Shown here piece after piece: positions 1-64,000 of a DNA stretch of 64,000 nucleotides. Position 1 is the stretch's first letter; every line of letters starts with the position of its first letter. The notes beneath the pieces are model-generated. The model was not told the DNA's origin. It saw nothing but the letters and a program-made list of their open reading frames with translations, and did not search any database. The stretch comes from Flavobacterium sp. N2038. GTDB lineage: Bacteria > Bacteroidota > Bacteroidia > Flavobacteriales > Flavobacteriaceae. Where the stretch lies: contig NZ_CP110001.1 of assembly GCF_025947185.1 (NCBI RefSeq), positions 496,001 to 560,000 on the forward strand, given 5' to 3'. Both the position numbers and the translations under genes were made by a program.

Positions 1-118
1 GTACTGCCTGATTTCCTCCGTATAACACGCAAGGAACCGCTCCAGCATTACGTAAGGCTTTAGTTGACACTTTGCCCACGCTTTCTCTTTCTGATCCTTT
101 AATTGTAATCGATTTCAT
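1..118 (-). CDS. rplY: 50S ribosomal protein L25/general stress protein Ctc, 5' end only
   Basis: The reverse strand reads an ATG at 118 followed by [16 protein letters not shown] and a segment ending in VLYGGNQAV, the start of the L25/Ctc family, which binds 5S rRNA in the large ribosomal subunit. Only the first 39 residues lie in the window; the rest runs off the left edge. It lies downstream of prs on the same strand, an arrangement common in Bacteroidota. Identification rests on the N-terminal pattern (KGxxRExxGKxxxKxLRxxGxVPxVLYG). Confidence 0.9.
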
Positions 119-164
119 TGTAAAAAAAATATAGTTATTAAATAAATATTCTTGTTTGCTTTAA

Positions 165-231
165 GCTTTAGGCACTAGGCTTTAGGCTTTTTTTGTAATT
201 GTGAAATAGCTTATAGCTTAAAGCCTAAAGC
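165..231. repeat. short direct and inverted repeats between prs and rplY
   Basis: GCTTTAGGC occurs at 165-173 and 179-187, and its inverse GCCTAAAGC at 223-231, so the spacer can fold into a hairpin. It sits just after the prs stop codon in transcription order and could act as a weak terminator or simply be one of the small intergenic repeats seen through this window. Confidence 0.5.
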
Positions 232-241
232 ATATAGCCTT

Positions 242-1183
242 TTACATTATAAATTTTCCACTAATGGAATTGTTGTGGTGCACCATGTGCATAACTTCGG
301 CAAAAAGAGGTGCACAACTCACTACTCTAATTTTGTCTGAATGTCTCTTTAACGGAATAGAATCTGTAACGATTAATTCTGTTAATTTTGAGTTTTCAAT
401 TTTTTCATACGCATTGCCAGATAATATAGCGTGTGTACAAATTGCTCTTACGCTTAGTGCTCCTTTTTCGATCATTAGGTCTGCAGCTTTTGCCAAAGTT
501 CCTCCTGTATCGATCATGTCGTCTACTAATATTACGTTACGTCCTTTTACTTCACCAATTAGCTCCATAGTGTCGATAACGTTGGCTGCTTTTCTTTGTT
601 TGTAACAGATTACTACATCTGATTCTAAAAACTTAGAGTAAGCATATGCTCTTTTTGAACCTCCCATATCCGGAGATGCAATAGTCAGATTTTCTAACTT
701 TAAACTTTCTACATATGGTAAAAAGATTGTAGATGCAAATAAATGATCTACCGGTTTTTCGAAAAACCCCTGGATTTGATCTGCGTGTAAATCCATTGTC
801 ATTACTCTTGTTGCTCCGGCAGCATCTAATAAATTAGCTACTAATTTTGCTCCAATCGGTACTCTTGGTTTGTCTTTTCTATCTTGTCTTGCCCAACCAA
901 AATAAGGCATAACAGCTGTAATATGTCTTGCTGATGCACGTTTTGCCGCATCAATCATTAATAACAATTCCATCAAATTATCTGCAGTTGGAAATGTTGA
1001 GCACACGATAAAAACGCGTAATCCTCTTATTGACTCTTCGTATGATGGCTGAAATTCTCCATCGCTATACGTTGACATCGTTACTTTTCCTAACGGAATT
1101 CCGTATTGTTCTGCAATTTTTTCTGCAAGATAAACACTTTGTGAACAAGCAAAAATTTTAGCTTCTGGTTCTAGGTGCGACAT
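242..1183 (-). CDS. prs: ribose-phosphate pyrophosphokinase (PRPP synthase)
   Basis: A 313-residue protein that transfers pyrophosphate from ATP to ribose 5-phosphate to give PRPP, the precursor for nucleotides, histidine, tryptophan and NAD. The family length is about 310-320. Visible motifs are the DGEFQPSYEESIRG region near the N-terminus, the flexible loop YFGWARQDRKDKPRVPI (about residues 94-110), the metal-binding DLHADQIQGFF, and the PRPP-binding loop VDDMIDTGGTL near residue 220. It is cytoplasmic. Transcription probably starts at the -7 box at 1306-1313, leaving a leader of about 115 nt. It is followed on the same strand by rplY. Confidence 0.97.
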   Translation of the reverse strand: MSHLEPEAKIFACSQSVYLAEKIAEQYGIPLGKVTMSTYSDGEFQPSYEESIRGLRVFIVCSTFPTADNLMELLLMIDAAKRASARHITAVMPYFGWARQDRKDKPRVPIGAKLVANLLDAAGATRVMTMDLHADQIQGFFEKPVDHLFASTIFLPYVESLKLENLTIASPDMGGSKRAYAYSKFLESDVVICYKQRKAANVIDTMELIGEVKGRNVILVDDMIDTGGTLAKAADLMIEKGALSVRAICTHAILSGNAYEKIENSKLTELIVTDSIPLKRHSDKIRVVSCAPLFAEVMHMVHHNNSISGKFIM

Positions 1184-1305
1184 TATAATTGTTGTTTTTG
1201 CTCCGTTGCGCTTAGTACAATTTTTCTTTATCCTTCTAGGTAAAGCTAAATGCGTATAAATGCCTCGGATGTAGTTAGTTGTGTGTGCGTCGTTTTAACG
1301 AGGTG

Positions 1306-1313
1306 CAAATTTA
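1306..1313 (-). promoter_or_regulatory. -7 box of the prs promoter
   Basis: The minus strand reads TAAATTTG, an exact match to the Bacteroidota primary-sigma -7 consensus TAnnTTTG. The prs start is 123 nt downstream. It lies back to back with the tRNA promoter at 1380. Confidence 0.6.
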
Positions 1314-1379
1314 TAAAATTTATTGAACACTGAAAGGAAATATTTAAGTATTTTTATTAGAATTTTTAATTTTATTTTT

Positions 1380-1387
1380 TACATTTG
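1380..1387 (+). promoter_or_regulatory. -7 box of the tRNA-Leu promoter
   Basis: TACATTTG matches TAnnTTTG exactly and lies 84 nt before the mature tRNA 5' end, with an AT-rich stretch upstream. It is the only exact match on this strand in the spacer before the tRNA. Confidence 0.55.
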
Positions 1388-1470
1388 CACCGTGTTAAAG
1401 GAATGACAGTATTTATGACTTCATTCTATTGCGTTAAAATGATCGTTTAGATTGTTTTTTCGTCTGCTAA

Positions 1471-1550
1471 GCCCGGATGGCGGAATTGGTAGACGCGCTG
1501 GTCTCAAACACCTGTGGGAAACCGTGCCGGTTCGACTCCGGCTCCGGGTA
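1471..1550 (+). tRNA. tRNA-Leu (anticodon CAA)
   Basis: An 80-nt class II tRNA. The acceptor arms GCCCGGA and TCCGGGT pair with one G-U, the D-arm reads GGCGGAATTGGTAGACGC, the anticodon loop is CTCAAAC with CAA at 1505-1507, there is a long variable arm, and the T-arm contains GGTTCGACTCC. The anticodon stem has one T-T mismatch. CCA is not fully encoded (CAT follows the discriminator A). Its 3' end is the attachment site of the integrated element downstream. Confidence 0.95.
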
Positions 1551-1551
1551 C
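1537..1551 (+). other. left attachment site core, inside the tRNA-Leu 3' end
   Basis: TCCGGCTCCGGGTAC is repeated exactly at 11236-11250. Bases on both sides differ between the two copies, so the identical core is 15 bp. It covers the T-arm 3' strand and acceptor stem, so the tRNA gene stays intact after integration. This is the usual signature of a tyrosine recombinase using a tRNA gene. Confidence 0.9.
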
Positions 1552-1556
1552 ATTAA

Positions 1557-1603
1557 AAGTCTGTAATAGCGTTGTTAGTCAACGTTTTACAGGCTTTTTT
1601 TAT
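1557..1603 (+). terminator. element-borne terminator after tRNA-Leu
   Basis: AGTCTGTAA (1558-1566) pairs with TTACAGGCT (1587-1595) through one G-U, and a T run follows. It lies inside the element, 7 nt after the att core, and probably ends the tRNA transcript in place of the host terminator now displaced to 11253. Confidence 0.7.
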
Positions 1604-1608
1604 TTCAT

Positions 1609-1630
1609 TTGCCCGCTATTTGCCCGACAT
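1609..1630 (+). repeat. left arm-type recombinase sites (two tandem 11-mers)
   Basis: TTGCCCGCTAT (1609-1619) is followed directly by TTGCCCGACAT (1620-1630). The second 11-mer occurs twice in tandem at 11066-11087 near the other end, in the same orientation. Paired direct repeats close to both att sites are what is expected of the arm-binding sites of a lambda-type integrase. Confidence 0.75.
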
Positions 1631-1706
1631 TTCGAGAAACACTAAAAAAAACATACATTTGTGATGGTTTACGATGCCAATTATAAACCAACGTTTGAAC
1701 AACGCA

Positions 1707-1737
1707 AAACGGGAGCTTGAACAACTCCCGTTTTTTT
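1707..1737. terminator. strong hairpin terminator
   Basis: AACGGGAG (1708-1715) pairs with CTCCCGTT (1725-1732), followed by a run of T. It may act in both directions because A bases precede it. It isolates the element's left end. No gene is seen between 1552 and 2058; the stretch holds the arm sites, two terminators and repeat copy A. Confidence 0.7.
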
Positions 1738-1833
1738 ATGTGGCAAGGTTTTGAAACGCGAATATTTAGATAAGAAATTTATCAATAGGTTCTAATTTAT
1801 CCAGCTCTTGACCTAAATAATCTTCGTTATCTA

Positions 1834-1990
1834 TCGACTCTCAAAATTCTTTGTTTCATCGCGTGCGCGTAGTGACTTCAATAAAGTCTTCATTTCCTTA
1901 TGGATCCCGAAAACTCTTCAATACTCTTACATACGCGTAATGACTGGGAAAAAACCTTTATCTAATTATAGATTCCGAAACTCTTCCAGA
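1834..1990. repeat. element repeat family, copy A (about two units)
   Basis: Two degenerate units of about 70-85 bp share CTCAAAA/CCGAAAACTCTTC blocks and the core GCGTAGTGACTTC (or GCGTAATGACT). Related units occur at 2511-2604 and 3685-3757, always in non-coding gaps of the left third of the element. Unit pattern: TTATGGACTC, A-run, ACTCTTCA, spacer, ACGCGCGTARTGACTTC, A-run, GTCTTCATTT. Function unknown. Confidence 0.6.
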
Positions 1991-2012
1991 CCTTTGTTTT
2001 AGAATGAACAAT

Positions 2013-2049
2013 AGAAATAAAAAAAGGCGTTCCGGAATGGTTCGCCTTT
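2013..2049 (-). terminator. terminator after the 118-residue exported protein gene
   Basis: AAAGGCG (2023-2029) pairs with CGCCTTT (2043-2049). On the minus strand the hairpin is followed by T residues. It starts 9 nt after the stop of the gene at 2059-2415. Confidence 0.7.
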
Positions 2050-2058
2050 GTTTTAATC

Positions 2059-2415
2059 TTAAATGCTTTTTTTCATTAAATAGTGGTAGACATTTTGACC
2101 TCCGAGTGATATTATGTTGGATGTTACAAAACTATATCCTTGCGAAGACATGAAGTTTAAGGCATCTATCATTGAATTGAACACTAAACCTTCTCCTTTT
2201 TCATCTTTTAAAAGAGTAGCATCCGTATTGCTGGAAAAATACTTCGTCTTTTGGCCTATGTCAATTGTAATTGTAAGCTTTGAGGACATTAACTTGGAAG
2301 TTCCTACTATTTGTAAATATTGCACATCCAAATCTTTAATGGGAATTCCATTAATTGTTTGACCAAAACTCACGAAACCTAAAAGCAAAGCGAAACTTAA
2401 TAATATTTTTTTCAT
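2059..2415 (-). CDS. small exported protein of unknown function
   Basis: 118 residues. It starts with a typical signal peptide (MKKILLSFALLLGFVSFGQT, cleavage probably after the FGQ region), so the mature protein of about 98 residues should be periplasmic or surface-located. The mature part has short alternating beta-type stretches (LTITIDIGQKT, SFVTSNIISLGGQ) and no Cys. I do not recognise the family. It has its own downstream terminator and is flanked by repeat copies A and B, so it is a single-gene cargo unit. Confidence 0.7.
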   Translation of the reverse strand: MKKILLSFALLLGFVSFGQTINGIPIKDLDVQYLQIVGTSKLMSSKLTITIDIGQKTKYFSSNTDATLLKDEKGEGLVFNSMIDALNFMSSQGYSFVTSNIISLGGQNVYHYLMKKSI

Positions 2416-2510
2416 TTTTTATGATTTTAATTAATTGATTCAAAACTAATCTTTTCTACATACAGTTAAAAACGGTTTTCCGTAACATCTTCAGAAGCTG
2501 CGACTTCAAT

Positions 2511-2604
2511 TCCTTATTGACTCAAAAAACTTTTTATTACTCTACGTGCGTAATGACTTCCGAAAAACCTTCATTTACTTATGGACTCAAAAAACTCTTC
2601 ATAT
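2511..2604. repeat. element repeat family, copy B
   Basis: Contains TTGACTCAAAAAACT, the core TGCGTAATGACTTC, CCTTCATTT, then TTATGGACTCAAAAAACTC. It shares order and spacing with copies A and C. It lies between the genes at 2059-2415 and 2639-3190. Confidence 0.6.
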
Positions 2605-2638
2605 CCAATTACCGATCGAAATTTCTACTTTCTAAATT

Positions 2639-3190
2639 TTATTGTTTGATATCATCAATAAGTTTCTTTGCTTTCAAAATGAAATCTGAAATTTCCATTT
2701 TTTTTAATCGCATATCGCATGCAATATCTCCATAGTTGTCACTTAGTTCACCTTTTTTATCTTCATTCAGATTATTATACGCAGCCATATCTATGCCCAG
2801 GAGGATATAATCTATTTCATAAGGTAAATAAAACTCATTTTCAAGATCTGCTAAACTACGTGAAAAAGTTAAAAACTCTTCTTTTTTCTGGTCAGTTTCA
2901 AAATAAATTTCAAGCTCAGAATCTGAAAAAGATTTATTATTCATAACACTGTTGATTGCTTTATGATAGATATCTATGTCAATAAAAAAACTTGATTTAA
3001 AATCTAAGCACATCTTGTTTGCCATACAGGCAACCCTTATTAGATTTAATATTTCAATACTATAACCAAATGATTGTTTTTCCTCCGAGTAAAGAAAACT
3101 TTTCGTGTCTAATACCATAAATGAATTATATTCTCTTTTCTCTAAATACCCTTTCGGGGTAACTTCTGCTTGATTTCTTGTAAGTACCAT
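2639..3190 (-). CDS. hypothetical protein, divergent from the XRE regulator
   Basis: 183 residues, acidic and mostly helical, no signal peptide and no membrane segment. The N-terminal half has a beta-type start (NSFMVLDTKSFLYS) and the C-terminal end is Lys-rich (FILKAKKLIDDIKQ). I do not recognise it. It is transcribed away from the XRE gene through a shared control region with three operator-like palindromes. That layout, where a regulator controls a divergent neighbour, suggests an early or accessory gene held repressed in the integrated state, but this is inference. Confidence 0.7.
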   Translation of the reverse strand: MVLTRNQAEVTPKGYLEKREYNSFMVLDTKSFLYSEEKQSFGYSIEILNLIRVACMANKMCLDFKSSFFIDIDIYHKAINSVMNNKSFSDSELEIYFETDQKKEEFLTFSRSLADLENEFYLPYEIDYILLGIDMAAYNNLNEDKKGELSDNYGDIACDMRLKKMEISDFILKAKKLIDDIKQ

Positions 3191-3214
3191 TTCTTATTTA
3201 TTTTGTGTTTATAA

Positions 3215-3315
3215 TTAACTATCAGTTAAATAACTGTGTTTCAAATGTAAGCAAAAATCAAAAACAAATTAACTAATAGTTTATTTTATTTTAAAATAAT
3301 TAAACCAATAGTTAA
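3215..3315. promoter_or_regulatory. three operator-like palindromes in the XRE control region
   Basis: Site 1 TTAACT-ATC-AGTTAA (3215-3229) is a perfect palindrome with a 3-nt centre. Site 2 TTAACT-AAT-AGTTTA (3269-3283) has one mismatch. Site 3 TAAACC-AAT-AGTTAA (3301-3315) has more. Sites 1 and 2 flank the minus-strand -7 box at 3242; site 3 lies 6 nt upstream of the plus-strand -7 box at 3322. This fits binding by the XRE protein encoded at 3354 and control of both divergent promoters. Confidence 0.7.
3242..3249 (-). promoter_or_regulatory. -7 box for the gene at 2639-3190
   Basis: Reads TACATTTG on the minus strand, an exact TAnnTTTG match, 52 nt before the start codon and between operator sites 1 and 2. 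Confidence 0.55.
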
Positions 3316-3321
3316 ATCATG

Positions 3322-3329
3322 TATATTTG
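3322..3329 (+). promoter_or_regulatory. -7 box for the XRE regulator gene
   Basis: TATATTTG is an exact TAnnTTTG match 24 nt before the ATG. Operator site 3 ends 6 nt upstream, so a bound repressor would block the polymerase. Confidence 0.6.
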
Positions 3330-3353
3330 CTAAACTATTTACAATATTAAATT

Positions 3354-3623
3354 ATGAGTATTTTAAAACTAAAAGAGTTATTAATTGAAAAAGGAATAAC
3401 AAGCAAAGAGCTTTCTGAAAAAGTAGGCGTTTCAACTACTAGTATCAGTCAAATAATTACTGAAAAGCAACAACCTCGGTTTGAATTATTAATTAAAATT
3501 GCTGAGTTTTTGGATGTAGACATTAAAGACCTATTCAATCCGACAAAATCATCTGAAACGGAAACTGTTTTTGTTTTTCGAGACGGAATTTATGTTCCTA
3601 TAGGAGAATTAAAAAAAGAATAA
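3354..3623 (+). CDS. XRE/Cro-CI family transcriptional regulator
   Basis: 89 residues with a helix-turn-helix of the Cro/CI type over residues 4-60: LKELLIEKGITSKELSEKVG, then VSTTSISQIITEKQQPR as turn and recognition helix, then ELLIKIAEFLDVDIKDLF. The remaining 25 residues are too short for a sensor domain. It is likely the element's maintenance regulator, binding the three palindromes in its own upstream region. It is the only plus-strand gene in the element. Confidence 0.9.
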   Translation: MSILKLKELLIEKGITSKELSEKVGVSTTSISQIITEKQQPRFELLIKIAEFLDVDIKDLFNPTKSSETETVFVFRDGIYVPIGELKKE

Positions 3624-3684
3624 TCTGGAAAAACTAGTATTTAATCAAGTAACCAGCTGCTTCAAATGTCAGCTATTTCTTTCT

Positions 3685-3757
3685 GTTTATTATGGACTGA
3701 AAAAACTCTTCATAATCTTTCATTACGCGCGTGTAGTGACTTCGAAAAAGTCTTCTG
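3685..3757. repeat. element repeat family, copy C
   Basis: TTATGGACTGAAAAAACTC, then CATTACGCGCGTGTAGTGA and CTTCGAAAAAGTCTTC. It is one unit of the family also found at 1834-1990 and 2511-2604. The gap 3624-4030 holds only this repeat, a terminator and AT-rich sequence; I see no gene. Confidence 0.6.
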
Positions 3758-3830
3758 AGAAATAAAAATCTGGAGATATTTGATCACAATCTAGGAATTA
3801 AAAAAAACGACAGGAATAACAAGGTTTTCT

Positions 3831-3861
3831 AAGAGGGAGCATCATTAGTTCCCTCTTTTTT
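3831..3861 (+). terminator. hairpin terminator downstream of the XRE gene
   Basis: AAGAGGGA (3831-3838) pairs with TCCCTCTT (3850-3857), followed by a long pyrimidine-rich T run. It is about 200 nt after the XRE stop and separates it from the convergent minus-strand operon. Confidence 0.7.
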
Positions 3862-4030
3862 CTTTTTTTTCGGAACTTTTTTCTTTTTTAAAACTCTCTT
3901 TTAAGATATTTTTTTTAAAAGTTCTTTTTAAAGATTCTTTCTAGAATATCTTTTTATAGGTCGTGTAGTTTTAAAAAATAAATAAAAACAAAATATAAAT
4001 AATAGACAAAAACTCTTATTATAGCTCGTG

Positions 4031-4729
4031 TTATGCTCGTGTTGTTTTTAATTGCTCTAACACTTCTTTCAGCACTTCTTTTTCATATTCCTTGTATTGC
4101 TTCTCTTTAGTTGAATTTCTACGTTTTTCTGCTTCTAAAATCAACTGTTTGAGTGTTATCTTAAAGCTAACATAAAAACCTCTTGTATGTCGTGCATAAG
4201 TAATCAATCCCCAATTATTACGTAATGCTATTTTAATTTTTTTTGTTTGATACTCATTTGCATACTTTTTGACTTCTTTAGATAATTCTGCAATCTCATT
4301 TATTGATCTTATTTTGCCATCCATCCTTGCCCATAAAAACAAATTAGTTGCTTTGTGATACGGTTTGGTCCCTATAATACTTTTAATACCCAAAAAAGCC
4401 AGTAAGCATATTTTATCAAATTCTGTTTTATCATTATTATAGAAATCCCAAAATATAGAAATACTTAAGCCTACTTTAGGGGAGTTAATTGGCAAACTGT
4501 CATAAAGACTTTTTCCATTATCAAATACTCTTTCATAGCTCCCCAACGCTATGGCATAATATTTTGAACTTGATTTTATCTTTTCTAGCTCAGAACCATA
4601 TTCTAACTTTAATGAGTTTTCATAAATGGCATAGGCAATAATATTATCTAATACTTTGCGGTCATCAACAAGAAAAGATTGCAGTATCTGTATCGGAAAA
4701 TTAAAATAACGTTCATCTTTTTTTATCAT
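4031..4729 (-). CDS. hypothetical protein of the element's late-type operon
   Basis: 232 residues, no signal peptide, no clear membrane span. The first 130 residues contain an aromatic-rich helical region (IAYAIYENSLKLEYG, SIFWDFYNN, FDKICLLAFLGIKSI); the last 60 are Lys/Glu-rich and probably coiled coil (ILEAEKRRNSTKEKQYKEYE). No recognised family. It starts 24 nt after the stop of the tape-measure-like gene and looks co-transcribed with it. A role in packaging or replication cannot be claimed from sequence alone. Confidence 0.65.
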   Translation of the reverse strand: MIKKDERYFNFPIQILQSFLVDDRKVLDNIIAYAIYENSLKLEYGSELEKIKSSSKYYAIALGSYERVFDNGKSLYDSLPINSPKVGLSISIFWDFYNNDKTEFDKICLLAFLGIKSIIGTKPYHKATNLFLWARMDGKIRSINEIAELSKEVKKYANEYQTKKIKIALRNNWGLITYARHTRGFYVSFKITLKQLILEAEKRRNSTKEKQYKEYEKEVLKEVLEQLKTTRA

Positions 4730-4753
4730 GACCTCATCTTTATCTGTTCTAAT

Positions 4754-7495
4754 TTAGGTCCATAAGTCTGCACCATCTACAATTCTAAGATATTCTCCTT
4801 GTTCATAATTTATATCTGTTACCGCAACTTTAGGAGCTGGCAGACTCTTATTTGCTTCAGCTACTTTGGCAGCTAATAAATCATAATCAATATCTTTTGC
4901 ATTAGTTGTTTGAGTATTTTTATACATATTCACAACAGATGATGGTAAAAATTGACTTGAAAAATCAATTCCCGCATTGGCATTCATTGCGCGAAGTAAG
5001 TCTCTATTGTTTGCAGTAGCCTTTGCAGTTATAACCGATTCTCCTTTTGAAAGCATGGCCGGAATACTGTCGCTAGTTCCGGTACCTGGTCCATCTAAAT
5101 CAACTGCTCCTTTAGCTAATTTAAGCCCTGATATCTTTGCTACAGTAGCAAATCCAGTAGCAATTGTAACCCCAGCAACTATTCCGCCTAAAGGATAAGC
5201 ATAATCTTTCAAAGCTCTAGTTGCTCCAACCAAAGTATTTATTGTAGCTTCTGCGATTGCCAAAGCTTTAAAAGCTACTGTATTTTCTTTAAACAACCCT
5301 GCAGCTTCACTTAGCGTTTTTGCAATAACTTGCAGCTTCACTAATTCAACCTCTTTACGCAATTCAACTTCAGATTTAGCATATTTTTTATTTATCAACT
5401 CAATACTAGCGCCATTTTTTTCAGCTGCTTTAATTTCAATCAATCTTTCCTGTTCTAATTTTTGAATTTTCAAATCCAGATCTTCTTGATTAATAGCTAT
5501 TTTATTTTCTAAATCAATTGCTCTTCTATCAATTTCAGCAAGTCTTTTTTCTTCTTCAAGAGCTTTCTTTTCCTCTGCAAACCTATCATCTATTGCTTTA
5601 ATTTCAGAATTATACTCCTCAGCATTTATCTGCCCCTCTTCTAATCTTTTTGTCTGAAAGGCTGCTTCAGCCTCTGATATGCGATTTAAACGATCTATTT
5701 CTTGTGCAACTAGCTCATCAGTTAGAAACTTATTAGCATCAAGTCTTATCTTATTGTTGGCTAAAAAAGCCTGTAATTCTTGATCCGCAATGGTTATAAC
5801 AACATTTGCCTGAGCTCTTAAGAAATCATTTTTGATATTATTTTGATCTGTTAGAAGTTTAAGCTTATCTATTTCCGTTTTTTTGGTAGCATCAAATTCC
5901 AGTTGAGCAATTTGCAATTTCTTGTCTCGAATTTGCTCTTCATATTTCAATGCTTCAGCTAATGATTTTGCACGAATTCCCTGTTGAGAAATAAATAATT
6001 CAAGCTCTGCTTTTGCTTTTGCTGCATCATCATCTAATATTTTTTGTAATGCTTCTTGTCTTTTTTTCTCTGCTTCGAGTGCATCTTGAGCTGCCTTTTC
6101 TCTTTTAGCCTGGGCGTCTTCATAAAGTTTATCTTGTGCATTTTGATTTTTCTCTAAACGTTTTGTTGATTCTGCATCAATGGCAATTTTACCAAGTTCT
6201 GCTTCCTTTAACATTTTAAGTTCTTCATCAGTAATTTTACCTAAGTTTAATAGGTAAGTACCGTAAGCAATTGTATTACGTTTTAGGTTTTCAAGTTCAG
6301 TACTTGACAAAGAGCCTTTGATTCTTGCGGCTTCTATTGCTTGATCTAATGCGGCTTGTGCATTAGCGGAACGTTGTTTGTAATTTGCTGTTTCGATTGC
6401 CTCTGCTTTCTGCAAAAAAGCAATTCTTTCTTTTTCGGTAAGGGTTCTGTTTTTTGATTTGACTATCAACTCATCATATTGTTGGGCCGCTTTTGCATTT
6501 GCAACCTCTTGTGAATTTTGTAAGTCAGCTAGATCTTGTTGAGCTGCTTTTAATTTAGCTGCATCCCTTGCGGCTTTAGCCATATTATCTCCTAAATCTG
6601 AAAATGCTTTTCCAGAATCTTGTGATGAATCAAATAACGATGCAAGCGCTTGCTGAACAACCCTAATTGCTGCACCAAAAGCAGCCATGCCTTGCTCTAT
6701 TTTATCAACTAATGGATCGAATGTTTTGAAGTAACTAATTAGTAGAGCGATTGCAACTACAATAAGTCCAATTCCAGTAGCTGCAAGTACCAATGAAAAA
6801 ATTCTCATTGCACCGGCTCCTAAGTTAGTTGCAATTGTAAGTGCCTTTTGAGATGCTGTCATTCCCTCAGTTCCATCGGCAGCATTTCTCATGTTTTTTG
6901 CAGCTTCAACAATACCATTTTTCAACGGAACAAATAAACTTGAAGTTTGTTTTAATGCATCTCCGATTGTTTTTAATTCACCTCCAAACAATCCTGTTTC
7001 TGCAACAGCATCTTTAATGGCTGATGTATAATCCCCAATCCCTATTTTTTGCTTTTCGAGTTCCGAAACATTTTCTTTTATAAATTTATCATTTGCATCA
7101 ATTTTAGCATTTAACTCATTTAAAATTTCTAAATGATTCTCATCTGCAATATTTAATTCATTACGAATTTTTTTGAGTTCTGCATTATTATTTTTTGCAT
7201 CTGTAATAGATTTATTTTGTTGATCTAATGCCAATGATATTTTTTCATTAACTGTTAAAAATTCTCTATTAGCATTAAGCAAATTAACGAGTTGCTTCTG
7301 GTTCATGTTGTATTCTCCGGAAAGTTTTGAAACTTTAGCGGAAATCTGTACATAAGTATCACTTGATGTGTCCCCGGCTTTTTTCAATGCAGCCTGAGCT
7401 TCACGTGCTTTATCAAGCTCTGTTTTTAATGAGGCTGATTTTGCAATGATGGCCTCAACATCAATATCTAATTCTATAATTTTCCTCTTATCCAT
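4754..7495 (-). CDS. phage tail tape-measure-like protein
   Basis: 913 residues. Residues 1-160 are coiled coil, about 215-265 form a hydrophobic part (MRIFSLVLAATGIGLIVVAI), about 300-690 are a long Lys/Glu/Ala-rich coiled coil, and the C-terminal region contains LAKGAVDLDGPGTGTSDSIP followed by AMLSKGESVI. That Gly-rich motif before an AMLS-GE segment is typical of the C-terminus of tape-measure proteins in Bacteroidota phages. In phages such a protein sets tail length and helps DNA entry. No other tail, capsid or terminase gene is present, which is odd. It lies in a run with a nuclease and small regulators. A large coiled-coil membrane-active protein with another role is the main alternative. 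Confidence 0.78.
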   Translation of the reverse strand: MDKRKIIELDIDVEAIIAKSASLKTELDKAREAQAALKKAGDTSSDTYVQISAKVSKLSGEYNMNQKQLVNLLNANREFLTVNEKISLALDQQNKSITDAKNNNAELKKIRNELNIADENHLEILNELNAKIDANDKFIKENVSELEKQKIGIGDYTSAIKDAVAETGLFGGELKTIGDALKQTSSLFVPLKNGIVEAAKNMRNAADGTEGMTASQKALTIATNLGAGAMRIFSLVLAATGIGLIVVAIALLISYFKTFDPLVDKIEQGMAAFGAAIRVVQQALASLFDSSQDSGKAFSDLGDNMAKAARDAAKLKAAQQDLADLQNSQEVANAKAAQQYDELIVKSKNRTLTEKERIAFLQKAEAIETANYKQRSANAQAALDQAIEAARIKGSLSSTELENLKRNTIAYGTYLLNLGKITDEELKMLKEAELGKIAIDAESTKRLEKNQNAQDKLYEDAQAKREKAAQDALEAEKKRQEALQKILDDDAAKAKAELELFISQQGIRAKSLAEALKYEEQIRDKKLQIAQLEFDATKKTEIDKLKLLTDQNNIKNDFLRAQANVVITIADQELQAFLANNKIRLDANKFLTDELVAQEIDRLNRISEAEAAFQTKRLEEGQINAEEYNSEIKAIDDRFAEEKKALEEEKRLAEIDRRAIDLENKIAINQEDLDLKIQKLEQERLIEIKAAEKNGASIELINKKYAKSEVELRKEVELVKLQVIAKTLSEAAGLFKENTVAFKALAIAEATINTLVGATRALKDYAYPLGGIVAGVTIATGFATVAKISGLKLAKGAVDLDGPGTGTSDSIPAMLSKGESVITAKATANNRDLLRAMNANAGIDFSSQFLPSSVVNMYKNTQTTNAKDIDYDLLAAKVAEANKSLPAPKVAVTDINYEQGEYLRIVDGADLWT

Positions 7496-7515
7496 ATTGT
7501 AAAAAATAATTGTTC

Positions 7516-7965
7516 TTAATTTACAAATGCGTTAAACCAATCGTAAAACTGAGTAAAGTTCCGAATAACAATATAAACGCCTCCAGCTCGTTCAATTTGT
7601 TTTTGATATTCAATTTGATCTTTACTTTGGTAATTATCCCTAGTACCTTCGCACTTAATTTCAATCTTGATGCTTCTGCCTTTTATGGTTGCCGAAATAT
7701 CAGAAGTGCCTACTTGGCCGCTCCCTTTTATCCATTTTGTTTTGCCGTTGAGGTTTATTTGTTGGCCAGTAGAATTTATTCGCTCAGCTTGATAATTATT
7801 TAAATTCACAAAATCAATTACACAACGAGTCAGATCGTTTGTTTTATCATCTCTGTAACTTTGTTTTGGTGGATAAGGGAAATTAGGATACTGCTCCTTA
7901 GTTCTTTTGAGTGCCAATGCTTCTAGGGCTTTTACACTTTCTGGTTTAATGTATCTTGTCTTCAT
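7516..7965 (-). CDS. VRR-NUC-like PD-(D/E)XK nuclease
   Basis: 149 residues. The C-terminal two thirds show the pattern SGQVGTSDI, IKIEIKCEGTRDNYQSKDQ, then IEYQKQIERAGGVYIVI. This fits the VRR-NUC fold: SD supplies the metal-binding Asp, ExK the catalytic pair, QS..Q follows, and an AGG-YxV strand closes the core. The family includes small phage nucleases linked to DNA replication or recombination. It overlaps the upstream gene by 4 nt and precedes the tape-measure-like gene by 20 nt, so it belongs to one transcript. The exact substrate is unknown. Confidence 0.75.
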   Translation of the reverse strand: MKTRYIKPESVKALEALALKRTKEQYPNFPYPPKQSYRDDKTNDLTRCVIDFVNLNNYQAERINSTGQQINLNGKTKWIKGSGQVGTSDISATIKGRSIKIEIKCEGTRDNYQSKDQIEYQKQIERAGGVYIVIRNFTQFYDWFNAFVN

Positions 7966-8246
7966 TGTCCAGGAATATTAGTTTGCCTTGAAGGTTCTGG
8001 AAAGAGATCCGGATTAGTCGAATAAATTCCAACCCTGTCACTTCCGGTTATTTTGCATCTACGATAACCTACTAATGCAATACGGTTCTCCTTTCTAAAA
8101 GTCCTAACGTATCTGCAAATGTTTTCACGCATTATTTCGGTTTCTACATCGACTTCTTTCATTGTCTTTGGAAACTCAAAAAAAGAATTAAATACCTTGG
8201 CTAATTGGTCCTTTGGAGTTTTGTCCGTACTCATAGCCCTATTCAT
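7962..8246 (-). CDS. small winged-helix-like protein
   Basis: 94 residues. The middle reads FPKTMKEVDVETEIMRENIC and RYVRTFRKENRIALVGYRRC, resembling a winged helix-turn-helix that appears in short genes near phage replication nucleases. This is a weak call; treat it as hypothetical. Translation may start at the second Met (8234), which removes the 8-nt overlap with the upstream HTH gene. It overlaps the nuclease gene downstream by 4 nt, so translational coupling is likely. Confidence 0.6.
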   Translation of the reverse strand: MNRAMSTDKTPKDQLAKVFNSFFEFPKTMKEVDVETEIMRENICRYVRTFRKENRIALVGYRRCKITGSDRVGIYSTNPDLFPEPSRQTNIPGQ

Positions 8247-8520
8247 TCAAAGGTTTCAAGCTTTCTTCGATATCAGAACGTAAGAAGTAAACACGGGATC
8301 CAAGTCCTAGTGGTTTTAGCTTTTTTGATTTGCACCAATTGTGAATAGTAGATAAATCTACACTAAACATTTGGGCCACATCTTGACGGGTCAAATATTC
8401 GTTTGGTTGTTTTGGCGTGAAATGTTTTAGAAATTCTTCTAATTGATTTTTTACTCCAGCTGCTATTTCGCTTTTGAGTTCTTCAGGTGTAGTTTGTATA
8501 AATTGAACAGTTGCGCTCAT
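8239..8520 (-). CDS. excisionase/AlpA-like helix-turn-helix protein
   Basis: 93 residues. The C-terminal half is a MerR/excisionase-type HTH: EYLTRQDVAQMFSVDLSTI, then HNWCKSKKLKPLGLGSRVYF and LRSDIEESL. This pattern is shared with helix_turn_helix domain-17 proteins and recombination directionality factors of Bacteroidota elements. It heads the operon 8520-4031. It could act as the excisionase for the recombinase at 9658, as an activator of this operon, or both. Confidence 0.8.
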   Translation of the reverse strand: MSATVQFIQTTPEELKSEIAAGVKNQLEEFLKHFTPKQPNEYLTRQDVAQMFSVDLSTIHNWCKSKKLKPLGLGSRVYFLRSDIEESLKPLNE

Positions 8521-8564
8521 AACTAAAATGTTTAATTGTTATGGTGCAAATGAATTGAAACAAA

Positions 8565-8599
8565 ACACCCACTAACTTACCAGTGGTGTATTAGTGGGT
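8565..8599 (-). terminator. hairpin after the RteC-like gene
   Basis: ACCCACTAA (8567-8575) pairs with TTAGTGGGT (8591-8599). In minus-strand sense it is followed by GTTTTGTTTC. A second, overlapping pairing (ACACC 8565-8569 with GGTGT 8585-8589) is possible, so the region could switch between two folds. It lies 33 nt after the stop of the gene at 8632 and 45 nt before the next start. Confidence 0.55.
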
Positions 8600-8631
8600 T
8601 TAAATTTTAACATTTTTAAATTTAATTACGT

Positions 8632-9297
8632 TTAATCTTTTCTTTTTATCCAGTTCAATAATGAGGTTTCTAAAGTATTGATTACCGGTGTTAGTTCTTT
8701 GGTTCTATTTCTAACTTGTTTTAGTTTATCGCTTTTATCAAAATCTTTAACATTGAAAAAACGTTTCATTTTTTCAAACACTATTGCTTCATTTTTGACT
8801 TTACCAATATAACCACTTTCAATTAAGGCTTTTGTAAATTCAGAAAAATCTAAAGTTGATCCTTGCCAATCTATTGTGTTGATTATTGACGTATCGATTG
8901 ATGTTCCAGATTCTAATTTTTTATCTTCCAAAAAGGTTATTATTTTAGAAAAACTTTTGCCTAGGTTTTCAGCAAGTTCAAAGTCAAAATGAAAAACTTC
9001 AGCTTCCTTTTCAATATGTTTACTCTCATGATCAACAAGCTTACCGCCTACATAGCGCGTTCTTATCTTATTAAGTATTTCATCAATTAGATTTTCCCCT
9101 GTAAGTTGAGGCTTTGTATAATGCTTATTAGATGCTTCAGGTAGAAAAACAATTACATTTTCCAAACAATGATTATAAAGTCTTATTTGTTCGTTACAAA
9201 AGTCAACCTCATCATTGTCTTCGTATGCCTTTAGAAAGTTTGTTAACTCGCTACTATAGTTCTCTTTGAAGTTTTTAAATGTGTAATAAATATTCAT
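8632..9297 (-). CDS. RteC-like protein
   Basis: 221 residues, soluble. The C-terminal part follows the pattern seen in RteC-domain proteins of Bacteroidota conjugative elements: IDWQGSTLDFSEFTKALIES, GYIG, a middle segment on an FFNV..FD motif, and a closing RNRTKELTPVINTLETSLL. In CTnDOT, RteC takes part in control of excision. Here the N-terminal half also fits a degenerate RteC (a predicted helical region with IRLYNHCLENVIVFLP). It is preceded by a palindrome at 9366-9386. The assignment is by eye and moderate. Confidence 0.6.
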   Translation of the reverse strand: MNIYYTFKNFKENYSSELTNFLKAYEDNDEVDFCNEQIRLYNHCLENVIVFLPEASNKHYTKPQLTGENLIDEILNKIRTRYVGGKLVDHESKHIEKEAEVFHFDFELAENLGKSFSKIITFLEDKKLESGTSIDTSIINTIDWQGSTLDFSEFTKALIESGYIGKVKNEAIVFEKMKRFFNVKDFDKSDKLKQVRNRTKELTPVINTLETSLLNWIKRKD

Positions 9298-9365
9298 AAT
9301 GATGCCAGTTTTAACTTTTGAACGTGTTATATTTTTTCTTTTTCTAAAATTGTATTTGTCTGTAT

Positions 9366-9386
9366 GAGTAATATATTATATTACTC
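9366..9386. promoter_or_regulatory. perfect palindrome upstream of the RteC-like gene
   Basis: GAGTAATATA and TATATTACTC flank a single central T, giving perfect 10-bp arms. It sits about 70 nt upstream of the start at 9297, in a 135-nt gap. It has no T-run, so an operator is more likely than a terminator. Confidence 0.5.
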
Positions 9387-9432
9387 GTCTGCTTAATACT
9401 CAATACTTTTTCAAAACAAAGTATTAGTCAAT

Positions 9433-9651
9433 CTATTTAGTCAAACTAGCTAATACTTTTAATTTCAGTTCTGGAGATAATTCAAATTTGCCCTTTCGGG
9501 TGGAGTTGGAAGCTCCCAAACTATCCAACTCCTGTTTTAAGTAACTCTTACGGCTAGTAATTGAACTTAATCCTTGTTTAAAAAGCTCTTCCTGAATTTC
9601 TAACTCTTCAAGCTGGCTTTTTAGGAACTTTATTTTTTCTTTTTTATTCAT
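9433..9651 (-). CDS. small coiled-coil protein co-transcribed with the integrase
   Basis: 72 residues, very Lys/Glu/Leu-rich. Residues 1-45 form a likely coiled coil (KIKFLKSQLEELEIQEELF) followed by a short Pro-containing tail ending KLKVLASLTK. It starts 6 nt after the integrase stop, so translational coupling is likely. Family not recognised. Its position suggests a recombinase accessory or regulatory peptide, but there is no direct evidence. Confidence 0.6.
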   Translation of the reverse strand: MNKKEKIKFLKSQLEELEIQEELFKQGLSSITSRKSYLKQELDSLGASNSTRKGKFELSPELKLKVLASLTK

Positions 9652-9657
9652 CTGCTT

Positions 9658-11004
9658 TTAGTTCTCAGTTCCATTTTTTATTACTTTCATTTCTATTTTT
9701 TTGTTTTTGTGCATATCATTGTAAAACTTCATAAATAAGTCTGCATTTTCGTCTTTATCTTCTGGAGCATTAATGTAGACTCTAAAAATAGATTCTTTGC
9801 TATGGCCGGAAATACCCATTAAAACGGGAGTGGGTATTTTTTTGTAATAGTTAGTACAAAACGAACGCCTAAAACTATGTGTTGTGATTAATTTATGTTT
9901 CTCGTATAAATCGAATTTTTTGCGACCGGTTTCGGAATCAAATATTTTGCCCTCTGTCAATGTATTTATTTTGGCGGTTTCACAAACCTTTTTAATATGG
10001 TCATTTAGTTTTTGTGTTGTGATTTTATAAGGAAAACTGTTTTCGAGTATGTCGATAACATGGGGAGCAATTATTCCTACAGTAACAGCCTTTTTCGTTT
10101 TCTGCTGTATTAGATCTAAATACATATTTCCACCTTTGTATCTAATATTGTCCTTTGTAATGCTCAACAAATCCCCGCCCCGTTGTCCAATTTCACAGCC
10201 AATTAATAACCATTTACGAGCGTTTTGGTGTGCTTCGCTTTTTATGTCCGCCTTCTTAATTTCGTCCAACTCATCAAAAGATAGAGTTTGAATATATCGA
10301 TCGTCATCGCTTTCTGATGCAATCGTTATTTGTTTTGCATACGAATTAACTTGGAGTCCTTTGTTTTCTGCTTCGATGCAAACAGTTTTAATGTTTGCAA
10401 TATGTTTTGAAGCTGTATTTACGGCATATTTTTTAGTTTTAAGCAGCCAATGTTCAAACTTATCTATTAAAGCTTGATTAATATCTATAAAATGCACTTG
10501 CTTTTTAATATTGACCTCATATTCCTTTAGTATGTTTTTTGTTGATATGTAGCTATTTTTACGACTAAGTGAAAGTCCATGTTTGTAACCACCTTTTACT
10601 TTTACTTTCCGGGTATCTGCCGTATCTATTATATTTTGAATGTAATTTACAAGTACTCCCTCATCTGTTTTTTCTATACGTTTAAAACATTCGTTAATTT
10701 TTGACTCCAACCAAAACGTATCTATTACGATACTTTCGCCCATATCAATGTTAATACTCTTAAAAAGGAACGACTCCAATTTCTTGAGATTATTAAATAT
10801 AATTTTGTTTTCGGAGTTGTTTTGTTTAGGGAAGTTGTCTCCTTTTTTAGGCTTTTCCTTTTCGGGAGTATTCCAGTCTTTCGGGTTAATTGAAAAACCT
10901 GTATTTAATTCTAAATCTTGTTTACCTCTTCCTAAAATAACACGGACCTTAATCGATACGTTTTTGTTTGCGCTACTTCGCAATCTGAATTTAATTGATG
11001 CCAT
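9658..11004 (-). CDS. tyrosine recombinase/integrase of the element
   Basis: 448 residues. It has an N-terminal arm-binding region, a SAM-like core-binding domain (about 115-215), and the catalytic domain (about 240-430). Catalytic residues are visible: Arg275 in EIGQRGGDLL, His376 and Arg379 in THSFRRSF, His401 in ISGHSKES, and the nucleophile Tyr410 in FRVYINAPE. It matches the phage-integrase family common in Bacteroidota. It lies 232 bp inside the right att copy, and its promoter box is at 11032-11039. It should catalyse integration and excision at the tRNA-Leu 3' end. Confidence 0.95.
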   Translation of the reverse strand: MASIKFRLRSSANKNVSIKVRVILGRGKQDLELNTGFSINPKDWNTPEKEKPKKGDNFPKQNNSENKIIFNNLKKLESFLFKSINIDMGESIVIDTFWLESKINECFKRIEKTDEGVLVNYIQNIIDTADTRKVKVKGGYKHGLSLSRKNSYISTKNILKEYEVNIKKQVHFIDINQALIDKFEHWLLKTKKYAVNTASKHIANIKTVCIEAENKGLQVNSYAKQITIASESDDDRYIQTLSFDELDEIKKADIKSEAHQNARKWLLIGCEIGQRGGDLLSITKDNIRYKGGNMYLDLIQQKTKKAVTVGIIAPHVIDILENSFPYKITTQKLNDHIKKVCETAKINTLTEGKIFDSETGRKKFDLYEKHKLITTHSFRRSFCTNYYKKIPTPVLMGISGHSKESIFRVYINAPEDKDENADLFMKFYNDMHKNKKIEMKVIKNGTEN

Positions 11005-11031
11005 ATTTTAGTATTGAACGATTGAACAATA

Positions 11032-11039
11032 CAAATCTA
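11032..11039 (-). promoter_or_regulatory. -7 box of the integrase promoter
   Basis: Minus strand TAGATTTG, an exact TAnnTTTG match, 27 nt before the ATG. The arm sites begin 27 bp further upstream, so recombinase binding there could also affect its own transcription. Confidence 0.55.
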
Positions 11040-11065
11040 GGTGTTCTGTAAGATATTTCCAAAAA

Positions 11066-11087
11066 TTGCCCGACATTTGCCCGACAT
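11066..11087 (+). repeat. right arm-type recombinase sites (two tandem 11-mers)
   Basis: TTGCCCGACAT occurs twice back to back (11066-11076, 11077-11087). The same tandem pair, with one variant copy, is at 1609-1630. The gap 11005-11360 otherwise holds the integrase promoter, the right att core and the displaced tRNA terminator; I see no gene. Confidence 0.75.
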
Positions 11088-11235
11088 TTTTACTATCGAA
11101 TTAAATTTTATTCAGTTTCATTCTATAGGTATTTGAACTCAATAAATGATTTAGCTATTGTATTTGTTGAGGTTATAAGTTGATTTCGTAGTTTTTTCAA
11201 GAGTTGGTAAAAACAACAAATTGAATGGTTTCTAT

Positions 11236-11250
11236 TCCGGCTCCGGGTAC
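11236..11250 (+). other. right attachment site core
   Basis: TCCGGCTCCGGGTAC, identical to 1537-1551 in tRNA-Leu. No other tRNA parts are present, so this is the recombination scar and not a second tRNA gene. Confidence 0.9.
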
Positions 11251-11252
11251 GT

Positions 11253-11284
11253 AAAACCTCTTCAGCAATGAAGAGGTTTTTTTT
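11253..11284 (+). terminator. displaced original tRNA-Leu terminator
   Basis: AAAACCTCTTC (11253-11263) pairs with GAAGAGGTTTT (11270-11280), followed by more T. It starts 2 nt after the right att core, where the 3' trailer of the tRNA gene would have been before insertion. Confidence 0.8.
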
Positions 11285-11360
11285 ATGCCTTTTTTCCAGA
11301 TAGCTTCAGCACTACTCTTACATGTTTATTGAATAACCCACATCATATTGTTTAGATATA

Positions 11361-11876
11361 TTACTTTTTCGAGTCATTTATTTCAATAATGATTTTATTA
11401 AAAACATGATAATATTTAATATTTAATTTATCGATTTCTCTTTTAGTCGAAATACTAAACAACAATGGTACATTTCCTCTATAATTTGCAGTATATTCTG
11501 GGGAATTGGTAAAAAGTTCTCGTAACTCAACATGAAACTTATTTAAATCTCGAATTTCAACCCCATAAATATCTCTTAAATATCTCAATAGATGATTCTT
11601 TTTTATATTTTCTATTTTAAACCATCTTGTAATATTTTTAGGTTCTAATGTTCCTGCGTATGCTGATTTGACACATTCATCATAATCAAGTCTTAAATCT
11701 TTTATTTCAGATATAAAATGATCCTTTAAAACTCTTTTGTTTGTTAGCTTATTCTGAATAGTTTTTACAATCCAATAAGCTAATGCTGAATTCACAATAA
11801 TGGCTAAAACATCAATTATATTCGAAAAATCAAGATTCCAGTTAAAAACAAAAACAACTTTTAAGGCATCTCCCAT
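11361..11876 (-). CDS. small membrane-anchored protein, third gene of the STAS/ATPase operon
   Basis: 171 residues. One probable membrane helix lies near the N-terminus (about 20-40, IDVLAIIVNSALAYWIVKTI), followed by a charged, mainly helical cytoplasmic domain with conserved-looking WFKIENIKKNHLLRYLRDIY. I do not recognise the domain. Its start overlaps the end of the DUF4325 gene by 16 nt, so the two are translated together. As membrane partner of a STAS/ATPase pair it could be the sensor or the effector of the module. Confidence 0.7.
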   Translation of the reverse strand: MGDALKVVFVFNWNLDFSNIIDVLAIIVNSALAYWIVKTIQNKLTNKRVLKDHFISEIKDLRLDYDECVKSAYAGTLEPKNITRWFKIENIKKNHLLRYLRDIYGVEIRDLNKFHVELRELFTNSPEYTANYRGNVPLLFSISTKREIDKLNIKYYHVFNKIIIEINDSKK

Positions 11877-12280
11877 ACCTCAAACTTTAATGCATCATTA
11901 ATTAACCTATACCAAGGTTTATGAACTTCTGTAACGATTACTTTATCGTTAGCTTTTCTCCTCTCTTCCCATTGATTATAAGTTTCATTTTCTATCATCT
12001 TAATCCAATGAGGCTCATCATTTGAAATTATAACTACGTATTCTTTAACCTTTTTTAATGTGAAATCATACACTAAATTCCCGAAAGCCTCATCTAAAAA
12101 TGAAGACGCATAAGCATCAACATCGTCTAAGTCAATTGTCAATTTTTCTTTTTTGTCGTATGCATTTTTAAATGCGTCATTGAGAATTTTATGATAAAAT
12201 TCTTCACCTGAAAACTCACTGATTGTACAGTGTCTCAATCCTGGATATTCATCAAAGTCAAATACTCTAATTTTGTTCAT
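11861..12280 (-). CDS. STAS-like DUF4325 protein
   Basis: 139 residues from the ATG at 12280; an in-frame GTG lies one codon upstream. The core KLTIDLDDVDAYASSFLDEA followed by FGNLV matches the STAS-like DUF4325 family, which resembles anti-anti-sigma factors. The Ser pair in ASSFLDE sits where the phosphorylated Ser of SpoIIAA-type proteins lies. It overlaps the STAS-HATPase gene by 14 nt and the membrane protein gene by 16 nt. Role inferred: switch partner of the neighbouring ATPase. Confidence 0.75.
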   Translation of the reverse strand: MNKIRVFDFDEYPGLRHCTISEFSGEEFYHKILNDAFKNAYDKKEKLTIDLDDVDAYASSFLDEAFGNLVYDFTLKKVKEYVVIISNDEPHWIKMIENETYNQWEERRKANDKVIVTEVHKPWYRLINDALKFEVWEMP

Positions 12281-13361
12281 CACAATTAATTGAATTTATT
12301 ACACATTCCTTGTTCATTTCCCATTGATATAAAGTTCCTTTAAATCTTGAAGAGCCGACACGAAATGTTGCGGATTTACTTAAATCACCAAAATGCAAAA
12401 TTACATTATTTGTTAATACTATTAAATTTTTTAAAATACCCTGTTCAAAATTTACTCTCACCGAAGGCAACCCTTTATTTCTATTTTCTTCTTGAGTGCT
12501 TGAACCATATTTTTGTAAAAATGCCCCTTTTAAGACGTCAAGTTTTGAATTAAACCTTAAAAGGTTTGTTATTAAAGCTTTATTAGAAATATAAAGAGTA
12601 TCCAATATACCTTTTCCAACATCTGTAACAGTAAAATAAACTTTGTCATCTGTAAACTTAACCCCTAAAAGCCATTGCTTGTCGATAGTATTGGCATGTT
12701 CAATACTATTTGCACAAATTTCCAACAATACTGTTTTAATTGGTTTAATGTTTTTTCTAGTTCCTGTAAGGTGCTCTACAACATCTTTAATTAATTCAGA
12801 AATTTTTTTACTCTCTGTTTTCGATAATTTTCCAGAACCCTTTTCAAAAAATATCAATTTCGATTTACCATAATCGGGAAATTTTTTATTATTTAAATCT
12901 ACCATATTTGTTAAAAAACCCGACTCAATAATATAATTTCGACATTTTTCATTGTCAGGGAAATCACCTTGTACGTCAATTCCTCTACTATTCAAGTCAT
13001 CTGTTATAGCGGTTAATGCACTTATAGCAGCATAATCAATACTTTCTACATCTTTTAAAGATATTTTTACTTGTTTAACATTTCTGGCTGAATAGATAAT
13101 ACTATCTTTTCCACGTATTTCTCTAAAAAAAGCCAAACAAGATTCTGTATTGTCAATTAATCTAAAATCTTTTGGAGCATACGTAGCAAAATTATATTTT
13201 TTCTTTTTTATAAAACCTTTAGAGAATGATGGAACCATTCTCTTTAATGATGTCTTTTGCTTAAAATTACCCTTTTTTCTTTTCCTTTTAGCTCTTTCTT
13301 TTTGTTTTAACTTACGTTTATGATATCGTCTATAATCTTTTTTTGTATAACATTTTTTCAT
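12267..13361 (-). CDS. STAS-like plus HATPase fusion protein
   Basis: 364 residues. A very basic N-terminus (residues 1-50, many Lys/Arg) may bind nucleic acid or ribosomes. A STAS-like segment (about 80-150) reads VKISLKDVESIDYAAISALT. The GHKL/HATPase domain (about 190-355) has the N-box LLEICANSIEHA, the G1 box VTDVGKGI and a later ENRNKGLPSVR glycine motif. The fold is that of histidine kinases and of anti-sigma kinases; there is no phospho-acceptor His domain. It is first in a three-gene operon with promoter box 13383-13390. It could be a protein kinase acting on the DUF4325 partner. Confidence 0.8.
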   Translation of the reverse strand: MKKCYTKKDYRRYHKRKLKQKERAKRKRKKGNFKQKTSLKRMVPSFSKGFIKKKKYNFATYAPKDFRLIDNTESCLAFFREIRGKDSIIYSARNVKQVKISLKDVESIDYAAISALTAITDDLNSRGIDVQGDFPDNEKCRNYIIESGFLTNMVDLNNKKFPDYGKSKLIFFEKGSGKLSKTESKKISELIKDVVEHLTGTRKNIKPIKTVLLEICANSIEHANTIDKQWLLGVKFTDDKVYFTVTDVGKGILDTLYISNKALITNLLRFNSKLDVLKGAFLQKYGSSTQEENRNKGLPSVRVNFEQGILKNLIVLTNNVILHFGDLSKSATFRVGSSRFKGTLYQWEMNKECVINSINCDEQN

Positions 13362-13382
13362 AGTAACTTAACTCATATCAGA

Positions 13383-13390
13383 CAAATATA
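13383..13390 (-). promoter_or_regulatory. -7 box for the STAS/ATPase operon
   Basis: Minus strand TATATTTG, an exact TAnnTTTG match 21 nt before the start at 13361, giving a short leader. It separates this operon from osmC upstream. Confidence 0.6.
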
Positions 13391-13443
13391 TAATAATTGC
13401 TTTTTCATTTCTTATTCTAATATATAATTTTAAGTATAAATCA

Positions 13444-13905
13444 CTAAACCTCACAACTCGCCTCATGCAAAACAGGAAAATTGCAGGAATTGGCAATAAA
13501 GCACAATTGATTGGCCTTAAAATGTAACTCCAGAGCCAATTCAACCTGATCAGGATTTGAAATTTTTACTTTCGGATATAATCTAACCTCAACGAAACGC
13601 CCGCTTCCATCTGCAGAAACTTCGAGTGTTGCTTCGGCATTGTCGGAATATTCGAGAACTTCTATTCCGCTTTGAGAGCAAACATATAAGTATGACATCA
13701 TATGACAAGAAACCAAACTACTCAGCAATAAATCCTCCGGATTATATAATGACGGATCACCTTTGAAAGCTTTTGCTGCAGAAACATCTAAATTTGGTTT
13801 TCCTTCGATTTTAATTTGATGCGTTTTACTGTAGAACTTTTTTAATTCTTCAGATGGATTTTCTTCCGAAGTCCAGTTTAGCTGTGCTTTAAATAAATGT
13901 TTCAT
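13444..13905 (-). CDS. OsmC family protein
   Basis: 153 residues, the usual length of OsmC/Ohr-like proteins, which reduce organic peroxides with a Cys pair or act in stress tolerance. It shows YNPEDLLLSSLVSCHMMSYL with a first candidate Cys and LCFIANSCNFPV with the second, and the family's beta-helix-beta layout. It is cytoplasmic. It is a single gene with no clear operon partner. The 355-bp stretch upstream (13906-14260) is AT-rich and contains no gene that I can see. Confidence 0.9.
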   Translation of the reverse strand: MKHLFKAQLNWTSEENPSEELKKFYSKTHQIKIEGKPNLDVSAAKAFKGDPSLYNPEDLLLSSLVSCHMMSYLYVCSQSGIEVLEYSDNAEATLEVSADGSGRFVEVRLYPKVKISNPDQVELALELHFKANQLCFIANSCNFPVLHEASCEV

Positions 13906-14260
13906 CTCGCTAAGTTATGATTTTTATAAACTGCAAATAAATTAATCTTGTAAAGGCACAGAATGACCAACAAAATAAAAACTTTGCGCCTTTGTGACTT
14001 TGAGATTAAAAAAAAACTCTTTAGTTATGCTAAAGACTAGTCCCTAAATAATTATTGATACTCTTTTTCTTTTATTCTAAAAAACGACTTAATTTAGCCA
14101 ACGAAAACGATTGCGAAGAGGGGTTTTAAGGTTTATAACCAAATTAAAATTGTCTTTTTAGGTACTAATTTGTCCTATAACAAATTAAGTGTATAATACA
14201 CATTAATGAAATTGTAATACAAAGTTAGGAAGATTAATATTTACCAATAAAAACAAACAT
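13906..14260. other. non-coding AT-rich gap between divergent osmC and the Nudix regulator
   Basis: No start/stop-bounded reading frame of credible composition. The gap should contain the promoters of both divergent genes, but I find no exact TAnnTTTG box placed convincingly for either. Confidence 0.5.
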
Positions 14261-14950
14261 ATGCTAAACAATTATAGCTCTGCTGACAAAATTTTATTAG
14301 CAGTAGATTGCATTATTTTTGGATTTGACAAAGAAGGATTAAAAATACTTTTGATCAAAAGAGATTTCGAACCCGAAAAAGGAAAATGGTCCCTGATTGG
14401 CGGTTTCCTAAAAAGTGATGAAGTATTAGATAATGCCGCAACCAGAATTTTGAATACCTATACTGGTTTAAACGATATTTACATGGAGCAATTATATGCT
14501 TACAGTGAAATAGATCGTGATCCTGTCGAAAGAACCATTTCGGTTTCTTATTATGCATTGATTAACATTGAAAACCATAATGCCGAATTAATAAAAAATT
14601 ATCATGCTCAATGGTTTAGTGTTACCGATGCACCAAATTTAATTTTTGACCATAACGAAATGGTGAATCATGCCATTAAAAGATTACGCTACAAAACATC
14701 CATAAAACCTATTGGCTTTGAATTGCTTCCTGAAAAATTTACGATGCGTCAATTATTAGAATTATACGAAGCTATTTTAAGCAAGGAACTGGACAAAAGA
14801 AATTTTATCAGTAAAATTAATTCTTTAGAAATCCTGAATAAACTGGAGGAAAAAGACAAACAGTCCTCTAGAAAAGGATCTTATTTGTATACATTCAATA
14901 AAGAAAAATACGAAGAGAAATTGTTGAATGATTTTGTATTGAATTTATAA
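14261..14950 (+). CDS. Nudix-domain transcriptional regulator (NrtR/AraR-like)
   Basis: 229 residues. The Nudix fold covers about 10-140. The Nudix box is degenerate: GGFLKSDEVLDNAATRILNT keeps the Gly and first Glu but lacks the catalytic RE-x-x-EE glutamates, so hydrolysis is unlikely. The C-terminal third (FTMRQLLELYEAILSKELDK, then FISKINSLEILNKL) is a winged helix typical of NrtR and of Bacteroidota AraR-type sugar regulators. It lies next to a galactose gene set, so a sugar or sugar nucleotide ligand is plausible. Target genes are not known. Confidence 0.85.
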   Translation: MLNNYSSADKILLAVDCIIFGFDKEGLKILLIKRDFEPEKGKWSLIGGFLKSDEVLDNAATRILNTYTGLNDIYMEQLYAYSEIDRDPVERTISVSYYALINIENHNAELIKNYHAQWFSVTDAPNLIFDHNEMVNHAIKRLRYKTSIKPIGFELLPEKFTMRQLLELYEAILSKELDKRNFISKINSLEILNKLEEKDKQSSRKGSYLYTFNKEKYEEKLLNDFVLNL

Positions 14951-15014
14951 AGAAGTTTAACCTGTGGATTGACACAGATTTTATTTTTCACTGAAAAACT
15001 AATTAAAATTTTTC

Positions 15015-15054
15015 ACGCAGATTTAGCAGCTTTCAAACTAAAATAAATCTGCGT
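15015..15054. repeat. inverted repeat between convergent genes
   Basis: ACGCAGATTTA (15015-15025) pairs with TAAATCTGCGT (15044-15054). The surrounding 14962-15120 carries more copies of AATCTGCG/AAAATCCGCA words. It is one of the intergenic repeat families of this genome and may help end the two converging transcripts. Confidence 0.55.
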
Positions 15055-15127
15055 AAAAAAAAAGGCTTTTCAAACAATAAAAATCCGCACTAATCCATTT
15101 AACCTGCAAAATCTATGGACAAAAAAA

Positions 15128-16126
15128 CTACAATGAATTTCGCATAATCAAAGCCGATTTATTTTCGATTTGCTCCTTTTTCCCTTTTAGTACCATTTCT
15201 GCCAAAATTTTCCCCATGGTTTCAAAATGAGTTGAAATAGTCGTAATACCATTTGCAACAATCTTTTTTAATGGGGTTTCATTGTATGAAATAATTCCAA
15301 AATCACTGCCTAATTTTAGATTATGATTTCTGGCATTTTCAATTACATGAACCAGTTCACGATCTGTTGGAATAATATATAAATCGCCACTGGTAATTTG
15401 TCTGTCACCAAATTCGCTGATAATTTCATATTCAAAATTATACTTTGCACAAAACTCCTCAAATCCTATTTTCATACCGAGCGGCTCTCTAAAACCCGGA
15501 AAAATTAAAATTAATTTTTCATACTTGTTCAATCTCGCTTTGCCATTCTGCAAACCTTCAAATATATCTTTTTGGTGGTTTTGATAAATTGCGGGATACA
15601 TTTTTAATTCCGGATTAGTTTGATCCAGAATAATAACTTCATTTACTGGTAGGGTTTTTATACAATCCGTTATATCAATTAAATTAGTTGGCATAATGAT
15701 ATACTTGGTATAATTCCCATTACTGTCGTTTATGAGCTTTTTAAAAACCTGAACATTGAAATGATGAAAAAATATATCGACCTGAACATTTTTTCCAATA
15801 TTTTTTAAAAACGAATTATAGATATCTTCTTTAAAGATATTTAACTCATCAAACAGTAAAAAAATCTTCTGCTTAATTGTAGTTTCAACACTTTTAACAT
15901 AATAGCCTTTACCGGGGATGGCATAAATGATTCCTCTTTTCTTTAATTCATCATAAGCCAGTAAAACTGTATCCCGGGATAATGAAAAAGCCAGACACAC
16001 TTTATTTACAGATGGAAGCCTGTCGCCTTTTATCAATTTTTCTTCATCAATAGCTTTTTCAATTGAAAGAATAATCTGTTTATACTTTGGTAAACCAAGA
16101 TTATTTTGAATAGAGATAATGTTCAT
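15128..16126 (-). CDS. GntR-type regulator with periplasmic-binding-like sensor domain
   Basis: 332 residues from the ATG at 16126; the reading frame extends upstream but a start there would run over the galM promoter. The N-terminus is a GntR winged helix (about 8-75: LPKYKQIILSIEKAIDEEKL, DRLPSVNKVC, SLSRDTVLLAYDELKKRGII). The rest is a LacI-like sugar-binding domain. Divergent from galM, it is the likely repressor or activator of the galactose operon; the ACTGGTA repeats at 16157-16173 are a candidate operator. Confidence 0.88.
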   Translation of the reverse strand: MNIISIQNNLGLPKYKQIILSIEKAIDEEKLIKGDRLPSVNKVCLAFSLSRDTVLLAYDELKKRGIIYAIPGKGYYVKSVETTIKQKIFLLFDELNIFKEDIYNSFLKNIGKNVQVDIFFHHFNVQVFKKLINDSNGNYTKYIIMPTNLIDITDCIKTLPVNEVIILDQTNPELKMYPAIYQNHQKDIFEGLQNGKARLNKYEKLILIFPGFREPLGMKIGFEEFCAKYNFEYEIISEFGDRQITSGDLYIIPTDRELVHVIENARNHNLKLGSDFGIISYNETPLKKIVANGITTISTHFETMGKILAEMVLKGKKEQIENKSALIMRNSL

Positions 16127-16156
16127 GAAATGTGTTTTTTTGTGCAATATACAAAA

Positions 16157-16173
16157 ACTGGTAGGCACTGGTA
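16157..16173. promoter_or_regulatory. candidate operator of the GntR-type regulator
   Basis: ACTGGTA at 16157-16163 is repeated at 16167-16173 (10-bp period, the same face of the helix). It lies between the regulator's start and the galM -7 box at 16195, at about the -33 position of that promoter. Confidence 0.5.
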
Positions 16174-16194
16174 TGTAAAAATAAAAAATGTTTC

Positions 16195-16202
16195 TATTTT
16201 TG
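16195..16202 (+). promoter_or_regulatory. -7 box of the galactose operon promoter
   Basis: TATTTTTG matches TAnnTTTG exactly, 24 nt before the galM ATG at 16227. The candidate operator is 21 nt upstream. Confidence 0.6.
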
Positions 16203-16226
16203 AATTTCACTTTTGGCAAAAATAGT

Positions 16227-17279
16227 ATGGAAATAAAACATATCTCTCAATTTGAAGACAAATCTGCTTATAAATCTTTTGGTTTAACCTCTGATAACGA
16301 AGAAATTCTCTCTTTTGAATTATCAAATAAAAGCGGAATGAAAGTTCAGTTAATCAATTATGGAGCAACTGTAACTTCACTAAAAATACCTGTTGACGGA
16401 AAATTGATAGATGTCGTTTTGGGCTTTGATACTTTAGAATCTTATCTGGACTCCTATAATTTACCAAGTGCCCCCTATTTTGGAACCACTGTTGGCCGTT
16501 ATGCCGGAAGAATCAATAAAGGCCTTTTTAGTTTAAATGATAAAACTTTTCAATTGGCCGGAAACAATAATGGTAATGCTTTGCACGGAGGAGATACTGG
16601 TTTTGGAAAAAAAGCATGGAATGTAACCAATTTAACTGCTGGCGAAAATCCTTCTGTAACATTTAGTTTACTAAGTGAGAATCTGGATCAAAATTATCCC
16701 GGCGCTTTGCAAGTGGAATTAAAATATACTTTAACAGAAGCAAACGAATTGCAGCTTGAATACAAAGCAACAACAACCGAAGACACTATTGTAAACTTAA
16801 CTCATCACAGTTATTTTAATTTAAACGGACATGATTCAACTGTTCTGGATCAGGAAATGTCTATTGTTTCAGATAAAATACTCGAAACTGATTCCGAGAA
16901 TATTCCAACCGGAAAATTTACCCCGCTTTCTGATCATGCTTTCGATTTCAGAACCGCAAAAAACTGTCCCGCTTCTATCGATAATTCATTTGTAATTGAA
17001 CCTTCAAATGAAGTTGTTGCAACCTTATACAGTTCAAAAACAAAACTAAAAATGAGTGTTTATACCGATCAGCCAAGTGTACATATATATGTAGGCGGAA
17101 ATTGCTTTGATATTTTGAAAGGAAAAGAAGATGCTGTTTATCATGCCACAAGTGGTATCTGTTTTGAAACTCAAAATTTCCCTGACGCGCCAAATCACAA
17201 ACATTTTCCTAATACTGTCTTGAAAAAAGGCCAGGAATATCAGCAAAAAACGGTTTACAAATTTGAAACTCTAGATTAG
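16227..17279 (+). CDS. galM: aldose 1-epimerase (galactose mutarotase)
   Basis: 350 residues from the ATG at 16227; an upstream in-frame ATG lies before the promoter box and is rejected. It interconverts alpha- and beta-galactose so that GalK can use the alpha form. Motifs: INYGATVTSLKIP, TVGRYAGRINKG, the substrate His segment NGNALHGGDTGFGKK, and the second His in NLTHHSYFNLNG. It is followed 47 nt later by galK. No signal peptide is visible, so it acts in the cytoplasm. Confidence 0.95.
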   Translation: MEIKHISQFEDKSAYKSFGLTSDNEEILSFELSNKSGMKVQLINYGATVTSLKIPVDGKLIDVVLGFDTLESYLDSYNLPSAPYFGTTVGRYAGRINKGLFSLNDKTFQLAGNNNGNALHGGDTGFGKKAWNVTNLTAGENPSVTFSLLSENLDQNYPGALQVELKYTLTEANELQLEYKATTTEDTIVNLTHHSYFNLNGHDSTVLDQEMSIVSDKILETDSENIPTGKFTPLSDHAFDFRTAKNCPASIDNSFVIEPSNEVVATLYSSKTKLKMSVYTDQPSVHIYVGGNCFDILKGKEDAVYHATSGICFETQNFPDAPNHKHFPNTVLKKGQEYQQKTVYKFETLD

Positions 17280-17326
17280 TTCTTCAATTGAAAGAACTAA
17301 AAAAATACTATTACAATCACAAAATA

Positions 17327-18487
17327 ATGAATGAAATTCTAATACAAAATACCACCTCTTTTTTTGAGAATACTTTTGGATCTGCTCCACAAAAAATTGT
17401 TCTTTCTCCCGGAAGAATCAATATTATCGGAGAGCATATCGACTATAATGACGGTTATGTTTTACCGGCTGCAATCGACAAAATAATTTGTTTTGCTTTT
17501 GAAAAAAACAATACTAAAAAAGCCAAAATAATTGCCATCGATTTAAATGAAGAATTCGAAATTGATTTGACTGAAAAAGCAGCATTAAATGATGCTGTAT
17601 GGACCAACTACATTCGTGGTGTTATTAAACAACTACAAGATAATGGCTTTTCATTTGAAGGTTTTAATTGTGTTTTTAGCAGTAACATTCCGGTCGGATC
17701 CGGATTATCTTCTTCGGCAGCTTTAGAGTGCGGAATGATTTTCGGAATCGTGGCACTTTTTGATTTAAAAATAGAAAAGAAAGACATCGCATTATTAGGC
17801 CAAAAAGCAGAACACTGGGTTGGTATTAACTGCGGAATTATGGATCAGTTCTCCAGTGTACATGGTCTTGAAAATAAAGTAATTCAGTTGGATTGTAACA
17901 CATTGGATTTTGAATATCATAATGCCGATTTCAGAGATTATTCTTTAATCCTGATGGATAGTAATGTAAAACATTCGCTTTTTACTTCAGAATATAATAC
18001 AAGACGAATTGAATGCGAACAAGGTTTGTCTATTATAAAAACTCATTTTCCTGAAGTAAAAACGTTTAGAGATTGCAAAGAAGAACAACTTTTAAGTATT
18101 CAGGATAAAATAGATCCAACCGTTTTTAAGAGAGTACACTATGTTGTAAAAGAAATTAACCGTGTTATTAAGGCATGCGAGGCTCTGGACAAAGGAAATA
18201 TAGAACTTTTAGGACAATTACTTTTTGAAACGCATTATGGCTTATCGCAGGAGTATGCCGTGAGCTGTGAAGAGCTGGATATGCTAGTAGATACTGCAAA
18301 AGCTGATGATGCCATAATTGGCTCCCGTTTGATGGGGGGCGGATTTGGCGGCTGCACTATAAATTTAATTAAAAAAGGTCACGAAAATGAGGTAAAAAGT
18401 AAGTTTTCAAATCTTTATTTAAATACATTTGGAATTGAATTAAAATTCTATGATGTAAAAATCTCAAACGGAACAAAACTACTTTAA
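17327..18487 (+). CDS. galK: galactokinase
   Basis: 386 residues from the ATG at 17327; a TTG-initiated extension of 13 codons is not needed. It phosphorylates galactose with ATP (GHMP kinase). Motifs: the galactokinase signature PGRINIIGEHIDYNDGYVLP near residue 25, the ATP-binding GSGLSSSAALECG near 125, and the C-terminal GGGFGGCTINLI. Length is normal for the family. Second gene of the Leloir pathway set, 17 nt before galT. Confidence 0.97.
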   Translation: MNEILIQNTTSFFENTFGSAPQKIVLSPGRINIIGEHIDYNDGYVLPAAIDKIICFAFEKNNTKKAKIIAIDLNEEFEIDLTEKAALNDAVWTNYIRGVIKQLQDNGFSFEGFNCVFSSNIPVGSGLSSSAALECGMIFGIVALFDLKIEKKDIALLGQKAEHWVGINCGIMDQFSSVHGLENKVIQLDCNTLDFEYHNADFRDYSLILMDSNVKHSLFTSEYNTRRIECEQGLSIIKTHFPEVKTFRDCKEEQLLSIQDKIDPTVFKRVHYVVKEINRVIKACEALDKGNIELLGQLLFETHYGLSQEYAVSCEELDMLVDTAKADDAIIGSRLMGGGFGGCTINLIKKGHENEVKSKFSNLYLNTFGIELKFYDVKISNGTKLL

Positions 18488-18504
18488 TATCACAACTAGC
18501 AAAA

Positions 18505-19554
18505 ATGAAAAATTTCGACATTAACGAAGATCCTCACAGACGATTTAATCCTTTATTAAACGAATGGGTACTAGTTTCACCTCATCGTGCAAAACGCCCT
18601 TGGCAGGGACAAAATGAAACCATAGCTACAGAGGCTTTGCCAAAGTACGACTCAACCTGTTACTTATGTCCGGGAAATGTTCGTGCTAACGGAGTGAGCA
18701 ATCCGAAATACGAAAACAGTTTTGTTTTTGAAAATGATTTTGCAGCCATGAAACAGGACGAAATTATTTTTGAAGAAGATATTAAGCATACTTTTTTTAA
18801 AGCCATCCCTGAACAGGGAATTTCAAGAGTGGTTTGTTTTTCACCAAGACACGATCTTACCTTGCCTGAAATGGAAATTGACGGGATTGAAAACATCATC
18901 AGAACCTGGCAAAAAGAATATACTGATTTAGGAAATATTAAATACATCAATCACGTTCAGATTTTCGAAAATAAAGGAAGCGTGATGGGGTGCAGTAATC
19001 CGCACCCACACGGGCAAATCTGGGCACAATCATCTTTGCCAACTCAGGTTGAAAAAACACAGAACAGTTTAAAAGCATATTTTGATAAAAACAACAGAAC
19101 CCTTCTTAAAGATTACCTGGATGCCGAATTAAAATCTGGCGATCGTATTGTAATCGAAAATGATCATTTTGTTGCTTTGGTTCCGTTTTGGGCAATCTGG
19201 CCTTATGAAACCATGATCATAAGCAAAAGATCTTTTGGCAAAATCACCGATTTAACTGCTGAAGAAGCTACTGCTTTTGCTAAAATTCTAAAACAGCTTA
19301 CAACAAAATACGACAATTTATTCAGTACTTCTTTCCCGTACTCATCTGGAATTCATCAGGCGCCAACAGATAGTTTAGAACATCCAGAATGGCATTTTCA
19401 TATGCATTTTTATCCGCCATTATTAAGATCGGCAACGGTTAAAAAATTTATGGTTGGTTACGAAATGCTGGGCGAATCACAACGTGATATTACTCCTGAA
19501 AAAAGTGCTGAGATTTTAAGACAACAATCAGACGTTCATTATAAAAGCTTATAA
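18505..19554 (+). CDS. galT: galactose-1-phosphate uridylyltransferase
   Basis: 349 residues. It exchanges UMP between UDP-glucose and galactose 1-phosphate. The HIT-type active site is clear: CSNPHPHGQIW around residue 160-170, with the nucleophilic His in HPHGQ. The N-terminal CYLCPGN supplies the metal site, and EWHFHMHFYPPLL provides the C-terminal His cluster. It follows galK closely. No galE is present in this window, so UDP-galactose epimerase must be encoded elsewhere. Confidence 0.97.
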   Translation: MKNFDINEDPHRRFNPLLNEWVLVSPHRAKRPWQGQNETIATEALPKYDSTCYLCPGNVRANGVSNPKYENSFVFENDFAAMKQDEIIFEEDIKHTFFKAIPEQGISRVVCFSPRHDLTLPEMEIDGIENIIRTWQKEYTDLGNIKYINHVQIFENKGSVMGCSNPHPHGQIWAQSSLPTQVEKTQNSLKAYFDKNNRTLLKDYLDAELKSGDRIVIENDHFVALVPFWAIWPYETMIISKRSFGKITDLTAEEATAFAKILKQLTTKYDNLFSTSFPYSSGIHQAPTDSLEHPEWHFHMHFYPPLLRSATVKKFMVGYEMLGESQRDITPEKSAEILRQQSDVHYKSL

Positions 19555-19695
19555 AACCAATTTAAAAAATAACAGAATAAAAAACACCTATTTTGTTTTA
19601 ACCAGATAAAATAGCAGAAACCGGATTTTGAAATTTTTCAAAATCAATATTAAACAAACAATCACCTATACTAATTTTAAAAAATACTACTAACA

Positions 19696-21381
19696 ATGAA
19701 CCAGAACCTCGCTTTCGCAGATTATGCGGTTTTTATTATTTATTTTATCGTAGTTTCTGCCTACGGTTACAGTGTTTACCGCAAACGTAAACAAGACGAA
19801 CACGATGCTAAAGCTTATTTCCTGGCCGAAGGAAATTTAACATGGTGGGCTATTGGAGCTTCGTTAATTGCCTCAAACATCTCTGCAGAACAATTTATCG
19901 GAATGAGTGGTGAAGGTTTCTTTTTAGGAATTGCTGTTGCTGCTTACGAATGGCTGGCAGCTGTTGCTTTGATTATTGTAGCCGTTTGGTTTATCCCTGT
20001 TTATCTTAAAAACAAGATTTACACGATGCCTCAATTCTTAAAAACACGTTATAACGAATCTACTGCTTTGATTATGGCAGTTTTCTGGTTGTTTTTGTAC
20101 GTTTTTGTAAACTTAACTTCTATCCTTTATTTAGGAGCTGTTGCTATTAATGGTTTAGCAGGTGGAGAATATCTGCATGTTATTATGATTGGATTGGCAG
20201 TATTTGCTTTGGTAATCTCTTTAGGAGGAATGAAAGTTGTTGCATATACAGACGTTATTCAGGTTGCCGTTTTAATTATTGGTGGTTTGGTTACTTCTTA
20301 TATTGCACTTACTACAGTTGGAAGATATTTTCATGTGGGTGAAAATGCAATCGCCGGATTTCAGGTTTTAATGGAAAAAGCTCCGGAACATTTCAAAATG
20401 ATTATCCCAAGACCAACAGCGACTTCATCTCAGCTTGAGATCAATAAATATTTAACTTTCCCTGGTTTGATGTCTTACGTAGCCGGTATCTGGATCATCA
20501 ACTTAAACTACTGGGGATGTAACCAATACATTACACAAAGAGCTTTAGGTGCCGATTTACAAACTGCACGTACAGGTATTTTGTTTGCTGGTATGTTAAA
20601 ATTATTAATGCCTTTAATCGTAATGTTACCGGGTATAGCTGCTTACGTTTTATACCAAAACGGACATTTACCACAATTAGTTGGAGGAAAAGACGGCGCT
20701 TATTCTGCTGTATTAACGTTCTTACCTACTGGTTTAAAAGGACTTTCTGTCGCTGCATTAACTGCTGCAATTGTTGCTTCATTGGCAGGTAAAGTAAATA
20801 GTATCTCAACGATCTATACTTTAGATGTACATAAAAAATACATCCAAAAAGATGCCGGCGAAAAACAACAGGTAAACATTGGTAGAATTGCTGTATTTGC
20901 TGCAATGCTTTTGGCTGTATTGTTTACATGGAATGACCTTCTTGGAATTGGTGGTGTTGGTGGATTCACCTACATTCAAAAATATACAGGTTTCATTAGC
21001 CCCGGAGTTTTCGCAATGTTCTTCCTTGGTATGTTCTGGAAAAGAACTACTGGAACTGCGGCAATCGTAGGAGTAATTTTAGGATTTGTTTTATCTGTTT
21101 TATTTAATGAGTATGCACCAATGTTATTCGGAAATGAAACATTATTATATACCGCTTATTCTAATGGCAAAGGTGGTTTCGAAATTCCGTTCCACATTTG
21201 TATGGGATTGTCTTTCTTCTTTACCATGCTGGCAATGATCGGAATCAGTTTTGCAGGACCAAAAGTAAATCCTAAAGCATTTGAAATTGACTCTGAAATG
21301 TTTAAAGTAAAACCACAAACTACAGTTTTAATCGTAATTACATTATTGATTATTGTGGCGTTGTATGTTAAATTCTGGTAG
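19696..21381 (+). CDS. sodium/sugar symporter (SSS family)
   Basis: 561 residues with about 14 predicted membrane helices, in the inner membrane. Family features: the first helix FADYAVFIIYFIVVSAYGYS, FLAEGNLTWWAIGASLIASN and ISAEQFIGMSGEGF (the sodium-binding first helices of SSS transporters such as vSGLT), and AALTAAIVASLAGKVNSIST further on. Placed after galM-K-T, it most likely imports galactose with sodium. A 141-nt gap separates it from galT. A strong terminator follows at 21415. Confidence 0.92.
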   Translation: MNQNLAFADYAVFIIYFIVVSAYGYSVYRKRKQDEHDAKAYFLAEGNLTWWAIGASLIASNISAEQFIGMSGEGFFLGIAVAAYEWLAAVALIIVAVWFIPVYLKNKIYTMPQFLKTRYNESTALIMAVFWLFLYVFVNLTSILYLGAVAINGLAGGEYLHVIMIGLAVFALVISLGGMKVVAYTDVIQVAVLIIGGLVTSYIALTTVGRYFHVGENAIAGFQVLMEKAPEHFKMIIPRPTATSSQLEINKYLTFPGLMSYVAGIWIINLNYWGCNQYITQRALGADLQTARTGILFAGMLKLLMPLIVMLPGIAAYVLYQNGHLPQLVGGKDGAYSAVLTFLPTGLKGLSVAALTAAIVASLAGKVNSISTIYTLDVHKKYIQKDAGEKQQVNIGRIAVFAAMLLAVLFTWNDLLGIGGVGGFTYIQKYTGFISPGVFAMFFLGMFWKRTTGTAAIVGVILGFVLSVLFNEYAPMLFGNETLLYTAYSNGKGGFEIPFHICMGLSFFFTMLAMIGISFAGPKVNPKAFEIDSEMFKVKPQTTVLIVITLLIIVALYVKFW

Positions 21382-21414
21382 TATAATTTTTTACTATATT
21401 ATTTTTTGAAGATT

Positions 21415-21448
21415 AAAAGGCTGTCTAGTTTTAGACAGCCTTTTTTTT
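21415..21448 (+). terminator. terminator of the galactose operon
   Basis: AAAAGGCTGTCTA pairs with TAGACAGCCTTTT around a short loop, followed by T residues. It starts 34 nt after the symporter stop and may also stop minus-strand readthrough. Confidence 0.85.
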
Positions 21449-21480
21449 AATAAAGTTATATGGTATATTTTAGCCATAAA

Positions 21481-21504
21481 AAAAGCCCTGATTATTCAGG
21501 GCTT
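21481..21504 (-). terminator. terminator overlapping the end of the FAD-enzyme gene
   Basis: AAAGCCCTGA and TCAGGGCTTT form perfect 10-bp arms around TTAT. In minus-strand sense it is followed by a T run. It overlaps the last codons of the gene ending at 21492. Confidence 0.8.
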
Positions 21505-22742
21505 TGTTCTTTCTGCATATTCAGTAAATATGCCATATTTGCTATTACGTGATCGTGTTTCTTTACAAAAGGGTTTTCCTCATTCCAGACATAACCCGCC
21601 AAAACCGAACATATTTTTTCTTTTACTTCAGGATTTTCAGGTTGGTGAAAAAACAGCGTTTGCAGATTTCCTGTGTACCATTCCTGTACATACGTAGTAA
21701 AAACGGCAATACCACGTTTCATATATTGCGTAAACTCAACTTCCCAATCAACAGGAATTCCTTGCGATTCTTTCAGATATAATTTTGCTGCCAGCATTCC
21801 GGATTCTGTGGCAAAAGCAACTCCGGATGAGAATACCGGATCTAGAAATTCAGAACTGTTTCCGGTTAAAGCAAAGCCATCTCCGTACATTCTTTTTACC
21901 GCTCTTGAATAATTTTCGAGTTTTACAGGCTCGAATAAAAACTCCGTTCCGGCAAATCTCTTAATATAATAATCAGACTTTTGGATGGCATTTCGCAACG
22001 CTTCAGCATTGTCTTTATTTTCAGAAAGAGAATTGATAAAATCTGTTGGGCCAACAACTCCTAAACTCGTATTTCCATTCGAGAACGGAATTACCCACAG
22101 CCATACTTCGGTTTCCAGAATATCAAAAGAAATCTGAGTTCCCTCCTCGCCTTCCTCTCTGTTTATATCTTTTACATGCGTAAATATCGAAGAATGCGGA
22201 TCTAATTTTGATGGTGTATCCAAATCTAAAAGTCTAGGCAAAACACGTCCGTATCCGCTGGAATCTACTATGAATTTGGCGTGAATCTCTTTTAAATTTC
22301 CGTCTGCATCTTTCACAATTGTTTTCGAATTTTTTCCTTCAAAAGAAACTTCCAAAACTTCTGTTTCAAATTCCAGATCAATTCCTTTTCGAATTACTTC
22401 CTGTGCCATTGTATTGTCAAAATCAGCTCTGGGTACCTGCCAGGTCCAGTCCCAGCCTTCTCCAAATTTCTGACTAAAATCAAAAACACATATTTCTTCT
22501 CCTCTTATAAAACGAGCGCCAAGCTTTTTTTCAAAGTTCATTGCATTGAGCGCATCATAAAGTTCAGCTTCAGCAAAATGATCCATAACCCTCGGAATAA
22601 GGCTTTCGCCAACCACAAGTCTTGGGAATTTTGCTTTTTCTACAACCTTTACCTTTACCTTATTTTTATGTAGATACGATGCCGAAACACATCCTGAAGG
22701 TCCTGCACCAATCACTAAAACATCAACAAACTCCTTTGTCAT
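21492..22742 (-). CDS. FAD-dependent oxidoreductase, tryptophan-halogenase-like
   Basis: 416 residues. The N-terminal Rossmann motif is VIGAGPSGCVSASYL (about 8-22). GESLIPRVM follows at about 46, and WDWTWQVPRADFD near 100 resembles the WxWxIP motif of flavin-dependent halogenases and related monooxygenases. It is divergent from the ammonia-lyase at the left edge of the pigment cluster. It may halogenate or hydroxylate the aromatic ring of flexirubin; chloroflexirubins are known in the group. Which of the two it does cannot be told by eye. Confidence 0.85.
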   Translation of the reverse strand: MTKEFVDVLVIGAGPSGCVSASYLHKNKVKVKVVEKAKFPRLVVGESLIPRVMDHFAEAELYDALNAMNFEKKLGARFIRGEEICVFDFSQKFGEGWDWTWQVPRADFDNTMAQEVIRKGIDLEFETEVLEVSFEGKNSKTIVKDADGNLKEIHAKFIVDSSGYGRVLPRLLDLDTPSKLDPHSSIFTHVKDINREEGEEGTQISFDILETEVWLWVIPFSNGNTSLGVVGPTDFINSLSENKDNAEALRNAIQKSDYYIKRFAGTEFLFEPVKLENYSRAVKRMYGDGFALTGNSSEFLDPVFSSGVAFATESGMLAAKLYLKESQGIPVDWEVEFTQYMKRGIAVFTTYVQEWYTGNLQTLFFHQPENPEVKEKICSVLAGYVWNEENPFVKKHDHVIANMAYLLNMQKEQSPE

Positions 22743-22768
22743 AATAAAAATGTTATGAATTATTAACT

Positions 22769-22776
22769 TACATTTG
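22769..22776 (+). promoter_or_regulatory. -7 box candidate for the ammonia-lyase operon
   Basis: TACATTTG is an exact TAnnTTTG match 67 nt before the ATG. A near match, TAAATTAG at 22817-22824, is closer to the gene and is an alternative. Confidence 0.45.
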
Positions 22777-22843
22777 CCATCATCAAAATAACTACATTTA
22801 TTTTGATTAATAAAATTAAATTAGCACAACCAAAAACGATTTA

Positions 22844-24364
22844 ATGAATACAATTAATGAATATTTAAGTTTAGCAGAATTCGAATCTATTATATTTGGA
22901 AATAACAAAGTTACAATAAGTGATGTAGTTCTAAACAGGGTAAATGAAAGCTTTAACTTTCTAAAAGAATTTTCAGGAAACAAAGTAATATATGGTGTAA
23001 ATACTGGCTTTGGACCAATGGCTCAATATAGAATTAAGGAGTCAGACCAAATTCAGCTTCAATATAATTTAATCAGGAGCCACTCATCCGGAACAGGAAA
23101 GCCGTTGAGTCCTGTTTGTGCAAAAGCAGCAATCTTAGCCCGATTAAATACGCTTTCTTTGGGGAATTCAGGTGTTCATCCTTCTGTAATTCATTTAATG
23201 GCCGAGTTGATCAACAGAGATATTACCCCATTGATTTTCGAACACGGTGGCGTTGGAGCGAGTGGAGATTTGGTACAATTATCACACTTAGCTTTAGTTT
23301 TAATTGGCGAAGGTGAAGTTTTTTATAAAGGAGAAAGAAGACCAACTCCTGAGGTTTTTGAAATTGAAGGCCTAAAACCAATTCAGGTAGAAATTAGAGA
23401 AGGTCTGGCTTTGATTAACGGAACTTCTGTAATGACAGGAATTGGCGTTGTAAATATTCATCATGCTAAAAAATTATTAGACTGGTCTTTGAAGTCTTCT
23501 TGTGCAATAAACGAATTGGTTCAGGCTTATGACGATCATTTTTCTGAAGAATTAAACCAAACCAAACGTCATAAAGGACAACAGGAAGTAGCTTTAAGAA
23601 TGAGAAAAAATCTTTCAGACAGTACTTTAATTCGTAAAAGAGAAGACCATTTATATTCTGGAGAAAATACCGAAGAAATTTTTAAAGAAAAAGTTCAGGA
23701 ATATTACTCTTTAAGATGTGTGCCTCAAATTCTTGGGCCGGTTTTAGAAACTATAAATAATGTCGCTTCTATTCTGGAAGACGAATTTAACTCGGCAAAC
23801 GACAATCCTATTATAGATGTAAAAAACAAACACGTTTATCACGGAGGAAACTTCCACGGCGATTATATTTCGCTTGAAATGGATAAACTGAAAATTGTTA
23901 TTACAAAATTAACGATGTTGGCAGAACGCCAATTGAACTATTTGCTAAATTCAAAAATTAATGAAATCCTTCCTCCATTTGTAAATCTGGGAACTTTAGG
24001 CTTTAACTTTGGTATGCAGGGGGTTCAATTTACAGCAACCTCAACAACAGCAGAAAGTCAAATGCTTTCAAATCCAATGTATGTGCATTCAATTCCAAAC
24101 AACAACGACAATCAGGACATTGTAAGTATGGGAACAAATGCCGCGGTAATTACATCAAAAGTAATCGAAAATGCTTTTGAGGTTCTGGCTATCGAAATGA
24201 TTACCATTGTTCAGGCCATTGATTATTTAGGTCAAAAAGATAAAATTTCATCAGTTACAAAAAAATGGTACGACGATGTAAGAAATATTATTCCGGAGTT
24301 TAAAGAAGATCAGGTAATGTATCCTTTTGTTCAAAAAGTAAAAGATTACCTTACAAACAGTTAA
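22844..24364 (+). CDS. tyrosine ammonia-lyase
   Basis: 506 residues. It deaminates L-tyrosine to 4-coumarate, the starter of flexirubin-type aryl polyenes. The autocatalytic MIO cofactor forms from Ala139-Ser140-Gly141 in GGVGASGDLV. Tyr50 (VIYGVNTGFG) is the catalytic lid base. The specificity pair is Ser79-His80, not the His-Leu of the Rhodobacter enzyme. From memory the sequence is nearly that of F. johnsoniae TAL, a highly tyrosine-specific member. It heads a long same-strand run. Histidine ammonia-lyase is the closest alternative but is disfavoured by context. Confidence 0.95.
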   Translation: MNTINEYLSLAEFESIIFGNNKVTISDVVLNRVNESFNFLKEFSGNKVIYGVNTGFGPMAQYRIKESDQIQLQYNLIRSHSSGTGKPLSPVCAKAAILARLNTLSLGNSGVHPSVIHLMAELINRDITPLIFEHGGVGASGDLVQLSHLALVLIGEGEVFYKGERRPTPEVFEIEGLKPIQVEIREGLALINGTSVMTGIGVVNIHHAKKLLDWSLKSSCAINELVQAYDDHFSEELNQTKRHKGQQEVALRMRKNLSDSTLIRKREDHLYSGENTEEIFKEKVQEYYSLRCVPQILGPVLETINNVASILEDEFNSANDNPIIDVKNKHVYHGGNFHGDYISLEMDKLKIVITKLTMLAERQLNYLLNSKINEILPPFVNLGTLGFNFGMQGVQFTATSTTAESQMLSNPMYVHSIPNNNDNQDIVSMGTNAAVITSKVIENAFEVLAIEMITIVQAIDYLGQKDKISSVTKKWYDDVRNIIPEFKEDQVMYPFVQKVKDYLTNS

Positions 24365-24402
24365 TTATTTATTTCACATATTAATATTGAATCTTAAAAA
24401 TC

Positions 24403-25641
24403 ATGAAAAAACCACTTATTTTTTTATTGCTAGTATTCATTCAATCTGTTAATAGTCAAGAGCTGGCATTAGTTAAAAAGAACTCAAAAATTGGCTATCT
24501 GTCTAAAGACGGATCGTACGCCATAGAGCCTCAGTTTAAATCTGCCAAAAGTTTCTACGAAGGCTTAGCTGCCGCAGAAAACGGCGGAAAATGGGGTTTT
24601 ATTGACACAAAAGGAAACTGGGCAATTCCTGCTACTTTTGACAATGCTAAGGATTTTAACAGCGGAATTGCTATCGTACAAAAAGATAAGAACTGGGTTT
24701 ATATCAATACAAAAGGAGAGATTCAAAAAGCACCCGATTCAGAGAAATTATTTGACTTTAATTATGGTGTAGCCTTTATTAGACAAGCAAACAAAGTTGG
24801 GCTAATCAATCCAAAAATGGAAATTGTCCTACAGCCAAAATACGATCAGATTAAATCTTTTGAAAATGGTTTTGCCAGAGTTGAAAACAACAAAAAATGG
24901 GGAATCATTAATACCGAAGGAAAAGAAGTAGTAGAAGTTGCTTATGACGAAGTAGGTAATTATTTTAAAAATGTAGCCTGGGCAAAAAAAGACAAAACTT
25001 TTGGTCTGGTAAATGCAGGGAATTTTATTCCGGTTGATGGTGCCGAAAAAATCTGGGATTTTGAAACACAAGACTTGACATTTGCTAAAAAAAATGGAAA
25101 AATAGGCTTTATTGACCTTAAAGGAAACTGGGCTATCTTACCTATATATGATAAAGGAAAAGCATTCTCAAAAAATCTGGCACCGGTTTTAGTTGGAAAA
25201 AAATGGGGATACATCAATTTAAAAGGAGATTTTATCATTGAACCAACGTATAACGATGCCGAAGTTTTCGGCTCAAATGGTTTAGCTCCGGTTAAAGAAA
25301 GCAACTGGGGATTTATCAATGAAAGCGGAAAACTGGTAATTCCGACACAATACGGAATCACAGCAAATGGAATTGTGGCTATGTTTATCGATCAGGATAA
25401 AGGTTTTATAAATGGTGTTGCGAGAGTGAAAAACGAAGGAAAATGGGGATTTCTTAAACCAGACGGAACTGTTTTAGCCAACCAATGGTTTGATAATGCC
25501 GAACTTTTCTCTAAAACAGCAGAGAAAAAAGTAATAACTGAAGCTCCTGCCGAAAAACCAAAACAGGAAACGAAGACCGAAACGAAAACAGCAAAAGCAG
25601 GACCAAAAACGGTAAAAAAGCCAGCTGGCAAAAAAAAGTAA
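24403..25641 (+). CDS. exported WG-repeat protein
   Basis: 412 residues. Signal peptide MKKPLIFLLLVFIQSVNSQE, then about eight WG-type beta repeats (units such as GKWGFIDTKGNWAIPATFDN and KKWGIINTEGKEVV spaced about 45 residues), and a Lys/Thr-rich tail from about residue 375. WG repeats form small beta modules often linked to protein or peptidoglycan contacts. It lies between the ammonia-lyase and fabG, 26 nt before fabG. Its role in pigment formation is not known; it may help place the pigment in the envelope. Confidence 0.9.
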   Translation: MKKPLIFLLLVFIQSVNSQELALVKKNSKIGYLSKDGSYAIEPQFKSAKSFYEGLAAAENGGKWGFIDTKGNWAIPATFDNAKDFNSGIAIVQKDKNWVYINTKGEIQKAPDSEKLFDFNYGVAFIRQANKVGLINPKMEIVLQPKYDQIKSFENGFARVENNKKWGIINTEGKEVVEVAYDEVGNYFKNVAWAKKDKTFGLVNAGNFIPVDGAEKIWDFETQDLTFAKKNGKIGFIDLKGNWAILPIYDKGKAFSKNLAPVLVGKKWGYINLKGDFIIEPTYNDAEVFGSNGLAPVKESNWGFINESGKLVIPTQYGITANGIVAMFIDQDKGFINGVARVKNEGKWGFLKPDGTVLANQWFDNAELFSKTAEKKVITEAPAEKPKQETKTETKTAKAGPKTVKKPAGKKK

Positions 25642-25667
25642 TAATATAGCACGAATAACGAATAAAT

Positions 25668-26399
25668 ATGAAATGTGTATTAGTAACAGGCGGTTCGAGA
25701 GGAATTGGAAGTGCTATTTGCAAAAAATTAGCTGTTGAATCTAATTATCATATTCTGATCAATTACCATTCAAACAAAACCGCTGCCGAAGAAACACTTC
25801 AGGAAATTCAAAAATTAGGTGCAAGCGGAGAAATTCTGGGTTTTGATGTTTCTAATTTTGAACAGGTACAAACAGTTTTAACAAAATGGCAGGACGCCAA
25901 CCCTGAAGCTATTGTTGAAGCTATTGTAAACAATGCCGGAATTACAAAAGACGGTTTATTTATGTGGATGACTCCTGAAGACTGGAACGGTGTTGTGAAC
26001 ACAAGTCTGAACGGATTCTTTAATGTAACGCAGTTTTTCATTCAGAAAATGCTGCGTAATAAATATGGCCGAATTGTAAATATGGTTTCGGTTTCGGGAG
26101 TAAAAGGAACTGCCGGGCAAACCAACTATTCGGCTGCAAAAGGAGCAATCGTTGCTGCTACAAAAGCTTTGGCGCAAGAAGTTGCCAAACGCAATATTAC
26201 AGTAAATGCTGTAGCACCAGGTTTTATCAGAACAGATATGACAAGCCAGCTTGACGAAAAAGAATTACTAAAACTAATTCCTGTAAATCGTTTTGGTGAA
26301 GCTGAAGAAGTAGCAGATTTGGTAAGCTTTTTGATTTCTAAAAAATCGAGTTATATTACCGGCGAAATTATTAACATAAATGGCGGAATATATTCTTAA
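25668..26399 (+). CDS. 3-ketoacyl-ACP reductase (FabG-like)
   Basis: 243 residues, short-chain dehydrogenase. NADPH motif TGGSRGIGSAICK at the N-terminus, NNAGITKDGLF, catalytic Ser in MVSVSGVKG, and YSAAKGAIVAATK with the Tyr-Lys pair (YxxxK). It should reduce the beta-keto group in each polyene extension cycle, analogous to ApeQ of aryl polyene clusters. A ketosynthase gene follows after 17 nt. Confidence 0.92.
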   Translation: MKCVLVTGGSRGIGSAICKKLAVESNYHILINYHSNKTAAEETLQEIQKLGASGEILGFDVSNFEQVQTVLTKWQDANPEAIVEAIVNNAGITKDGLFMWMTPEDWNGVVNTSLNGFFNVTQFFIQKMLRNKYGRIVNMVSVSGVKGTAGQTNYSAAKGAIVAATKALAQEVAKRNITVNAVAPGFIRTDMTSQLDEKELLKLIPVNRFGEAEEVADLVSFLISKKSSYITGEIININGGIYS

Positions 26400-26416
26400 A
26401 AAATTACTTTTGAAAG

Positions 26417-27655
26417 ATGATGAATAAGAGAGTTGTAATTACCGGAATGGGAATTTATTCTTGTATCGGAACTTCTTTAGATGAAGTAAAGGAATCTTTA
26501 TACGAAGGAAAATCCGGTATTAAGTTTGATCCAGAAAGAAAAGAATTTGGTTTTCAATCAGCTTTAACCGGTATGGTTCCGAAAGCAAATTTAAAAGACT
26601 TACTAAACCGAAGACAACGTATGAGTATTGGTGAAGAAACCGAATACGCATACATGGCTACTATTGAAGCATTGAAAAATGCCAATATCGACGATGCTTT
26701 TTTTGAGAATCGCGAAGTTGGAATCATGTACGGAAACGACAGCGTTTCTAAAGCTATTATTGATGCTACAGATATTGTACGCGAGAAAAAAGATACTGCC
26801 TTAATTGGTTCCGGAGCGATTTTTAAATCGATGAATTCTACTGTTACCATGAATCTTTCGACAATTTTTAAACTTCGTGGTATAAATTTAACTGTTAGTG
26901 CAGCCTGCGCAAGCGGGTCGCATTCTATAGGATTGGCTTATTTTTTAATCAAAAGTGGTTTTCAGGATATTATTATTACCGGAGGTGCACAGGAAATTAA
27001 CAAATATGCTATGAGCAGTTTTGACGGTTTGGGCGTTTTTTCAAACAGAGAAAGCGATCCTGAAAAAGCCTCAAGACCTTTTGATGCAGATCGTGACGGA
27101 TTAATTCCGAGTGGTGGTGGTGCAACCTTAATTCTTGAAAGTTATGAGTCTGCTATTGCCCGCGGTGCCAATATTATTGCCGAAGTTGTAGGCTATGGCT
27201 TCTCATCAAACGGTGGACATATTTCGACACCAAATGTTGAAGGTCCGTCTATAGCCATGCAACGAGCGCTTGACGATGCCAAATTAAAACCCGCAGATAT
27301 TGAATATATTAATGCTCATGCAACCTCAACTCCCGTTGGAGACGGTAATGAAGCAAAAGCGATCTTTGAAGTCTTTGGTGAAAAAAATCCTCATGTAAGT
27401 TCCACAAAATCAATGACGGGTCATGAATGCTGGATGGCAGGAGCCAGTGAAGTGATCTATTCTATCCTAATGATGCAAAACGATTTTATTGCGCCAAACA
27501 TCAATTTAGAAAATCCAGATGAAGACGCATCTAAATTAAATTTAGTTAAAACTACGTTAAACAAAAAATTTGACATATTTTTGTCCAATTCTTTCGGTTT
27601 CGGAGGAACCAACTCTGCGTTGGTGGTTAAAAAGTTTAAATTAAACAATGAATAA
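26417..27655 (+). CDS. beta-ketoacyl-ACP synthase (FabF-like)
   Basis: 412 residues. Catalytic Cys164 in SAACASGSHS, His in NAHATSTPVGDG, and a second His in SMTGHECWMAGA give a complete Cys-His-His triad. It carries out decarboxylative condensation in aryl polyene extension. Its end overlaps the ACP gene by 8 nt, and the two are likely to work together. A second in-frame ATG one codon in is an equally good start. Confidence 0.93.
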   Translation: MMNKRVVITGMGIYSCIGTSLDEVKESLYEGKSGIKFDPERKEFGFQSALTGMVPKANLKDLLNRRQRMSIGEETEYAYMATIEALKNANIDDAFFENREVGIMYGNDSVSKAIIDATDIVREKKDTALIGSGAIFKSMNSTVTMNLSTIFKLRGINLTVSAACASGSHSIGLAYFLIKSGFQDIIITGGAQEINKYAMSSFDGLGVFSNRESDPEKASRPFDADRDGLIPSGGGATLILESYESAIARGANIIAEVVGYGFSSNGGHISTPNVEGPSIAMQRALDDAKLKPADIEYINAHATSTPVGDGNEAKAIFEVFGEKNPHVSSTKSMTGHECWMAGASEVIYSILMMQNDFIAPNINLENPDEDASKLNLVKTTLNKKFDIFLSNSFGFGGTNSALVVKKFKLNNE

Positions 27656-27902
27656 AGAAGAGATTATAACGAGAATTAATGGTTTTTTGGTTGATGAGTT
27701 TGAAGTAGACAATGATGAAATTGAACCAGATGCTAATTTAAAAGATACACTTGGGTTAGATAGTTTAGATTATGTAGATTTAGTGGTTTCGATTGAATCT
27801 AACTTTGGTGTAAAACTGGTTGAAGCAGATTTCGTTGGAATTGCGACTTTTCAGAACTTCTATGACCTGATTGAAAACAAGATAAAAGCTAAAACTGCTT
27901 AA
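27648..27902 (+). CDS. acyl carrier protein
   Basis: 84 residues, acidic four-helix carrier. The phosphopantetheine attachment Ser39 is in TLGLDSLDYVDLV. It overlaps the ketosynthase gene upstream and touches the acyltransferase gene downstream (the stop shares a base with the next ATG), so the three are translated together. It probably carries the growing polyene chain. Confidence 0.95.
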   Translation: MNKEEIITRINGFLVDEFEVDNDEIEPDANLKDTLGLDSLDYVDLVVSIESNFGVKLVEADFVGIATFQNFYDLIENKIKAKTA

Positions 27903-28780
27903 TGAGTCAATGGGATGGCAAATCAAAAGGAACAGTTTTAGGCTATAAAATATTCGTTTTTTTAATACAAAAAGCGGGTGTCAGGTCTGCTTATGTCCTA
28001 CTTTATTTTGTTGCTTCCTATTATTTCCTGTTTCTTAAAAAAAGCAATCAGGCAATTTTTTATTATTTTAAAGAAAGACTTAATTACTCTAATTTCCAAT
28101 CCAAAAAAATGGTTTTCAAAAGTTACTATACTTTTGGACAGACTATTATTGACAAAATTTCAATTTCGGCTGGTCTGCGAAATAAATTCAGTTATGAATT
28201 TGACGGAATCGAGATTCTGAAAAAACTTCTGGAAGAGAAAAAAGGCGGCGTATTAATTAGCGCGCACATTGGAAATTTTGAAATTGCCGAACACTTTTTT
28301 GGCGATATCGATCTTGATTTTCAAATCAATTTAGTTACAACAGACTTAGAACATTCTGCTATTAAAAATTATTTAGAGAGCGTTACTCAAAAACCTACTG
28401 TAAAATTCATCATTATTAGAGACGACCTTTCTCATATTTTTGAGATTAATGCGGCTTTGGCCAATAATGAACTGATTTGTTTTACAGGCGACCGTTATTT
28501 TGAAGGTACCAAATCTCTTTCTGCAACAATTCTGGGTAAAGATGCCAACTTTCCTGCCGGACCTTTTTTAATTGCCTCAAGATTAAAAGTGCCTGTTGTT
28601 TTTGTTTACGTAATGAAAGAACCCAACCTGCATTACCATTTATATGCACGTGAAGCCACAGTAAAACACCGCGACGAAAAAGGTTTATTAAACGAATACG
28701 TAAAAAGCGTAGAAAGCATTTTACAGAAATATCCTTTGCAGTGGTTCAATTATTTCGATTTTTGGAATCAGCTTAAATAA
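27902..28780 (+). CDS. LpxL-like lysophospholipid acyltransferase
   Basis: 292 residues. One or two hydrophobic segments lie near the N-terminus (about 30-50, SAYVLLYFVASYYFLFLKK), then the acyltransferase His-x4-acidic motif LISAHIGNFEIAEHF (about 118-132), and FTGDRYFEG further on. It belongs to the LPS-acyltransferase family, membrane-associated. In aryl polyene clusters a member of this family probably attaches the polyene to its lipid-like carrier. It could transfer polyenoyl from ACP to a resorcinol or a lipid. Confidence 0.85.
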   Translation: MSQWDGKSKGTVLGYKIFVFLIQKAGVRSAYVLLYFVASYYFLFLKKSNQAIFYYFKERLNYSNFQSKKMVFKSYYTFGQTIIDKISISAGLRNKFSYEFDGIEILKKLLEEKKGGVLISAHIGNFEIAEHFFGDIDLDFQINLVTTDLEHSAIKNYLESVTQKPTVKFIIIRDDLSHIFEINAALANNELICFTGDRYFEGTKSLSATILGKDANFPAGPFLIASRLKVPVVFVYVMKEPNLHYHLYAREATVKHRDEKGLLNEYVKSVESILQKYPLQWFNYFDFWNQLK

Positions 28781-28782
28781 AT

Positions 28783-28914
28783 GGCGCACAGATTTTGCAG
28801 ATTAAACGGGTTTACACTGAATTAAATCTTTTAAACCTTGTTCGCTCAAAACTCATTTCAATATCTAAAAAGAAAATCTGTGAGAACCTGTTTAAATCCG
28901 CAAAATCTGTGGCC
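28783..28914. repeat. imperfect inverted repeat between the first cluster operon and darA
   Basis: The left arm (28783-28816, containing CACAGATTTTGCAGATTAAA) is the approximate inverse of the right arm (28881-28914, containing TTTAAATCCGCAAAATCTGT). Words like these recur at 15000-15110, 36195-36240 and 42340-42400. They form an intergenic repeat family and do not look coding. Confidence 0.6.
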
Positions 28915-28960
28915 CAAAAACATTCCATTAAACAAGAAAATTCTTTTAAATAAATTTACT

Positions 28961-28968
28961 TATTTTTG
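28961..28968 (+). promoter_or_regulatory. -7 box of the darA operon
   Basis: TATTTTTG matches TAnnTTTG exactly, 26 nt before the darA ATG. It suggests that the dialkylresorcinol part has its own promoter within the cluster. Confidence 0.6.
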
Positions 28969-28994
28969 CTTGCAACCAAAGCAGATAAACCCAA

Positions 28995-29897
28995 ATGAAA
29001 AATGTTCTCGTTATTTATTATTCTCAATCCGGACAACTAGAATCAATTGCGCGAAATATTGCAAAACCATTCTTAAATTCAGAGGATATAAAAGTAACTT
29101 TTCACGAAATACAATTAGAAAAACCCTTTCCCTTTCCGTGGAATAAAACAACTTTTTTTGATGCTTTCCCGGAATCTTTTCTGCAAATTCCCACAGCTTT
29201 AAAACCTGTTTCTCAAGAAATTTTAAATACAAAATTTGATCTGGTTCTTTTACATTATCAGGTTTGGTATTTATCGCCTTCGATTCCTATGAATTCATTT
29301 CTAAAAAGTCCTGAAGCAAAGTCTATTCTTAACAATACACCTGTAATTACCATAAACGGCTCAAGAAACATGTGGATTATGGCTCAGGAAAAAGTAAAAG
29401 TTTTATTGAGGGATGTCAACGCAAAACTAGTAGGAAATGTAGCATTGGTTGATCGCGTTGGAAATTTAATTAGCGTAATTACTATTGTAAACTGGATGTT
29501 TTCCGGGGTAAAAAAGAGGTATTTAGGCTTTTTTCCTTTGCCAGGAGTTTCAGACAAAGACATTCAGGAATCAGATAAATTTGGAGAAATCATACTTTCA
29601 GAATTTAATCAGGACAAATTAGACACTTTACAGCCAAAACTGGCCGAAATCGGAGCCGTAAAAATTAGCCCGTATTTAGTGACAGTGGACAAAACAGCTA
29701 ACAAAATTTTTAATAAATGGTCTAATTTCATTTATAAAAACAATAAGAACAGAAAAGTGCTTCTTAAATTATTTTATGTTTATTTATTCCTTGCTATATG
29801 GTTAATCTCACCAATAGTATATATATTGCATGTTATTACCTATCCATTTAAGTTCAAAACCATAAAAAGACAAACTCAATATTATCAGGGAGTTTAG
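28995..29897 (+). CDS. darA: dialkylresorcinol condensing enzyme DarA
   Basis: 300 residues. Flavodoxin-like N-terminus NVLVIYYSQSGQLESIARNI, then a domain seen only in DarA proteins, with a hydrophobic C-terminal stretch (LFYVYLFLAIWLISPIVYIL) that may attach it to the membrane. DarA and DarB together make 2,5-dialkyl-cyclohexane-1,3-dione, the precursor of dialkylresorcinol, from a beta-ketoacyl and a second acyl thioester. darB follows 17 nt later. Identification comes from family resemblance and from the darA-darB pair. Confidence 0.9.
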   Translation: MKNVLVIYYSQSGQLESIARNIAKPFLNSEDIKVTFHEIQLEKPFPFPWNKTTFFDAFPESFLQIPTALKPVSQEILNTKFDLVLLHYQVWYLSPSIPMNSFLKSPEAKSILNNTPVITINGSRNMWIMAQEKVKVLLRDVNAKLVGNVALVDRVGNLISVITIVNWMFSGVKKRYLGFFPLPGVSDKDIQESDKFGEIILSEFNQDKLDTLQPKLAEIGAVKISPYLVTVDKTANKIFNKWSNFIYKNNKNRKVLLKLFYVYLFLAIWLISPIVYILHVITYPFKFKTIKRQTQYYQGV

Positions 29898-29914
29898 AAG
29901 ACCATATTTAGATT

Positions 29915-31048
29915 ATGTTTGACGTATATATTACCAAAGCCGCAAAGTATTTGCCAAATGAAGCCGTTTCAAATGATGAAATGGAAAATTATTTAGGGCT
30001 AATCAATGACACCGCTTCAAAAGCAAGGCGTATTATTTTGCGCAATAATAAAATTACCAGTCGATATTACGCTGTAGACAAAACCGGAAAAAGCACGCAT
30101 ACCAATGCTGAGTTGACCCGAAATGCTGTTTCACAGTTGTTTGATGAAAAATTTACAGATCAGGACTTAGAAGTTCTTTCTTGTGGTACATCATCACCCG
30201 ATATTTTAGCACCGTCACATGCTGCAATGGTTCACGGATTACTGAAAAATAAATCTGTCGAATTAAATTCCTCTATGGGAATTTGCTGTTCAGGAATGAA
30301 CGCATTAAAATATGGCTATCTTTCTATAAAATCCGGAAACTCGAATAATGCAATCTGCACGGGATCTGAAAAAGTTTCGACCTGGCTTTCTGCACAGAAA
30401 TACAATCATGAAATCATCAATTTAAAAAACCTTGAAGAACAGCCTATTATTGCTTTCAAAAAAGATTTTTTAAGATGGATGCTATCTGATGGTGCCGGAG
30501 CATTTTTATTAGAAAATAAACCTAACGGAGAAATTTCTTTAAAAATTGAATGGATGGAAGCCTATTCATATGCCTACGAATTAGAAACCTGCATGTATGC
30601 CGGAGGAGATAAACTAGAAAACGGAGACATAAAACCATGGAGTAATTATGGACCAGATCAATGGTTAAATGAATCTGTGTTTGCGGTAAAGCAAGATGTC
30701 AAACTACTAGATGAATTTATTCTGCCAAAAGGAGTTGAAAGTATGAGTGATGCTATGGCAAAACACAATATTACAGCTCAGGAGGTCGACTACTTTCTAC
30801 CACACGTTTCATCTCACTTTTTTGTTGAAGGACTTAAAAAAGGATTAGATGAAAAAGGGATTATTATTGCAGACGAAAAATGGTTTATGAATCTTTTAAG
30901 AGTGGGTAATGTTGGTTCAGCATCAATTTATATTGCCGTTGAAGAACTAATGAATTCAGGGAAATTAAAAAAAGGAGACAAAATTTTATTGTCTGTACCT
31001 GAAAGTGGAAGATTTTCATTTGCATATGCTTATTTAACGGTTTGCTAA
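29915..31048 (+). CDS. darB: beta-ketoacyl synthase III-like enzyme DarB
   Basis: 377 residues. KAS III fold: active Cys (Cys125) in SSMGICCSGMNA, His in FLPHVSSHFF, and Asn in LRVGNVGSASI, giving Cys-His-Asn. It condenses the two acyl units in dialkylresorcinol formation with DarA. It ends in TAATG, where its stop shares a base with the ATG of the next dehydratase-like gene. Confidence 0.9.
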   Translation: MFDVYITKAAKYLPNEAVSNDEMENYLGLINDTASKARRIILRNNKITSRYYAVDKTGKSTHTNAELTRNAVSQLFDEKFTDQDLEVLSCGTSSPDILAPSHAAMVHGLLKNKSVELNSSMGICCSGMNALKYGYLSIKSGNSNNAICTGSEKVSTWLSAQKYNHEIINLKNLEEQPIIAFKKDFLRWMLSDGAGAFLLENKPNGEISLKIEWMEAYSYAYELETCMYAGGDKLENGDIKPWSNYGPDQWLNESVFAVKQDVKLLDEFILPKGVESMSDAMAKHNITAQEVDYFLPHVSSHFFVEGLKKGLDEKGIIIADEKWFMNLLRVGNVGSASIYIAVEELMNSGKLKKGDKILLSVPESGRFSFAYAYLTVC

Positions 31049-31479
31049 TGGAAACTTCAATCCTTTTAGAAAAAGAAGCTGTCGAGAATTTACTGCCTCA
31101 AAAATTCCCTTTTGTGATGGTCGACCAAATGTTTTCGTATTCTGAAACATCATTGGTTGCAGGTTTGAAAATTCAAAATGACAATATTTTTTTAAAAGAA
31201 AACATTTTTTTAGAAGCCGGTTTAATAGAACACATGGCGCAGTCTGTAGCCTTACACACGGGTTATCAGTTTTTTCTAAAAAACGAAACTGCCCCAACCG
31301 GATATATTGGTTCTATTAAAGAAATTGAAATAAAAAAATTGCCAAAAATCAACGATTCCATTCAGTCAAAAATTACAATATTGCAGGAATTTGCGGGAAT
31401 TACTTTGGTTGATATTGTGACTTTTTTAGGTCATGAAGAAATTGCGAGCGGGCAAATGAAAACCGTTTTAGCAAAATAA
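31048..31479 (+). CDS. hotdog-fold dehydratase-like protein 1
   Basis: 143 residues from the ATG at 31048 (a TTG two codons earlier is not needed). Resembles FabZ/ApeP dehydratases: LLPQKFPFVMVDQMFSY at the start, LEAGLIEHMAQSVALHTGYQ in the centre. The usual GHFPG..PIMPG segment with the catalytic His is missing; only the Glu helix is kept. It may have altered chemistry, or pair with its neighbour. The next gene encodes a related protein 8 nt downstream. Confidence 0.8.
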   Translation: METSILLEKEAVENLLPQKFPFVMVDQMFSYSETSLVAGLKIQNDNIFLKENIFLEAGLIEHMAQSVALHTGYQFFLKNETAPTGYIGSIKEIEIKKLPKINDSIQSKITILQEFAGITLVDIVTFLGHEEIASGQMKTVLAK

Positions 31480-31487
31480 AATTAAGG

Positions 31488-31946
31488 ATGAAAGTTGGAG
31501 TTGACATACAAAATTATTTACCTCATCGTGCGCCAATGCTCATGGTCGATTTAATTTTAGATATTGATGCCAACTTTGTAGAAACTGTATTTTTAATTAG
31601 AGACAATAATATTTTTGTTGATAATGGTGTTTTTATTGAAGCCGGTCTAATCGAAAATACAGCACAAACCTGTTCTTCTATTGTTGGAAAAAAATATTTT
31701 TTTGAGGAAGACGGAACCGAAAATGAAAACGTAAATGTTATTGGTTTTATCAGTGCCTTAAAAAATTTAAAAATACATGCCTTGCCAAAAGTTGGCGATA
31801 CTATAACAACAAAAGCAACTTTAGTTTCCAAGTTTGTTGGTGATGATTATACAATATGTAATATGAGCTGTCAAAGTTTGCTCGAAAACAAAATACTTTT
31901 AGAATGCGAAATCAATTTGTTTATTCAAAAAACGATTTCGGTTTAA
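31488..31946 (+). CDS. hotdog-fold dehydratase-like protein 2 (ApeP-like)
   Basis: 152 residues. YLPHRAPMLMVDLILDID matches the N-terminus of FabZ/ApeP proteins, and VFIEAGLIENTAQTCSSIVG is the active-site helix. As in protein 1, the GHFPG..PG segment is replaced by IFVDNGV. Two adjacent copies of this type recall the paired dehydratases ApeI/ApeP. They are likely to dehydrate 3-hydroxyacyl-ACP during polyene growth, perhaps as a heterodimer. Confidence 0.8.
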   Translation: MKVGVDIQNYLPHRAPMLMVDLILDIDANFVETVFLIRDNNIFVDNGVFIEAGLIENTAQTCSSIVGKKYFFEEDGTENENVNVIGFISALKNLKIHALPKVGDTITTKATLVSKFVGDDYTICNMSCQSLLENKILLECEINLFIQKTISV

Positions 31947-31956
31947 ATAATTATCC

Positions 31957-32274
31957 ATGAGCTCAAAGAAATCTGTCTATCATTTGCTAATTCGAATAGG
32001 GATTTTGACTCTATTGATAGGAACTGTCTTTGTTATTTGGTGCCTTACATTTGATCCTCATAAATATTGCGACAATAATATACATCGACATGTTGATGGT
32101 GGTTTAGGAATGGTAGTAATGACTTTTATGACAGTATCAATTTATTACTTTATTTTATTTATAGAAATGCTTTATCTATTTGTCAAAAAAAGAAAAGATC
32201 TAGCCTTTATAAATTTGGGCTTTTTGATTATTAGCTCTTTTCTAGTATTTGTTTTTATGTATAGATCGTTTTAA
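31957..32274 (+). CDS. small integral membrane protein
   Basis: 105 residues with about three membrane helices: LIRIGILTLLIGTVFVIWCL, then a loop with HKYCDNNIHRHVDGG (two Cys before and in the loop, three His), then MVVMTFMTVSIYYFILFIEM, then LAFINLGFLIISSFLVFVFM. No recognised family. Its position in the pigment run, 11 nt after the dehydratase gene, suggests co-expression. The loop could bind a metal or lie in the periplasm. Confidence 0.7.
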   Translation: MSSKKSVYHLLIRIGILTLLIGTVFVIWCLTFDPHKYCDNNIHRHVDGGLGMVVMTFMTVSIYYFILFIEMLYLFVKKRKDLAFINLGFLIISSFLVFVFMYRSF

Positions 32275-32285
32275 ATTATTACATC

Positions 32286-32690
32286 ATGGAAAAAGAAAAT
32301 GTACCTCAGCACGATGGAAATTTAAGCAAAAAGAACCTGAAAGAGCTTGTTTATGCGACCGATGAAAACGGGAATTACACGACCGCTTTGAGTACGGGCT
32401 GGGAACCAAAAGCAATTGCACTTTCAAACGCAATTGACGATATAAAAGAACGTGCAGAAGAAGCCAGGATCAAAGTTCAAAACGGAGAATTGAGTCCGAT
32501 TTGTTATTTTATGGAACTCAACAAAATGGATTTAACGATTCTTGCCGGATATGTAGAAATGTGGAAATGGCGTGTAAAAAGACATTTTAAACCTGCCGTT
32601 TTTGCTAAATTAAACGACAAGATTTTACAAAAATATGCCGACGCTTTTGATATTTCAATTGCCGAATTAAAAAATAGTATCACTAAATAA
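32286..32690 (+). CDS. conserved-looking cytoplasmic protein of the pigment cluster
   Basis: 134 residues, helical, no signal peptide. Contains LKELVYATDENGNYTTALST and GWEPKAIALSNAID near the N-terminus, and IELKN-type short helices at the end. The ATG of the BtrH-like gene overlaps its stop by one base (TAATG). Unknown function. I have the impression that this small gene accompanies BtrH and ABC genes in other flexirubin clusters, but I cannot verify it here. Confidence 0.7.
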   Translation: MEKENVPQHDGNLSKKNLKELVYATDENGNYTTALSTGWEPKAIALSNAIDDIKERAEEARIKVQNGELSPICYFMELNKMDLTILAGYVEMWKWRVKRHFKPAVFAKLNDKILQKYADAFDISIAELKNSITK

Positions 32691-33688
32691 TGCAAGTTAC
32701 TTTTACACATCATCAATCTGCTCATTGTGAAAACGGAGTAGCTTCAAACCTCTTAAAAAACAGCGGACTCAATATCAGCGAACCGATGGTTTTCGGAATT
32801 GGTTCAGGGCTTTTTTTCGTGTATTTACCTTTCTTAAAAGTTAATCATGCGCCGGCAATCAGCTATAGAACTTTGCCTGGGCATATTTTTAATAAAGTTG
32901 CCAATCGTTTAAATCTAAAAATAAAAAGACAAAAATTTTCTTCGGTTGCCAATGCCAATAAAGCCTTAGAAGAAAATCTAAAAAATAATATTCCAACCGG
33001 ACTTCAAGTTGGTGTTTATCATTTAAGTTATTTTCCTGATGAATACCGCTTTCATTTCAACGCACACAATTTAGTCGTTTACGGCAAAACCGAAACCGAT
33101 TATTTGATTAGCGATCCGGTTATGGAAACCGTGACAACTTTAACCCACGACGAAATGGATAAAGTGCGTTTTGCCAAAGGTGCTTTTGCACCAAGAGGTC
33201 AAATGTATTATCCAATTCAGATTCCGAACAATGTTGATTATAAAAGTGCGATTATAAAAGGAATCAAAAATACGTGTCGAGATATGCTCGCGCCAATGCC
33301 AATTGTAGGTGTTCGCGGAATTAAAATGGTTTCTCGTCAAATTCGAAAATGGCCTAAAAAACACGGTGTTAGAAAAGCCAATCACTATTTGGCTCAAATG
33401 GTGCGTATGCAGGAAGAAATTGGAACCGGAGGCGGTGGTTTCCGTTTTATTTATGCTGCGTTTTTGCAGGAAGCTTCGGTTATTTTAGGTAATGAAGAAT
33501 TGAAAACGCTTTCAAAAGAAATGACACAAATTGGAGATTCATGGAGAGATTTTGCCGTTGAAGCCTCCAGAATTTATAAAAACCGAAGTGCCAAAGAAGA
33601 TGCCTATAACGCCATTGCCGATGAACTTTTGGACATTGCTAATCGCGAAGAAATCTTTTTCAAAAAACTAAAAAAAGCTATCAGCTAA
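32690..33688 (+). CDS. BtrH N-terminal domain protein (candidate acyl transferase)
   Basis: 332 residues. The N-terminal half matches the BtrH family (butirosin biosynthesis H; a papain-like fold that transfers an acyl group from ACP to an amine): HHQSAHCENGVASNLLKNSG with a candidate nucleophilic Cys in HCENG, and RFHFNAHNLVVYG plus YLISDPV as the His and acidic regions. The C-terminal half is helical. In flexirubin formation it is a candidate to move the polyenoyl group to another acceptor. It is followed by an ABC transporter. Confidence 0.8.
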   Translation: MQVTFTHHQSAHCENGVASNLLKNSGLNISEPMVFGIGSGLFFVYLPFLKVNHAPAISYRTLPGHIFNKVANRLNLKIKRQKFSSVANANKALEENLKNNIPTGLQVGVYHLSYFPDEYRFHFNAHNLVVYGKTETDYLISDPVMETVTTLTHDEMDKVRFAKGAFAPRGQMYYPIQIPNNVDYKSAIIKGIKNTCRDMLAPMPIVGVRGIKMVSRQIRKWPKKHGVRKANHYLAQMVRMQEEIGTGGGGFRFIYAAFLQEASVILGNEELKTLSKEMTQIGDSWRDFAVEASRIYKNRSAKEDAYNAIADELLDIANREEIFFKKLKKAIS

Positions 33689-33695
33689 CGATATT

Positions 33696-34448
33696 TTGCA
33701 ACCTATAATAAAAATAGAATCCCTTTCGAAAAAGTACAAAGAAGCAGAAATGTTTTCCTTGAACGACGTTTCACTGGAAATAAACGAAGGACAGATTTTC
33801 GGATTATTAGGTCCGAATGGCGCGGGAAAAACAACCTTGATTTCAATGCTCTGTGGTTTAATCAAACCCACTTCAGGACATTTTACGATTAATGATCTGA
33901 ACTATTCCAGTCATTCACTTAAAATCAAAAAAATTATTGGTGTTGTTCCTCAGGAATACGCTTTGTATCCTACACTTACAGCAAGAGAAAATCTGCATTA
34001 TTTTGGAAGCATGTATGGCTTAAAAGGTCCCGATTTAAAAGATAAAGTAATCGAAACTTTAGATCTTTTGGGCTTATTGAAATTTGCAGATAAACAAATT
34101 CATACTTTTTCGGGCGGAATGAAACGTCGTGTGAATTTAATTGCAGGAATTCTGCACAATCCAAAAGTTTTGTTTTTGGATGAACCAACAGTTGGTGTTG
34201 ATGTTCAGTCTAAAAATGCGATTTTAAATTATCTAAAAGTTCTCAATCAAAATGGGACAACTATTATTTATACTTCGCATCATTTGGCAGAAGCACAGGA
34301 TTTATGCGATACCATTGCTATTTTAGATCAAGGTCAGATTTATGCAAAAGGAACTCCAAAAGCCTTAATTGATTCTACAGAAAATGCACAAAATCTCGAA
34401 GATGTTTTTATTTCATTAACTGGTAAAGAACTGAGAGATGATATATAA
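33696..34448 (+). CDS. ABC transporter ATP-binding protein
   Basis: 250 residues from a TTG at 33696; the next Met would cut off the conserved first strand (IIKIESLSKKY). Walker A LLGPNGAGKTTL, Q-loop VPQEYALYP, signature TFSGGMKRR, Walker B VLFLDEPTVGVD and the switch His in YTSHHLAEA are all present. It overlaps its permease gene by 11 nt. As an ABC-2-type exporter it may move pigment or a precursor across the inner membrane. Confidence 0.9.
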   Translation: MQPIIKIESLSKKYKEAEMFSLNDVSLEINEGQIFGLLGPNGAGKTTLISMLCGLIKPTSGHFTINDLNYSSHSLKIKKIIGVVPQEYALYPTLTARENLHYFGSMYGLKGPDLKDKVIETLDLLGLLKFADKQIHTFSGGMKRRVNLIAGILHNPKVLFLDEPTVGVDVQSKNAILNYLKVLNQNGTTIIYTSHHLAEAQDLCDTIAILDQGQIYAKGTPKALIDSTENAQNLEDVFISLTGKELRDDI

Positions 34449-35721
34449 AATTTGGATGTCAGTAGTAAAAGAATTTCTTTTATTAAGAAGAGATTTAGGT
34501 GGTTTGATCATTTTATTTGTCATGCCTCTGGTTTTGGTAATTACGGTAACTTTAATCCAGGACAGCACGTTTAAAACGATTAGCGATAATAAAATTCCCA
34601 TTTTATTAGTCGATAATGATAATGGCGCTGTTTCAAAAACCGTTTTTGACAATCTGGAAAAAAGCCAATTGTTCAGTGTTGTTACACAAATTGACAATAA
34701 ACCAATCACAGAAGAAATTGCCAGAGAAAATGTTTACAAAGGAAAATTTCAGCTCGCCATTATAATTCCGAAAAATTTAAGCACCGATTTACAAGCCAAA
34801 ATTGATCAGAATGTCGAAAATATTGTGAGTAAAATAGGTTTTACTGATAGCATTGCCAAACCAGAAAAACCGAAGGCGATTCAGCAAAAAGAAGTCAAAT
34901 TGTATTTTGATCCGGCAGTACAATTGAGTTTTAAGAACTCGGTAATGAGCTCTATTGATAAGATGATTTCTCAAATCGAAACCAAATCAATTTATACCAC
35001 TTTTCAAAATCAGTTAGGCGAAGAAAACGCACAATTTGAGCAAAAGAGTTTTATTACTTTCAAAGAAATTATTCCAAGAATAAACAACAAAGAAGTATTA
35101 CCAAATTCGGTACAGCACAATGTTCCGGCCTGGACACTTTTTGCGATATTTTTTATTGTGATTCCGCTTTCAATCAATATTGTAAAGGAAAAATCACAGG
35201 GAACATTTGTTCGTTTACTGACCAATCCTGTTTCTAATTTAGTTGTCATTATTGGCAAAACCATAACGTATTCTATAATCTGCATGATTCAGTTTTATAT
35301 GATGGTTGCCGTTGCTATTTTCCTTTTCCCTCATATTGGTTTACCTCCGTTGAATATTGAAGGACATTTATTTTTAATGAGCGTCGTAGCTTTGTTTTCT
35401 GGTTTTGCTGCAATTGGATTCGGAATTTTATTAGGAACCGTTGCCAATACACAGGAACAATCGGCACCATTTGGCGCGACAAGTGTGATTATTTTAGCAG
35501 CAATTGGCGGAGTATGGGTTCCGGTTTTTGCAATGCCAAAAATCATGCAGTTTATTGCCAAATCATCTCCTATGAATTGGGGACTAGAAGCATTTTATGA
35601 TGTTTTATTGCGTAATACTACTTTCCTTGAAATCATTCCAAAAATAAGTTTGTTATTTTTGTTCTTTATAATCACAACTTCCATTGCCTTATTTTATGAC
35701 AAAAAGAAAAGAACAGTATAA
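34438..35721 (+). CDS. ABC-2 type transporter permease
   Basis: 427 residues. One membrane helix at the N-terminus (GGLIILFVMPLVLVITVTLI), a periplasmic loop of about 200 residues, and five C-terminal helices including WTLFAIFFIVIPLSINIVKE and IVIIGKT, matching the ABC2 membrane family (YhhJ/NatB-like). It partners with the ATPase just upstream. Substrate unknown; the cluster context suggests a lipid-like pigment intermediate. Confidence 0.9.
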   Translation: MIYKIWMSVVKEFLLLRRDLGGLIILFVMPLVLVITVTLIQDSTFKTISDNKIPILLVDNDNGAVSKTVFDNLEKSQLFSVVTQIDNKPITEEIARENVYKGKFQLAIIIPKNLSTDLQAKIDQNVENIVSKIGFTDSIAKPEKPKAIQQKEVKLYFDPAVQLSFKNSVMSSIDKMISQIETKSIYTTFQNQLGEENAQFEQKSFITFKEIIPRINNKEVLPNSVQHNVPAWTLFAIFFIVIPLSINIVKEKSQGTFVRLLTNPVSNLVVIIGKTITYSIICMIQFYMMVAVAIFLFPHIGLPPLNIEGHLFLMSVVALFSGFAAIGFGILLGTVANTQEQSAPFGATSVIILAAIGGVWVPVFAMPKIMQFIAKSSPMNWGLEAFYDVLLRNTTFLEIIPKISLLFLFFIITTSIALFYDKKKRTV

Positions 35722-36145
35722 CGAAGCCTCAGACCTAACCGTTTCTCACGAAATTAGAATTCGTTTTAACGAAACTGATCCGCTTGGAATCGTTTGGCAC
35801 GGCAATTATATTACCTATTTCGAAGATGGACGCGAAGCTTTTGGACGCCAACACGGACTTACGTATTTAGACATTGCAAAAACGGGTTACACTACTCCAA
35901 TTGTAAAATCAAAATGCGAACATAAATTGTCTCTGCGTTACGGCGATGTTGTAACAATCGAAACCACAGTTGTTGATACTCCGGCCGCCAAAATAATTTA
36001 CCGTTTTAAAATTATTGACGCTCAGGGCGAAGTTGCCTGCACTGGCGAAACTGTTCAGGTTTTTTTAGATAAAGAAGGGAATTTAATGTTGACGAATCCT
36101 CCTTTTTATGAGGAATGGAAAAGGAAAGTTGGGTTAATTAAATAA
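35696..36145 (+). CDS. 4-hydroxybenzoyl-CoA-thioesterase-like hotdog protein
   Basis: 149 residues from the ATG at 35696 (an in-frame ATG at 35684 is also possible). It overlaps the permease gene by 26 nt. Signature IRFNETDPLGIVWHGNYITY, where Asp in ETDPLG is the catalytic residue of this family. It probably acts as a thioesterase on acyl-ACP or acyl-CoA, like ApeK of aryl polyene clusters. It is cytoplasmic. Confidence 0.88.
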   Translation: MTKRKEQYNEASDLTVSHEIRIRFNETDPLGIVWHGNYITYFEDGREAFGRQHGLTYLDIAKTGYTTPIVKSKCEHKLSLRYGDVVTIETTVVDTPAAKIIYRFKIIDAQGEVACTGETVQVFLDKEGNLMLTNPPFYEEWKRKVGLIK

Positions 36146-36157
36146 ACTAAATCCGTT

Positions 36158-36302
36158 TCCTGCAAGGTTTTCAAAACCTTGTAGGTTTAAAATAAATCAT
36201 CTGTGCAAATCCGCTTAAATCTGTTTAATCTGTGTGCCATTTTTTCTAGATAAAGCGTTATAATAATAAACAGACCTACAAGGTTTTGGAAACCTTGCAG
36301 GA
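36158..36302. repeat. 145-bp unit with 29-bp terminal inverted repeats
   Basis: The arm at 36158-36186 (TCCTGCAAGGTTTTCAAAAC, then CTTGTAGGT) is the inverse of the arm at 36274-36302 with one mismatch. Each arm is itself palindromic around AAGGTTTTCAAAACCTT. The middle contains AATCTGTTTAATCTGTGTGC words. It looks like a small non-coding mobile repeat (MITE-like) inserted between the thioesterase and ketosynthase genes. Confidence 0.65.
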
Positions 36303-36320
36303 GAAAATGAGAATCATAAA

Positions 36321-37460
36321 ATGTCAAAAGAAATTTACATCACGCAAACGAATTGTATTACACCTTTGGGTTTTGATGTTGAGTCAAACATCGAAGCGAT
36401 TTTGCGTGGCGATTCGGGAATTCAGCTTCATAGCGATATTTCTTTAATGCCAAATTCATTTTATGCTGCAATTATTTCTGATGAAAAAATAAACAGTGCT
36501 TTTTCAAAAATCAGTGTTGAAACAAAATATTCCCGTTTAGAGAAAATGATGATTTTGGCTTTGGAAGCAATTATCAAAAATTCGGGAGTTGAATTAAATT
36601 CGAAAACTGCCTTTATACTTTCGACAACAAAAGGAAATGTGACGGCTTTAAAAGAGAACTCCAAAGAAAATTTTAATAACGCACATTTAGATGTTTTGGC
36701 AAAAAATGTTGCCAATTTCTTCAAATTTCAAACACAACCAATTGTAGTTTCAAATGCCTGCGTTTCGGGAATTTTAGCCGTTTCAGTGGCTAAAAGAATG
36801 ATTCAGTCGGAACTGTATGACAATGTTTTTGTCGTGGCCGGCGACGAAGTTTCAGAATTTGTTTTATCTGGTTTTAATGCATTTCAGGCAATGAGTGAAT
36901 TGCCATGTAAACCGTATTCTAAAAATAGAACCGGAGTAAGTTTAGGCGAAGCAACCGCTGCAGTTTTAGTTTCGGCGGAAGCCAAAAATGCGAAAATAAA
37001 AGTAATTGGCGACAGCTCTATAAACGATGCCAATCATATTTCGGGTCCTTCAAGAACAGGTGAAGGTTTGTTTAGAAGTATTCAGAATGCTTTGAAAGAA
37101 GCAAAAATTGAAGCCAAGAAATTAGATTATATTTCCGCACACGGAACTGCAACTCCATTTAATGATGAAATGGAAGCCATTGCTTTAAACCGTTTAGGTT
37201 TACAAAATGTTCCTGTAAATAGTTTAAAAGGTTTTTACGGTCATACATTAGGCGCTTCGGGATTATTGGAAACAGTAATTGCGATTGAATCGGCAAATCG
37301 AAATATGCTTTTTGAATCTAAAGGTTTTGATGAAATTGGAGTTAGTGAGACTGTAAATGTTGTTGAGAAAAATAAAGAAGCGACTATTGAATATTTCCTG
37401 AAAACAGCTTCTGGATTTGGAGGTTGTAATACGGCTGTTATTTTTGAGAAAGTGAAATAA
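36321..37460 (+). CDS. beta-ketoacyl-ACP synthase (FabF/ApeR-like)
   Basis: 379 residues. Active Cys147 in VVSNACVSGILAV; His in YISAHGTATPFNDE and YGHTLGASG complete the triad. It is shorter than typical FabF (about 410), with a compact N-terminus. It is one of three intact ketosynthases in the cluster and could start the polyene chain or make the beta-ketoacyl needed by DarA/DarB. Confidence 0.9.
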   Translation: MSKEIYITQTNCITPLGFDVESNIEAILRGDSGIQLHSDISLMPNSFYAAIISDEKINSAFSKISVETKYSRLEKMMILALEAIIKNSGVELNSKTAFILSTTKGNVTALKENSKENFNNAHLDVLAKNVANFFKFQTQPIVVSNACVSGILAVSVAKRMIQSELYDNVFVVAGDEVSEFVLSGFNAFQAMSELPCKPYSKNRTGVSLGEATAAVLVSAEAKNAKIKVIGDSSINDANHISGPSRTGEGLFRSIQNALKEAKIEAKKLDYISAHGTATPFNDEMEAIALNRLGLQNVPVNSLKGFYGHTLGASGLLETVIAIESANRNMLFESKGFDEIGVSETVNVVEKNKEATIEYFLKTASGFGGCNTAVIFEKVK

Positions 37461-37467
37461 AAAAGAA

Positions 37468-38232
37468 ATGATAACGACTTATCTTAAAAGAGAATTTCAT
37501 TATTCTAAAGAATTGTTTTTAATTAAAAATAAACTAGAAACTTGGGACTTAGAACCTGTAGAAGGTAAATCTGTTGTTAGTTCTAATTTCGAGCACTATG
37601 CTCATATAGAACTCAAAATTTATAAAAATCAAGAAGATCGGAATTTTATAGATTGGAAAATAACAAATGAACAAATTCCTCATGAAATTGGATATAAAGA
37701 GGTTGTCCAAAAAGTCTTAAAGTTTTTTATAGAATATTTAGAAGGAATACGAGGTGAAAATTTGGGGCTAACATTTGAAATAAATAATGGTAGTTTTAAA
37801 AAAAATCTAGATACTCAAAGTAATGATTTCAATAAAGCAACATTTCTTGCAATAATAAATTGCTTTGATAAGACTAATGAAGATTTTAGTAAAGAAATTT
37901 TTCCGAAAATATCAGGAAGTGAATACACTAAAGAATTTTTATCAAAATCATTTAAGGAAAAAATAGAGCAATCTTTAATTGATAAAAATGTAATTAACGA
38001 AATCCAGAAAATTCTAATTAATATCGAAAAATCATCAGTCATTGACTTATTAAATATACAAGGTCGGGATCAATTAGTGGAAATAATAACCTCAAAATTG
38101 AATCGTCCAAAAATTTATGATCTTTTTGAAAAAGGAATTTTGACAAAATATGGTGACTTAACTTTAGTTGGCCTTTCACATATTCTAAAGTATTACGGCG
38201 AATTCGATTTAAAAAAAATTATGCCTTTATAA
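37468..38232 (+). CDS. free-standing EF-G domain-IV-like protein of unknown function
   Basis: 254 residues. Residues about 38-130 follow EF-G domain IV: HYAHIELKIY aligns with YGHVVLELEP, NEQIPHEIGYKEVVQKVLKF aligns with the IPKEYIPAVEKG helix, and EINNGSFKKN-DTQSNDFNKA aligns with DGSYHEVDSSEMAFKIA. There is no GTPase domain. The C-terminal half (about 135-254) is Lys-rich and helical with no family I recognise. Base composition is more AT-rich than its neighbours, and it stands between pigment genes with no known link to them. It may bind ribosomes or mimic part of EF-G, for example as a late insertion. Confidence 0.65.
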   Translation: MITTYLKREFHYSKELFLIKNKLETWDLEPVEGKSVVSSNFEHYAHIELKIYKNQEDRNFIDWKITNEQIPHEIGYKEVVQKVLKFFIEYLEGIRGENLGLTFEINNGSFKKNLDTQSNDFNKATFLAIINCFDKTNEDFSKEIFPKISGSEYTKEFLSKSFKEKIEQSLIDKNVINEIQKILINIEKSSVIDLLNIQGRDQLVEIITSKLNRPKIYDLFEKGILTKYGDLTLVGLSHILKYYGEFDLKKIMPL

Positions 38233-38264
38233 ATTAGATTTAATAGAATTCTTATTAGATAATA

Positions 38265-38882
38265 ATGACACAAACCAAAACCTACATACAATCCTACATC
38301 AGCATCCAAAACAACGAAATTGTTTTGAACGGAACTTCTGTATTCAAAACTGAACCAACCGATTTTGCAGATTTCTCTAAACAAGCATTGCGTAATTTTG
38401 AAATCCAATATCCAAAGTTTTTCAAAATGGATGCTTTGAGCAAACTGGCTTTTTTAGGATCGGAGCTGCTTTTGAGTCCGATAATTTCTTCTGAAGAAGA
38501 AAATAATATTGCTTTGGTTTTGGCCAATAAATCGTCAAGTTTAGATACCGATGTAAAATATCAGGAATCGATTTCTGATAAAGAAAACTATTATCCAAGT
38601 CCGGCGGTTTTTGTTTATACGTTGCCAAATATTTGTCTGGGCGAAATAAGTATTCGTCATCAACTAAAAAGTGAGAATTCTTTCTTTATATTTGATGCTT
38701 TCAACACAGAATTTATGTCGAATTATTCAAACATTTTATTGAATTCAGATAAAGCAGATAAAGTTCTATGTGGCTGGGTGGAATATTTTAACGAGAATTA
38801 CAAAGCTTTTCTCTGCATCATTGGCAAGGAAGAAATCGAGAAATATAAAAACGAAAATATCAATACATTATATAGTAAATAA
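38265..38882 (+). CDS. ketosynthase-like protein lacking active-site residues
   Basis: 205 residues, about half the length of a ketosynthase. It resembles the N-terminal thiolase-fold half: FFKMDALSKLAFLGSELLL, IALVLANKSSSLDTD, AVFVYTLPNICLGEISIRHQ, then FFIFDAF where a ketosynthase would have its ACSS-type Cys strand. No Cys-His-His is possible. It starts 32 nt after the EF-G-like gene and sits 2 nt before an ACP gene. It may be a structural partner rather than a decayed gene, because the frame is open and translationally well placed. Confidence 0.65.
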   Translation: MTQTKTYIQSYISIQNNEIVLNGTSVFKTEPTDFADFSKQALRNFEIQYPKFFKMDALSKLAFLGSELLLSPIISSEEENNIALVLANKSSSLDTDVKYQESISDKENYYPSPAVFVYTLPNICLGEISIRHQLKSENSFFIFDAFNTEFMSNYSNILLNSDKADKVLCGWVEYFNENYKAFLCIIGKEEIEKYKNENINTLYSK

Positions 38883-38884
38883 TC

Positions 38885-39142
38885 ATGGAAGCATTAAAAG
38901 AAGAATTAAAAAATAAAATCATTACAACTTTAAATCTTGAAGATATCGCAATTGAAGACATTGCAGATAACGATCCTTTGTTTGGAGATGGTTTAGGTTT
39001 AGACTCAATTGATGCGCTTGAATTGATCGTAATTTTAGATAAAGATTACGGAATTAAACTAGTTGACCCGAAAGAAGGAAAAACAATTTTCCAGTCTATC
39101 GAAACTATGGCGGCTTATATTAGTGCTAACAGAACGAAATAA
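38885..39142 (+). CDS. acyl carrier protein
   Basis: 85 residues, acidic. The attachment Ser41 lies in GLGLDSIDALELIV. It is the second ACP in the cluster, placed 2 nt after the ketosynthase-like gene and before the KS/chain-length-factor pair. A dedicated carrier for the KS pair is plausible. Confidence 0.95.
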   Translation: MEALKEELKNKIITTLNLEDIAIEDIADNDPLFGDGLGLDSIDALELIVILDKDYGIKLVDPKEGKTIFQSIETMAAYISANRTK

Positions 39143-39167
39143 GACTTACTTAGACTGGCTTAGATTT

Positions 39168-39276
39168 TTAGACTTCTTAGACAAATGCTTTCCAAAAATC
39201 TAAGAAGTCTAATGTCTAAATAAGTCTAATAAAAAAATCTAAGGAGTCTAAAATTCTAACAATCTAAGAAGTCTAA
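39168..39276. repeat. TAAGAAGTCTAA repeat array before a ketosynthase gene
   Basis: TTAGACTTCTTAGA (39168-39181) is the perfect inverse of TCTAAGAAGTCTAA (39199-39212). A near copy TCTAAGGAGTCTAA lies at 39238-39251, and a further exact copy at 39263-39276 ends one base before the ATG at 39278. The hairpin and the copy over the ribosome-binding region could affect translation, or this is simply an expanded intergenic repeat. Confidence 0.7.
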
Positions 39277-39277
39277 A

Positions 39278-40474
39278 ATGAAAGGTGTTGCAATAACGGG
39301 AATGGGAATTATCTCTGCGATTGGTAATTCGGTTGAGGAAAATTACATTTCTCTGATCGAAAACAAAATCGGAATTTCTCGTATTCAAAATATTTCCACT
39401 GTTCACGCAGATGTTATCAAAGTTGGTGAAATCAAAAAAACCAATGAAGATCTTATCGATGAACTGAAATTAAATGAGGATAACAATTTCTCCAGAACCG
39501 CTATGATTGGTACTTTGGCTGCCAAACAAGCTGTTGAAAATGCCGGCATAACCTCGATTAACGAATTTAGAACCGGACTTATTTCGGCCACAAGTGTAGG
39601 CGGAATGGACATGACCGAAAAACATTATTACGATTATTTCGAAAAACCAGAATTGGTTAAATACATTACCTGTCACGATGGTGGCGATGTCGCTGAAAAA
39701 ATTGCTTCAGAACTTGGTTTAAAAGGAATGGTTACGACAATCAGTACGGCTTGTTCGTCGGCAGCAAACTCGATTATGCTGGGCGCTAGATTAATCAAAA
39801 CCGGAAAACTGGATCGCGTAATTGTGGGCGGAACTGATGCTTTGGCAAAATTCACTATCAACGGATTCAAGACTTTAATGATTTTATCTGACGATTATAA
39901 CAAACCTTTTGACAATAACCGAAAAGGGTTAAATCTTGGCGAAGCCGCCGCTTTTTTGGTTTTAGAATCGGATGAAATTGTCGCCAAACAAAATAAAAAA
40001 GTCCTGGCAAGAGTTTCTGGTTACGGAAATGCAAATGATGCTTTTCACCAAACTGCATCTTCAGAAAATGGAGACGGCGCCTATCTGGCCATGAAAAAAG
40101 CATTTGAAGTTTCAGGTTTAAAACCTTCCGAAATTGATTATATCAATGTTCATGGAACCGCAACGCCAAATAACGATTTATCTGAAGGTAGAGCTTTACT
40201 ACGAATTTATGAAAACGAAAAAGTTCCTGATTTCAGTTCTACAAAACCGTTTACGGGTCATACTTTAGCGGCTGCAGCTGCGATTGAAGCCGTTTACAGT
40301 GTTTTGGCCATTCAAAATAGTGTGGTTTACCCAAATTTGAATTTTGAAACTTCGATGGAAGAATTTGATTTAAAACCACAAACTTCCTTAAAAAATGCAA
40401 CTATCGAACACGTTTTGTCCAATTCTTTTGGTTTTGGCGGAAATTGTTCAACCCTTATATTTTCTAAAAGCTAA
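39278..40474 (+). CDS. beta-ketoacyl-ACP synthase, alpha subunit type
   Basis: 398 residues. Complete triad: Cys159 in ISTACSSAANS, His in YINVHGTATPNNDL, and His in PFTGHTLAAAAAIEA. The TACSS context is that of type II KS-alpha enzymes. It is followed without a gap by a Cys-less homologue (40474), so the two probably form the condensing heterodimer that builds the polyene (compare ApeO-ApeC). Confidence 0.92.
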   Translation: MKGVAITGMGIISAIGNSVEENYISLIENKIGISRIQNISTVHADVIKVGEIKKTNEDLIDELKLNEDNNFSRTAMIGTLAAKQAVENAGITSINEFRTGLISATSVGGMDMTEKHYYDYFEKPELVKYITCHDGGDVAEKIASELGLKGMVTTISTACSSAANSIMLGARLIKTGKLDRVIVGGTDALAKFTINGFKTLMILSDDYNKPFDNNRKGLNLGEAAAFLVLESDEIVAKQNKKVLARVSGYGNANDAFHQTASSENGDGAYLAMKKAFEVSGLKPSEIDYINVHGTATPNNDLSEGRALLRIYENEKVPDFSSTKPFTGHTLAAAAAIEAVYSVLAIQNSVVYPNLNFETSMEEFDLKPQTSLKNATIEHVLSNSFGFGGNCSTLIFSKS

Positions 40475-41538
40475 TGACAAAAAAAACATATATAAATGGA
40501 GTAGGTTGTATTTCGACTCAAAAAACATTTGATACTGTTTTTTTAGAAGAAGCTGTTTACAATCAAAATGAAACCGTACTTTCTATCGTATCGCCGGTTT
40601 ACAAAGATTACATTTCGCCCGCTGCTGCCAGAAGAATGGCAAAAGGAGTAAAAAACGGAATTGTAGCTTCGGCTTTGGCAATGAAAGATGCCAATGTCGA
40701 AAATGTTGATGCCATCATTACCGGAACTGGTTTGGGCTGTATCGAAGATTCTGAAAAATTCCTGAAAAACATTCTTGATAATAATGAAGAGTTCTTAACT
40801 CCAACTTCTTTTATTCAATCGACTCACAATACGGTTGGTGCGCAGATTGCACTTTCTTTACCATGCAAAGGTTATAATTTTACGTATGTAAATGGAGCTG
40901 TTTCTTTTGAATCGGCTCTTTTGGATGCTAAAATGCAGATTGAAGAAGAGGAAGCCAATTCGATTTTAGTTGGTGGCGTTGATGAAAACGGAGAATATAC
41001 TTTGTCTCTTTTTAAATTGGCCGGAAGAATTAAAAAAGAAAATGATCTTCCTTCAAATATTTTAAATGCCAATTCAACTGGAGTTGTCTATGGCGAAGGC
41101 GCTAGTTTTTTTGTTTTGGAAAATGAAAAAAAAGCTAATACTTATACAGAAATTCTAGACGTTGAAATCATAAATACTTTAGAAGAAAATGAAATTGAAA
41201 ATGCAATTATCACTTTCTTAAAACATAATAATTTACAAATTTCAGATCTTGATGCTGTTGTTCTTGGTTTTGACGGGAACTTAGATTCTGATTTCTATTA
41301 TAAGAATCTTTCCGAAAATACTTTCGCAGAAACACCTCAATTGTATTACAAACATTTGAGCGGTGCATACGACACAGCTTCGGCTTTTGCATTATGGATG
41401 GCTTCAAAAATTATAAAAACTCAGGAAATTCCTGAAATCATAAAAGTAAATTCGGTTACAAAACCAGCTTGTAATACCATCTTGCTGTACAATCAGGTAA
41501 ATGGAAAAAATCATAGTTTTACGTTGCTTTCAAAATGA
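40474..41538 (+). CDS. ketosynthase-like chain-length factor
   Basis: 354 residues. Thiolase fold related to the upstream gene, but the Cys position reads YVNGAVSFESALLDA, so no nucleophile is present, and the C-terminal His motifs are lost. That is the pattern of KS-beta or chain-length factors. It shares a base with the upstream stop (TAATG) and with the polysaccharide-deacetylase gene downstream (4-nt overlap). It probably sets polyene length. Confidence 0.85.
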   Translation: MTKKTYINGVGCISTQKTFDTVFLEEAVYNQNETVLSIVSPVYKDYISPAAARRMAKGVKNGIVASALAMKDANVENVDAIITGTGLGCIEDSEKFLKNILDNNEEFLTPTSFIQSTHNTVGAQIALSLPCKGYNFTYVNGAVSFESALLDAKMQIEEEEANSILVGGVDENGEYTLSLFKLAGRIKKENDLPSNILNANSTGVVYGEGASFFVLENEKKANTYTEILDVEIINTLEENEIENAIITFLKHNNLQISDLDAVVLGFDGNLDSDFYYKNLSENTFAETPQLYYKHLSGAYDTASAFALWMASKIIKTQEIPEIIKVNSVTKPACNTILLYNQVNGKNHSFTLLSK

Positions 41539-42311
41539 TAACGCATAAAAACATATCCGTTTTTTTTATCTTTTTACTGCTTTTATTGTTTCTTCTGAAT
41601 CTTTATACGGCAATAAATTTTTGGTGGTTTGTTTTGATTGTTTTAATTTGGTTGGGAATAAATGCTTTTGGTTCTGCCCGAATTTCATCCAATTATCATG
41701 TAAAAGCTTTCTGCAATAATCCGCTAGAAACAGAAAAAAAAATTGCCTTAACTTTTGATGATGGTCCGAGTATTTTTACTTTGGAAGTTTTGGAACTTCT
41801 GAAAAAATACAACGCCAAAGCGACTTTCTTCTGCATTGGAAAAAATATCGAAACACATCCTGAAATTCTAAAACAAATTATCGCTGAAGGTCATTTGGTT
41901 GGAAATCATTCCTACAGTCATTCTAAATTTTTCGATTTTTATCATGAAGACAAAATAACTGATGAACTTCGCAAAACAGATAAATTGCTGGAAAAATTCA
42001 CTTCCAAAAAAATCAACTTTTTTCGTCCGCCTTACGGAGTGACAACACCATCAATTCGAAGAGCTTTAAAAATAACCGGACACCAAGTTATTGGCTGGAA
42101 TATTCGCTCGCTTGACGGAGGAACAAAGAATCAGGATTTGATTTTAAGCCGAATTAAAAAACGCGTTTCTCCCGGCGGAATTGTACTTTTGCACGACACT
42201 GCTCCACACTCTGTTTTGGTATTGGAACAGTTTTTGCAATTTTTACAGCAAAATAATTATCAAGTCGTTTCGATCGAAGAACTTTTGAATCTTAAAGCTT
42301 ATGAAAATTGA
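41535..42311 (+). CDS. polysaccharide deacetylase family (NodB-like)
   Basis: 258 residues. Two N-terminal hydrophobic helices (VFFIFLLLLLFLLNLYTAI, WWFVLIVLIWLGI) anchor it in the membrane, and the NodB domain follows: ALTFDDGPSIFT (Asp pair), GNHSYSHSKFF (two His of the metal site), FFRPPYGVTTP, and IVLLHDTAPHS. It should remove acetyl groups from a carbohydrate or another acylated substrate outside the cytoplasm. Its link to flexirubin is by position only. Confidence 0.9.
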   Translation: MITHKNISVFFIFLLLLLFLLNLYTAINFWWFVLIVLIWLGINAFGSARISSNYHVKAFCNNPLETEKKIALTFDDGPSIFTLEVLELLKKYNAKATFFCIGKNIETHPEILKQIIAEGHLVGNHSYSHSKFFDFYHEDKITDELRKTDKLLEKFTSKKINFFRPPYGVTTPSIRRALKITGHQVIGWNIRSLDGGTKNQDLILSRIKKRVSPGGIVLLHDTAPHSVLVLEQFLQFLQQNNYQVVSIEELLNLKAYEN

Positions 42312-42405
42312 ACGCGGATGAAACGGATTCGCTATCGCGAAAACGCGGATTAATAGAGATTTTTCTAATCATTTTAATCTGTGAAATCTGTGGCAAAAAA
42401 AATTT
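42312..42405. repeat. intergenic repeat words
   Basis: Contains AACGCGGATGAAACGGATTC, then GCGAAAACGCGGATTAA, and AATCTGTGAAATCTGTGGCA. The words match the repeat family at 28783-28914 and near 36210. Nothing in it looks coding. Confidence 0.55.
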
Positions 42406-42426
42406 AAGCACAATTTTTTGACAAAT

Positions 42427-43053
42427 ATGAAAACTAAAATAGCACTATTAATTCTATTTATTTCAAGCAATTTGTTCGCTCAGGAACAAAAAATGACCGA
42501 TGCCGAAATTGCCTCTTTCAAACAAGATGTAAACGTAGTTTCTAAAAAAATCAAAACCTTAAGCACTGATTTTGTCCAATACAAACATTTGGATTTTTTG
42601 TCAAAAGACATTGAAACTTCTGGAAAAATGTTTTTTAAAGAACCTGCATTATTATCATGGCAATACAAAAAACCATACAATTATAGTATCGTTTTCAAGA
42701 ACGGAAAAATTCTGATTAACGACGAAGGAAAGAAAAGCGCGGTTGATATTGGCAACAGTAAAATCTTTGCAAGAATCAATAAATTAATTGTTGGAAGCGT
42801 GAGCGGCAATATGTTTGACGACAAAGAATTTACGATTTCGTATTTCAAATTAAAAGGTCAAAATCTGGCAAAATTTATTCCGAAAGATGCGACTTTGAAA
42901 AAATACATCAAACAAATCGAGCTGACTTTTGATAAAGAAGAAGCAACAGTTGTTCAGGTAAAATTGTTGGAATCATCTGAAGATTATACTAGAATTGTAC
43001 TTAAAAATAAAGTAATCAATGCAAAAATCGACGATTCAGTTTTTACTAATTAA
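42427..43053 (+). CDS. LolA-like outer-membrane lipoprotein carrier
   Basis: 208 residues from the ATG at 42427; the three-codon TTG extension is not needed. Signal peptide KIALLILFISSNLFAQE, so periplasmic. The mature part resembles LolA: LSTDFVQYKHLDFL, SGKMFFKEPALLSWQYKKPY, NYSIVFKNGKILIND. Aryl polyene clusters usually carry a LolA-like gene, which may carry the lipid-like pigment across the periplasm. Overlaps the lipoprotein gene by 35 nt. Confidence 0.85.
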   Translation: MKTKIALLILFISSNLFAQEQKMTDAEIASFKQDVNVVSKKIKTLSTDFVQYKHLDFLSKDIETSGKMFFKEPALLSWQYKKPYNYSIVFKNGKILINDEGKKSAVDIGNSKIFARINKLIVGSVSGNMFDDKEFTISYFKLKGQNLAKFIPKDATLKKYIKQIELTFDKEEATVVQVKLLESSEDYTRIVLKNKVINAKIDDSVFTN

Positions 43054-43654
43054 TTGTTTTCTGGCAATTGTTTTGTTTTCCTGTGGCTCGGTCACAAAAA
43101 ATTATACGCCCAAAAAATTAGACAAAACCGCTATTGAAGTTCCGTATTTTTCGGACTCAAAAACCGATTATGTTTACAAAACCAACGTTACAGTTTACGG
43201 TCATGAAATGTCCGGAATCTTTATTGCCAAAAAAGTAAACGACACTACACACAGAGTAGTTTTTACAACCGAATTTGGAAACAAACTACTGGATTTTGAA
43301 ATTTCTGAAAAGACTTTTAAAGTTAATTCAATCGTATCTGAGCTTGATCGAAAAATCCTGATTAATACGTTGACTGAAGATTTTAGAATTCTTCTTAAAA
43401 AAGATTATCAAATTCAGGAACAGTTCGAAAATGAAAATTATAACATTTATAAATCAGCAGACAACTATCGTGATAACTATCTTTTCTTTTCAAAAAAAGA
43501 TCAAAAATTAGAAAAAGTAGTACGTTCTTCTAAGACAAAAGAAAAAATAACATTTACTTTTACTTTAGAAAACGATACTTTTGCTAAAAAAGTTGTCATT
43601 TTACACCAAAATATCAAGCTAAAAATTGAGCTAAATTATTTTAAATCAGAATAA
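43019..43654 (+). CDS. lipoprotein of the pigment cluster
   Basis: 211 residues. Lipoprotein signal: hydrophobic FLLINCFLAIVLFSCGS with the lipobox LFSC, lipidated Cys at about residue 22. The mature part is beta-rich (YVYKTNVTVYGHEMSGIFIA). No recognised family; aryl polyene clusters often encode such a lipoprotein next to LolA. Its long overlap with the lolA-like gene supports coupled translation. Confidence 0.75.
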   Translation: MQKSTIQFLLINCFLAIVLFSCGSVTKNYTPKKLDKTAIEVPYFSDSKTDYVYKTNVTVYGHEMSGIFIAKKVNDTTHRVVFTTEFGNKLLDFEISEKTFKVNSIVSELDRKILINTLTEDFRILLKKDYQIQEQFENENYNIYKSADNYRDNYLFFSKKDQKLEKVVRSSKTKEKITFTFTLENDTFAKKVVILHQNIKLKIELNYFKSE

Positions 43655-43679
43655 AAAATCAAACTAAACCATACCAACC

Positions 43680-44306
43680 ATGAGAAAAATAGCCTTAATC
43701 GCATTCGTTTTATTTGCAGGTCTTATAACATCGCAGGCACAAGTAAAAGTTAGTCCCGGAATAAGAGGTGGTTTGAACCTTGCGAGATTAACCAATATTG
43801 ATGATAATAATGTAAAATCTGATTATTACGTAGGTGGTTTAGTAGAAATTAAATTCAATAAATATTTTACGCTTCAGCCTGAATTAACGTACTCAAGACA
43901 AGGTTCTGAAGGAAGAGAATATACTATAAACCCTGATGATTATGTATCTTTCAGACAAGTAAAATATGATCTGAATTATATTACTGCCGGAGCTGTAGCA
44001 AAATTTAATTTTCATGGAAGTGGTTTTCACGTTTTAGCCGGACCATCTCTTGATTTAAAAACAGATGACAATTTTGGCCGTTACGGTTATGATCCTATTG
44101 ATGTTGATCTTGCCTTTGTTGGTGGAATTGGATACACATTACCAAATGGTTTAACTTTTGAAGCACGTTTTAAACAAGGTCTAATCGATATTTATGGGTA
44201 TGATGATCTTAATAATTACAACGACAATAATAATTACTACTATGACAATGTAATTCTAAACCAGGTTTTCCAATTTGGTATTAGTTATACGTTTAAAACA
44301 AAATAA
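43680..44306 (+). CDS. outer-membrane beta-barrel protein (PorT-like)
   Basis: 208 residues. Signal peptide MRKIALIAFVLFAGLITSQA, then alternating amphipathic strands (GIRGGLNLARL, YYVGGLVEIKFNKYFTLQPE, FHVLAGPSLDL) and a C-terminal strand ending FGISYTFKTK. Strand-rich with a terminal aromatic, as in Bacteroidota 8-strand barrels. It may help place pigment in the outer membrane. The gene ends 4 nt before the next start. Confidence 0.85.
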   Translation: MRKIALIAFVLFAGLITSQAQVKVSPGIRGGLNLARLTNIDDNNVKSDYYVGGLVEIKFNKYFTLQPELTYSRQGSEGREYTINPDDYVSFRQVKYDLNYITAGAVAKFNFHGSGFHVLAGPSLDLKTDDNFGRYGYDPIDVDLAFVGGIGYTLPNGLTFEARFKQGLIDIYGYDDLNNYNDNNNYYYDNVILNQVFQFGISYTFKTK

Positions 44307-44310
44307 AAAA

Positions 44311-44682
44311 ATGGTTTTAAAAGACTTCTATAAAGTACTTTCAGAAGAAAAAACGGGAGATTCTAAGCATACGATTACTATTTTAGTCAACAAAAATCAT
44401 GAAGTTTTCAACGGACATTTTCCTGGAAATCCGATTATGCCAGGTGTTTGTATGATTCAGATTATTAAAGAACTTACTGAATCTATTACCAAAAGTTCAT
44501 TGATGATTCAAACATTGACAAATGTAAAATTTATGGCATTAATAAATCCGGAGACAAATCCGGAGTTGCGTTTAGAGCTCGATATTACAAGCACTGGTGA
44601 TAATTTGGTAAAGGTGAAAAACACTACCTATTTTAATGATACCGTTGCTTTAAAATTGAGCAATGCGTATAAAAAAATATAA
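44311..44682 (+). CDS. 3-hydroxyacyl-ACP dehydratase (FabZ-like)
   Basis: 123 residues from the ATG at 44311 (the longer frame would run into the barrel gene). Keeps the full active-site segment FNGHFPGNPIMPGVCMIQII, with the catalytic His in GHFPG. This contrasts with the two dehydratase-like genes at 31048-31946, which lack it. It is the best candidate for the enzyme that makes each trans double bond in the polyene. Confidence 0.88.
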   Translation: MVLKDFYKVLSEEKTGDSKHTITILVNKNHEVFNGHFPGNPIMPGVCMIQIIKELTESITKSSLMIQTLTNVKFMALINPETNPELRLELDITSTGDNLVKVKNTTYFNDTVALKLSNAYKKI

Positions 44683-44684
44683 TT

Positions 44685-45170
44685 ATGAAATTACTGATAT
44701 CGTTACTTCTTTTCATAAATTTTGCTGGTACTCCAGATCTGGGAACTATCAGGAAAATGTATACCGGTGTTACAAAATCTGAAAACAACGCAAAAGAATT
44801 CTCAGAAAAACTGGCAGGTGTTTCTAACAGCGATGATAAACTTTTAGTGGCTTACAAAGCTGCTTCTATTTTGTTGGATTCAAAATACGAGAAGAAACTA
44901 AAAAATAAAATGGATCGTTTTAAAGAAGGTGCAACTCTTTTGGAATCAACAATAAAAAATGAACCCAATAATATCGAAATCCGTATGATCCGTTTGAGTA
45001 TTCAGGAAAATGTTCCCGGAGTTACAGGTTATAAAAAGAATATTAAAGAGGACAAAAAATATTTGACTGATAATTATGCAGCGCAAAATTCCTCTTTAAA
45101 AGAATATTTAAAAGACTTTATTTTACAATCTAAAAGTTTCTCAGAAAAAGAGAAACAATTCGTGAAGTAA
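44685..45170 (+). CDS. small exported protein
   Basis: 161 residues. Signal peptide MKLLISLLLFINFAG, then a helical, Lys/Glu/Asn-rich mature part (NNAKEFSEKLAGVSNSDDKL, IRMIRLSIQENVPG). Possibly a TPR-like helical protein, periplasmic. Starts 2 nt after the dehydratase gene. Family not recognised. Confidence 0.7.
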   Translation: MKLLISLLLFINFAGTPDLGTIRKMYTGVTKSENNAKEFSEKLAGVSNSDDKLLVAYKAASILLDSKYEKKLKNKMDRFKEGATLLESTIKNEPNNIEIRMIRLSIQENVPGVTGYKKNIKEDKKYLTDNYAAQNSSLKEYLKDFILQSKSFSEKEKQFVK

Positions 45171-45188
45171 GCGAAAGCAAAATTCCAG

Positions 45189-46373
45189 ATGAAATCTACA
45201 ATACCACAGCACGATCTTCTTAATTCCACTTCTTTTTGTGTTATTGTCCCGACGTACAATAATCAGAAAACGTTAAAAAAAGTGCTGGATTCTATTTTAG
45301 AGTTCACTTCAAATATCATTATTGTAAACGACGGATCGACAGATTCGACTTTTGAGATTTTAAAACAATATACTCCGCTTACACAAATTCATCATCCAAA
45401 GAATTTAGGAAAAGGAAGAGCACTCAGAAATGGTTTTAGAAAAGCAATCGAACTGAATTTTGAATATGCCATTACAATAGATTCCGATGGGCAGCATTTT
45501 GCATCAGACATTCCGGTTTTTATAGAAGCAATCCAAAATGAACCAAATGCACTTTTGATTGGAAGCCGAAATATGACGCAGGAAAATGTGCCAAAGAAAA
45601 GCAGTTTTGGAAACAAATTTTCGAATTTCTGGTTTAAGTTTGAAACTGGAATTGTACTCGAAGATACTCAATCCGGCTTTAGATTGTATCCGTTACGATT
45701 GCTTCCAAAGCAATTTTACACCAATAAATTTGAGTTTGAAATTGAAGTTATTGTGCGTGCTGCATGGAAAGGAATTATAGTAAAAAACATTCCCATTCAG
45801 GTTTTGTATGATCCCGCAGAGCGTGTTTCACATTTTCGTCCGTTTCGGGATTTTACCCGAATCAGTATTTTAAATACGGTTTTGGTAACCAACGCTTTGC
45901 TGTACATCAAACCAAGAGATTTTTTTAGAAGAGCAAAAAAAAAAGGATTTAAAAAATTCTTTCTCGAAGACATTTTAGAAAGCAACGATTCTAATTTTAA
46001 AAAAGCTGCCGCAATTGCTTTGGGAATTTTTATTGGTCTTTCACCGTTTTGGGGTTTTCAGACTATTTTACTATTTACATTTGCCGCCTTATTTAAGCTT
46101 AATAAAGTCATTGCCTATCTGACTTCAAATGTAAGTTTCCCTCCTTTTATTCCCTTCATAATTTATGCTTCACTCCAAATAGGGAGCATTTTTGTTTCAA
46201 GCGATGCACCTTTAGTCTTAGACAGTTCAATAACATTAGACGATATTCAGAAAAATGCTACGCAATATATCGTAGGAAGTCTTATTTTAGCATCCGTTTC
46301 TGCGCTATCAGTTGGTCTTATAAGTTATTTTCTTTTAACCACTTTTAGTTCTAAAAACAAAGCAAATATTTAA
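45189..46373 (+). CDS. glycosyltransferase family 2 fused to DUF2062 membrane domain
   Basis: 394 residues. GT2 domain at about 15-225: FCVIVPTYNNQKTLKKVLDS, IIVNDGSTDSTFE, ITIDSDGQHFASD (DxD-type metal site). The C-terminal 110 residues form the DUF2062 domain with membrane helices (AAIALGIFIGLSPFWGFQT, AYLTSNVSFPPFIPF). It is a membrane-anchored glycosyl transferase of the dolichol-phosphate-mannose type. Sugar and acceptor are not known. Confidence 0.88.
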   Translation: MKSTIPQHDLLNSTSFCVIVPTYNNQKTLKKVLDSILEFTSNIIIVNDGSTDSTFEILKQYTPLTQIHHPKNLGKGRALRNGFRKAIELNFEYAITIDSDGQHFASDIPVFIEAIQNEPNALLIGSRNMTQENVPKKSSFGNKFSNFWFKFETGIVLEDTQSGFRLYPLRLLPKQFYTNKFEFEIEVIVRAAWKGIIVKNIPIQVLYDPAERVSHFRPFRDFTRISILNTVLVTNALLYIKPRDFFRRAKKKGFKKFFLEDILESNDSNFKKAAAIALGIFIGLSPFWGFQTILLFTFAALFKLNKVIAYLTSNVSFPPFIPFIIYASLQIGSIFVSSDAPLVLDSSITLDDIQKNATQYIVGSLILASVSALSVGLISYFLLTTFSSKNKANI

Positions 46374-46413
46374 AAAGTTTTGCCACAGATTCAAAAGATT
46401 AAAATGATTTTTT

Positions 46414-46479
46414 TTTCGCCACGAATTTCACAAATTCACACAAATTAATTCGTGAAAATTTGTGAAATTCGTGGCGAAA
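46414..46479. repeat. perfect 23-bp inverted repeat (REP-like)
   Basis: TTTCGCCACGAATTTCACAA-ATT at 46414-46436 is the exact inverse of 46457-46479, separated by a 20-bp spacer. There is no T run. It lies alone in the 181-bp gap before the MMPL gene. Confidence 0.8.
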
Positions 46480-46554
46480 TTTACACAGATTTTGAAATCA
46501 ATTTAATCCTTTATCCAGATAGCTATCGGGAGTGACAAAAAAAATAAAAAAAAC

Positions 46555-49500
46555 ATGCATCAATACTTCTACGCCATTCATCTATTTGTAAACCGAAGAA
46601 AATCTCTTTCGGTTTTTTTGGCTTTTTTGATGCTTTTTGTATTTGGCTTTTTTGCTTCTCAAATCAAATTTGAAGAAGACATTACCAAACTTATTCCAAC
46701 AAACGACAAAGCCGATGCAACAGCAAAAGTGCTTAAACAATTAAATTTTGCAGACAAAACCACCGTAATTTTCAAACTCGAAAAAAATGGTACTGAAGAA
46801 GATTTAAAAGAAATGGCAACCGCTTTTTCCGACAGCGTTTCGAAAACCTGCAAACCTTACATTACCGGAATTCAAGGGAAAATTGATGAAGAAAACATCC
46901 AGGAAACTATTGATTTTGTTTATAATAATCTGCCACTATTTCTAGAAAACAAAGACTATAATCTCATTCAGGATAAACTGCAAAAAGACAGTATTACAGC
47001 AACTGTTGAAGGCAATTACAAATCAATTATTTCTCCATCAGGATTTATTACCAAAGATTTCATTCTGCAGGATCCGCTTGGCATTTCTTTTATCGCTTTA
47101 AAAAAATTACAACAATTAAATATTGGTGACGATTTTACTCTTGACAATGGTTTTGTCATGACCAAAGACAAAAAGAAATTATTACTTTTTATCTCCTCTG
47201 ATATTTCATCGAGTGAAACAGAAAAGAACACCCTTTTTGTCGAAAAACTAAAATCAATTCAGGAAAATTTAAATCAAAAATTCAAAGGCAAAACTTCTGT
47301 CAGTTATTTTGGATCGGCTCTGATTGCCGTTGCAAATGCCACACAAATCAAAAGCGATATTGTTCTGACGACAACAATCGCAATGATCACACTAATGTTG
47401 ATTTTGATTTTATTCTACCGAAAAATATTAATTCCGCTTATTATTTTTCTTCCAACCGTTTTTGGAGCTTTGTTTGCGGTTGCCTTTTTATATTTCGTAA
47501 AAGAACAAATTTCAGCCATTTCTCTCGGAATTGGCTCCATTTTACTCGGAATTACGATTGATTATTCTATTCATATTCTCACGCATTACAAACATAATAG
47601 TGATGTAAAGACATTATATAAAGATATTACGATGCCGGTAATCATGAGCAGCTCAACAACGGCTGTTGCATTTTTATGTCTGCTTTTTGTAAAATCTGAT
47701 GCCTTAAATGATTTAGGCATTTTTGCTGCAGTAATTGTTATGGCTTCAGCCTTTTTCTCACTTTTGATTGTTCCTCATCTATACAAGCCAAAAGAAAATA
47801 ACTTTGAACACAAGAAAAATGTGATTGATAAACTAGCGCATTTTTCATTTCATAACAATAAATTCCTGATTGGGTTTTGTGTTATAATTACTATTATTTG
47901 CTGTTTTACCTATAATAATGTTGGCTTTAACAACGATTTGTCGCAGTTAAATTTTGTTCCAAAAGACATTAAAGCTGCAGAAAAACAACTGGAGGAAAGT
48001 ACCAGTTTAACTTCAAAAACCATTTATGTGGCTTCGTACGGAAAAAGTATGGATGAAGTTTTACAAAACAACAGTCAGCTTTTTACCGATTTATCTACAG
48101 CAAAACAACAACACAAAATCCTGAATTTTAGTTCTGTTGGAGGAATAATGCTTTCGCAGAAACAACAGCTTCAAAAAATCGAAAAATGGAATTCATTTTG
48201 GGATACCAATAAAAAACAGCTTTTAAAATCTGGTCTAATTACTGAAGGTTCAAAACTTGGTTTTAAGCCAACTACTTATTCTGCCTTTTTTGATCATTTA
48301 AATTTTGATTTCAAACCCATTTCTGCCAGCGAGTATTTAAACATTCAGGCTTTACAATTAAAAGAATTTGTCACTGAAAAAAATGGTTTCTACACGATTT
48401 CGACTTTAGTAAAAGTTACGCCCGAACAACGAGATGCTTTTGTAAAATCAACTTCAGCCAAAACAAATTTAATTGCAATTGACCGTCAGCAAATGAACGA
48501 AACGTTTTTCAGTACTTTGAAAACCGATTTTAATTCGTTGGTCAATTATTCATTTGTGGCAGTAATTTTAATTCTGTTTTTCTTTTTCAGAAGAATAGAA
48601 TTGGTCATTGTAAGCTGTATTCCAATTGCCTTAACGGGAATTGTAACTGCAGGAATTATGGGCATTTTTGGTATTCAGATGAATATTTTTAGCATGATTG
48701 TCTGCACTTTAATTTTTGGTCACGGAGTCGATTTCAGTATTTTCATGACCAGTGCCTTGCAAAAAGAATATACAACCGGAAAAAATGAAATTGCGATTTA
48801 CAGAACCTCAATCATTCTGGCCGTTATTACAACTATTTTAGGAATAGGTGCCATGATTTTTGCCAAACATCCGGCATTGAGATCTATTTCGTCAGTCTCA
48901 TTAATTGGAGTTTTTGCTGCACTGATTATTACGTTTATCTTCTACCCTATTCTTTTTAAAGTATTTTTATCCAATAGACCAAAAAAGGGAAATGCACCTT
49001 TTGAATTACGCAGTTTAATCTCTGGTATTATCTCTTTTTCTTATTATGGTCTTGGCGGATTGGTAATGTCGCTCTTCAGTTTGATCATCATGCCGATTCT
49101 TCCGATAAAGGCAGAAACAAAAATGCGTGGTTTTAGATATGTGATTTCAAAATTTATGAAATCTGTGCTGTATACAAATCCGTTTATTACAAAAAAAGTA
49201 ATTAATAAATTTAATGAGGATTTCAAAAAACCAGCCATCATTATTGCCAATCATTCTTCGTTTGTCGATATTTTATCGATGGGAATGTTGAGTCCAAAAA
49301 TTATATTTCTGGTAAACGACTGGGTTTACAACTCTCCTATTTTTGGTGCAACAGTTAGAAAAGCAGGTTTTTATCCTGTTTCTGACGGAATCGAAGGCGG
49401 TGTTGAACACTTGCGCCAAAAAGTAAAAGAAGGATATTCACTAATGATTTTTCCTGAAGGAACGCGATCAGAAAGCAATCAGATCAAACGTTTCCATAAA

Positions 49501-50235
49501 GGTGCTTTTTACCTTGCTGAAGAATTTAATTTAGATATTCTGCCTGTTTTAATTCATGGTGCTTCAGAGGCAATTCCGAAGGGCGATTTTGTAATTCACG
49601 AAAGCCATCTTACAGTTTCAATTTTAGAAAGAATTACACCCGAAAACCTTTCATTTGGTAAAAATTATGCCGAAAAAACTAAATTAATCAGTGCCTTTTT
49701 TAAAGCTGAATTTAGAAAAATTCGTCAGGAATTAGAAGGCCCGGATTATTTTAAACCAATGTTACTTCATAGTTATGACTATAAAGAAATTGAAATTGTA
49801 AACCATGTAAAAAATGATATAAAAATACATTTAGAGCTTTACTTTAATCTTAACAAACATATTTCGGCGAAAGCCAAAATTTTACATTTAGCCAATGATT
49901 ACGGACAATTGGATGTGTTATTGGGACTACAGGAACCACAGCGAAAGATAGTTTCGTTTATTGCTGATGAAGAAAAACGAGATGTTGCCAAAATAAACTA
50001 TATCAGTAAAAAAAGGAAGATCACTTATGCCGATAATTTAGAAATGACATTTGAAAATCAATATGATATCGTTTTAATTTCTGATGAAAATTATACAGAT
50101 GATATTCTTAAAATTGCTGCTTTGACTTCCTCTATAATTTTAGTGGATTGTTCCCGTTTAAAAAACACAATAACTAACTTTGGTTTTGATTCTGTTTTAG
50201 AAGAAAACGGTCTGATTGTATATAAGAAAAATTAA
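46555..50235 (+). CDS. MMPL transporter fused to PlsC acyltransferase and a methyltransferase-like end
   Basis: 1226 residues. About 1-830: RND/MMPL transporter with two sets of helices (first set around 270-420 with AISLGIGSILLGITIDYSIH; second around 665-805 with SMIVCTLIFGHGVDFSIFMT). About 840-1060: PlsC-type acyltransferase with NHSSFVDILS (NHx4D, near residue 898) and FPEGTRSESN near 966. About 1065-1226: a Rossmann-like end (ISAKAKILHLANDYGQLDVL, DIVLISDENYTDD) resembling a methyltransferase fold, not confirmed. Aryl polyene clusters carry separate MMPL and acyltransferase genes; here they are joined. It probably inserts or moves the acyl product. Confidence 0.85.
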   Translation: MHQYFYAIHLFVNRRKSLSVFLAFLMLFVFGFFASQIKFEEDITKLIPTNDKADATAKVLKQLNFADKTTVIFKLEKNGTEEDLKEMATAFSDSVSKTCKPYITGIQGKIDEENIQETIDFVYNNLPLFLENKDYNLIQDKLQKDSITATVEGNYKSIISPSGFITKDFILQDPLGISFIALKKLQQLNIGDDFTLDNGFVMTKDKKKLLLFISSDISSSETEKNTLFVEKLKSIQENLNQKFKGKTSVSYFGSALIAVANATQIKSDIVLTTTIAMITLMLILILFYRKILIPLIIFLPTVFGALFAVAFLYFVKEQISAISLGIGSILLGITIDYSIHILTHYKHNSDVKTLYKDITMPVIMSSSTTAVAFLCLLFVKSDALNDLGIFAAVIVMASAFFSLLIVPHLYKPKENNFEHKKNVIDKLAHFSFHNNKFLIGFCVIITIICCFTYNNVGFNNDLSQLNFVPKDIKAAEKQLEESTSLTSKTIYVASYGKSMDEVLQNNSQLFTDLSTAKQQHKILNFSSVGGIMLSQKQQLQKIEKWNSFWDTNKKQLLKSGLITEGSKLGFKPTTYSAFFDHLNFDFKPISASEYLNIQALQLKEFVTEKNGFYTISTLVKVTPEQRDAFVKSTSAKTNLIAIDRQQMNETFFSTLKTDFNSLVNYSFVAVILILFFFFRRIELVIVSCIPIALTGIVTAGIMGIFGIQMNIFSMIVCTLIFGHGVDFSIFMTSALQKEYTTGKNEIAIYRTSIILAVITTILGIGAMIFAKHPALRSISSVSLIGVFAALIITFIFYPILFKVFLSNRPKKGNAPFELRSLISGIISFSYYGLGGLVMSLFSLIIMPILPIKAETKMRGFRYVISKFMKSVLYTNPFITKKVINKFNEDFKKPAIIIANHSSFVDILSMGMLSPKIIFLVNDWVYNSPIFGATVRKAGFYPVSDGIEGGVEHLRQKVKEGYSLMIFPEGTRSESNQIKRFHKGAFYLAEEFNLDILPVLIHGASEAIPKGDFVIHESHLTVSILERITPENLSFGKNYAEKTKLISAFFKAEFRKIRQELEGPDYFKPMLLHSYDYKEIEIVNHVKNDIKIHLELYFNLNKHISAKAKILHLANDYGQLDVLLGLQEPQRKIVSFIADEEKRDVAKINYISKKRKITYADNLEMTFENQYDIVLISDENYTDDILKIAALTSSIILVDCSRLKNTITNFGFDSVLEENGLIVYKKN

Positions 50236-50236
50236 A

Positions 50237-51754
50237 ATGAAAGAACAGTACGATGTAGTAATTGTAGGCAGTGGTTTGGGCGGATTAGTTTCTGCCATTA
50301 TTCTGGCGAAAGAAGGCTACAGCGTTTGTGTACTCGAAAAAAACAATCAGTATGGAGGAAATCTCCAGACTTTTGTTCGCGATAAAACTATTTTTGATAC
50401 CGGAATTCATTATATCGGCGGCTTGGATGAAGGTCAGAACCTCTATAAATATTTTAAATATTTAGGAATTATCGATAAGCTAAATCTAAAAAAATTAGAT
50501 AAAAATGCTTTTGATATTATTTCTTTTGAAGATGATCAAACCGAATACCCGCATGCTCAAGGCTATGAAAATTTTGTTCATCAACTAAGCATTTACTTTC
50601 CGGAAGAGAAAGAAAATATTCAAAAATACTGCGAGAATTTAAAAACAATTTGTGATTCTTTTCCACTTTATAATTTAGAATGGGAAGGAAAATATGATCC
50701 TGAAATACTCACGCTTAATGCAAAAGAAACGATTGATTCATTTACTCAAAATGAAAAATTAAAAGCGGTATTAGCAGGTTCTAACTTTTTGTATGCCGGT
50801 ATTCCGGATAAATCGCCTTTTTATGTTCATGCACTAATTGTCAATTCTTACATTCAAAGTTCCTGGCGTTGTATTAACGGAGGAAGTCAGATTACAAAAC
50901 AGCTTTTAAAACAGCTTAAAAAACACGGTGGAGAATTTTATAAACGTAAAGAAGTTACTCGTTTTGATGTCGAAAATCATAAAGTAAATTTTGTCGAAAT
51001 GAAAGACGGAACCCAGGTTTCCGGCACTTATTTTATTTCGAATATCGAACCCAAAACGACTTTGAAAATGGCGGGTGAGCAAAATTTCAGAAAACCATTC
51101 TTTAACCGAATTCAAAATCTTGAAGGTGTACTCTCGGCTTTTAGTCTATATCTTGTTTTTAAACCGGAAACATTCAAATACATCAATCATAATTATTATC
51201 ATTTTAAAAATAGCACCGAAGTCTGGACGGCACACGAATACGACGAAAATTCCTGGCCAAAAACATATATGGCTTCCATGAACGCTTCTAAAAAAGATGA
51301 GATCTGGGCTGACGGAATGACTTTTATAACCTATATGAAATTTGATGATGTTTTGCCCTGGACAGAAACGTTTAATACGACTGTAGAAAACAACGATCGC
51401 GGTGAAAGTTATGAAGAATTCAAAACCAGAAAAGCGGCTAAATTTTTAGATGAAATAGAATTAAAGTTTCCCGGAATCAGAGATTGTATTAAATCAATTC
51501 ATACTTCGACTCCACTTTCTTACCGCGATTACATTGGCGGTGATAATGGAAATATGTACGGTTATGTTAAAGATTCCGGAAATCCACTGAAGACTTTGAT
51601 ACCGTCTAAAACAAAACTGGAAAATCTGTATCTTACTGGTCAAAGCATTAATATGCATGGTGTTTTGGGCGTGACAATTGGAGCTGTTGTAACCTGTTCT
51701 GAACTAGTTGGAAAAGAATATCTCATCAATAAAATTAATCAGACGACTGAATAA
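50237..51754 (+). CDS. FAD-dependent oxidoreductase (CrtI/phytoene-desaturase-like)
   Basis: 505 residues from the ATG at 50237. N-terminal FAD motif YDVVIVGSGLGGLVSAIILA and LEKNNQYGGNLQTF; the C-terminal flavin-binding stretch is NLYLTGQSINMHGVLGVTIG. Fold of carotenoid desaturases and isomerases. It could introduce or shift double bonds, or oxidise the dialkylcyclohexanedione to the resorcinol. The choice cannot be made from sequence. Its start lies 2 nt after the MMPL stop. Confidence 0.88.
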   Translation: MKEQYDVVIVGSGLGGLVSAIILAKEGYSVCVLEKNNQYGGNLQTFVRDKTIFDTGIHYIGGLDEGQNLYKYFKYLGIIDKLNLKKLDKNAFDIISFEDDQTEYPHAQGYENFVHQLSIYFPEEKENIQKYCENLKTICDSFPLYNLEWEGKYDPEILTLNAKETIDSFTQNEKLKAVLAGSNFLYAGIPDKSPFYVHALIVNSYIQSSWRCINGGSQITKQLLKQLKKHGGEFYKRKEVTRFDVENHKVNFVEMKDGTQVSGTYFISNIEPKTTLKMAGEQNFRKPFFNRIQNLEGVLSAFSLYLVFKPETFKYINHNYYHFKNSTEVWTAHEYDENSWPKTYMASMNASKKDEIWADGMTFITYMKFDDVLPWTETFNTTVENNDRGESYEEFKTRKAAKFLDEIELKFPGIRDCIKSIHTSTPLSYRDYIGGDNGNMYGYVKDSGNPLKTLIPSKTKLENLYLTGQSINMHGVLGVTIGAVVTCSELVGKEYLINKINQTTE

Positions 51755-51761
51755 AAGAATT

Positions 51762-53429
51762 ATGAAAAACCGAATTACATATCTATTCACTATCGGTTTT
51801 TTGGGAATTCTGATTTCTTGTGGTACAGCAAAATCAAAAAAACATCAGCCTGATATTTCCAATTATAATGCAGAAAAACCTATCGTAACCAAACTTTCTG
51901 ACAGCAGTTTTATTTCGGGCAATAATTCGCTTTTAAAAAATAAACAAGGGATCTGGGAATTATATGTTGAAGGCGATCCTCTGGAAATTGGTCTTAATAC
52001 CGGTGCTTTATCCGATTCACTTTTACATAGACAACAACAGATTTTTTTCTCGAAAATTAAAGATTTTGTTCCTTCCAAATTTGAGCAAAAAATGCTGCGT
52101 TATTTTCTAAAATGGTACAATCGAAAGTTATATTCAAATGTACCGGAAGAATATCAAACCGAAATTTTTGGGGTCTCACAATATACTTCGCACGACTTTG
52201 ACAATATTGCGCCACAATATCAGCGCGGTTTATATTTGCATGCAGCACACGATATTGGGCATGCATTGCAGGATTTAGCTCTAGTTGGATGTTCGTCTTT
52301 TGCAGCATGGAATGAAAAATCTGAAGACGGAAATTTAATTTTAGGGCGTAATTTTGATTTTTATGTCAATGATGCTTTCGCAGAAAATAAAATTATCGCG
52401 TTTATAAAACCGAAACAAGGTCATAATTTTATGATGGTTTCCTGGCCCGGAATGATTGGCGCTGTTTCCGGAATGAACCAGCAAGGTTTAACAGTTACAA
52501 TTAATGCTGCAAAATCAGAAATTCCTTTAAGTGCCAAAACGCCAATTTCGATTTTGACCAGGGAAATTCTACAACATGCTGCAACTATTGAAGAAGCTGT
52601 TTCAATTGCAAAAAAGAGAAAAGTTTTTGTTTCTGAATCAATCATGGTTGGAAGTGCCCAAGATAACAAAGCGGTTCTTATTGAAGTTTCTCCCAAAAAA
52701 ATAGACATTTATGATGTTCCAAACAGTAATCAGCTAATTTGTTCGAATCACTTTCAAAGTGACGCTTTTAAGAATGATGAACGAAATAAAACACAAATTG
52801 CAAACAGTCATTCTGAATATCGCTTTGAAAAAATGCAGGAACTTTTGGCCAAAAACAAAAAAATAAACCCACAAATTGCTTCAGAAATTCTTAGAAATAA
52901 AGAAGGTTTAAATGATATTCCTCTTGGTTTTGGTAATGAAAAAGCACTAAATCAATTACTGGCGCATCATGGAATCATTTTTAAGCCAAAAGAAAAACTA
53001 GTTTGGGTTTCGGCAAATCCGTATCAATTAGGCGAATTTGTCTGTTATAATCTGGATTCTATTTTTAAGGGAAAACCATCAAATAAAGCTATTTCCTTTG
53101 AACTGGAAAATTTAAATATTGCAAAAGATCCTTTTATAAAAACAGAAGCTTTTCAAAACTTTAAAAAGTTTAAAGCAGAAAATCATCAAATGGATTTATA
53201 TCTGAAGAAGAAAGAAACCGTTTCTCCTGAATTTATTCAGCATTATCAATCGCTAAACCCAGATTATTGGGTTGTATATTACAAAGCAGGGTTGTACTTT
53301 TATCAAAAAAAACAATTCCGCGCTGCTCAGACTAATTTTGAAAAAGCACTAACGAAAGAAATTACCACTGCTCCTGAAAAAGCAAAAATTGAAAAATATT
53401 TAAAAAAACTCAAAAGAAAATTACAATGA
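51762..53429 (+). CDS. C45-type Ntn-hydrolase lipoprotein (acyl-transferase-like)
   Basis: 555 residues from the ATG at 51762. Lipoprotein signal FTIGFLGILISCG (Cys near residue 21). The acyl-CoA:6-aminopenicillanate acyltransferase (C45) domain begins at the catalytic Cys in ALVGCSSFAAWNEKSEDG, with GRNFDFYVND and MVSWPGMIGAVSGMNQQGLT downstream. The C-terminal end has a TPR-like segment (YYKAGLYFYQKKQFRAAQTN). The domain hydrolyses or transfers acyl groups. Outside the cytoplasm, it is a candidate for attaching or processing the pigment ester. Confidence 0.82.
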   Translation: MKNRITYLFTIGFLGILISCGTAKSKKHQPDISNYNAEKPIVTKLSDSSFISGNNSLLKNKQGIWELYVEGDPLEIGLNTGALSDSLLHRQQQIFFSKIKDFVPSKFEQKMLRYFLKWYNRKLYSNVPEEYQTEIFGVSQYTSHDFDNIAPQYQRGLYLHAAHDIGHALQDLALVGCSSFAAWNEKSEDGNLILGRNFDFYVNDAFAENKIIAFIKPKQGHNFMMVSWPGMIGAVSGMNQQGLTVTINAAKSEIPLSAKTPISILTREILQHAATIEEAVSIAKKRKVFVSESIMVGSAQDNKAVLIEVSPKKIDIYDVPNSNQLICSNHFQSDAFKNDERNKTQIANSHSEYRFEKMQELLAKNKKINPQIASEILRNKEGLNDIPLGFGNEKALNQLLAHHGIIFKPKEKLVWVSANPYQLGEFVCYNLDSIFKGKPSNKAISFELENLNIAKDPFIKTEAFQNFKKFKAENHQMDLYLKKKETVSPEFIQHYQSLNPDYWVVYYKAGLYFYQKKQFRAAQTNFEKALTKEITTAPEKAKIEKYLKKLKRKLQ

Positions 53430-54715
53430 TTCCAGCAATAGAGAAAAATTCTTTAGAAGAAATTAAAATTTTTCAGGAACAAAAATTGATCGAACTTTTA
53501 CATTATATCAGCGAAAATTCACCTTTTTATAAGCGTCTTTTTGCCAGAAAAAATATTGATATTTCAAAAATCAAAACACTAGAAGATTTACAATATTTAC
53601 CTCTTACTACAAAAGAAGATTTACAGCAATACAACGACGATTTCTTGTGTGTTCCACAGCACAAAATTATTGATTATGCCTCAACATCAGGAACATTAGG
53701 TGATCCTGTAACTTTTGGTTTAACCGATTCTGATCTGGATCGACTGGCTTACAATGAAGCGATATCTTTTGCCTGCGCCGGAATTTCTGAAGGCGATGTG
53801 GTACAATTAATGACCACAATTGATAGAAAATTTATGGCTGGTTTAGCTTATTTTCTAGGGTTAAGAAAATTGAAAGTAGGTGTCATTCGTGTGGGTGCAG
53901 GAATTCCGGAAATGCAATGGGATTCTATTTTAAAATACAATCCAACTCATTTAATTACCGTTCCTTCTTTTTTACTGAAGTTAATTGAATATGCCGAAAT
54001 TCACGGAATCGATTACAATAATTCAAGTATAAAAGGCGCAATATGTATTGGAGAATCTTTGAGAGATCAGGATTTTTCGATGAATATTTTATCCAAAAAA
54101 ATTACAGATAAATGGAATATTAAGTTATTCTCTACTTATGCTTCTACCGAAATGAGTACTGCATTTACTGAATGTGAACATGGAAGAGGCGGGCATCATC
54201 ATCCGGAACTTATTATTGTTGAAGTTTTAGATGAAAATAATATGCCTGTAAAAAGCGGGGAAGTCGGCGAACTAACTTTTACTACTTTAGGTATTGAAGC
54301 CATGCCATTATTGCGTTTTAAAACCGGAGATATTGTTCAGCTTCATAACGAACCCTGTTCTTGCGGAAGAAACACTCTGCGTGTTGGCCCGGTTATCGGA
54401 CGCAAAAAACATATGATAAAGTATAAAGGAACAACACTTTATCCGCCAGCAATGAACGATGTTTTAAGTGGTTTTGACAATATCGAAAATCATATTATTG
54501 AAATTTCTACTAACGATTTGGGAACGGATGAAATCGTAATTAAAATTGCTGTAAAAAATCAGACTCCTGAATTTCTACAGGAAATAAAAGATCATTTCAG
54601 AGCCAAATTGAGAGTGACTCCAAAAATAGAATTCGCCTCAAAAGAAACTTTAAATCCGCTAGTTTTTAATCCGATGAGCCGAAAACCAATTCGATTTTTC
54701 GACTATAGAACTTAG
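53426..54715 (+). CDS. phenylacetate-CoA ligase-like AMP-forming ligase
   Basis: 429 residues. Adenylation motifs: DYASTSGTLGDPVTFG (P-loop type), the AMP segment STYASTEMSTAFTECEHG, and LRFKTGDIVQLH, matching the phenylacetate-CoA ligase/F390 synthetase family. In a flexirubin cluster it most likely activates 4-coumarate, released by the tyrosine ammonia-lyase, as the AMP ester for transfer to CoA or ACP. Its start overlaps the previous stop by 4 nt. It is the last gene of the run. Confidence 0.88.
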   Translation: MIPAIEKNSLEEIKIFQEQKLIELLHYISENSPFYKRLFARKNIDISKIKTLEDLQYLPLTTKEDLQQYNDDFLCVPQHKIIDYASTSGTLGDPVTFGLTDSDLDRLAYNEAISFACAGISEGDVVQLMTTIDRKFMAGLAYFLGLRKLKVGVIRVGAGIPEMQWDSILKYNPTHLITVPSFLLKLIEYAEIHGIDYNNSSIKGAICIGESLRDQDFSMNILSKKITDKWNIKLFSTYASTEMSTAFTECEHGRGGHHHPELIIVEVLDENNMPVKSGEVGELTFTTLGIEAMPLLRFKTGDIVQLHNEPCSCGRNTLRVGPVIGRKKHMIKYKGTTLYPPAMNDVLSGFDNIENHIIEISTNDLGTDEIVIKIAVKNQTPEFLQEIKDHFRAKLRVTPKIEFASKETLNPLVFNPMSRKPIRFFDYRT

Positions 54716-54719
54716 TATA

Positions 54720-54814
54720 AGGTACAAAGGTTCAGAGGTTCAGAGGCGCAAAGTTTTCTTAATCGTCTGATAAAAAAGCCTTTGAACCTTTGTTCCTTTG
54801 AGCCTTTGCACCTC
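54720..54814. repeat. intergenic repeat of GGTTCAGAGG/CTTTGAACC words
   Basis: GGTACAAAGGTTCAGAGG at 54720 is followed by the inverse-type words CTTTGAACCTTTG and GCCTTTGCACCTCG towards 54814. It could fold into a long imperfect hairpin after the end of the pigment run and may help termination. Confidence 0.6.
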
Positions 54815-54842
54815 GAATTGTACAAATTCGATTAAAAAGTTG

Positions 54843-54850
54843 TAATTTTG
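54843..54850 (+). promoter_or_regulatory. -7 box of the dusB promoter
   Basis: TAATTTTG, an exact TAnnTTTG match. It contains the TTG that would be the longest dusB start codon, so that start is rejected; the ATG at 54866 lies 15 nt downstream. Confidence 0.65.
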
Positions 54851-54865
54851 CAAAAAATTACGAAG

Positions 54866-55858
54866 ATGGTCAAGATTGGCAACATAGAATTACCCGAATT
54901 TCCTTTATTACTCGCACCGATGGAAGATGTTAGTGATCCGCCGTTTCGCAGATTATGCAAAACGCACGGAGCAGACATGATGTATTCTGAATTTATTTCG
55001 TCGGAAGGATTAATTCGTGATGCTATAAAAAGCCGAATGAAACTGGATATTTTTGATTACGAACGTCCGGTTGGAATTCAGATTTTTGGTGGTGATGAAG
55101 AAGCAATGGCACTTTCGTCTAAAATTGTTTCTACAGTAAAACCAGATTTAGTAGATATTAATTTTGGGTGTCCAGTAAAAAAAGTAGTTTGTAAAGGTGC
55201 AGGAGCCGGAGTTTTAAAAGATGTCGATTTGATGGTGCGTTTAACAAAAGCAGTGATCAGAAGTACCGATTTACCCGTTACAGTTAAAACACGTTTAGGC
55301 TGGGACGAAAATTCTATTAATATTGACGAAGTTGCAGAAAGACTTCAGGATATTGGTGTTCAAGCTTTAACGATTCACGCCAGAACCCGTGCCCAAATGT
55401 ATAAAGGTCATTCTGACTGGTCACACATTGCAAGAGTAAAAAACAACCCAAGAATTACTATGCCTATTTTTGGAAATGGTGATATCGACAATCCGGAAAA
55501 AGCATTAAAATATAAAAACGAATACGGAATCGATGGTATAATGATTGGCCGTGCGGCAATTGGTTATCCATGGATTTTTAACGAAATAAAGCACTATTTT
55601 AAAACCGGAGAGCACTTACCTGCTCCAACAGTTATTGATCGTGTAGAAGCTGCCAGAAATCATTTGCAATGGTCAATGGACTGGAAAGGCGAACGTCTGG
55701 GAATTGTAGAAATGCGTCGTCATTATACCAATTATTTTAAAGGAATTCACTCTTTCAAAGAATTCAAACAAAAATTAGTTACCACAGACGCACCTGAAGA
55801 TTTATTCGCTATTATGAAAGAAATCGAACAGGTTTATGCAGGATATGAATTTGCTTAA
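54866..55858 (+). CDS. dusB: tRNA-dihydrouridine synthase
   Basis: 330 residues from the ATG at 54866. FMN-dependent TIM-barrel enzyme that reduces uridine in the D-loop of tRNA. Motifs: LAPMEDVSDPPFRRLC, FGCPVKKVVCKGAGAG with the catalytic Cys, IHARTRAQMYKGHSDW and GNGDIDNPEKA. Length is standard. A bidirectional terminator follows at 55905. Confidence 0.93.
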   Translation: MVKIGNIELPEFPLLLAPMEDVSDPPFRRLCKTHGADMMYSEFISSEGLIRDAIKSRMKLDIFDYERPVGIQIFGGDEEAMALSSKIVSTVKPDLVDINFGCPVKKVVCKGAGAGVLKDVDLMVRLTKAVIRSTDLPVTVKTRLGWDENSINIDEVAERLQDIGVQALTIHARTRAQMYKGHSDWSHIARVKNNPRITMPIFGNGDIDNPEKALKYKNEYGIDGIMIGRAAIGYPWIFNEIKHYFKTGEHLPAPTVIDRVEAARNHLQWSMDWKGERLGIVEMRRHYTNYFKGIHSFKEFKQKLVTTDAPEDLFAIMKEIEQVYAGYEFA

Positions 55859-55904
55859 AAATATTTAATCTTTGTCAACGTTTAAAACTTTGACAAACAT
55901 CTAT

Positions 55905-55945
55905 AACTAAAAAAGACCTTCAAAATTTGAAGGTCTTTTTTAGTT
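55905..55945. terminator. bidirectional terminator between dusB and yoeB
   Basis: Two 20-bp perfect arms (55905-55924 and 55926-55945, core AAAAAAGACCTTCAAA/inverse) around one base. A and T runs on both sides serve the two converging genes. It overlaps the last two bases of yoeB. Confidence 0.9.
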
Positions 55946-56219
55946 ATTCATCATAATGAAAACGACATTGCAAAATTACACATTTTTGATCAACACCTTT
56001 TGTTCCTGAAACTTTATAAACCAGTCGATGTTCTCCTGTTATTCTGCGAGACCAAAAACTTTTTAGGTCATGTCTTAAAGGCTCTGGTTTCCCAATTCCT
56101 TTAAAAGGATTCTCACGTATAGATTTTATTAATTCTTTTATTTTTAGTGCAGTATCTGCATCGTTTTCTAGCCAATACCCAAATTCTTCCCAGCCATTTT
56201 TAGTAAAACAAATGTTCAT
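55944..56219 (-). CDS. yoeB: YoeB-type toxin (ribosome-dependent mRNA endonuclease)
   Basis: 91 residues. Close match to E. coli YoeB: the NPFKGIGKPEPLRHDLKSF segment with the catalytic Glu, WSRRITGEHRLVYKV with the Arg, and CRFHYDE with the C-terminal His. It cleaves mRNA in the ribosomal A site when free of antitoxin. The antitoxin gene lies 5 nt upstream. Slightly longer in the loop before the last strand than the E. coli protein. Confidence 0.94.
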   Translation of the reverse strand: MNICFTKNGWEEFGYWLENDADTALKIKELIKSIRENPFKGIGKPEPLRHDLKSFWSRRITGEHRLVYKVSGTKGVDQKCVILQCRFHYDE

Positions 56220-56224
56220 ATAAT

Positions 56225-56482
56225 CTAAAGCTCATCTAGGTTAAAGTCCATAAGTTTTCCTTTTTCCATTTGTTCTATAGATTCCGAAAGTCTTTTTCTA
56301 TTTGCCTTAGTTGATAATAAATGCTGTGTTTCTAATATTGAATTGTATTCTTTCATAGAAATTATTACAACCGCGTCTTCTTCCGAATTTCTCGGAACGA
56401 CAATTACTTCTGATGATTCTGAAACTTCATCAAAATAGTTTTTTATATTCTTTCGTAATGTTGATATTGTAATTGCTTTCAT
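56225..56482 (-). CDS. yefM: YefM/Phd-type antitoxin
   Basis: 85 residues. Phd/YefM fold: [40 protein letters not shown], then a flexible C-terminal tail with [13 protein letters not shown] that would wrap the toxin. It binds YoeB and represses the operon. The operator-like palindrome and promoter are at 56508-56528. Confidence 0.92.
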
Positions 56483-56507
56483 AATCTGGCGCTTTTAAAC
56501 GTACGTT

Positions 56508-56528
56508 CAAAGGTACAATATTTTGTAC
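56508..56528 (-). promoter_or_regulatory. promoter and operator of the yefM-yoeB operon
   Basis: -7 box TACCTTTG on the minus strand (56508-56515, exact TAnnTTTG). It overlaps the 16-bp palindrome GTACAATATTTTGTAC (56513-56528), and AACGTACGTT lies at 56498-56507. YefM of E. coli recognises palindromes with a TGTACA core, so these are likely autoregulatory sites. Confidence 0.6.
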
Positions 56529-56601
56529 TTTTAATATTTGACTTATAAAATATTTAACTTTTAATTCTATAAAATAGCTTCCAAATATGAAAGTTTTTTT
56601 A

Positions 56602-58029
56602 TTATACCTGAACACGTTTCCACTTTCCTCTTTTATAGAAAAAGATTCCAGCTAAAGTTATTGCGGTTTCGGCAACTGGAATGGCAATAAAAACTCCTGT
56701 TGGTCCCATATTAAAATGTTTTGCCAACACAAAAGCCAGCGGAATTTGAAAAAGCCAAAACCCAAAGAAATTAATTCCGGTTGGTGTCCAGGTATCTCCT
56801 GCTCCATTGAAAGTATTGATTAAAACCATTCCGATTCCGTAGAAAATAAATCCGATGCTCATGATTTGCAAAGCTTCAACTGCAATAGTTTTTACTGTTT
56901 CGTCATTAGTGAAAAACGAAATTATATACTGGCCAAAACACAGTGTAATAATCATAATCGAGGCCATGAAAATCACGTTGTATTTGGCAGTAGTAAAAAC
57001 TGATTTTTCAGCACGCTCTATTTCTTTCGCACCTAAATTTTGCCCAACCAATGTGGCTGCGGCATTACTTAATCCCCAAGCCGGTAGAATGAAAAACATC
57101 ATAATTCTTAAAGCAGTCTGATAACCAGCTGAGCCATGGTCTCCTCCTGTTGTAGCTACTAATTGTGCTAAGAAAATCCAACTGCAGGATGCAATTACAA
57201 ACTGTAAAACTCCGGGAGCAGCAATTTTAACTAAAGCTTTTATCTGCTTGAAATCTGGAATCAAATAGGAAATTTTAATTTTTAAAACTCCATTTCCGTA
57301 GAACAAATGATAAATTTGATACACAACCCCAATGCTTCTTCCTAAAGTTGTAGCAATAGCCGCACCAACTAATCCGAAAGCCGGAATTGACCCGAAACCA
57401 TTAATTAAAATTGGGCACAAAATAATATTACAAATATTAGCAATCCAAAGACTTTTCATTGCAATTGCAGCATTTCCTGCACCGCGAAAAATTCCGTTTA
57501 TCAAGAATAAAAACGTAATACATAAACTTGAGCCAATCATAATTTGAGTGTATCTAAATCCATGTTCAGCAGCTTCAGCAGAAGCTCCCATGAATAAAAG
57601 AATATCTTTGGCATAGATAATTCCAAAAATACTCATAAAAATACTTAATACAAATGCAATAACAATAGCCTGCATTCCAGCTTTTGCCGCAGCTACAGGA
57701 TCTTTTTCTCCTATACGCCTTGCTACAACTGCCGTTGCTGCCATACTTAATCCAATGTCCAGAGAATATATAATTGTTAAAACAGACTCTGTTAATCCAA
57801 CAGTTTGAATTGCAAAACTGCTGTGTTCTAAATGCCCAACGAAATATAAATCGACCAAAGCAAAAACCGATTCCATCATCATTTCCAAAACCATTGGAAT
57901 TGCTAATAGAATTACAGCTTTTTTGATACTTCCCGAAGTATAATCAAAAGATTCGTCTCCTTTTAATGCTTGCTTTAAAGTGGTATAAATTTTAGAAAAT
58001 AAACTTTTCTTTATCGTAGTTTCTGTCAT
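56602..58029 (-). CDS. MATE family efflux transporter
   Basis: 475 residues with twelve predicted membrane helices. Typical repeated halves: IPMVLEMMMESVFALVDLYF in the first helix, PAWGLSNAAATLVGQNLGAK and WTPTGINFFGFWLFQIPLA in the second half. It exports drugs or metabolites using a cation gradient. The substrate is not predictable. Single gene, minus strand; the 170-bp gap to the next gene shows nothing else. Confidence 0.92.
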   Translation of the reverse strand: MTETTIKKSLFSKIYTTLKQALKGDESFDYTSGSIKKAVILLAIPMVLEMMMESVFALVDLYFVGHLEHSSFAIQTVGLTESVLTIIYSLDIGLSMAATAVVARRIGEKDPVAAAKAGMQAIVIAFVLSIFMSIFGIIYAKDILLFMGASAEAAEHGFRYTQIMIGSSLCITFLFLINGIFRGAGNAAIAMKSLWIANICNIILCPILINGFGSIPAFGLVGAAIATTLGRSIGVVYQIYHLFYGNGVLKIKISYLIPDFKQIKALVKIAAPGVLQFVIASCSWIFLAQLVATTGGDHGSAGYQTALRIMMFFILPAWGLSNAAATLVGQNLGAKEIERAEKSVFTTAKYNVIFMASIMIITLCFGQYIISFFTNDETVKTIAVEALQIMSIGFIFYGIGMVLINTFNGAGDTWTPTGINFFGFWLFQIPLAFVLAKHFNMGPTGVFIAIPVAETAITLAGIFFYKRGKWKRVQV

Positions 58030-58199
58030 GATATGTTAGGATAAATGATAATATTGGCCCAGATTCAAAAATCTGAACTCGAGAAAAAAAACGTAAGTAT
58101 CCTAATTATTCAAAAAATAAAATAGGATTAGGCAGAAACAATCATAAACTGTAGATTTTTAAGACGATAAATATAAGTAATATTTTTTAGGCAGAAATA

Positions 58200-59399
58200 C
58201 TAATCCAGCAGCTTTTTGCTTACTCGGCTGCAAGCAATTAAAGACGCCAGAAAACCAAGTGAAACTATAGTTCCTAAAACAATCAAAATATTCTCAACAG
58301 TAAACACAACCGGAAATGCCAAAGTTGGCGTGATCATAATGAGTTCGTAGCGTTGTTGCAACAGTACTAAAATTACTCCTAAAATAAGCCCGATTATACC
58401 ACCAAAAACACTTAGTAAAGTTCCCTGTAACAAAAATATTTTTCGCAAATGACTAATTTCTGTACCAAGATTAAAAAGGGTTTTGAGGTTTCCTTTCTTC
58501 TCTAAAATCATCATGATCAAAGCACCAATCAAATTAAAAAGTGCTACAATTATTACTAAGGTAAAAATCAGATATACCGCTATGTTCTCAGTATTAAGCA
58601 TTTTATACAGAGATTCGTTTAGTTGGGCTCTGTTTTTTAAAGTAACTTTATTTTTAAAAATCTCTTCTAGTTTTGATCTGATGGCCTTTTCATTTGCATT
58701 CTCTTTCAGATTAAATTCCAGTCCTGAAATTTGATTTGGTTTGTATGTTAATAATTCCTGCACCAAACCTAAGTCGGCAAAAACATATTTTGAATCTAAA
58801 TCTTCACTGATTGAATATGTCCCAACAGGCAATACATCTGTTTTTGCAAAAGCCTCTTCGGGGTTTTCGATTGCACCTTTTCCTGGTTTTGGCGCAAATA
58901 TCTGTAATGGGTTTTCGAAATCCAGAATTCCTAACGAAAAATCACGTGAAATTCCATAACCAATTACTACCTGATAGGTATCTGGTTTAAGCCATTGTCC
59001 GTTAAAAAGTTTTTTCTTGATATCGTTAACTACAGGATAATTACGATCGACACCTTTTAAATAGGTAACTTTTTGCTTGTCTTTAAATAAAAATAAAACC
59101 CGCTCTTCGATTATTTTAGTATACGAAACAACGCCTTCGATTTTTTTTACCTGATTTTCCTGATCCGGACTAATTAAAAATGATTTTCCAAGTGTACTTG
59201 TCAATTTTAAATCAGGATCAATTTCATTTGTAAATGAAAGACTAAAAACCTTTAATCCGCTAAAAACGGACAAAACCACAAACAAAGCCATTGTACCAAC
59301 TATGATTCCCATGCTGGCAATACGGTTAATAATATTGATAGCATTATTTTTACTTCTGCTAAAAATATAACGTTTGGCTATGTAAAGGGGGAAATTCAA
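58200..59399 (-). CDS. LolC/LolE-like lipoprotein-releasing ABC permease
   Basis: 399 residues. FtsX/MacB-type permease: a first helix IASMGIIVGTMALFVVLSVF after the N-terminal IAKRYIFSRSKNNAINII, a periplasmic domain of about 220 residues, and three C-terminal helices (including LIFTLVIIVALFNLIGALIM). In most bacteria it works with LolD to pass lipoproteins to LolA. It starts 1 nt after the rbfA stop, so the two share a transcript. Confidence 0.88.
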   Translation of the reverse strand: MNFPLYIAKRYIFSRSKNNAINIINRIASMGIIVGTMALFVVLSVFSGLKVFSLSFTNEIDPDLKLTSTLGKSFLISPDQENQVKKIEGVVSYTKIIEERVLFLFKDKQKVTYLKGVDRNYPVVNDIKKKLFNGQWLKPDTYQVVIGYGISRDFSLGILDFENPLQIFAPKPGKGAIENPEEAFAKTDVLPVGTYSISEDLDSKYVFADLGLVQELLTYKPNQISGLEFNLKENANEKAIRSKLEEIFKNKVTLKNRAQLNESLYKMLNTENIAVYLIFTLVIIVALFNLIGALIMMILEKKGNLKTLFNLGTEISHLRKIFLLQGTLLSVFGGIIGLILGVILVLLQQRYELIMITPTLAFPVVFTVENILIVLGTIVSLGFLASLIACSRVSKKLLD

Positions 59400-59400
59400 T

Positions 59401-59793
59401 TTATGATTTTCTTCTCTTTTCTAAAAGATCACGGTTTTCTATTGGGTTTTCTTTATCTGCTAATGCATTGTCTATTTTTTCGATATAGTCTAATGAGTCA
59501 TCGATAAAAAATACAAGGTTTGGTACGCGACGTAATTGCAAGCGTACACGTTGCGATAAATCGTGTTTGATTAAAGTCGTATTTGATTTTATTCCTTCTA
59601 AAGTTTCTTGTGCTTTCTCCTGAGGAAAAATACTTAAATATACTGTTGCTACAGACAAATCTGTAGTTACACTAACTTTGGATACTGAAATTACTAAATT
59701 GCTAATTCCGTTTTTTCGCACTTCACCTTGCAAAATATCAACCAAATCTTTTTGGATGACACCGCCTATTTTTTTCTGTCTGTTTGTTTCCAT
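59401..59793 (-). CDS. rbfA: 30S ribosome-binding factor A
   Basis: 130 residues. Matures the 30S subunit by acting on the 16S rRNA 5' end. KH-like fold: LVISVSKVSVTTDLSVATVY, the LSQRVRLQLRRVPNLVFFID segment typical of RbfA, and a short charged tail. Its -7 box at 59798 is so close to the ATG that the mRNA may be leaderless. Confidence 0.93.
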   Translation of the reverse strand: METNRQKKIGGVIQKDLVDILQGEVRKNGISNLVISVSKVSVTTDLSVATVYLSIFPQEKAQETLEGIKSNTTLIKHDLSQRVRLQLRRVPNLVFFIDDSLDYIEKIDNALADKENPIENRDLLEKRRKS

Positions 59794-59797
59794 AGTG

Positions 59798-59805
59798 CAA
59801 AAATA
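59798..59805 (-). promoter_or_regulatory. -7 box of rbfA, 5 nt from the start codon
   Basis: Minus strand TATTTTTG, then CACT, then ATG. With the usual distance from this box to the first transcribed base, transcription would begin at or next to the start codon. Confidence 0.6.
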
Positions 59806-60021
59806 CTATTTTTAAATTCAATCAATACAATTTCAAATAAACAATAAAATGATTTTTGTATCGATATCTTGTTTTTCTAAAATTAATTCTTTTATCGGCT
59901 CTTAAAATCTTGCGACAAAAAACAACTAATACTCTTATTTACAAACACTAAAGATGATAAAAATCATATTATATGTTTCAAATAATTCACAACTTTGATG
60001 GGAACATAACAACTTATTATC

Positions 60022-60441
60022 ATGAAAAAAAGAGAACCAATTAGTCACATTATGACCAAAACGGTAGTGACTGCAAATGAAAAAGAAGATTTGAAAACTG
60101 TAGTTGAAAAGTTAAGAAAAAATACCATCCGCCATATTCCAATTGTAAAAGGCAAAGAAGTAATTGGAATAATTAGCAGAACAGATATTAACCGACTTAC
60201 TTTTGGTGCTTTGTTTGAAGGACAGGAAGGTGCTGATGAAGCAATATTGGAAATGCTTTCTATTTCTCAGGTAATGACTTCGAAACCCAAAACTGTTACC
60301 TCTGACATTACTGTGAGAGATTTAGCCGAGATTTTTGCTAAGGAAGAATTTCATGCCTTACCAGTTGTTGACAACGGAGAATTAAAAGGTATTGTTACTA
60401 CTACTGATGTTATTAAATATTTTTTAGAGCAGTATGATTAA
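60022..60441 (+). CDS. CBS-domain pair protein
   Basis: 139 residues, essentially two CBS domains. First: ISHIMTKTVVTANEKEDLKT, IRHIPIVKGKEVIGIISRTD. Second: VMTSKPKTVTSDITVRDLAE, FHALPVVDNGELKGIVTTTD. Such proteins bind adenosine nucleotides and may sense energy state. There is no attached effector domain. Single gene, followed by a strong terminator. Confidence 0.92.
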   Translation: MKKREPISHIMTKTVVTANEKEDLKTVVEKLRKNTIRHIPIVKGKEVIGIISRTDINRLTFGALFEGQEGADEAILEMLSISQVMTSKPKTVTSDITVRDLAEIFAKEEFHALPVVDNGELKGIVTTTDVIKYFLEQYD

Positions 60442-60448
60442 ATAAGAA

Positions 60449-60475
60449 AAGGGAGCTATATAGCTCCCTTTTTTA
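60449..60475. terminator. bidirectional terminator after the CBS gene
   Basis: AAGGGAGCTAT and ATAGCTCCCTT form an 11-bp perfect stem, with a T run on the plus side and A bases on the other. It serves the CBS gene and the converging minus-strand operon. Confidence 0.88.
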
Positions 60476-61729
60476 TTATCTGTTTTGTAACCATCCTTCC
60501 GGATTGTTATTTGATGTATTCTGAAGAATCAGGAATTTGATAATCGTTTTTCCTGTGTCTCCACTGGTTCTTACTTTTCCTATACTTTGTTTGATATTTA
60601 CTTTATCTCCCTTACTTACAAATACCTGACTTAGATTTTGATATACAGTAAAATAATCTCCATGCTGAATCATAACGGCGCGATTGACTGGCGATAAAAC
60701 CATTACACTCGAAACTTCACCTTCAAACACAGCGCGGGCTGTTGCTCCTTGTTCTGTTGTAATCTCTACACCTGAATTATGAACTTTTACATCTGGATAA
60801 AGCGGATGTTGCTGATCTCCATAACCTAATGAAATAAACCCTTTTTCAACCGGCCAGGGTAATTTTCCTCGGTTTGCTTTAAAGTCTGCAGCCAAAATTT
60901 TACCTTCTGGTGTTAATGCAATTTTAGAAGATGAAACAGCGGCAACTGGTTCTTTCGATCCCGGATTCTCCTTCGCTCTTTCTGCTGCGGCTTTTCTATT
61001 TGCTTCAGCAATGGCTTCACGAATCAAACGATCAATTTGTCTGTCGATTCTTTTTGCTTCTGCCTGTTTGCTTTTAGTATCGGCAATAATTTTACTTTTA
61101 TCTTTTTTAATCGAATTAACGAGTTTTTGTTGTTCTTTCTTTTCGGCTTCCAGACTTACTTTTTCTTTCTCGTTTTCTGCAATAATCTTTTTCTTAACTT
61201 GTCTCTGACCATCTAATTTTGCATTAAAATCAAGTAATTGAGCCGATTTAGACTGAATTTCTAAACCTTGATTTTTTCTAAAATTAGTGTATTGTTTTAA
61301 GTATTGTGCTCTTTTATATGCTTGTAAAAAACTTTCTGAAGACAGAATAAACATGGCTCTGCTTTGTTCAGATCTGCTTTTGTATGATTTTAAAATCATC
61401 TTTGCATAATCTGCTTTTAAAATTGTCAATTCTTTTTTTAGTTTATTAACCTGAACCTGGTTAATATACATATCGTTACTTAAAATTTTCTCCTGTTTCG
61501 CTGTTGTATTAATCAGCTTTTCTTTCAGTTTAATTTTATTAGCCTGAATTAAAAAAACATTAACTGCTGATTTTTCTTTTTTCTTTACAGACTGCAACAT
61601 TTTTTCGTTGTCTCTAATTTCCTGTTGAATCTGAGCTTTGCGTTGTTCAAGTTTTTCTTGCTGTGAATCCTGTGCCCACATAAAAGTTGTGGCACAAATA
61701 AAAATTAGGCTTAGGAGAAATTTTGGCAT
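60476..61729 (-). CDS. EnvC-like murein hydrolase activator (degenerate M23)
   Basis: 417 residues from the ATG at 61729; a TTG seven codons upstream overlaps the promoter and is rejected. Signal peptide MPKFLLSLIFICATTFMWAQ, long coiled coil (about 20-250), then a LytM/M23 domain (about 295-417). The metal site is broken: the H-x3-D motif reads HNSGVEI, and the HxH motif reads VYQNLS, so it should not cut peptidoglycan itself. That matches EnvC, which activates amidases at division. Confidence 0.9.
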   Translation of the reverse strand: MPKFLLSLIFICATTFMWAQDSQQEKLEQRKAQIQQEIRDNEKMLQSVKKKEKSAVNVFLIQANKIKLKEKLINTTAKQEKILSNDMYINQVQVNKLKKELTILKADYAKMILKSYKSRSEQSRAMFILSSESFLQAYKRAQYLKQYTNFRKNQGLEIQSKSAQLLDFNAKLDGQRQVKKKIIAENEKEKVSLEAEKKEQQKLVNSIKKDKSKIIADTKSKQAEAKRIDRQIDRLIREAIAEANRKAAAERAKENPGSKEPVAAVSSSKIALTPEGKILAADFKANRGKLPWPVEKGFISLGYGDQQHPLYPDVKVHNSGVEITTEQGATARAVFEGEVSSVMVLSPVNRAVMIQHGDYFTVYQNLSQVFVSKGDKVNIKQSIGKVRTSGDTGKTIIKFLILQNTSNNNPEGWLQNR

Positions 61730-61747
61730 GTTTCTATTTTCTTTTTG

Positions 61748-61755
61748 CAAATTTA
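61748..61755 (-). promoter_or_regulatory. -7 box for the EnvC-like gene
   Basis: Minus strand TAAATTTG, an exact TAnnTTTG match. It overlaps the stop codon of the DUF4292 gene, so the EnvC-like gene may be transcribed from an internal promoter as well as from the operon. Confidence 0.6.
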
Positions 61756-62535
61756 CTTAATTATAACATTTTTATACCCACTAGGAACACTATATGGAAA
61801 AGAAAGTTCTTCATTAAATGAAATCGTATTATAATTCAAATTGATATTCGTTTTCCCTTTTGGCTGAACTGCGTTAATTTCAATACTTGTAGGAAGCGTT
61901 CCCTGATTAAAAACTTTGTTGTCAGAATAAACAATATCCAACATTATGTTTTCTGCAGTTTGTGAAATTTCTTCTTTCTGAATTAAGTATTTTTCTGAAT
62001 CCAGATAAAATACTTTTTTTATTTTTTCTTCTTTTTGATCTTCTAATCTAAATAGATTTTCTACGATGGTTTGTGTATATTTCCCTTTTCGCAAATCATC
62101 CAAAGCTTCACCAACCAATAAATTCTGTACTTTGCTGTAATTTAGTTCAGTTCCCAACCATTGGCTTAAGCTGGTAAAATCACCTTCATAATAGGTGCCT
62201 TTTATTTTTTCGTAATAACTAACAGTCGTTGGAGTAATTAAAGCTTTTGCCATTGTGATTCCAAGAAAACGAACACTAATTAAAATCTGTTTGTCTTTTT
62301 CTATCTTGATTTCTGCCGTAACGTTCTGACTTTGTTTTTCATCAGCGTATTTTGCACTTGCTTTGATATATAATGTAGAAAAATCTAACTTATTGTTATA
62401 ATGTTTCTCAACTACTTTTTTATCTTCTTTGGGTGCTTCTTCTGTCTTGTTGGTATTATTTTGTACTGCGGCGGCTTTTGACTTACATGAAATCACAAAA
62501 ACTGACAGCAATACTATTGCAATATATTTTTTCAT
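61753..62535 (-). CDS. DUF4292 lipoprotein
   Basis: 260 residues. Lipoprotein signal MKKYIAIVLLSVFVISCKS (lipobox VISC, Cys at about 17). The mature part has LolA/LolB-like beta strands (KQILISVRFLGITMAKALIT, YYEKIKGTYYEGDFTSLSQW, INLNYNTISFNEELSFPYS). DUF4292 is common in Flavobacteriia beside the M23 and TPR genes. It is probably attached to a membrane facing the periplasm. The TPR gene ends 3 nt upstream. Confidence 0.88.
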   Translation of the reverse strand: MKKYIAIVLLSVFVISCKSKAAAVQNNTNKTEEAPKEDKKVVEKHYNNKLDFSTLYIKASAKYADEKQSQNVTAEIKIEKDKQILISVRFLGITMAKALITPTTVSYYEKIKGTYYEGDFTSLSQWLGTELNYSKVQNLLVGEALDDLRKGKYTQTIVENLFRLEDQKEEKIKKVFYLDSEKYLIQKEEISQTAENIMLDIVYSDNKVFNQGTLPTSIEINAVQPKGKTNINLNYNTISFNEELSFPYSVPSGYKNVIIK

Positions 62536-62538
62536 TTT

Positions 62539-63888
62539 CTACTTCTTTTGTTTTAATAACTCATTGGCCTTCAAAAAGTATTCCTCTTTTTTCTTGGCAT
62601 CTCCTAAACCATTATATGCCTCTCCAAGCTGAATATTAAAACCTGCTTCAAGTTTTTTGTCATCAACAACATAATCAAGTCCCATTTCCAGAACGGTTTT
62701 TGCGTTCTTAAATTGTTTTAACTGATTGCTTCCCAGTCCTGCGTAATAATAAAATTGCGGCTGACTAGGATATACTTCTATCATGTTCATTGCTCTTTTG
62801 GTCATTGGATCAAACTGTTTTGCCTGCGTATAAGCTTCAAGCAAAAGCAAGTTGGTTTCACGATCTGTATCTGAATGTGCTTTTAAATCTTTTTCATAAT
62901 ACTTAATTGCATTCTCAAATTGATTTTTGCTGTGATAAAATTTTCCAATTTCTTTTGCAACATCAACATTAGGATCATTGTCAAAATAAGCAATCGCTTT
63001 TTCTAAATCCGGAGCATATTGCGGATTCTTAGTCGTATAAATCAAAAACTCATTTAAAGTTCGATGTTTTATTTTTGAATCAATTTTAGAACTTGATAAA
63101 ATTACATTCATCGATTTAATCGCTTTATCCGCCTGATTAGCATCTAAATATACTTTGAACAAACTCACCTGAGCCCATTCAGAATTTGGAATTTCTTTTG
63201 CTAATTGTTTTGCAACTTCCAGCGCTTTGTCTGTTTCATCTGTTTTTGAATATAAAAAAATCAGATTTACATAATTTGATTCTTCTTTCGGATCTTTCTT
63301 AATCTGTTCAATTAGATTGGTAATTTCTGCATTTTGATATTTGCCCTGAGATAAAATCTGCTGTTTATATCTTTCGCGATCTTCAGATTTACCGAACTTA
63401 TCATTCATTTCATTGATCGTTAAAAGTGCTTTATCAAATTGACTCGTCAACATATATAGCGAAATCAAATCGTCTTTATATTCTTCGTCAAACGGAATTA
63501 TCTTCTGAATGGTTTCGATAGCCAAAGGATAGTTTTTGGTTTCGTAACTTACATCATAAATTCCCAGCCAGTACCACTTATTTTTCGGATCTAATTGCGT
63601 TGCTTTTTCAAAAGAATCCTGTGCACTTGCATATTGTTTTAAAGACAAATAATTTTTTCCTAATTCAAAATAAGCAACAGCATCATTTGGTTTTAGTTTA
63701 ATACATTTTTCTAAAGAAACTATGGCTTTATCATAGTTCTCAATCCCTTTTTGTTTTAAAGATTCATAAAAAGCATCCTGATATTCATCGGTTGCCATAG
63801 CAATATCCTCCGGTTCAGTCTGAGCCAAAACCGAATTTGAATTGCCAAGCAAAACAAAAAATAAAATTATTAAAACGCCTTTTTTCAT
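62539..63888 (-). CDS. exported TPR protein
   Basis: 449 residues. Signal peptide MKKGVLIILFFVLLGNSNSV and then about ten TPR-like helix pairs (e.g. NDAVAYFELGKNYLSLKQYA, KNKWYWLGIYDVSYETKNYP, AGLGSNQLKQFKNAKTVLEM). It acts outside the cytoplasm as a protein-binding scaffold. First complete gene of the operon that continues with DUF4292 and EnvC-like genes; an envelope-assembly or division role is plausible by association. Confidence 0.9.
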   Translation of the reverse strand: MKKGVLIILFFVLLGNSNSVLAQTEPEDIAMATDEYQDAFYESLKQKGIENYDKAIVSLEKCIKLKPNDAVAYFELGKNYLSLKQYASAQDSFEKATQLDPKNKWYWLGIYDVSYETKNYPLAIETIQKIIPFDEEYKDDLISLYMLTSQFDKALLTINEMNDKFGKSEDRERYKQQILSQGKYQNAEITNLIEQIKKDPKEESNYVNLIFLYSKTDETDKALEVAKQLAKEIPNSEWAQVSLFKVYLDANQADKAIKSMNVILSSSKIDSKIKHRTLNEFLIYTTKNPQYAPDLEKAIAYFDNDPNVDVAKEIGKFYHSKNQFENAIKYYEKDLKAHSDTDRETNLLLLEAYTQAKQFDPMTKRAMNMIEVYPSQPQFYYYAGLGSNQLKQFKNAKTVLEMGLDYVVDDKKLEAGFNIQLGEAYNGLGDAKKKEEYFLKANELLKQKK

Positions 63889-63939
63889 TCTTTATATAAT
63901 TTCATTTTTAAACCAAAAAGAATCTGAAAGAAACTTCTT

Positions 63940-64000
63940 TTATTCTAAAACTGAATAATCTCCAATACTAATACTGGTAAACTTACCATCATAACTAACG
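63940..64000 (-). CDS. C-terminal end of an upstream gene
   Basis: The reverse strand reads VSYDGKFTSISIGDYSVLE and a stop at 63940-63942. The frame is open to the right edge. The sequence could be the tail of a sugar nucleotidyltransferase with a left-handed beta-helix, but 19 residues are too few to decide. It lies 51 nt before the TPR gene on the same strand. Confidence 0.5.
   Translation of the reverse strand, partial: VSYDGKFTSISIGDYSVLE

Follow-up and report, generated by a model that had tools for sequence, protein, structure and literature searches.

A STAS-GHKL kinase, a DUF4325 protein and a membrane protein encoded side by side in a Flavobacterium tRNA hotspot: a probable relative of the VapKSC system

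Organization of the locus

The window analysed here is a stretch of 64,000 nucleotides from Flavobacterium sp. N2038, the genome of which is a single contig of 4.67 Mb. Three minus-strand ORFs, designated K, S, and M in this order, run from position 13361 down to 11361. K (12267–13361) encodes a STAS-GHKL ATPase of 364 aa, a probable serine kinase as judged from the ORF list, Pfam, and a family alignment. S (11861–12283) encodes a STAS-like DUF4325 protein of 140 aa. M (11361–11876) encodes a membrane protein of 171 aa with 103 homologues and is the proposed effector. A preliminary description of this DNA had placed three overlapping genes here, and the overlaps amount to 17 nt between K and S and 16 nt between S and M. 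The start codon of S is GTG, with an ATG one codon downstream.

A promoter-like box, TATATTTG, is present upstream of K on the minus strand (13383–13390) and had been regarded as the promoter shared by the three genes. The presence of the box is not clearly above chance: the window contains 119 TANNTTTG boxes against 106 expected, and 11 of 100 shuffles contained as many. A TANNTTTG box occurs within 100 nt of K in four of ten other loci. Since the boxes are near chance in number and so few loci have one, a single shared promoter is plausible rather than established. Downstream of K and S, the window contains only M and then the tRNA terminator, and M itself could be the immune effector.

Genomic site

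The site is anchored by a tRNA-Leu(caa) gene (1471–1551, plus strand), identified by a tRNA call and by comparison with relatives. A neighbouring integrated element (1531–11261) carries a tyrosine-type integrase gene (9658–11004) and is bordered by 32-nt direct repeats (1531–1562 and 11230–11261) that are 81% identical. The second repeat is followed by the tRNA terminator, K-S-M, and an osmC-like gene.

The tRNA-Leu(caa) gene adjoins the osmC-like gene in three of the six relatives compared. Two of them (L164 and L165) have empty sites, with 115 and 36 nt between the tRNA and the osmC-like gene, and the third (L166) contains a different ORF of 376 aa at this position. The remaining three are rearranged at the site and uninformative. 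The earlier placement of the genes beside an integration hotspot is thus borne out. K-S-M alone occupies an approximately 2.1-kb segment (11296–13445) that is missing between the tRNA terminator and the osmC-like gene in the two relatives with empty sites. The possibility that K-S-M is cargo of the neighbouring element was rejected, because the genes lie outside the repeat at 11230–11261 and the relatives show a separate insertion. K-S-M is therefore a separate insertion in a slot of gene turnover. The copy in the window lies in no evident prophage.

The kinase K

K begins with a basic N-terminal extension (residues 1–50; 13212–13361), which contains 23 lysine or arginine and two aspartate or glutamate residues. 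It is followed by a STAS-like segment (about residues 84–150; 12912–13112), delineated by a Pfam STAS match below the cut-off and by alignment with VapK-like rows, and by a GHKL domain (about residues 183–347; 12321–12815), for which there is Pfam, NCBIfam, profile, and alignment evidence. The individual Pfam scores are below their cut-offs, with 19.1 bits for STAS (cut-off 22.6) and 19.1 bits for HATPase_c_2 (cut-off 27.4). The GHKL assignment holds despite these scores, because it is supported by the family alignment of 76 kinases, and the preliminary view of a STAS-like segment fused to a GHKL ATPase stands.

The GHKL motifs comprise the N-box (E214 and N218), the G1 motif D247-x-G249-x-G251, and G297 of the G2 motif. 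E214, N218, D247, G249, and G297 are invariant in all 76 aligned kinases, such that the ATP site is intact at the sequence level across this alignment. G251 is kept in 71, W230 in 73, and W347 in 70 of the 76. A total of 258 homologues of K were found at E ≤ 0.001. The nearest named relative, from Flavobacterium fluvii, is 63% identical.

The basic N-terminus had been called unusual for an ATPase. It is instead a hallmark of the family, being present in 55 of 56 viral-contig kinases longer than 330 aa compared with 32 of 247 control ORFs, when a sequence is counted as basic if the net fraction of K+R minus D+E in the first 45 residues exceeds 0.15.

The DUF4325 protein S

S matches DUF4325 with 56.6 bits in Pfam, well above the cut-off of 23, and its gene comes immediately after K at each of the 12 genome loci with an intact K. 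The serine pair noted previously at the expected phosphorylation site is Ser60-Ser61. Ser61 (codon 12101–12103, minus strand), the presumed phospho-acceptor, is conserved in 86 of 86 aligned rows and Ser60 in 71 of 86. K most likely phosphorylates S on Ser61, a reading to which the logic of the family lends high confidence. The C-terminal tail of S spans about 40 residues in six of the 12 genome loci and is shorter in the remaining six. Among PDB entries, the S profile matches Escherichia VapS best (9z7o; E 0.023). Neither K nor S contains an HTH family according to Pfam. The idea that S is a CapS-like repressor was discarded on this ground; lacking a winged HTH, S is not expected to act as a repressor.

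The membrane protein M

M contains a single hydrophobic segment, as proposed previously for a one-helix membrane protein. Its best 19-mer covers residues 19–37 (11766–11822, minus strand) with a mean Kyte-Doolittle value of 1.82. The content of lysine and arginine is higher after the segment than before it in 52 of 63 M proteins, suggesting that the C-terminal part is cytosolic. Most of M is probably located in the cytosol by this measure.

M matches no Pfam, NCBIfam, or PADLOC family, and Pfam and NCBIfam in particular detect no PIN domain. The only hits in a search against solved structures were helical bundles of de novo design (E 3e-4 at best), which were read as reflecting amphipathic-helix likeness and set aside. 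One M protein has weak PHROGs matches of the holin type (E 6e-5 and 0.045). M diverges fastest of the three proteins: about 24% identity in K corresponds to 13% in M. A profile of the window type of M matches in two of 395 genomes of the phylum, including its own genome, and matches three ORFs in viral loci. It matches two other M groups weakly (probability 48 and 19), and two other groups match one another with a profile probability of 97. A possible common motif, LRxxxT, occurs in only 30 of 74 M proteins, with a control rate of 55 of 751.

Conservation and spread of K-S-M

K was found in at least seven of 398 Flavobacterium genomes and at least seven of 395 genomes of the class (E ≤ 1e-20); the own genome is counted in both surveys, giving 13 places in total, and both counts may be low because at most five first-look candidates were scored per genome. 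The order K-S-M is present in all 12 loci with an intact K. The third gene matches an M profile (E ≤ 0.01) in 11 of them, and the twelfth (L026) has only a hydrophobic ORF of 188 aa at this position. The 13th place (L029) retains only a 102-aa fragment of K.

A search of viral contigs with the S alignment yielded 156 relatives, and the best 80 of the 156 loci were analysed. As these loci were found through S, the co-occurrence of K and M in them is conditional on S. Among the 71 distinct S genes in the best 80 loci, 61 have K directly upstream, and five of the ten without it have less than 1 kb of upstream sequence. A third gene, defined as the longest same-strand ORF of at least 90 aa located −100 to +150 nt from S, lies directly downstream of 67 of the 71 and has a median length of 161 aa. 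A hydrophobic 19-mer with a mean of 1.4 or more within the first 70 residues is present in 58 of these 67 third genes compared with 56 of 342 control ORFs; at a stricter cut of 1.6 the counts are 53 of 67 and 42 of 342. The co-occurrence of the three families, suggested earlier as a check, is thus found in both the genome loci and the viral contigs. The similarity matrices of K, S, and M also agree across 45 representatives (rho 0.66, 0.52, and 0.31), and none of 500 permutations reached as high a value in any comparison.

K-S-M is confined neither to this operon nor to Flavobacterium. On Leptospira plasmid p4, the genes for an ATP-binding, a STAS-like, and a hypothetical protein follow one another and adjoin a nucleotidyltransferase/HepT-like pair. 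Neither the 50,697 phage records nor the 72,556 plasmid records searched contain a match to the K of the window, and three other K queries retrieved only Marinobacter phage AS1 from the phage records. Isolated phages carry K-S-M rarely. A scan of viral sequences found nothing with a close K alignment (A1) and five loci with another (A4). A piece of VapS found nothing in the viral scan and one broken remnant in the plasmid scan.

Association with phage genes

A same-strand phage repressor gene lies within 1.5 kb upstream of the module in 28 of 55 viral loci with K, a third gene, and at least 800 nt of upstream sequence, compared with 12 of 321 control ORFs. The repressor profiles were built from seven of the 55 loci; when these seven are removed, the count is 22 of 48. 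The script scored one locus (L056) as having its repressor on the opposite strand, yet a same-strand repressor is also present there. An integrase gene follows within 1.5 kb in five of the 55 loci. Pfam confirmed the assignment for seven of seven repressors and two of two integrases chosen among the neighbours.

Eight matches in Escherichia coli prophage regions were found among 5,426 genomes, each over 47% of the query with 63–65% identity. Two of these loci were inspected. Both carry K, S, and a hypothetical third gene in inverted orientation, with the antiterminator Q gene on one side and the holin gene on the other. For Francisella phage KIRK, three consecutive proteins have been tabulated near CI and an integrase: one of 293 aa, one with DUF4325, and a transmembrane protein (PMC7924643).

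The position next to a phage repressor gives the module a resemblance to a classical pair of phage genes. The rexAB genes of phage lambda are accessory genes located right after the phage repressor gene, with one sensor part and one membrane part. The likeness is one of description only, and K-S-M differs in having three genes and a kinase-STAS logic.

DUF4325 loci with other partners

DUF4325 occurs in 20 of 198 genomes of the class, and the survey rules out that the domain is always part of K-S-M. Five of the 20 genomes carry K-S-M (four known loci and L148). Three (L142, L143, and L151) have a K-S pair followed by a PIN-like third gene, scoring 21.7–23.5 bits, just under the Pfam cut-off of 23.6. 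In five, no third gene was recognised next to the K-S pair; a further genome has a K-S fusion, and another has S without K. The other five regions gave no S ORF with the S profile and were left outside these classes.

The fusion (L140:3693–4985) joins a K-like GHKL protein and DUF4325 in one ORF of 430 aa, which supports a partnership of K and S. By eye, the two ORFs flanking it resemble 2-oxoacid:ferredoxin oxidoreductase subunits. One of the pairs without a recognised third gene (L152:3616–7943) is flanked on one side by an ORF that resembles HsdS by eye and on the other by HsdR of a type I restriction system, identified by Pfam, as if the K-S pair controlled a restriction enzyme. Four Bacteroidia loci (L145, L146, L147, and L150) pair K with a DUF4325 protein and show no third gene that was recognised; their kinases group together in a quick tree (support 94).

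Comparison with known kinase-STAS systems

The kinase-STAS-effector logic was published in June 2026 (Chambers et al., EMBO J; PMC13373217). According to that report, ssDNA activates CapK, the kinase that phosphorylates CapS, and in CapKS the action of the kinase on the STAS protein frees a promoter. In VapKSC, the third-place gene encodes a PIN toxin that is held by the STAS protein VapS; a phospho-mimic mutant of VapS releases the toxin, and E. coli carrying the operon is protected against one phage (PMC13373217). The passages of the report in which membranes are mentioned concern stress tests and blots, and none of these describes a membrane effector (PMC13373217).

K-S-M resembles VapKSC in being a three-gene operon with an HTH-less STAS-GHKL kinase, a STAS protein with an invariant serine and a short C-terminal region, and a third gene directly downstream, and in lying partly near defence genes. 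Among the differences, its third gene encodes a membrane protein, whereas that of VapKSC encodes a PIN nuclease, and K carries the basic N-terminal extension. K-S-M is probably a relative of the VapKSC phage-defence system with a membrane protein in place of the RNA-cutting toxin. CapK/CapS shares the adjacent STAS-GHKL kinase and STAS substrate with an invariant serine. In contrast, K lacks the N-terminal HTH of CapK and S lacks the winged HTH of CapS, as judged by Pfam. A separate immune operon begins just beyond the CapK/CapS pair; in the window this place is held by M.

In a quick tree, 77 rows of K-S-M kinases split from three VapK-like and four other rows with an SH-aLRT value of 99. The rows were picked by likeness to K, the K-S-M label itself reflects likeness to the K profile, and long branches were flagged. 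The split is therefore support rather than proof. The aromatic residue that serves ssDNA recognition (W68 in CapK, F54 in VapK) seems not to be kept in K. Its presumed place, located via the VapK-like rows, is taken by Ser107, so the signal of K may differ from that of CapK and VapK.

The genes had also been proposed to form a partner-switching device. SpoIIAB/SpoIIAA and RsbW/RsbV likewise combine a GHKL serine kinase with a STAS partner, but in K a STAS segment is fused to the kinase and a membrane protein is the third partner. The K profiles match SpoIIAB structures (E 0.017–0.56) and RsbW (E 0.075) weakly, and K matches the spIIAB model with E 1e-4, far under the model cut-off. When the genes neighbouring the 12 genome loci were read through by eye, no sigma factor or phosphatase was seen as a common fourth gene, which argues against a switch of the sigma-factor type. 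The proposal holds for the conserved trio, the ATP site, and the serine; a partner switch of the sigma-factor type appears less likely, and K-S-M is closer to VapKSC and CapKS. At the sequence level, neither of two outcomes named earlier as refuting the module, a trio that does not stay together or an ATPase that has lost its ATP site, was observed.

DUF4325 is seldom named in the literature searched. No description of the K-S-M unit was found there, preprints and subscription papers having been outside the search.

Proposed mechanism and alternative explanations

We propose that the three genes of K-S-M form a mobile anti-phage relay that resembles a toxin-antitoxin system and has a membrane protein as its effector. 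At rest, unphosphorylated S would keep M inactive. Phage infection or DNA damage would give rise to a nucleic-acid signal sensed by K, through its basic N-terminus and/or a groove between its STAS and GHKL parts. Activated K would phosphorylate S on Ser61, and phospho-S would release M. Free M would then disturb the inner membrane, causing growth stop or cell death before the phage matures. Taken as a whole, this mechanism, modelled on related systems, has in our estimate somewhat better than an even chance of being correct.

The gene order, the co-inheritance, the ATP site, the invariant serine, and the membrane segment in most third genes all support the relay at the sequence level, as does the location in tRNA hotspots and in the immunity regions of phages. 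Several results count against it: PADLOC recognises none of the three proteins of the window, the aromatic residue for ssDNA seems not to be kept, M diverges fast, isolated phages seldom carry the module, and the copy in the window is part of no evident prophage. From CapKS and VapKSC, we infer the phosphorylation of S and the release of an output. The parallel with VapKSC and the fixed gene order make M the most likely target of control by S, with fair confidence. The nucleic-acid signal, the binding of S to M, the action of M on the membrane, and protection against phages are proposed further parts of the relay. K has probably lost the aromatic residue for ssDNA and gained a basic tail, which suggests that it has its own mode of sensing.

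An alternative role for M is that of a sensor or anchor, which would pass a membrane signal to S and K with the output located elsewhere, in transcription or at another unlinked target, as in circuits of the stressosome type. The faster divergence of M is what a sensor might show, and a single membrane segment with a probably cytosolic remainder would suit this role. S, in which Pfam finds no DNA-binding domain, must also act on another protein. The third place is nevertheless held by a STAS-bound toxin gene in VapKSC (PMC13373217) and by PIN genes in L142, L143, and L151, and the unit is self-contained in the 2.1-kb insertion with no further common gene seen. We regard a sensory M as unlikely.

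Alternatively, K-S-M might be a prophage regulator that senses DNA damage and tunes the choice between lysogeny and lysis, with M as a holin-like or anti-holin part. The close linkage to phage repressors, the linkage to lysis genes in the two E. coli loci and in L100, and the weak holin-type matches of one M point in this direction. However, the K-S-M units of Bacteroidia, that of the window included, have no evident phage genes within them, and the E. coli genes run opposite to the late operon, leaving this role improbable. A plain selfish addiction module, which would stabilise an island or prophage with no phage protection, has the least to commend it and is quite improbable: it would fit the overlapping genes, the turnover slot, the patchy spread (at least seven of 398 Flavobacterium genomes), and the HepT/nucleotidyltransferase pair beside the Leptospira copy, but decay-based addiction needs no kinase sensor and the related VapKSC protects against a phage (PMC13373217).

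The anti-phage relay can be placed in a broader frame. K-S-M may be a widespread immune module, so far without a name, that belongs to temperate phages and mobile DNA; in it, a nucleic-acid-triggered serine kinase would free a membrane effector through phosphorylation of a STAS inhibitor, and the basic tail would provide a sensor distinct from those of CapK and VapK. This generalisation is tentative, and we give it slightly less than an even chance. What was known already is the kinase-STAS-effector logic; the version with a membrane protein is new with respect to the literature searched. The relay of kinase and STAS protein, described in 2026 as acting on promoters and on a PIN toxin, probably has a membrane effector among its outputs as well. 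Under the broader reading, DUF4325 in general would be a phospho-switch of kinase-effector modules with interchangeable outputs, such as a membrane protein, a PIN nuclease, or perhaps the type I restriction system of L152. If the relay does drive a membrane effector, phages and islands would have a plug-in sensor module in common, the outputs of which can be exchanged. The proposal offers a testable function for DUF4325 and for prophage genes annotated as hypothetical.

Genes adjacent to other K-S-M loci

PADLOC assigned no family to K, S, or M of the window, nor to the one window neighbour tested, and gave two weak matches only among ten relatives. Of ten hand-picked locus neighbours, eight were matched; these come from L022, L023, L027, and L029. 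In another Flavobacterium (L023:2291–6721), the neighbours of K-S-M include an AbiE pair and genes for type I restriction-modification. Two K-S-M loci from different families (L002:4777–8229 and L027:5403–8933) adjoin a mutase-like gene encoding about 1,150–1,176 aa. The N-termini of the two mutase-like proteins appear similar by eye, and the gene is possibly a common insertion site. In L020 (9519–12894), six similar ORFs of 167–207 aa with the look of repeated lipoproteins are arranged in a row directly upstream of K. Finally, two ORFs that flank K-S-M in L021 (4162–5352 and 9975–11165) are identical in their first 70 residues and resemble reverse transcriptases by eye.
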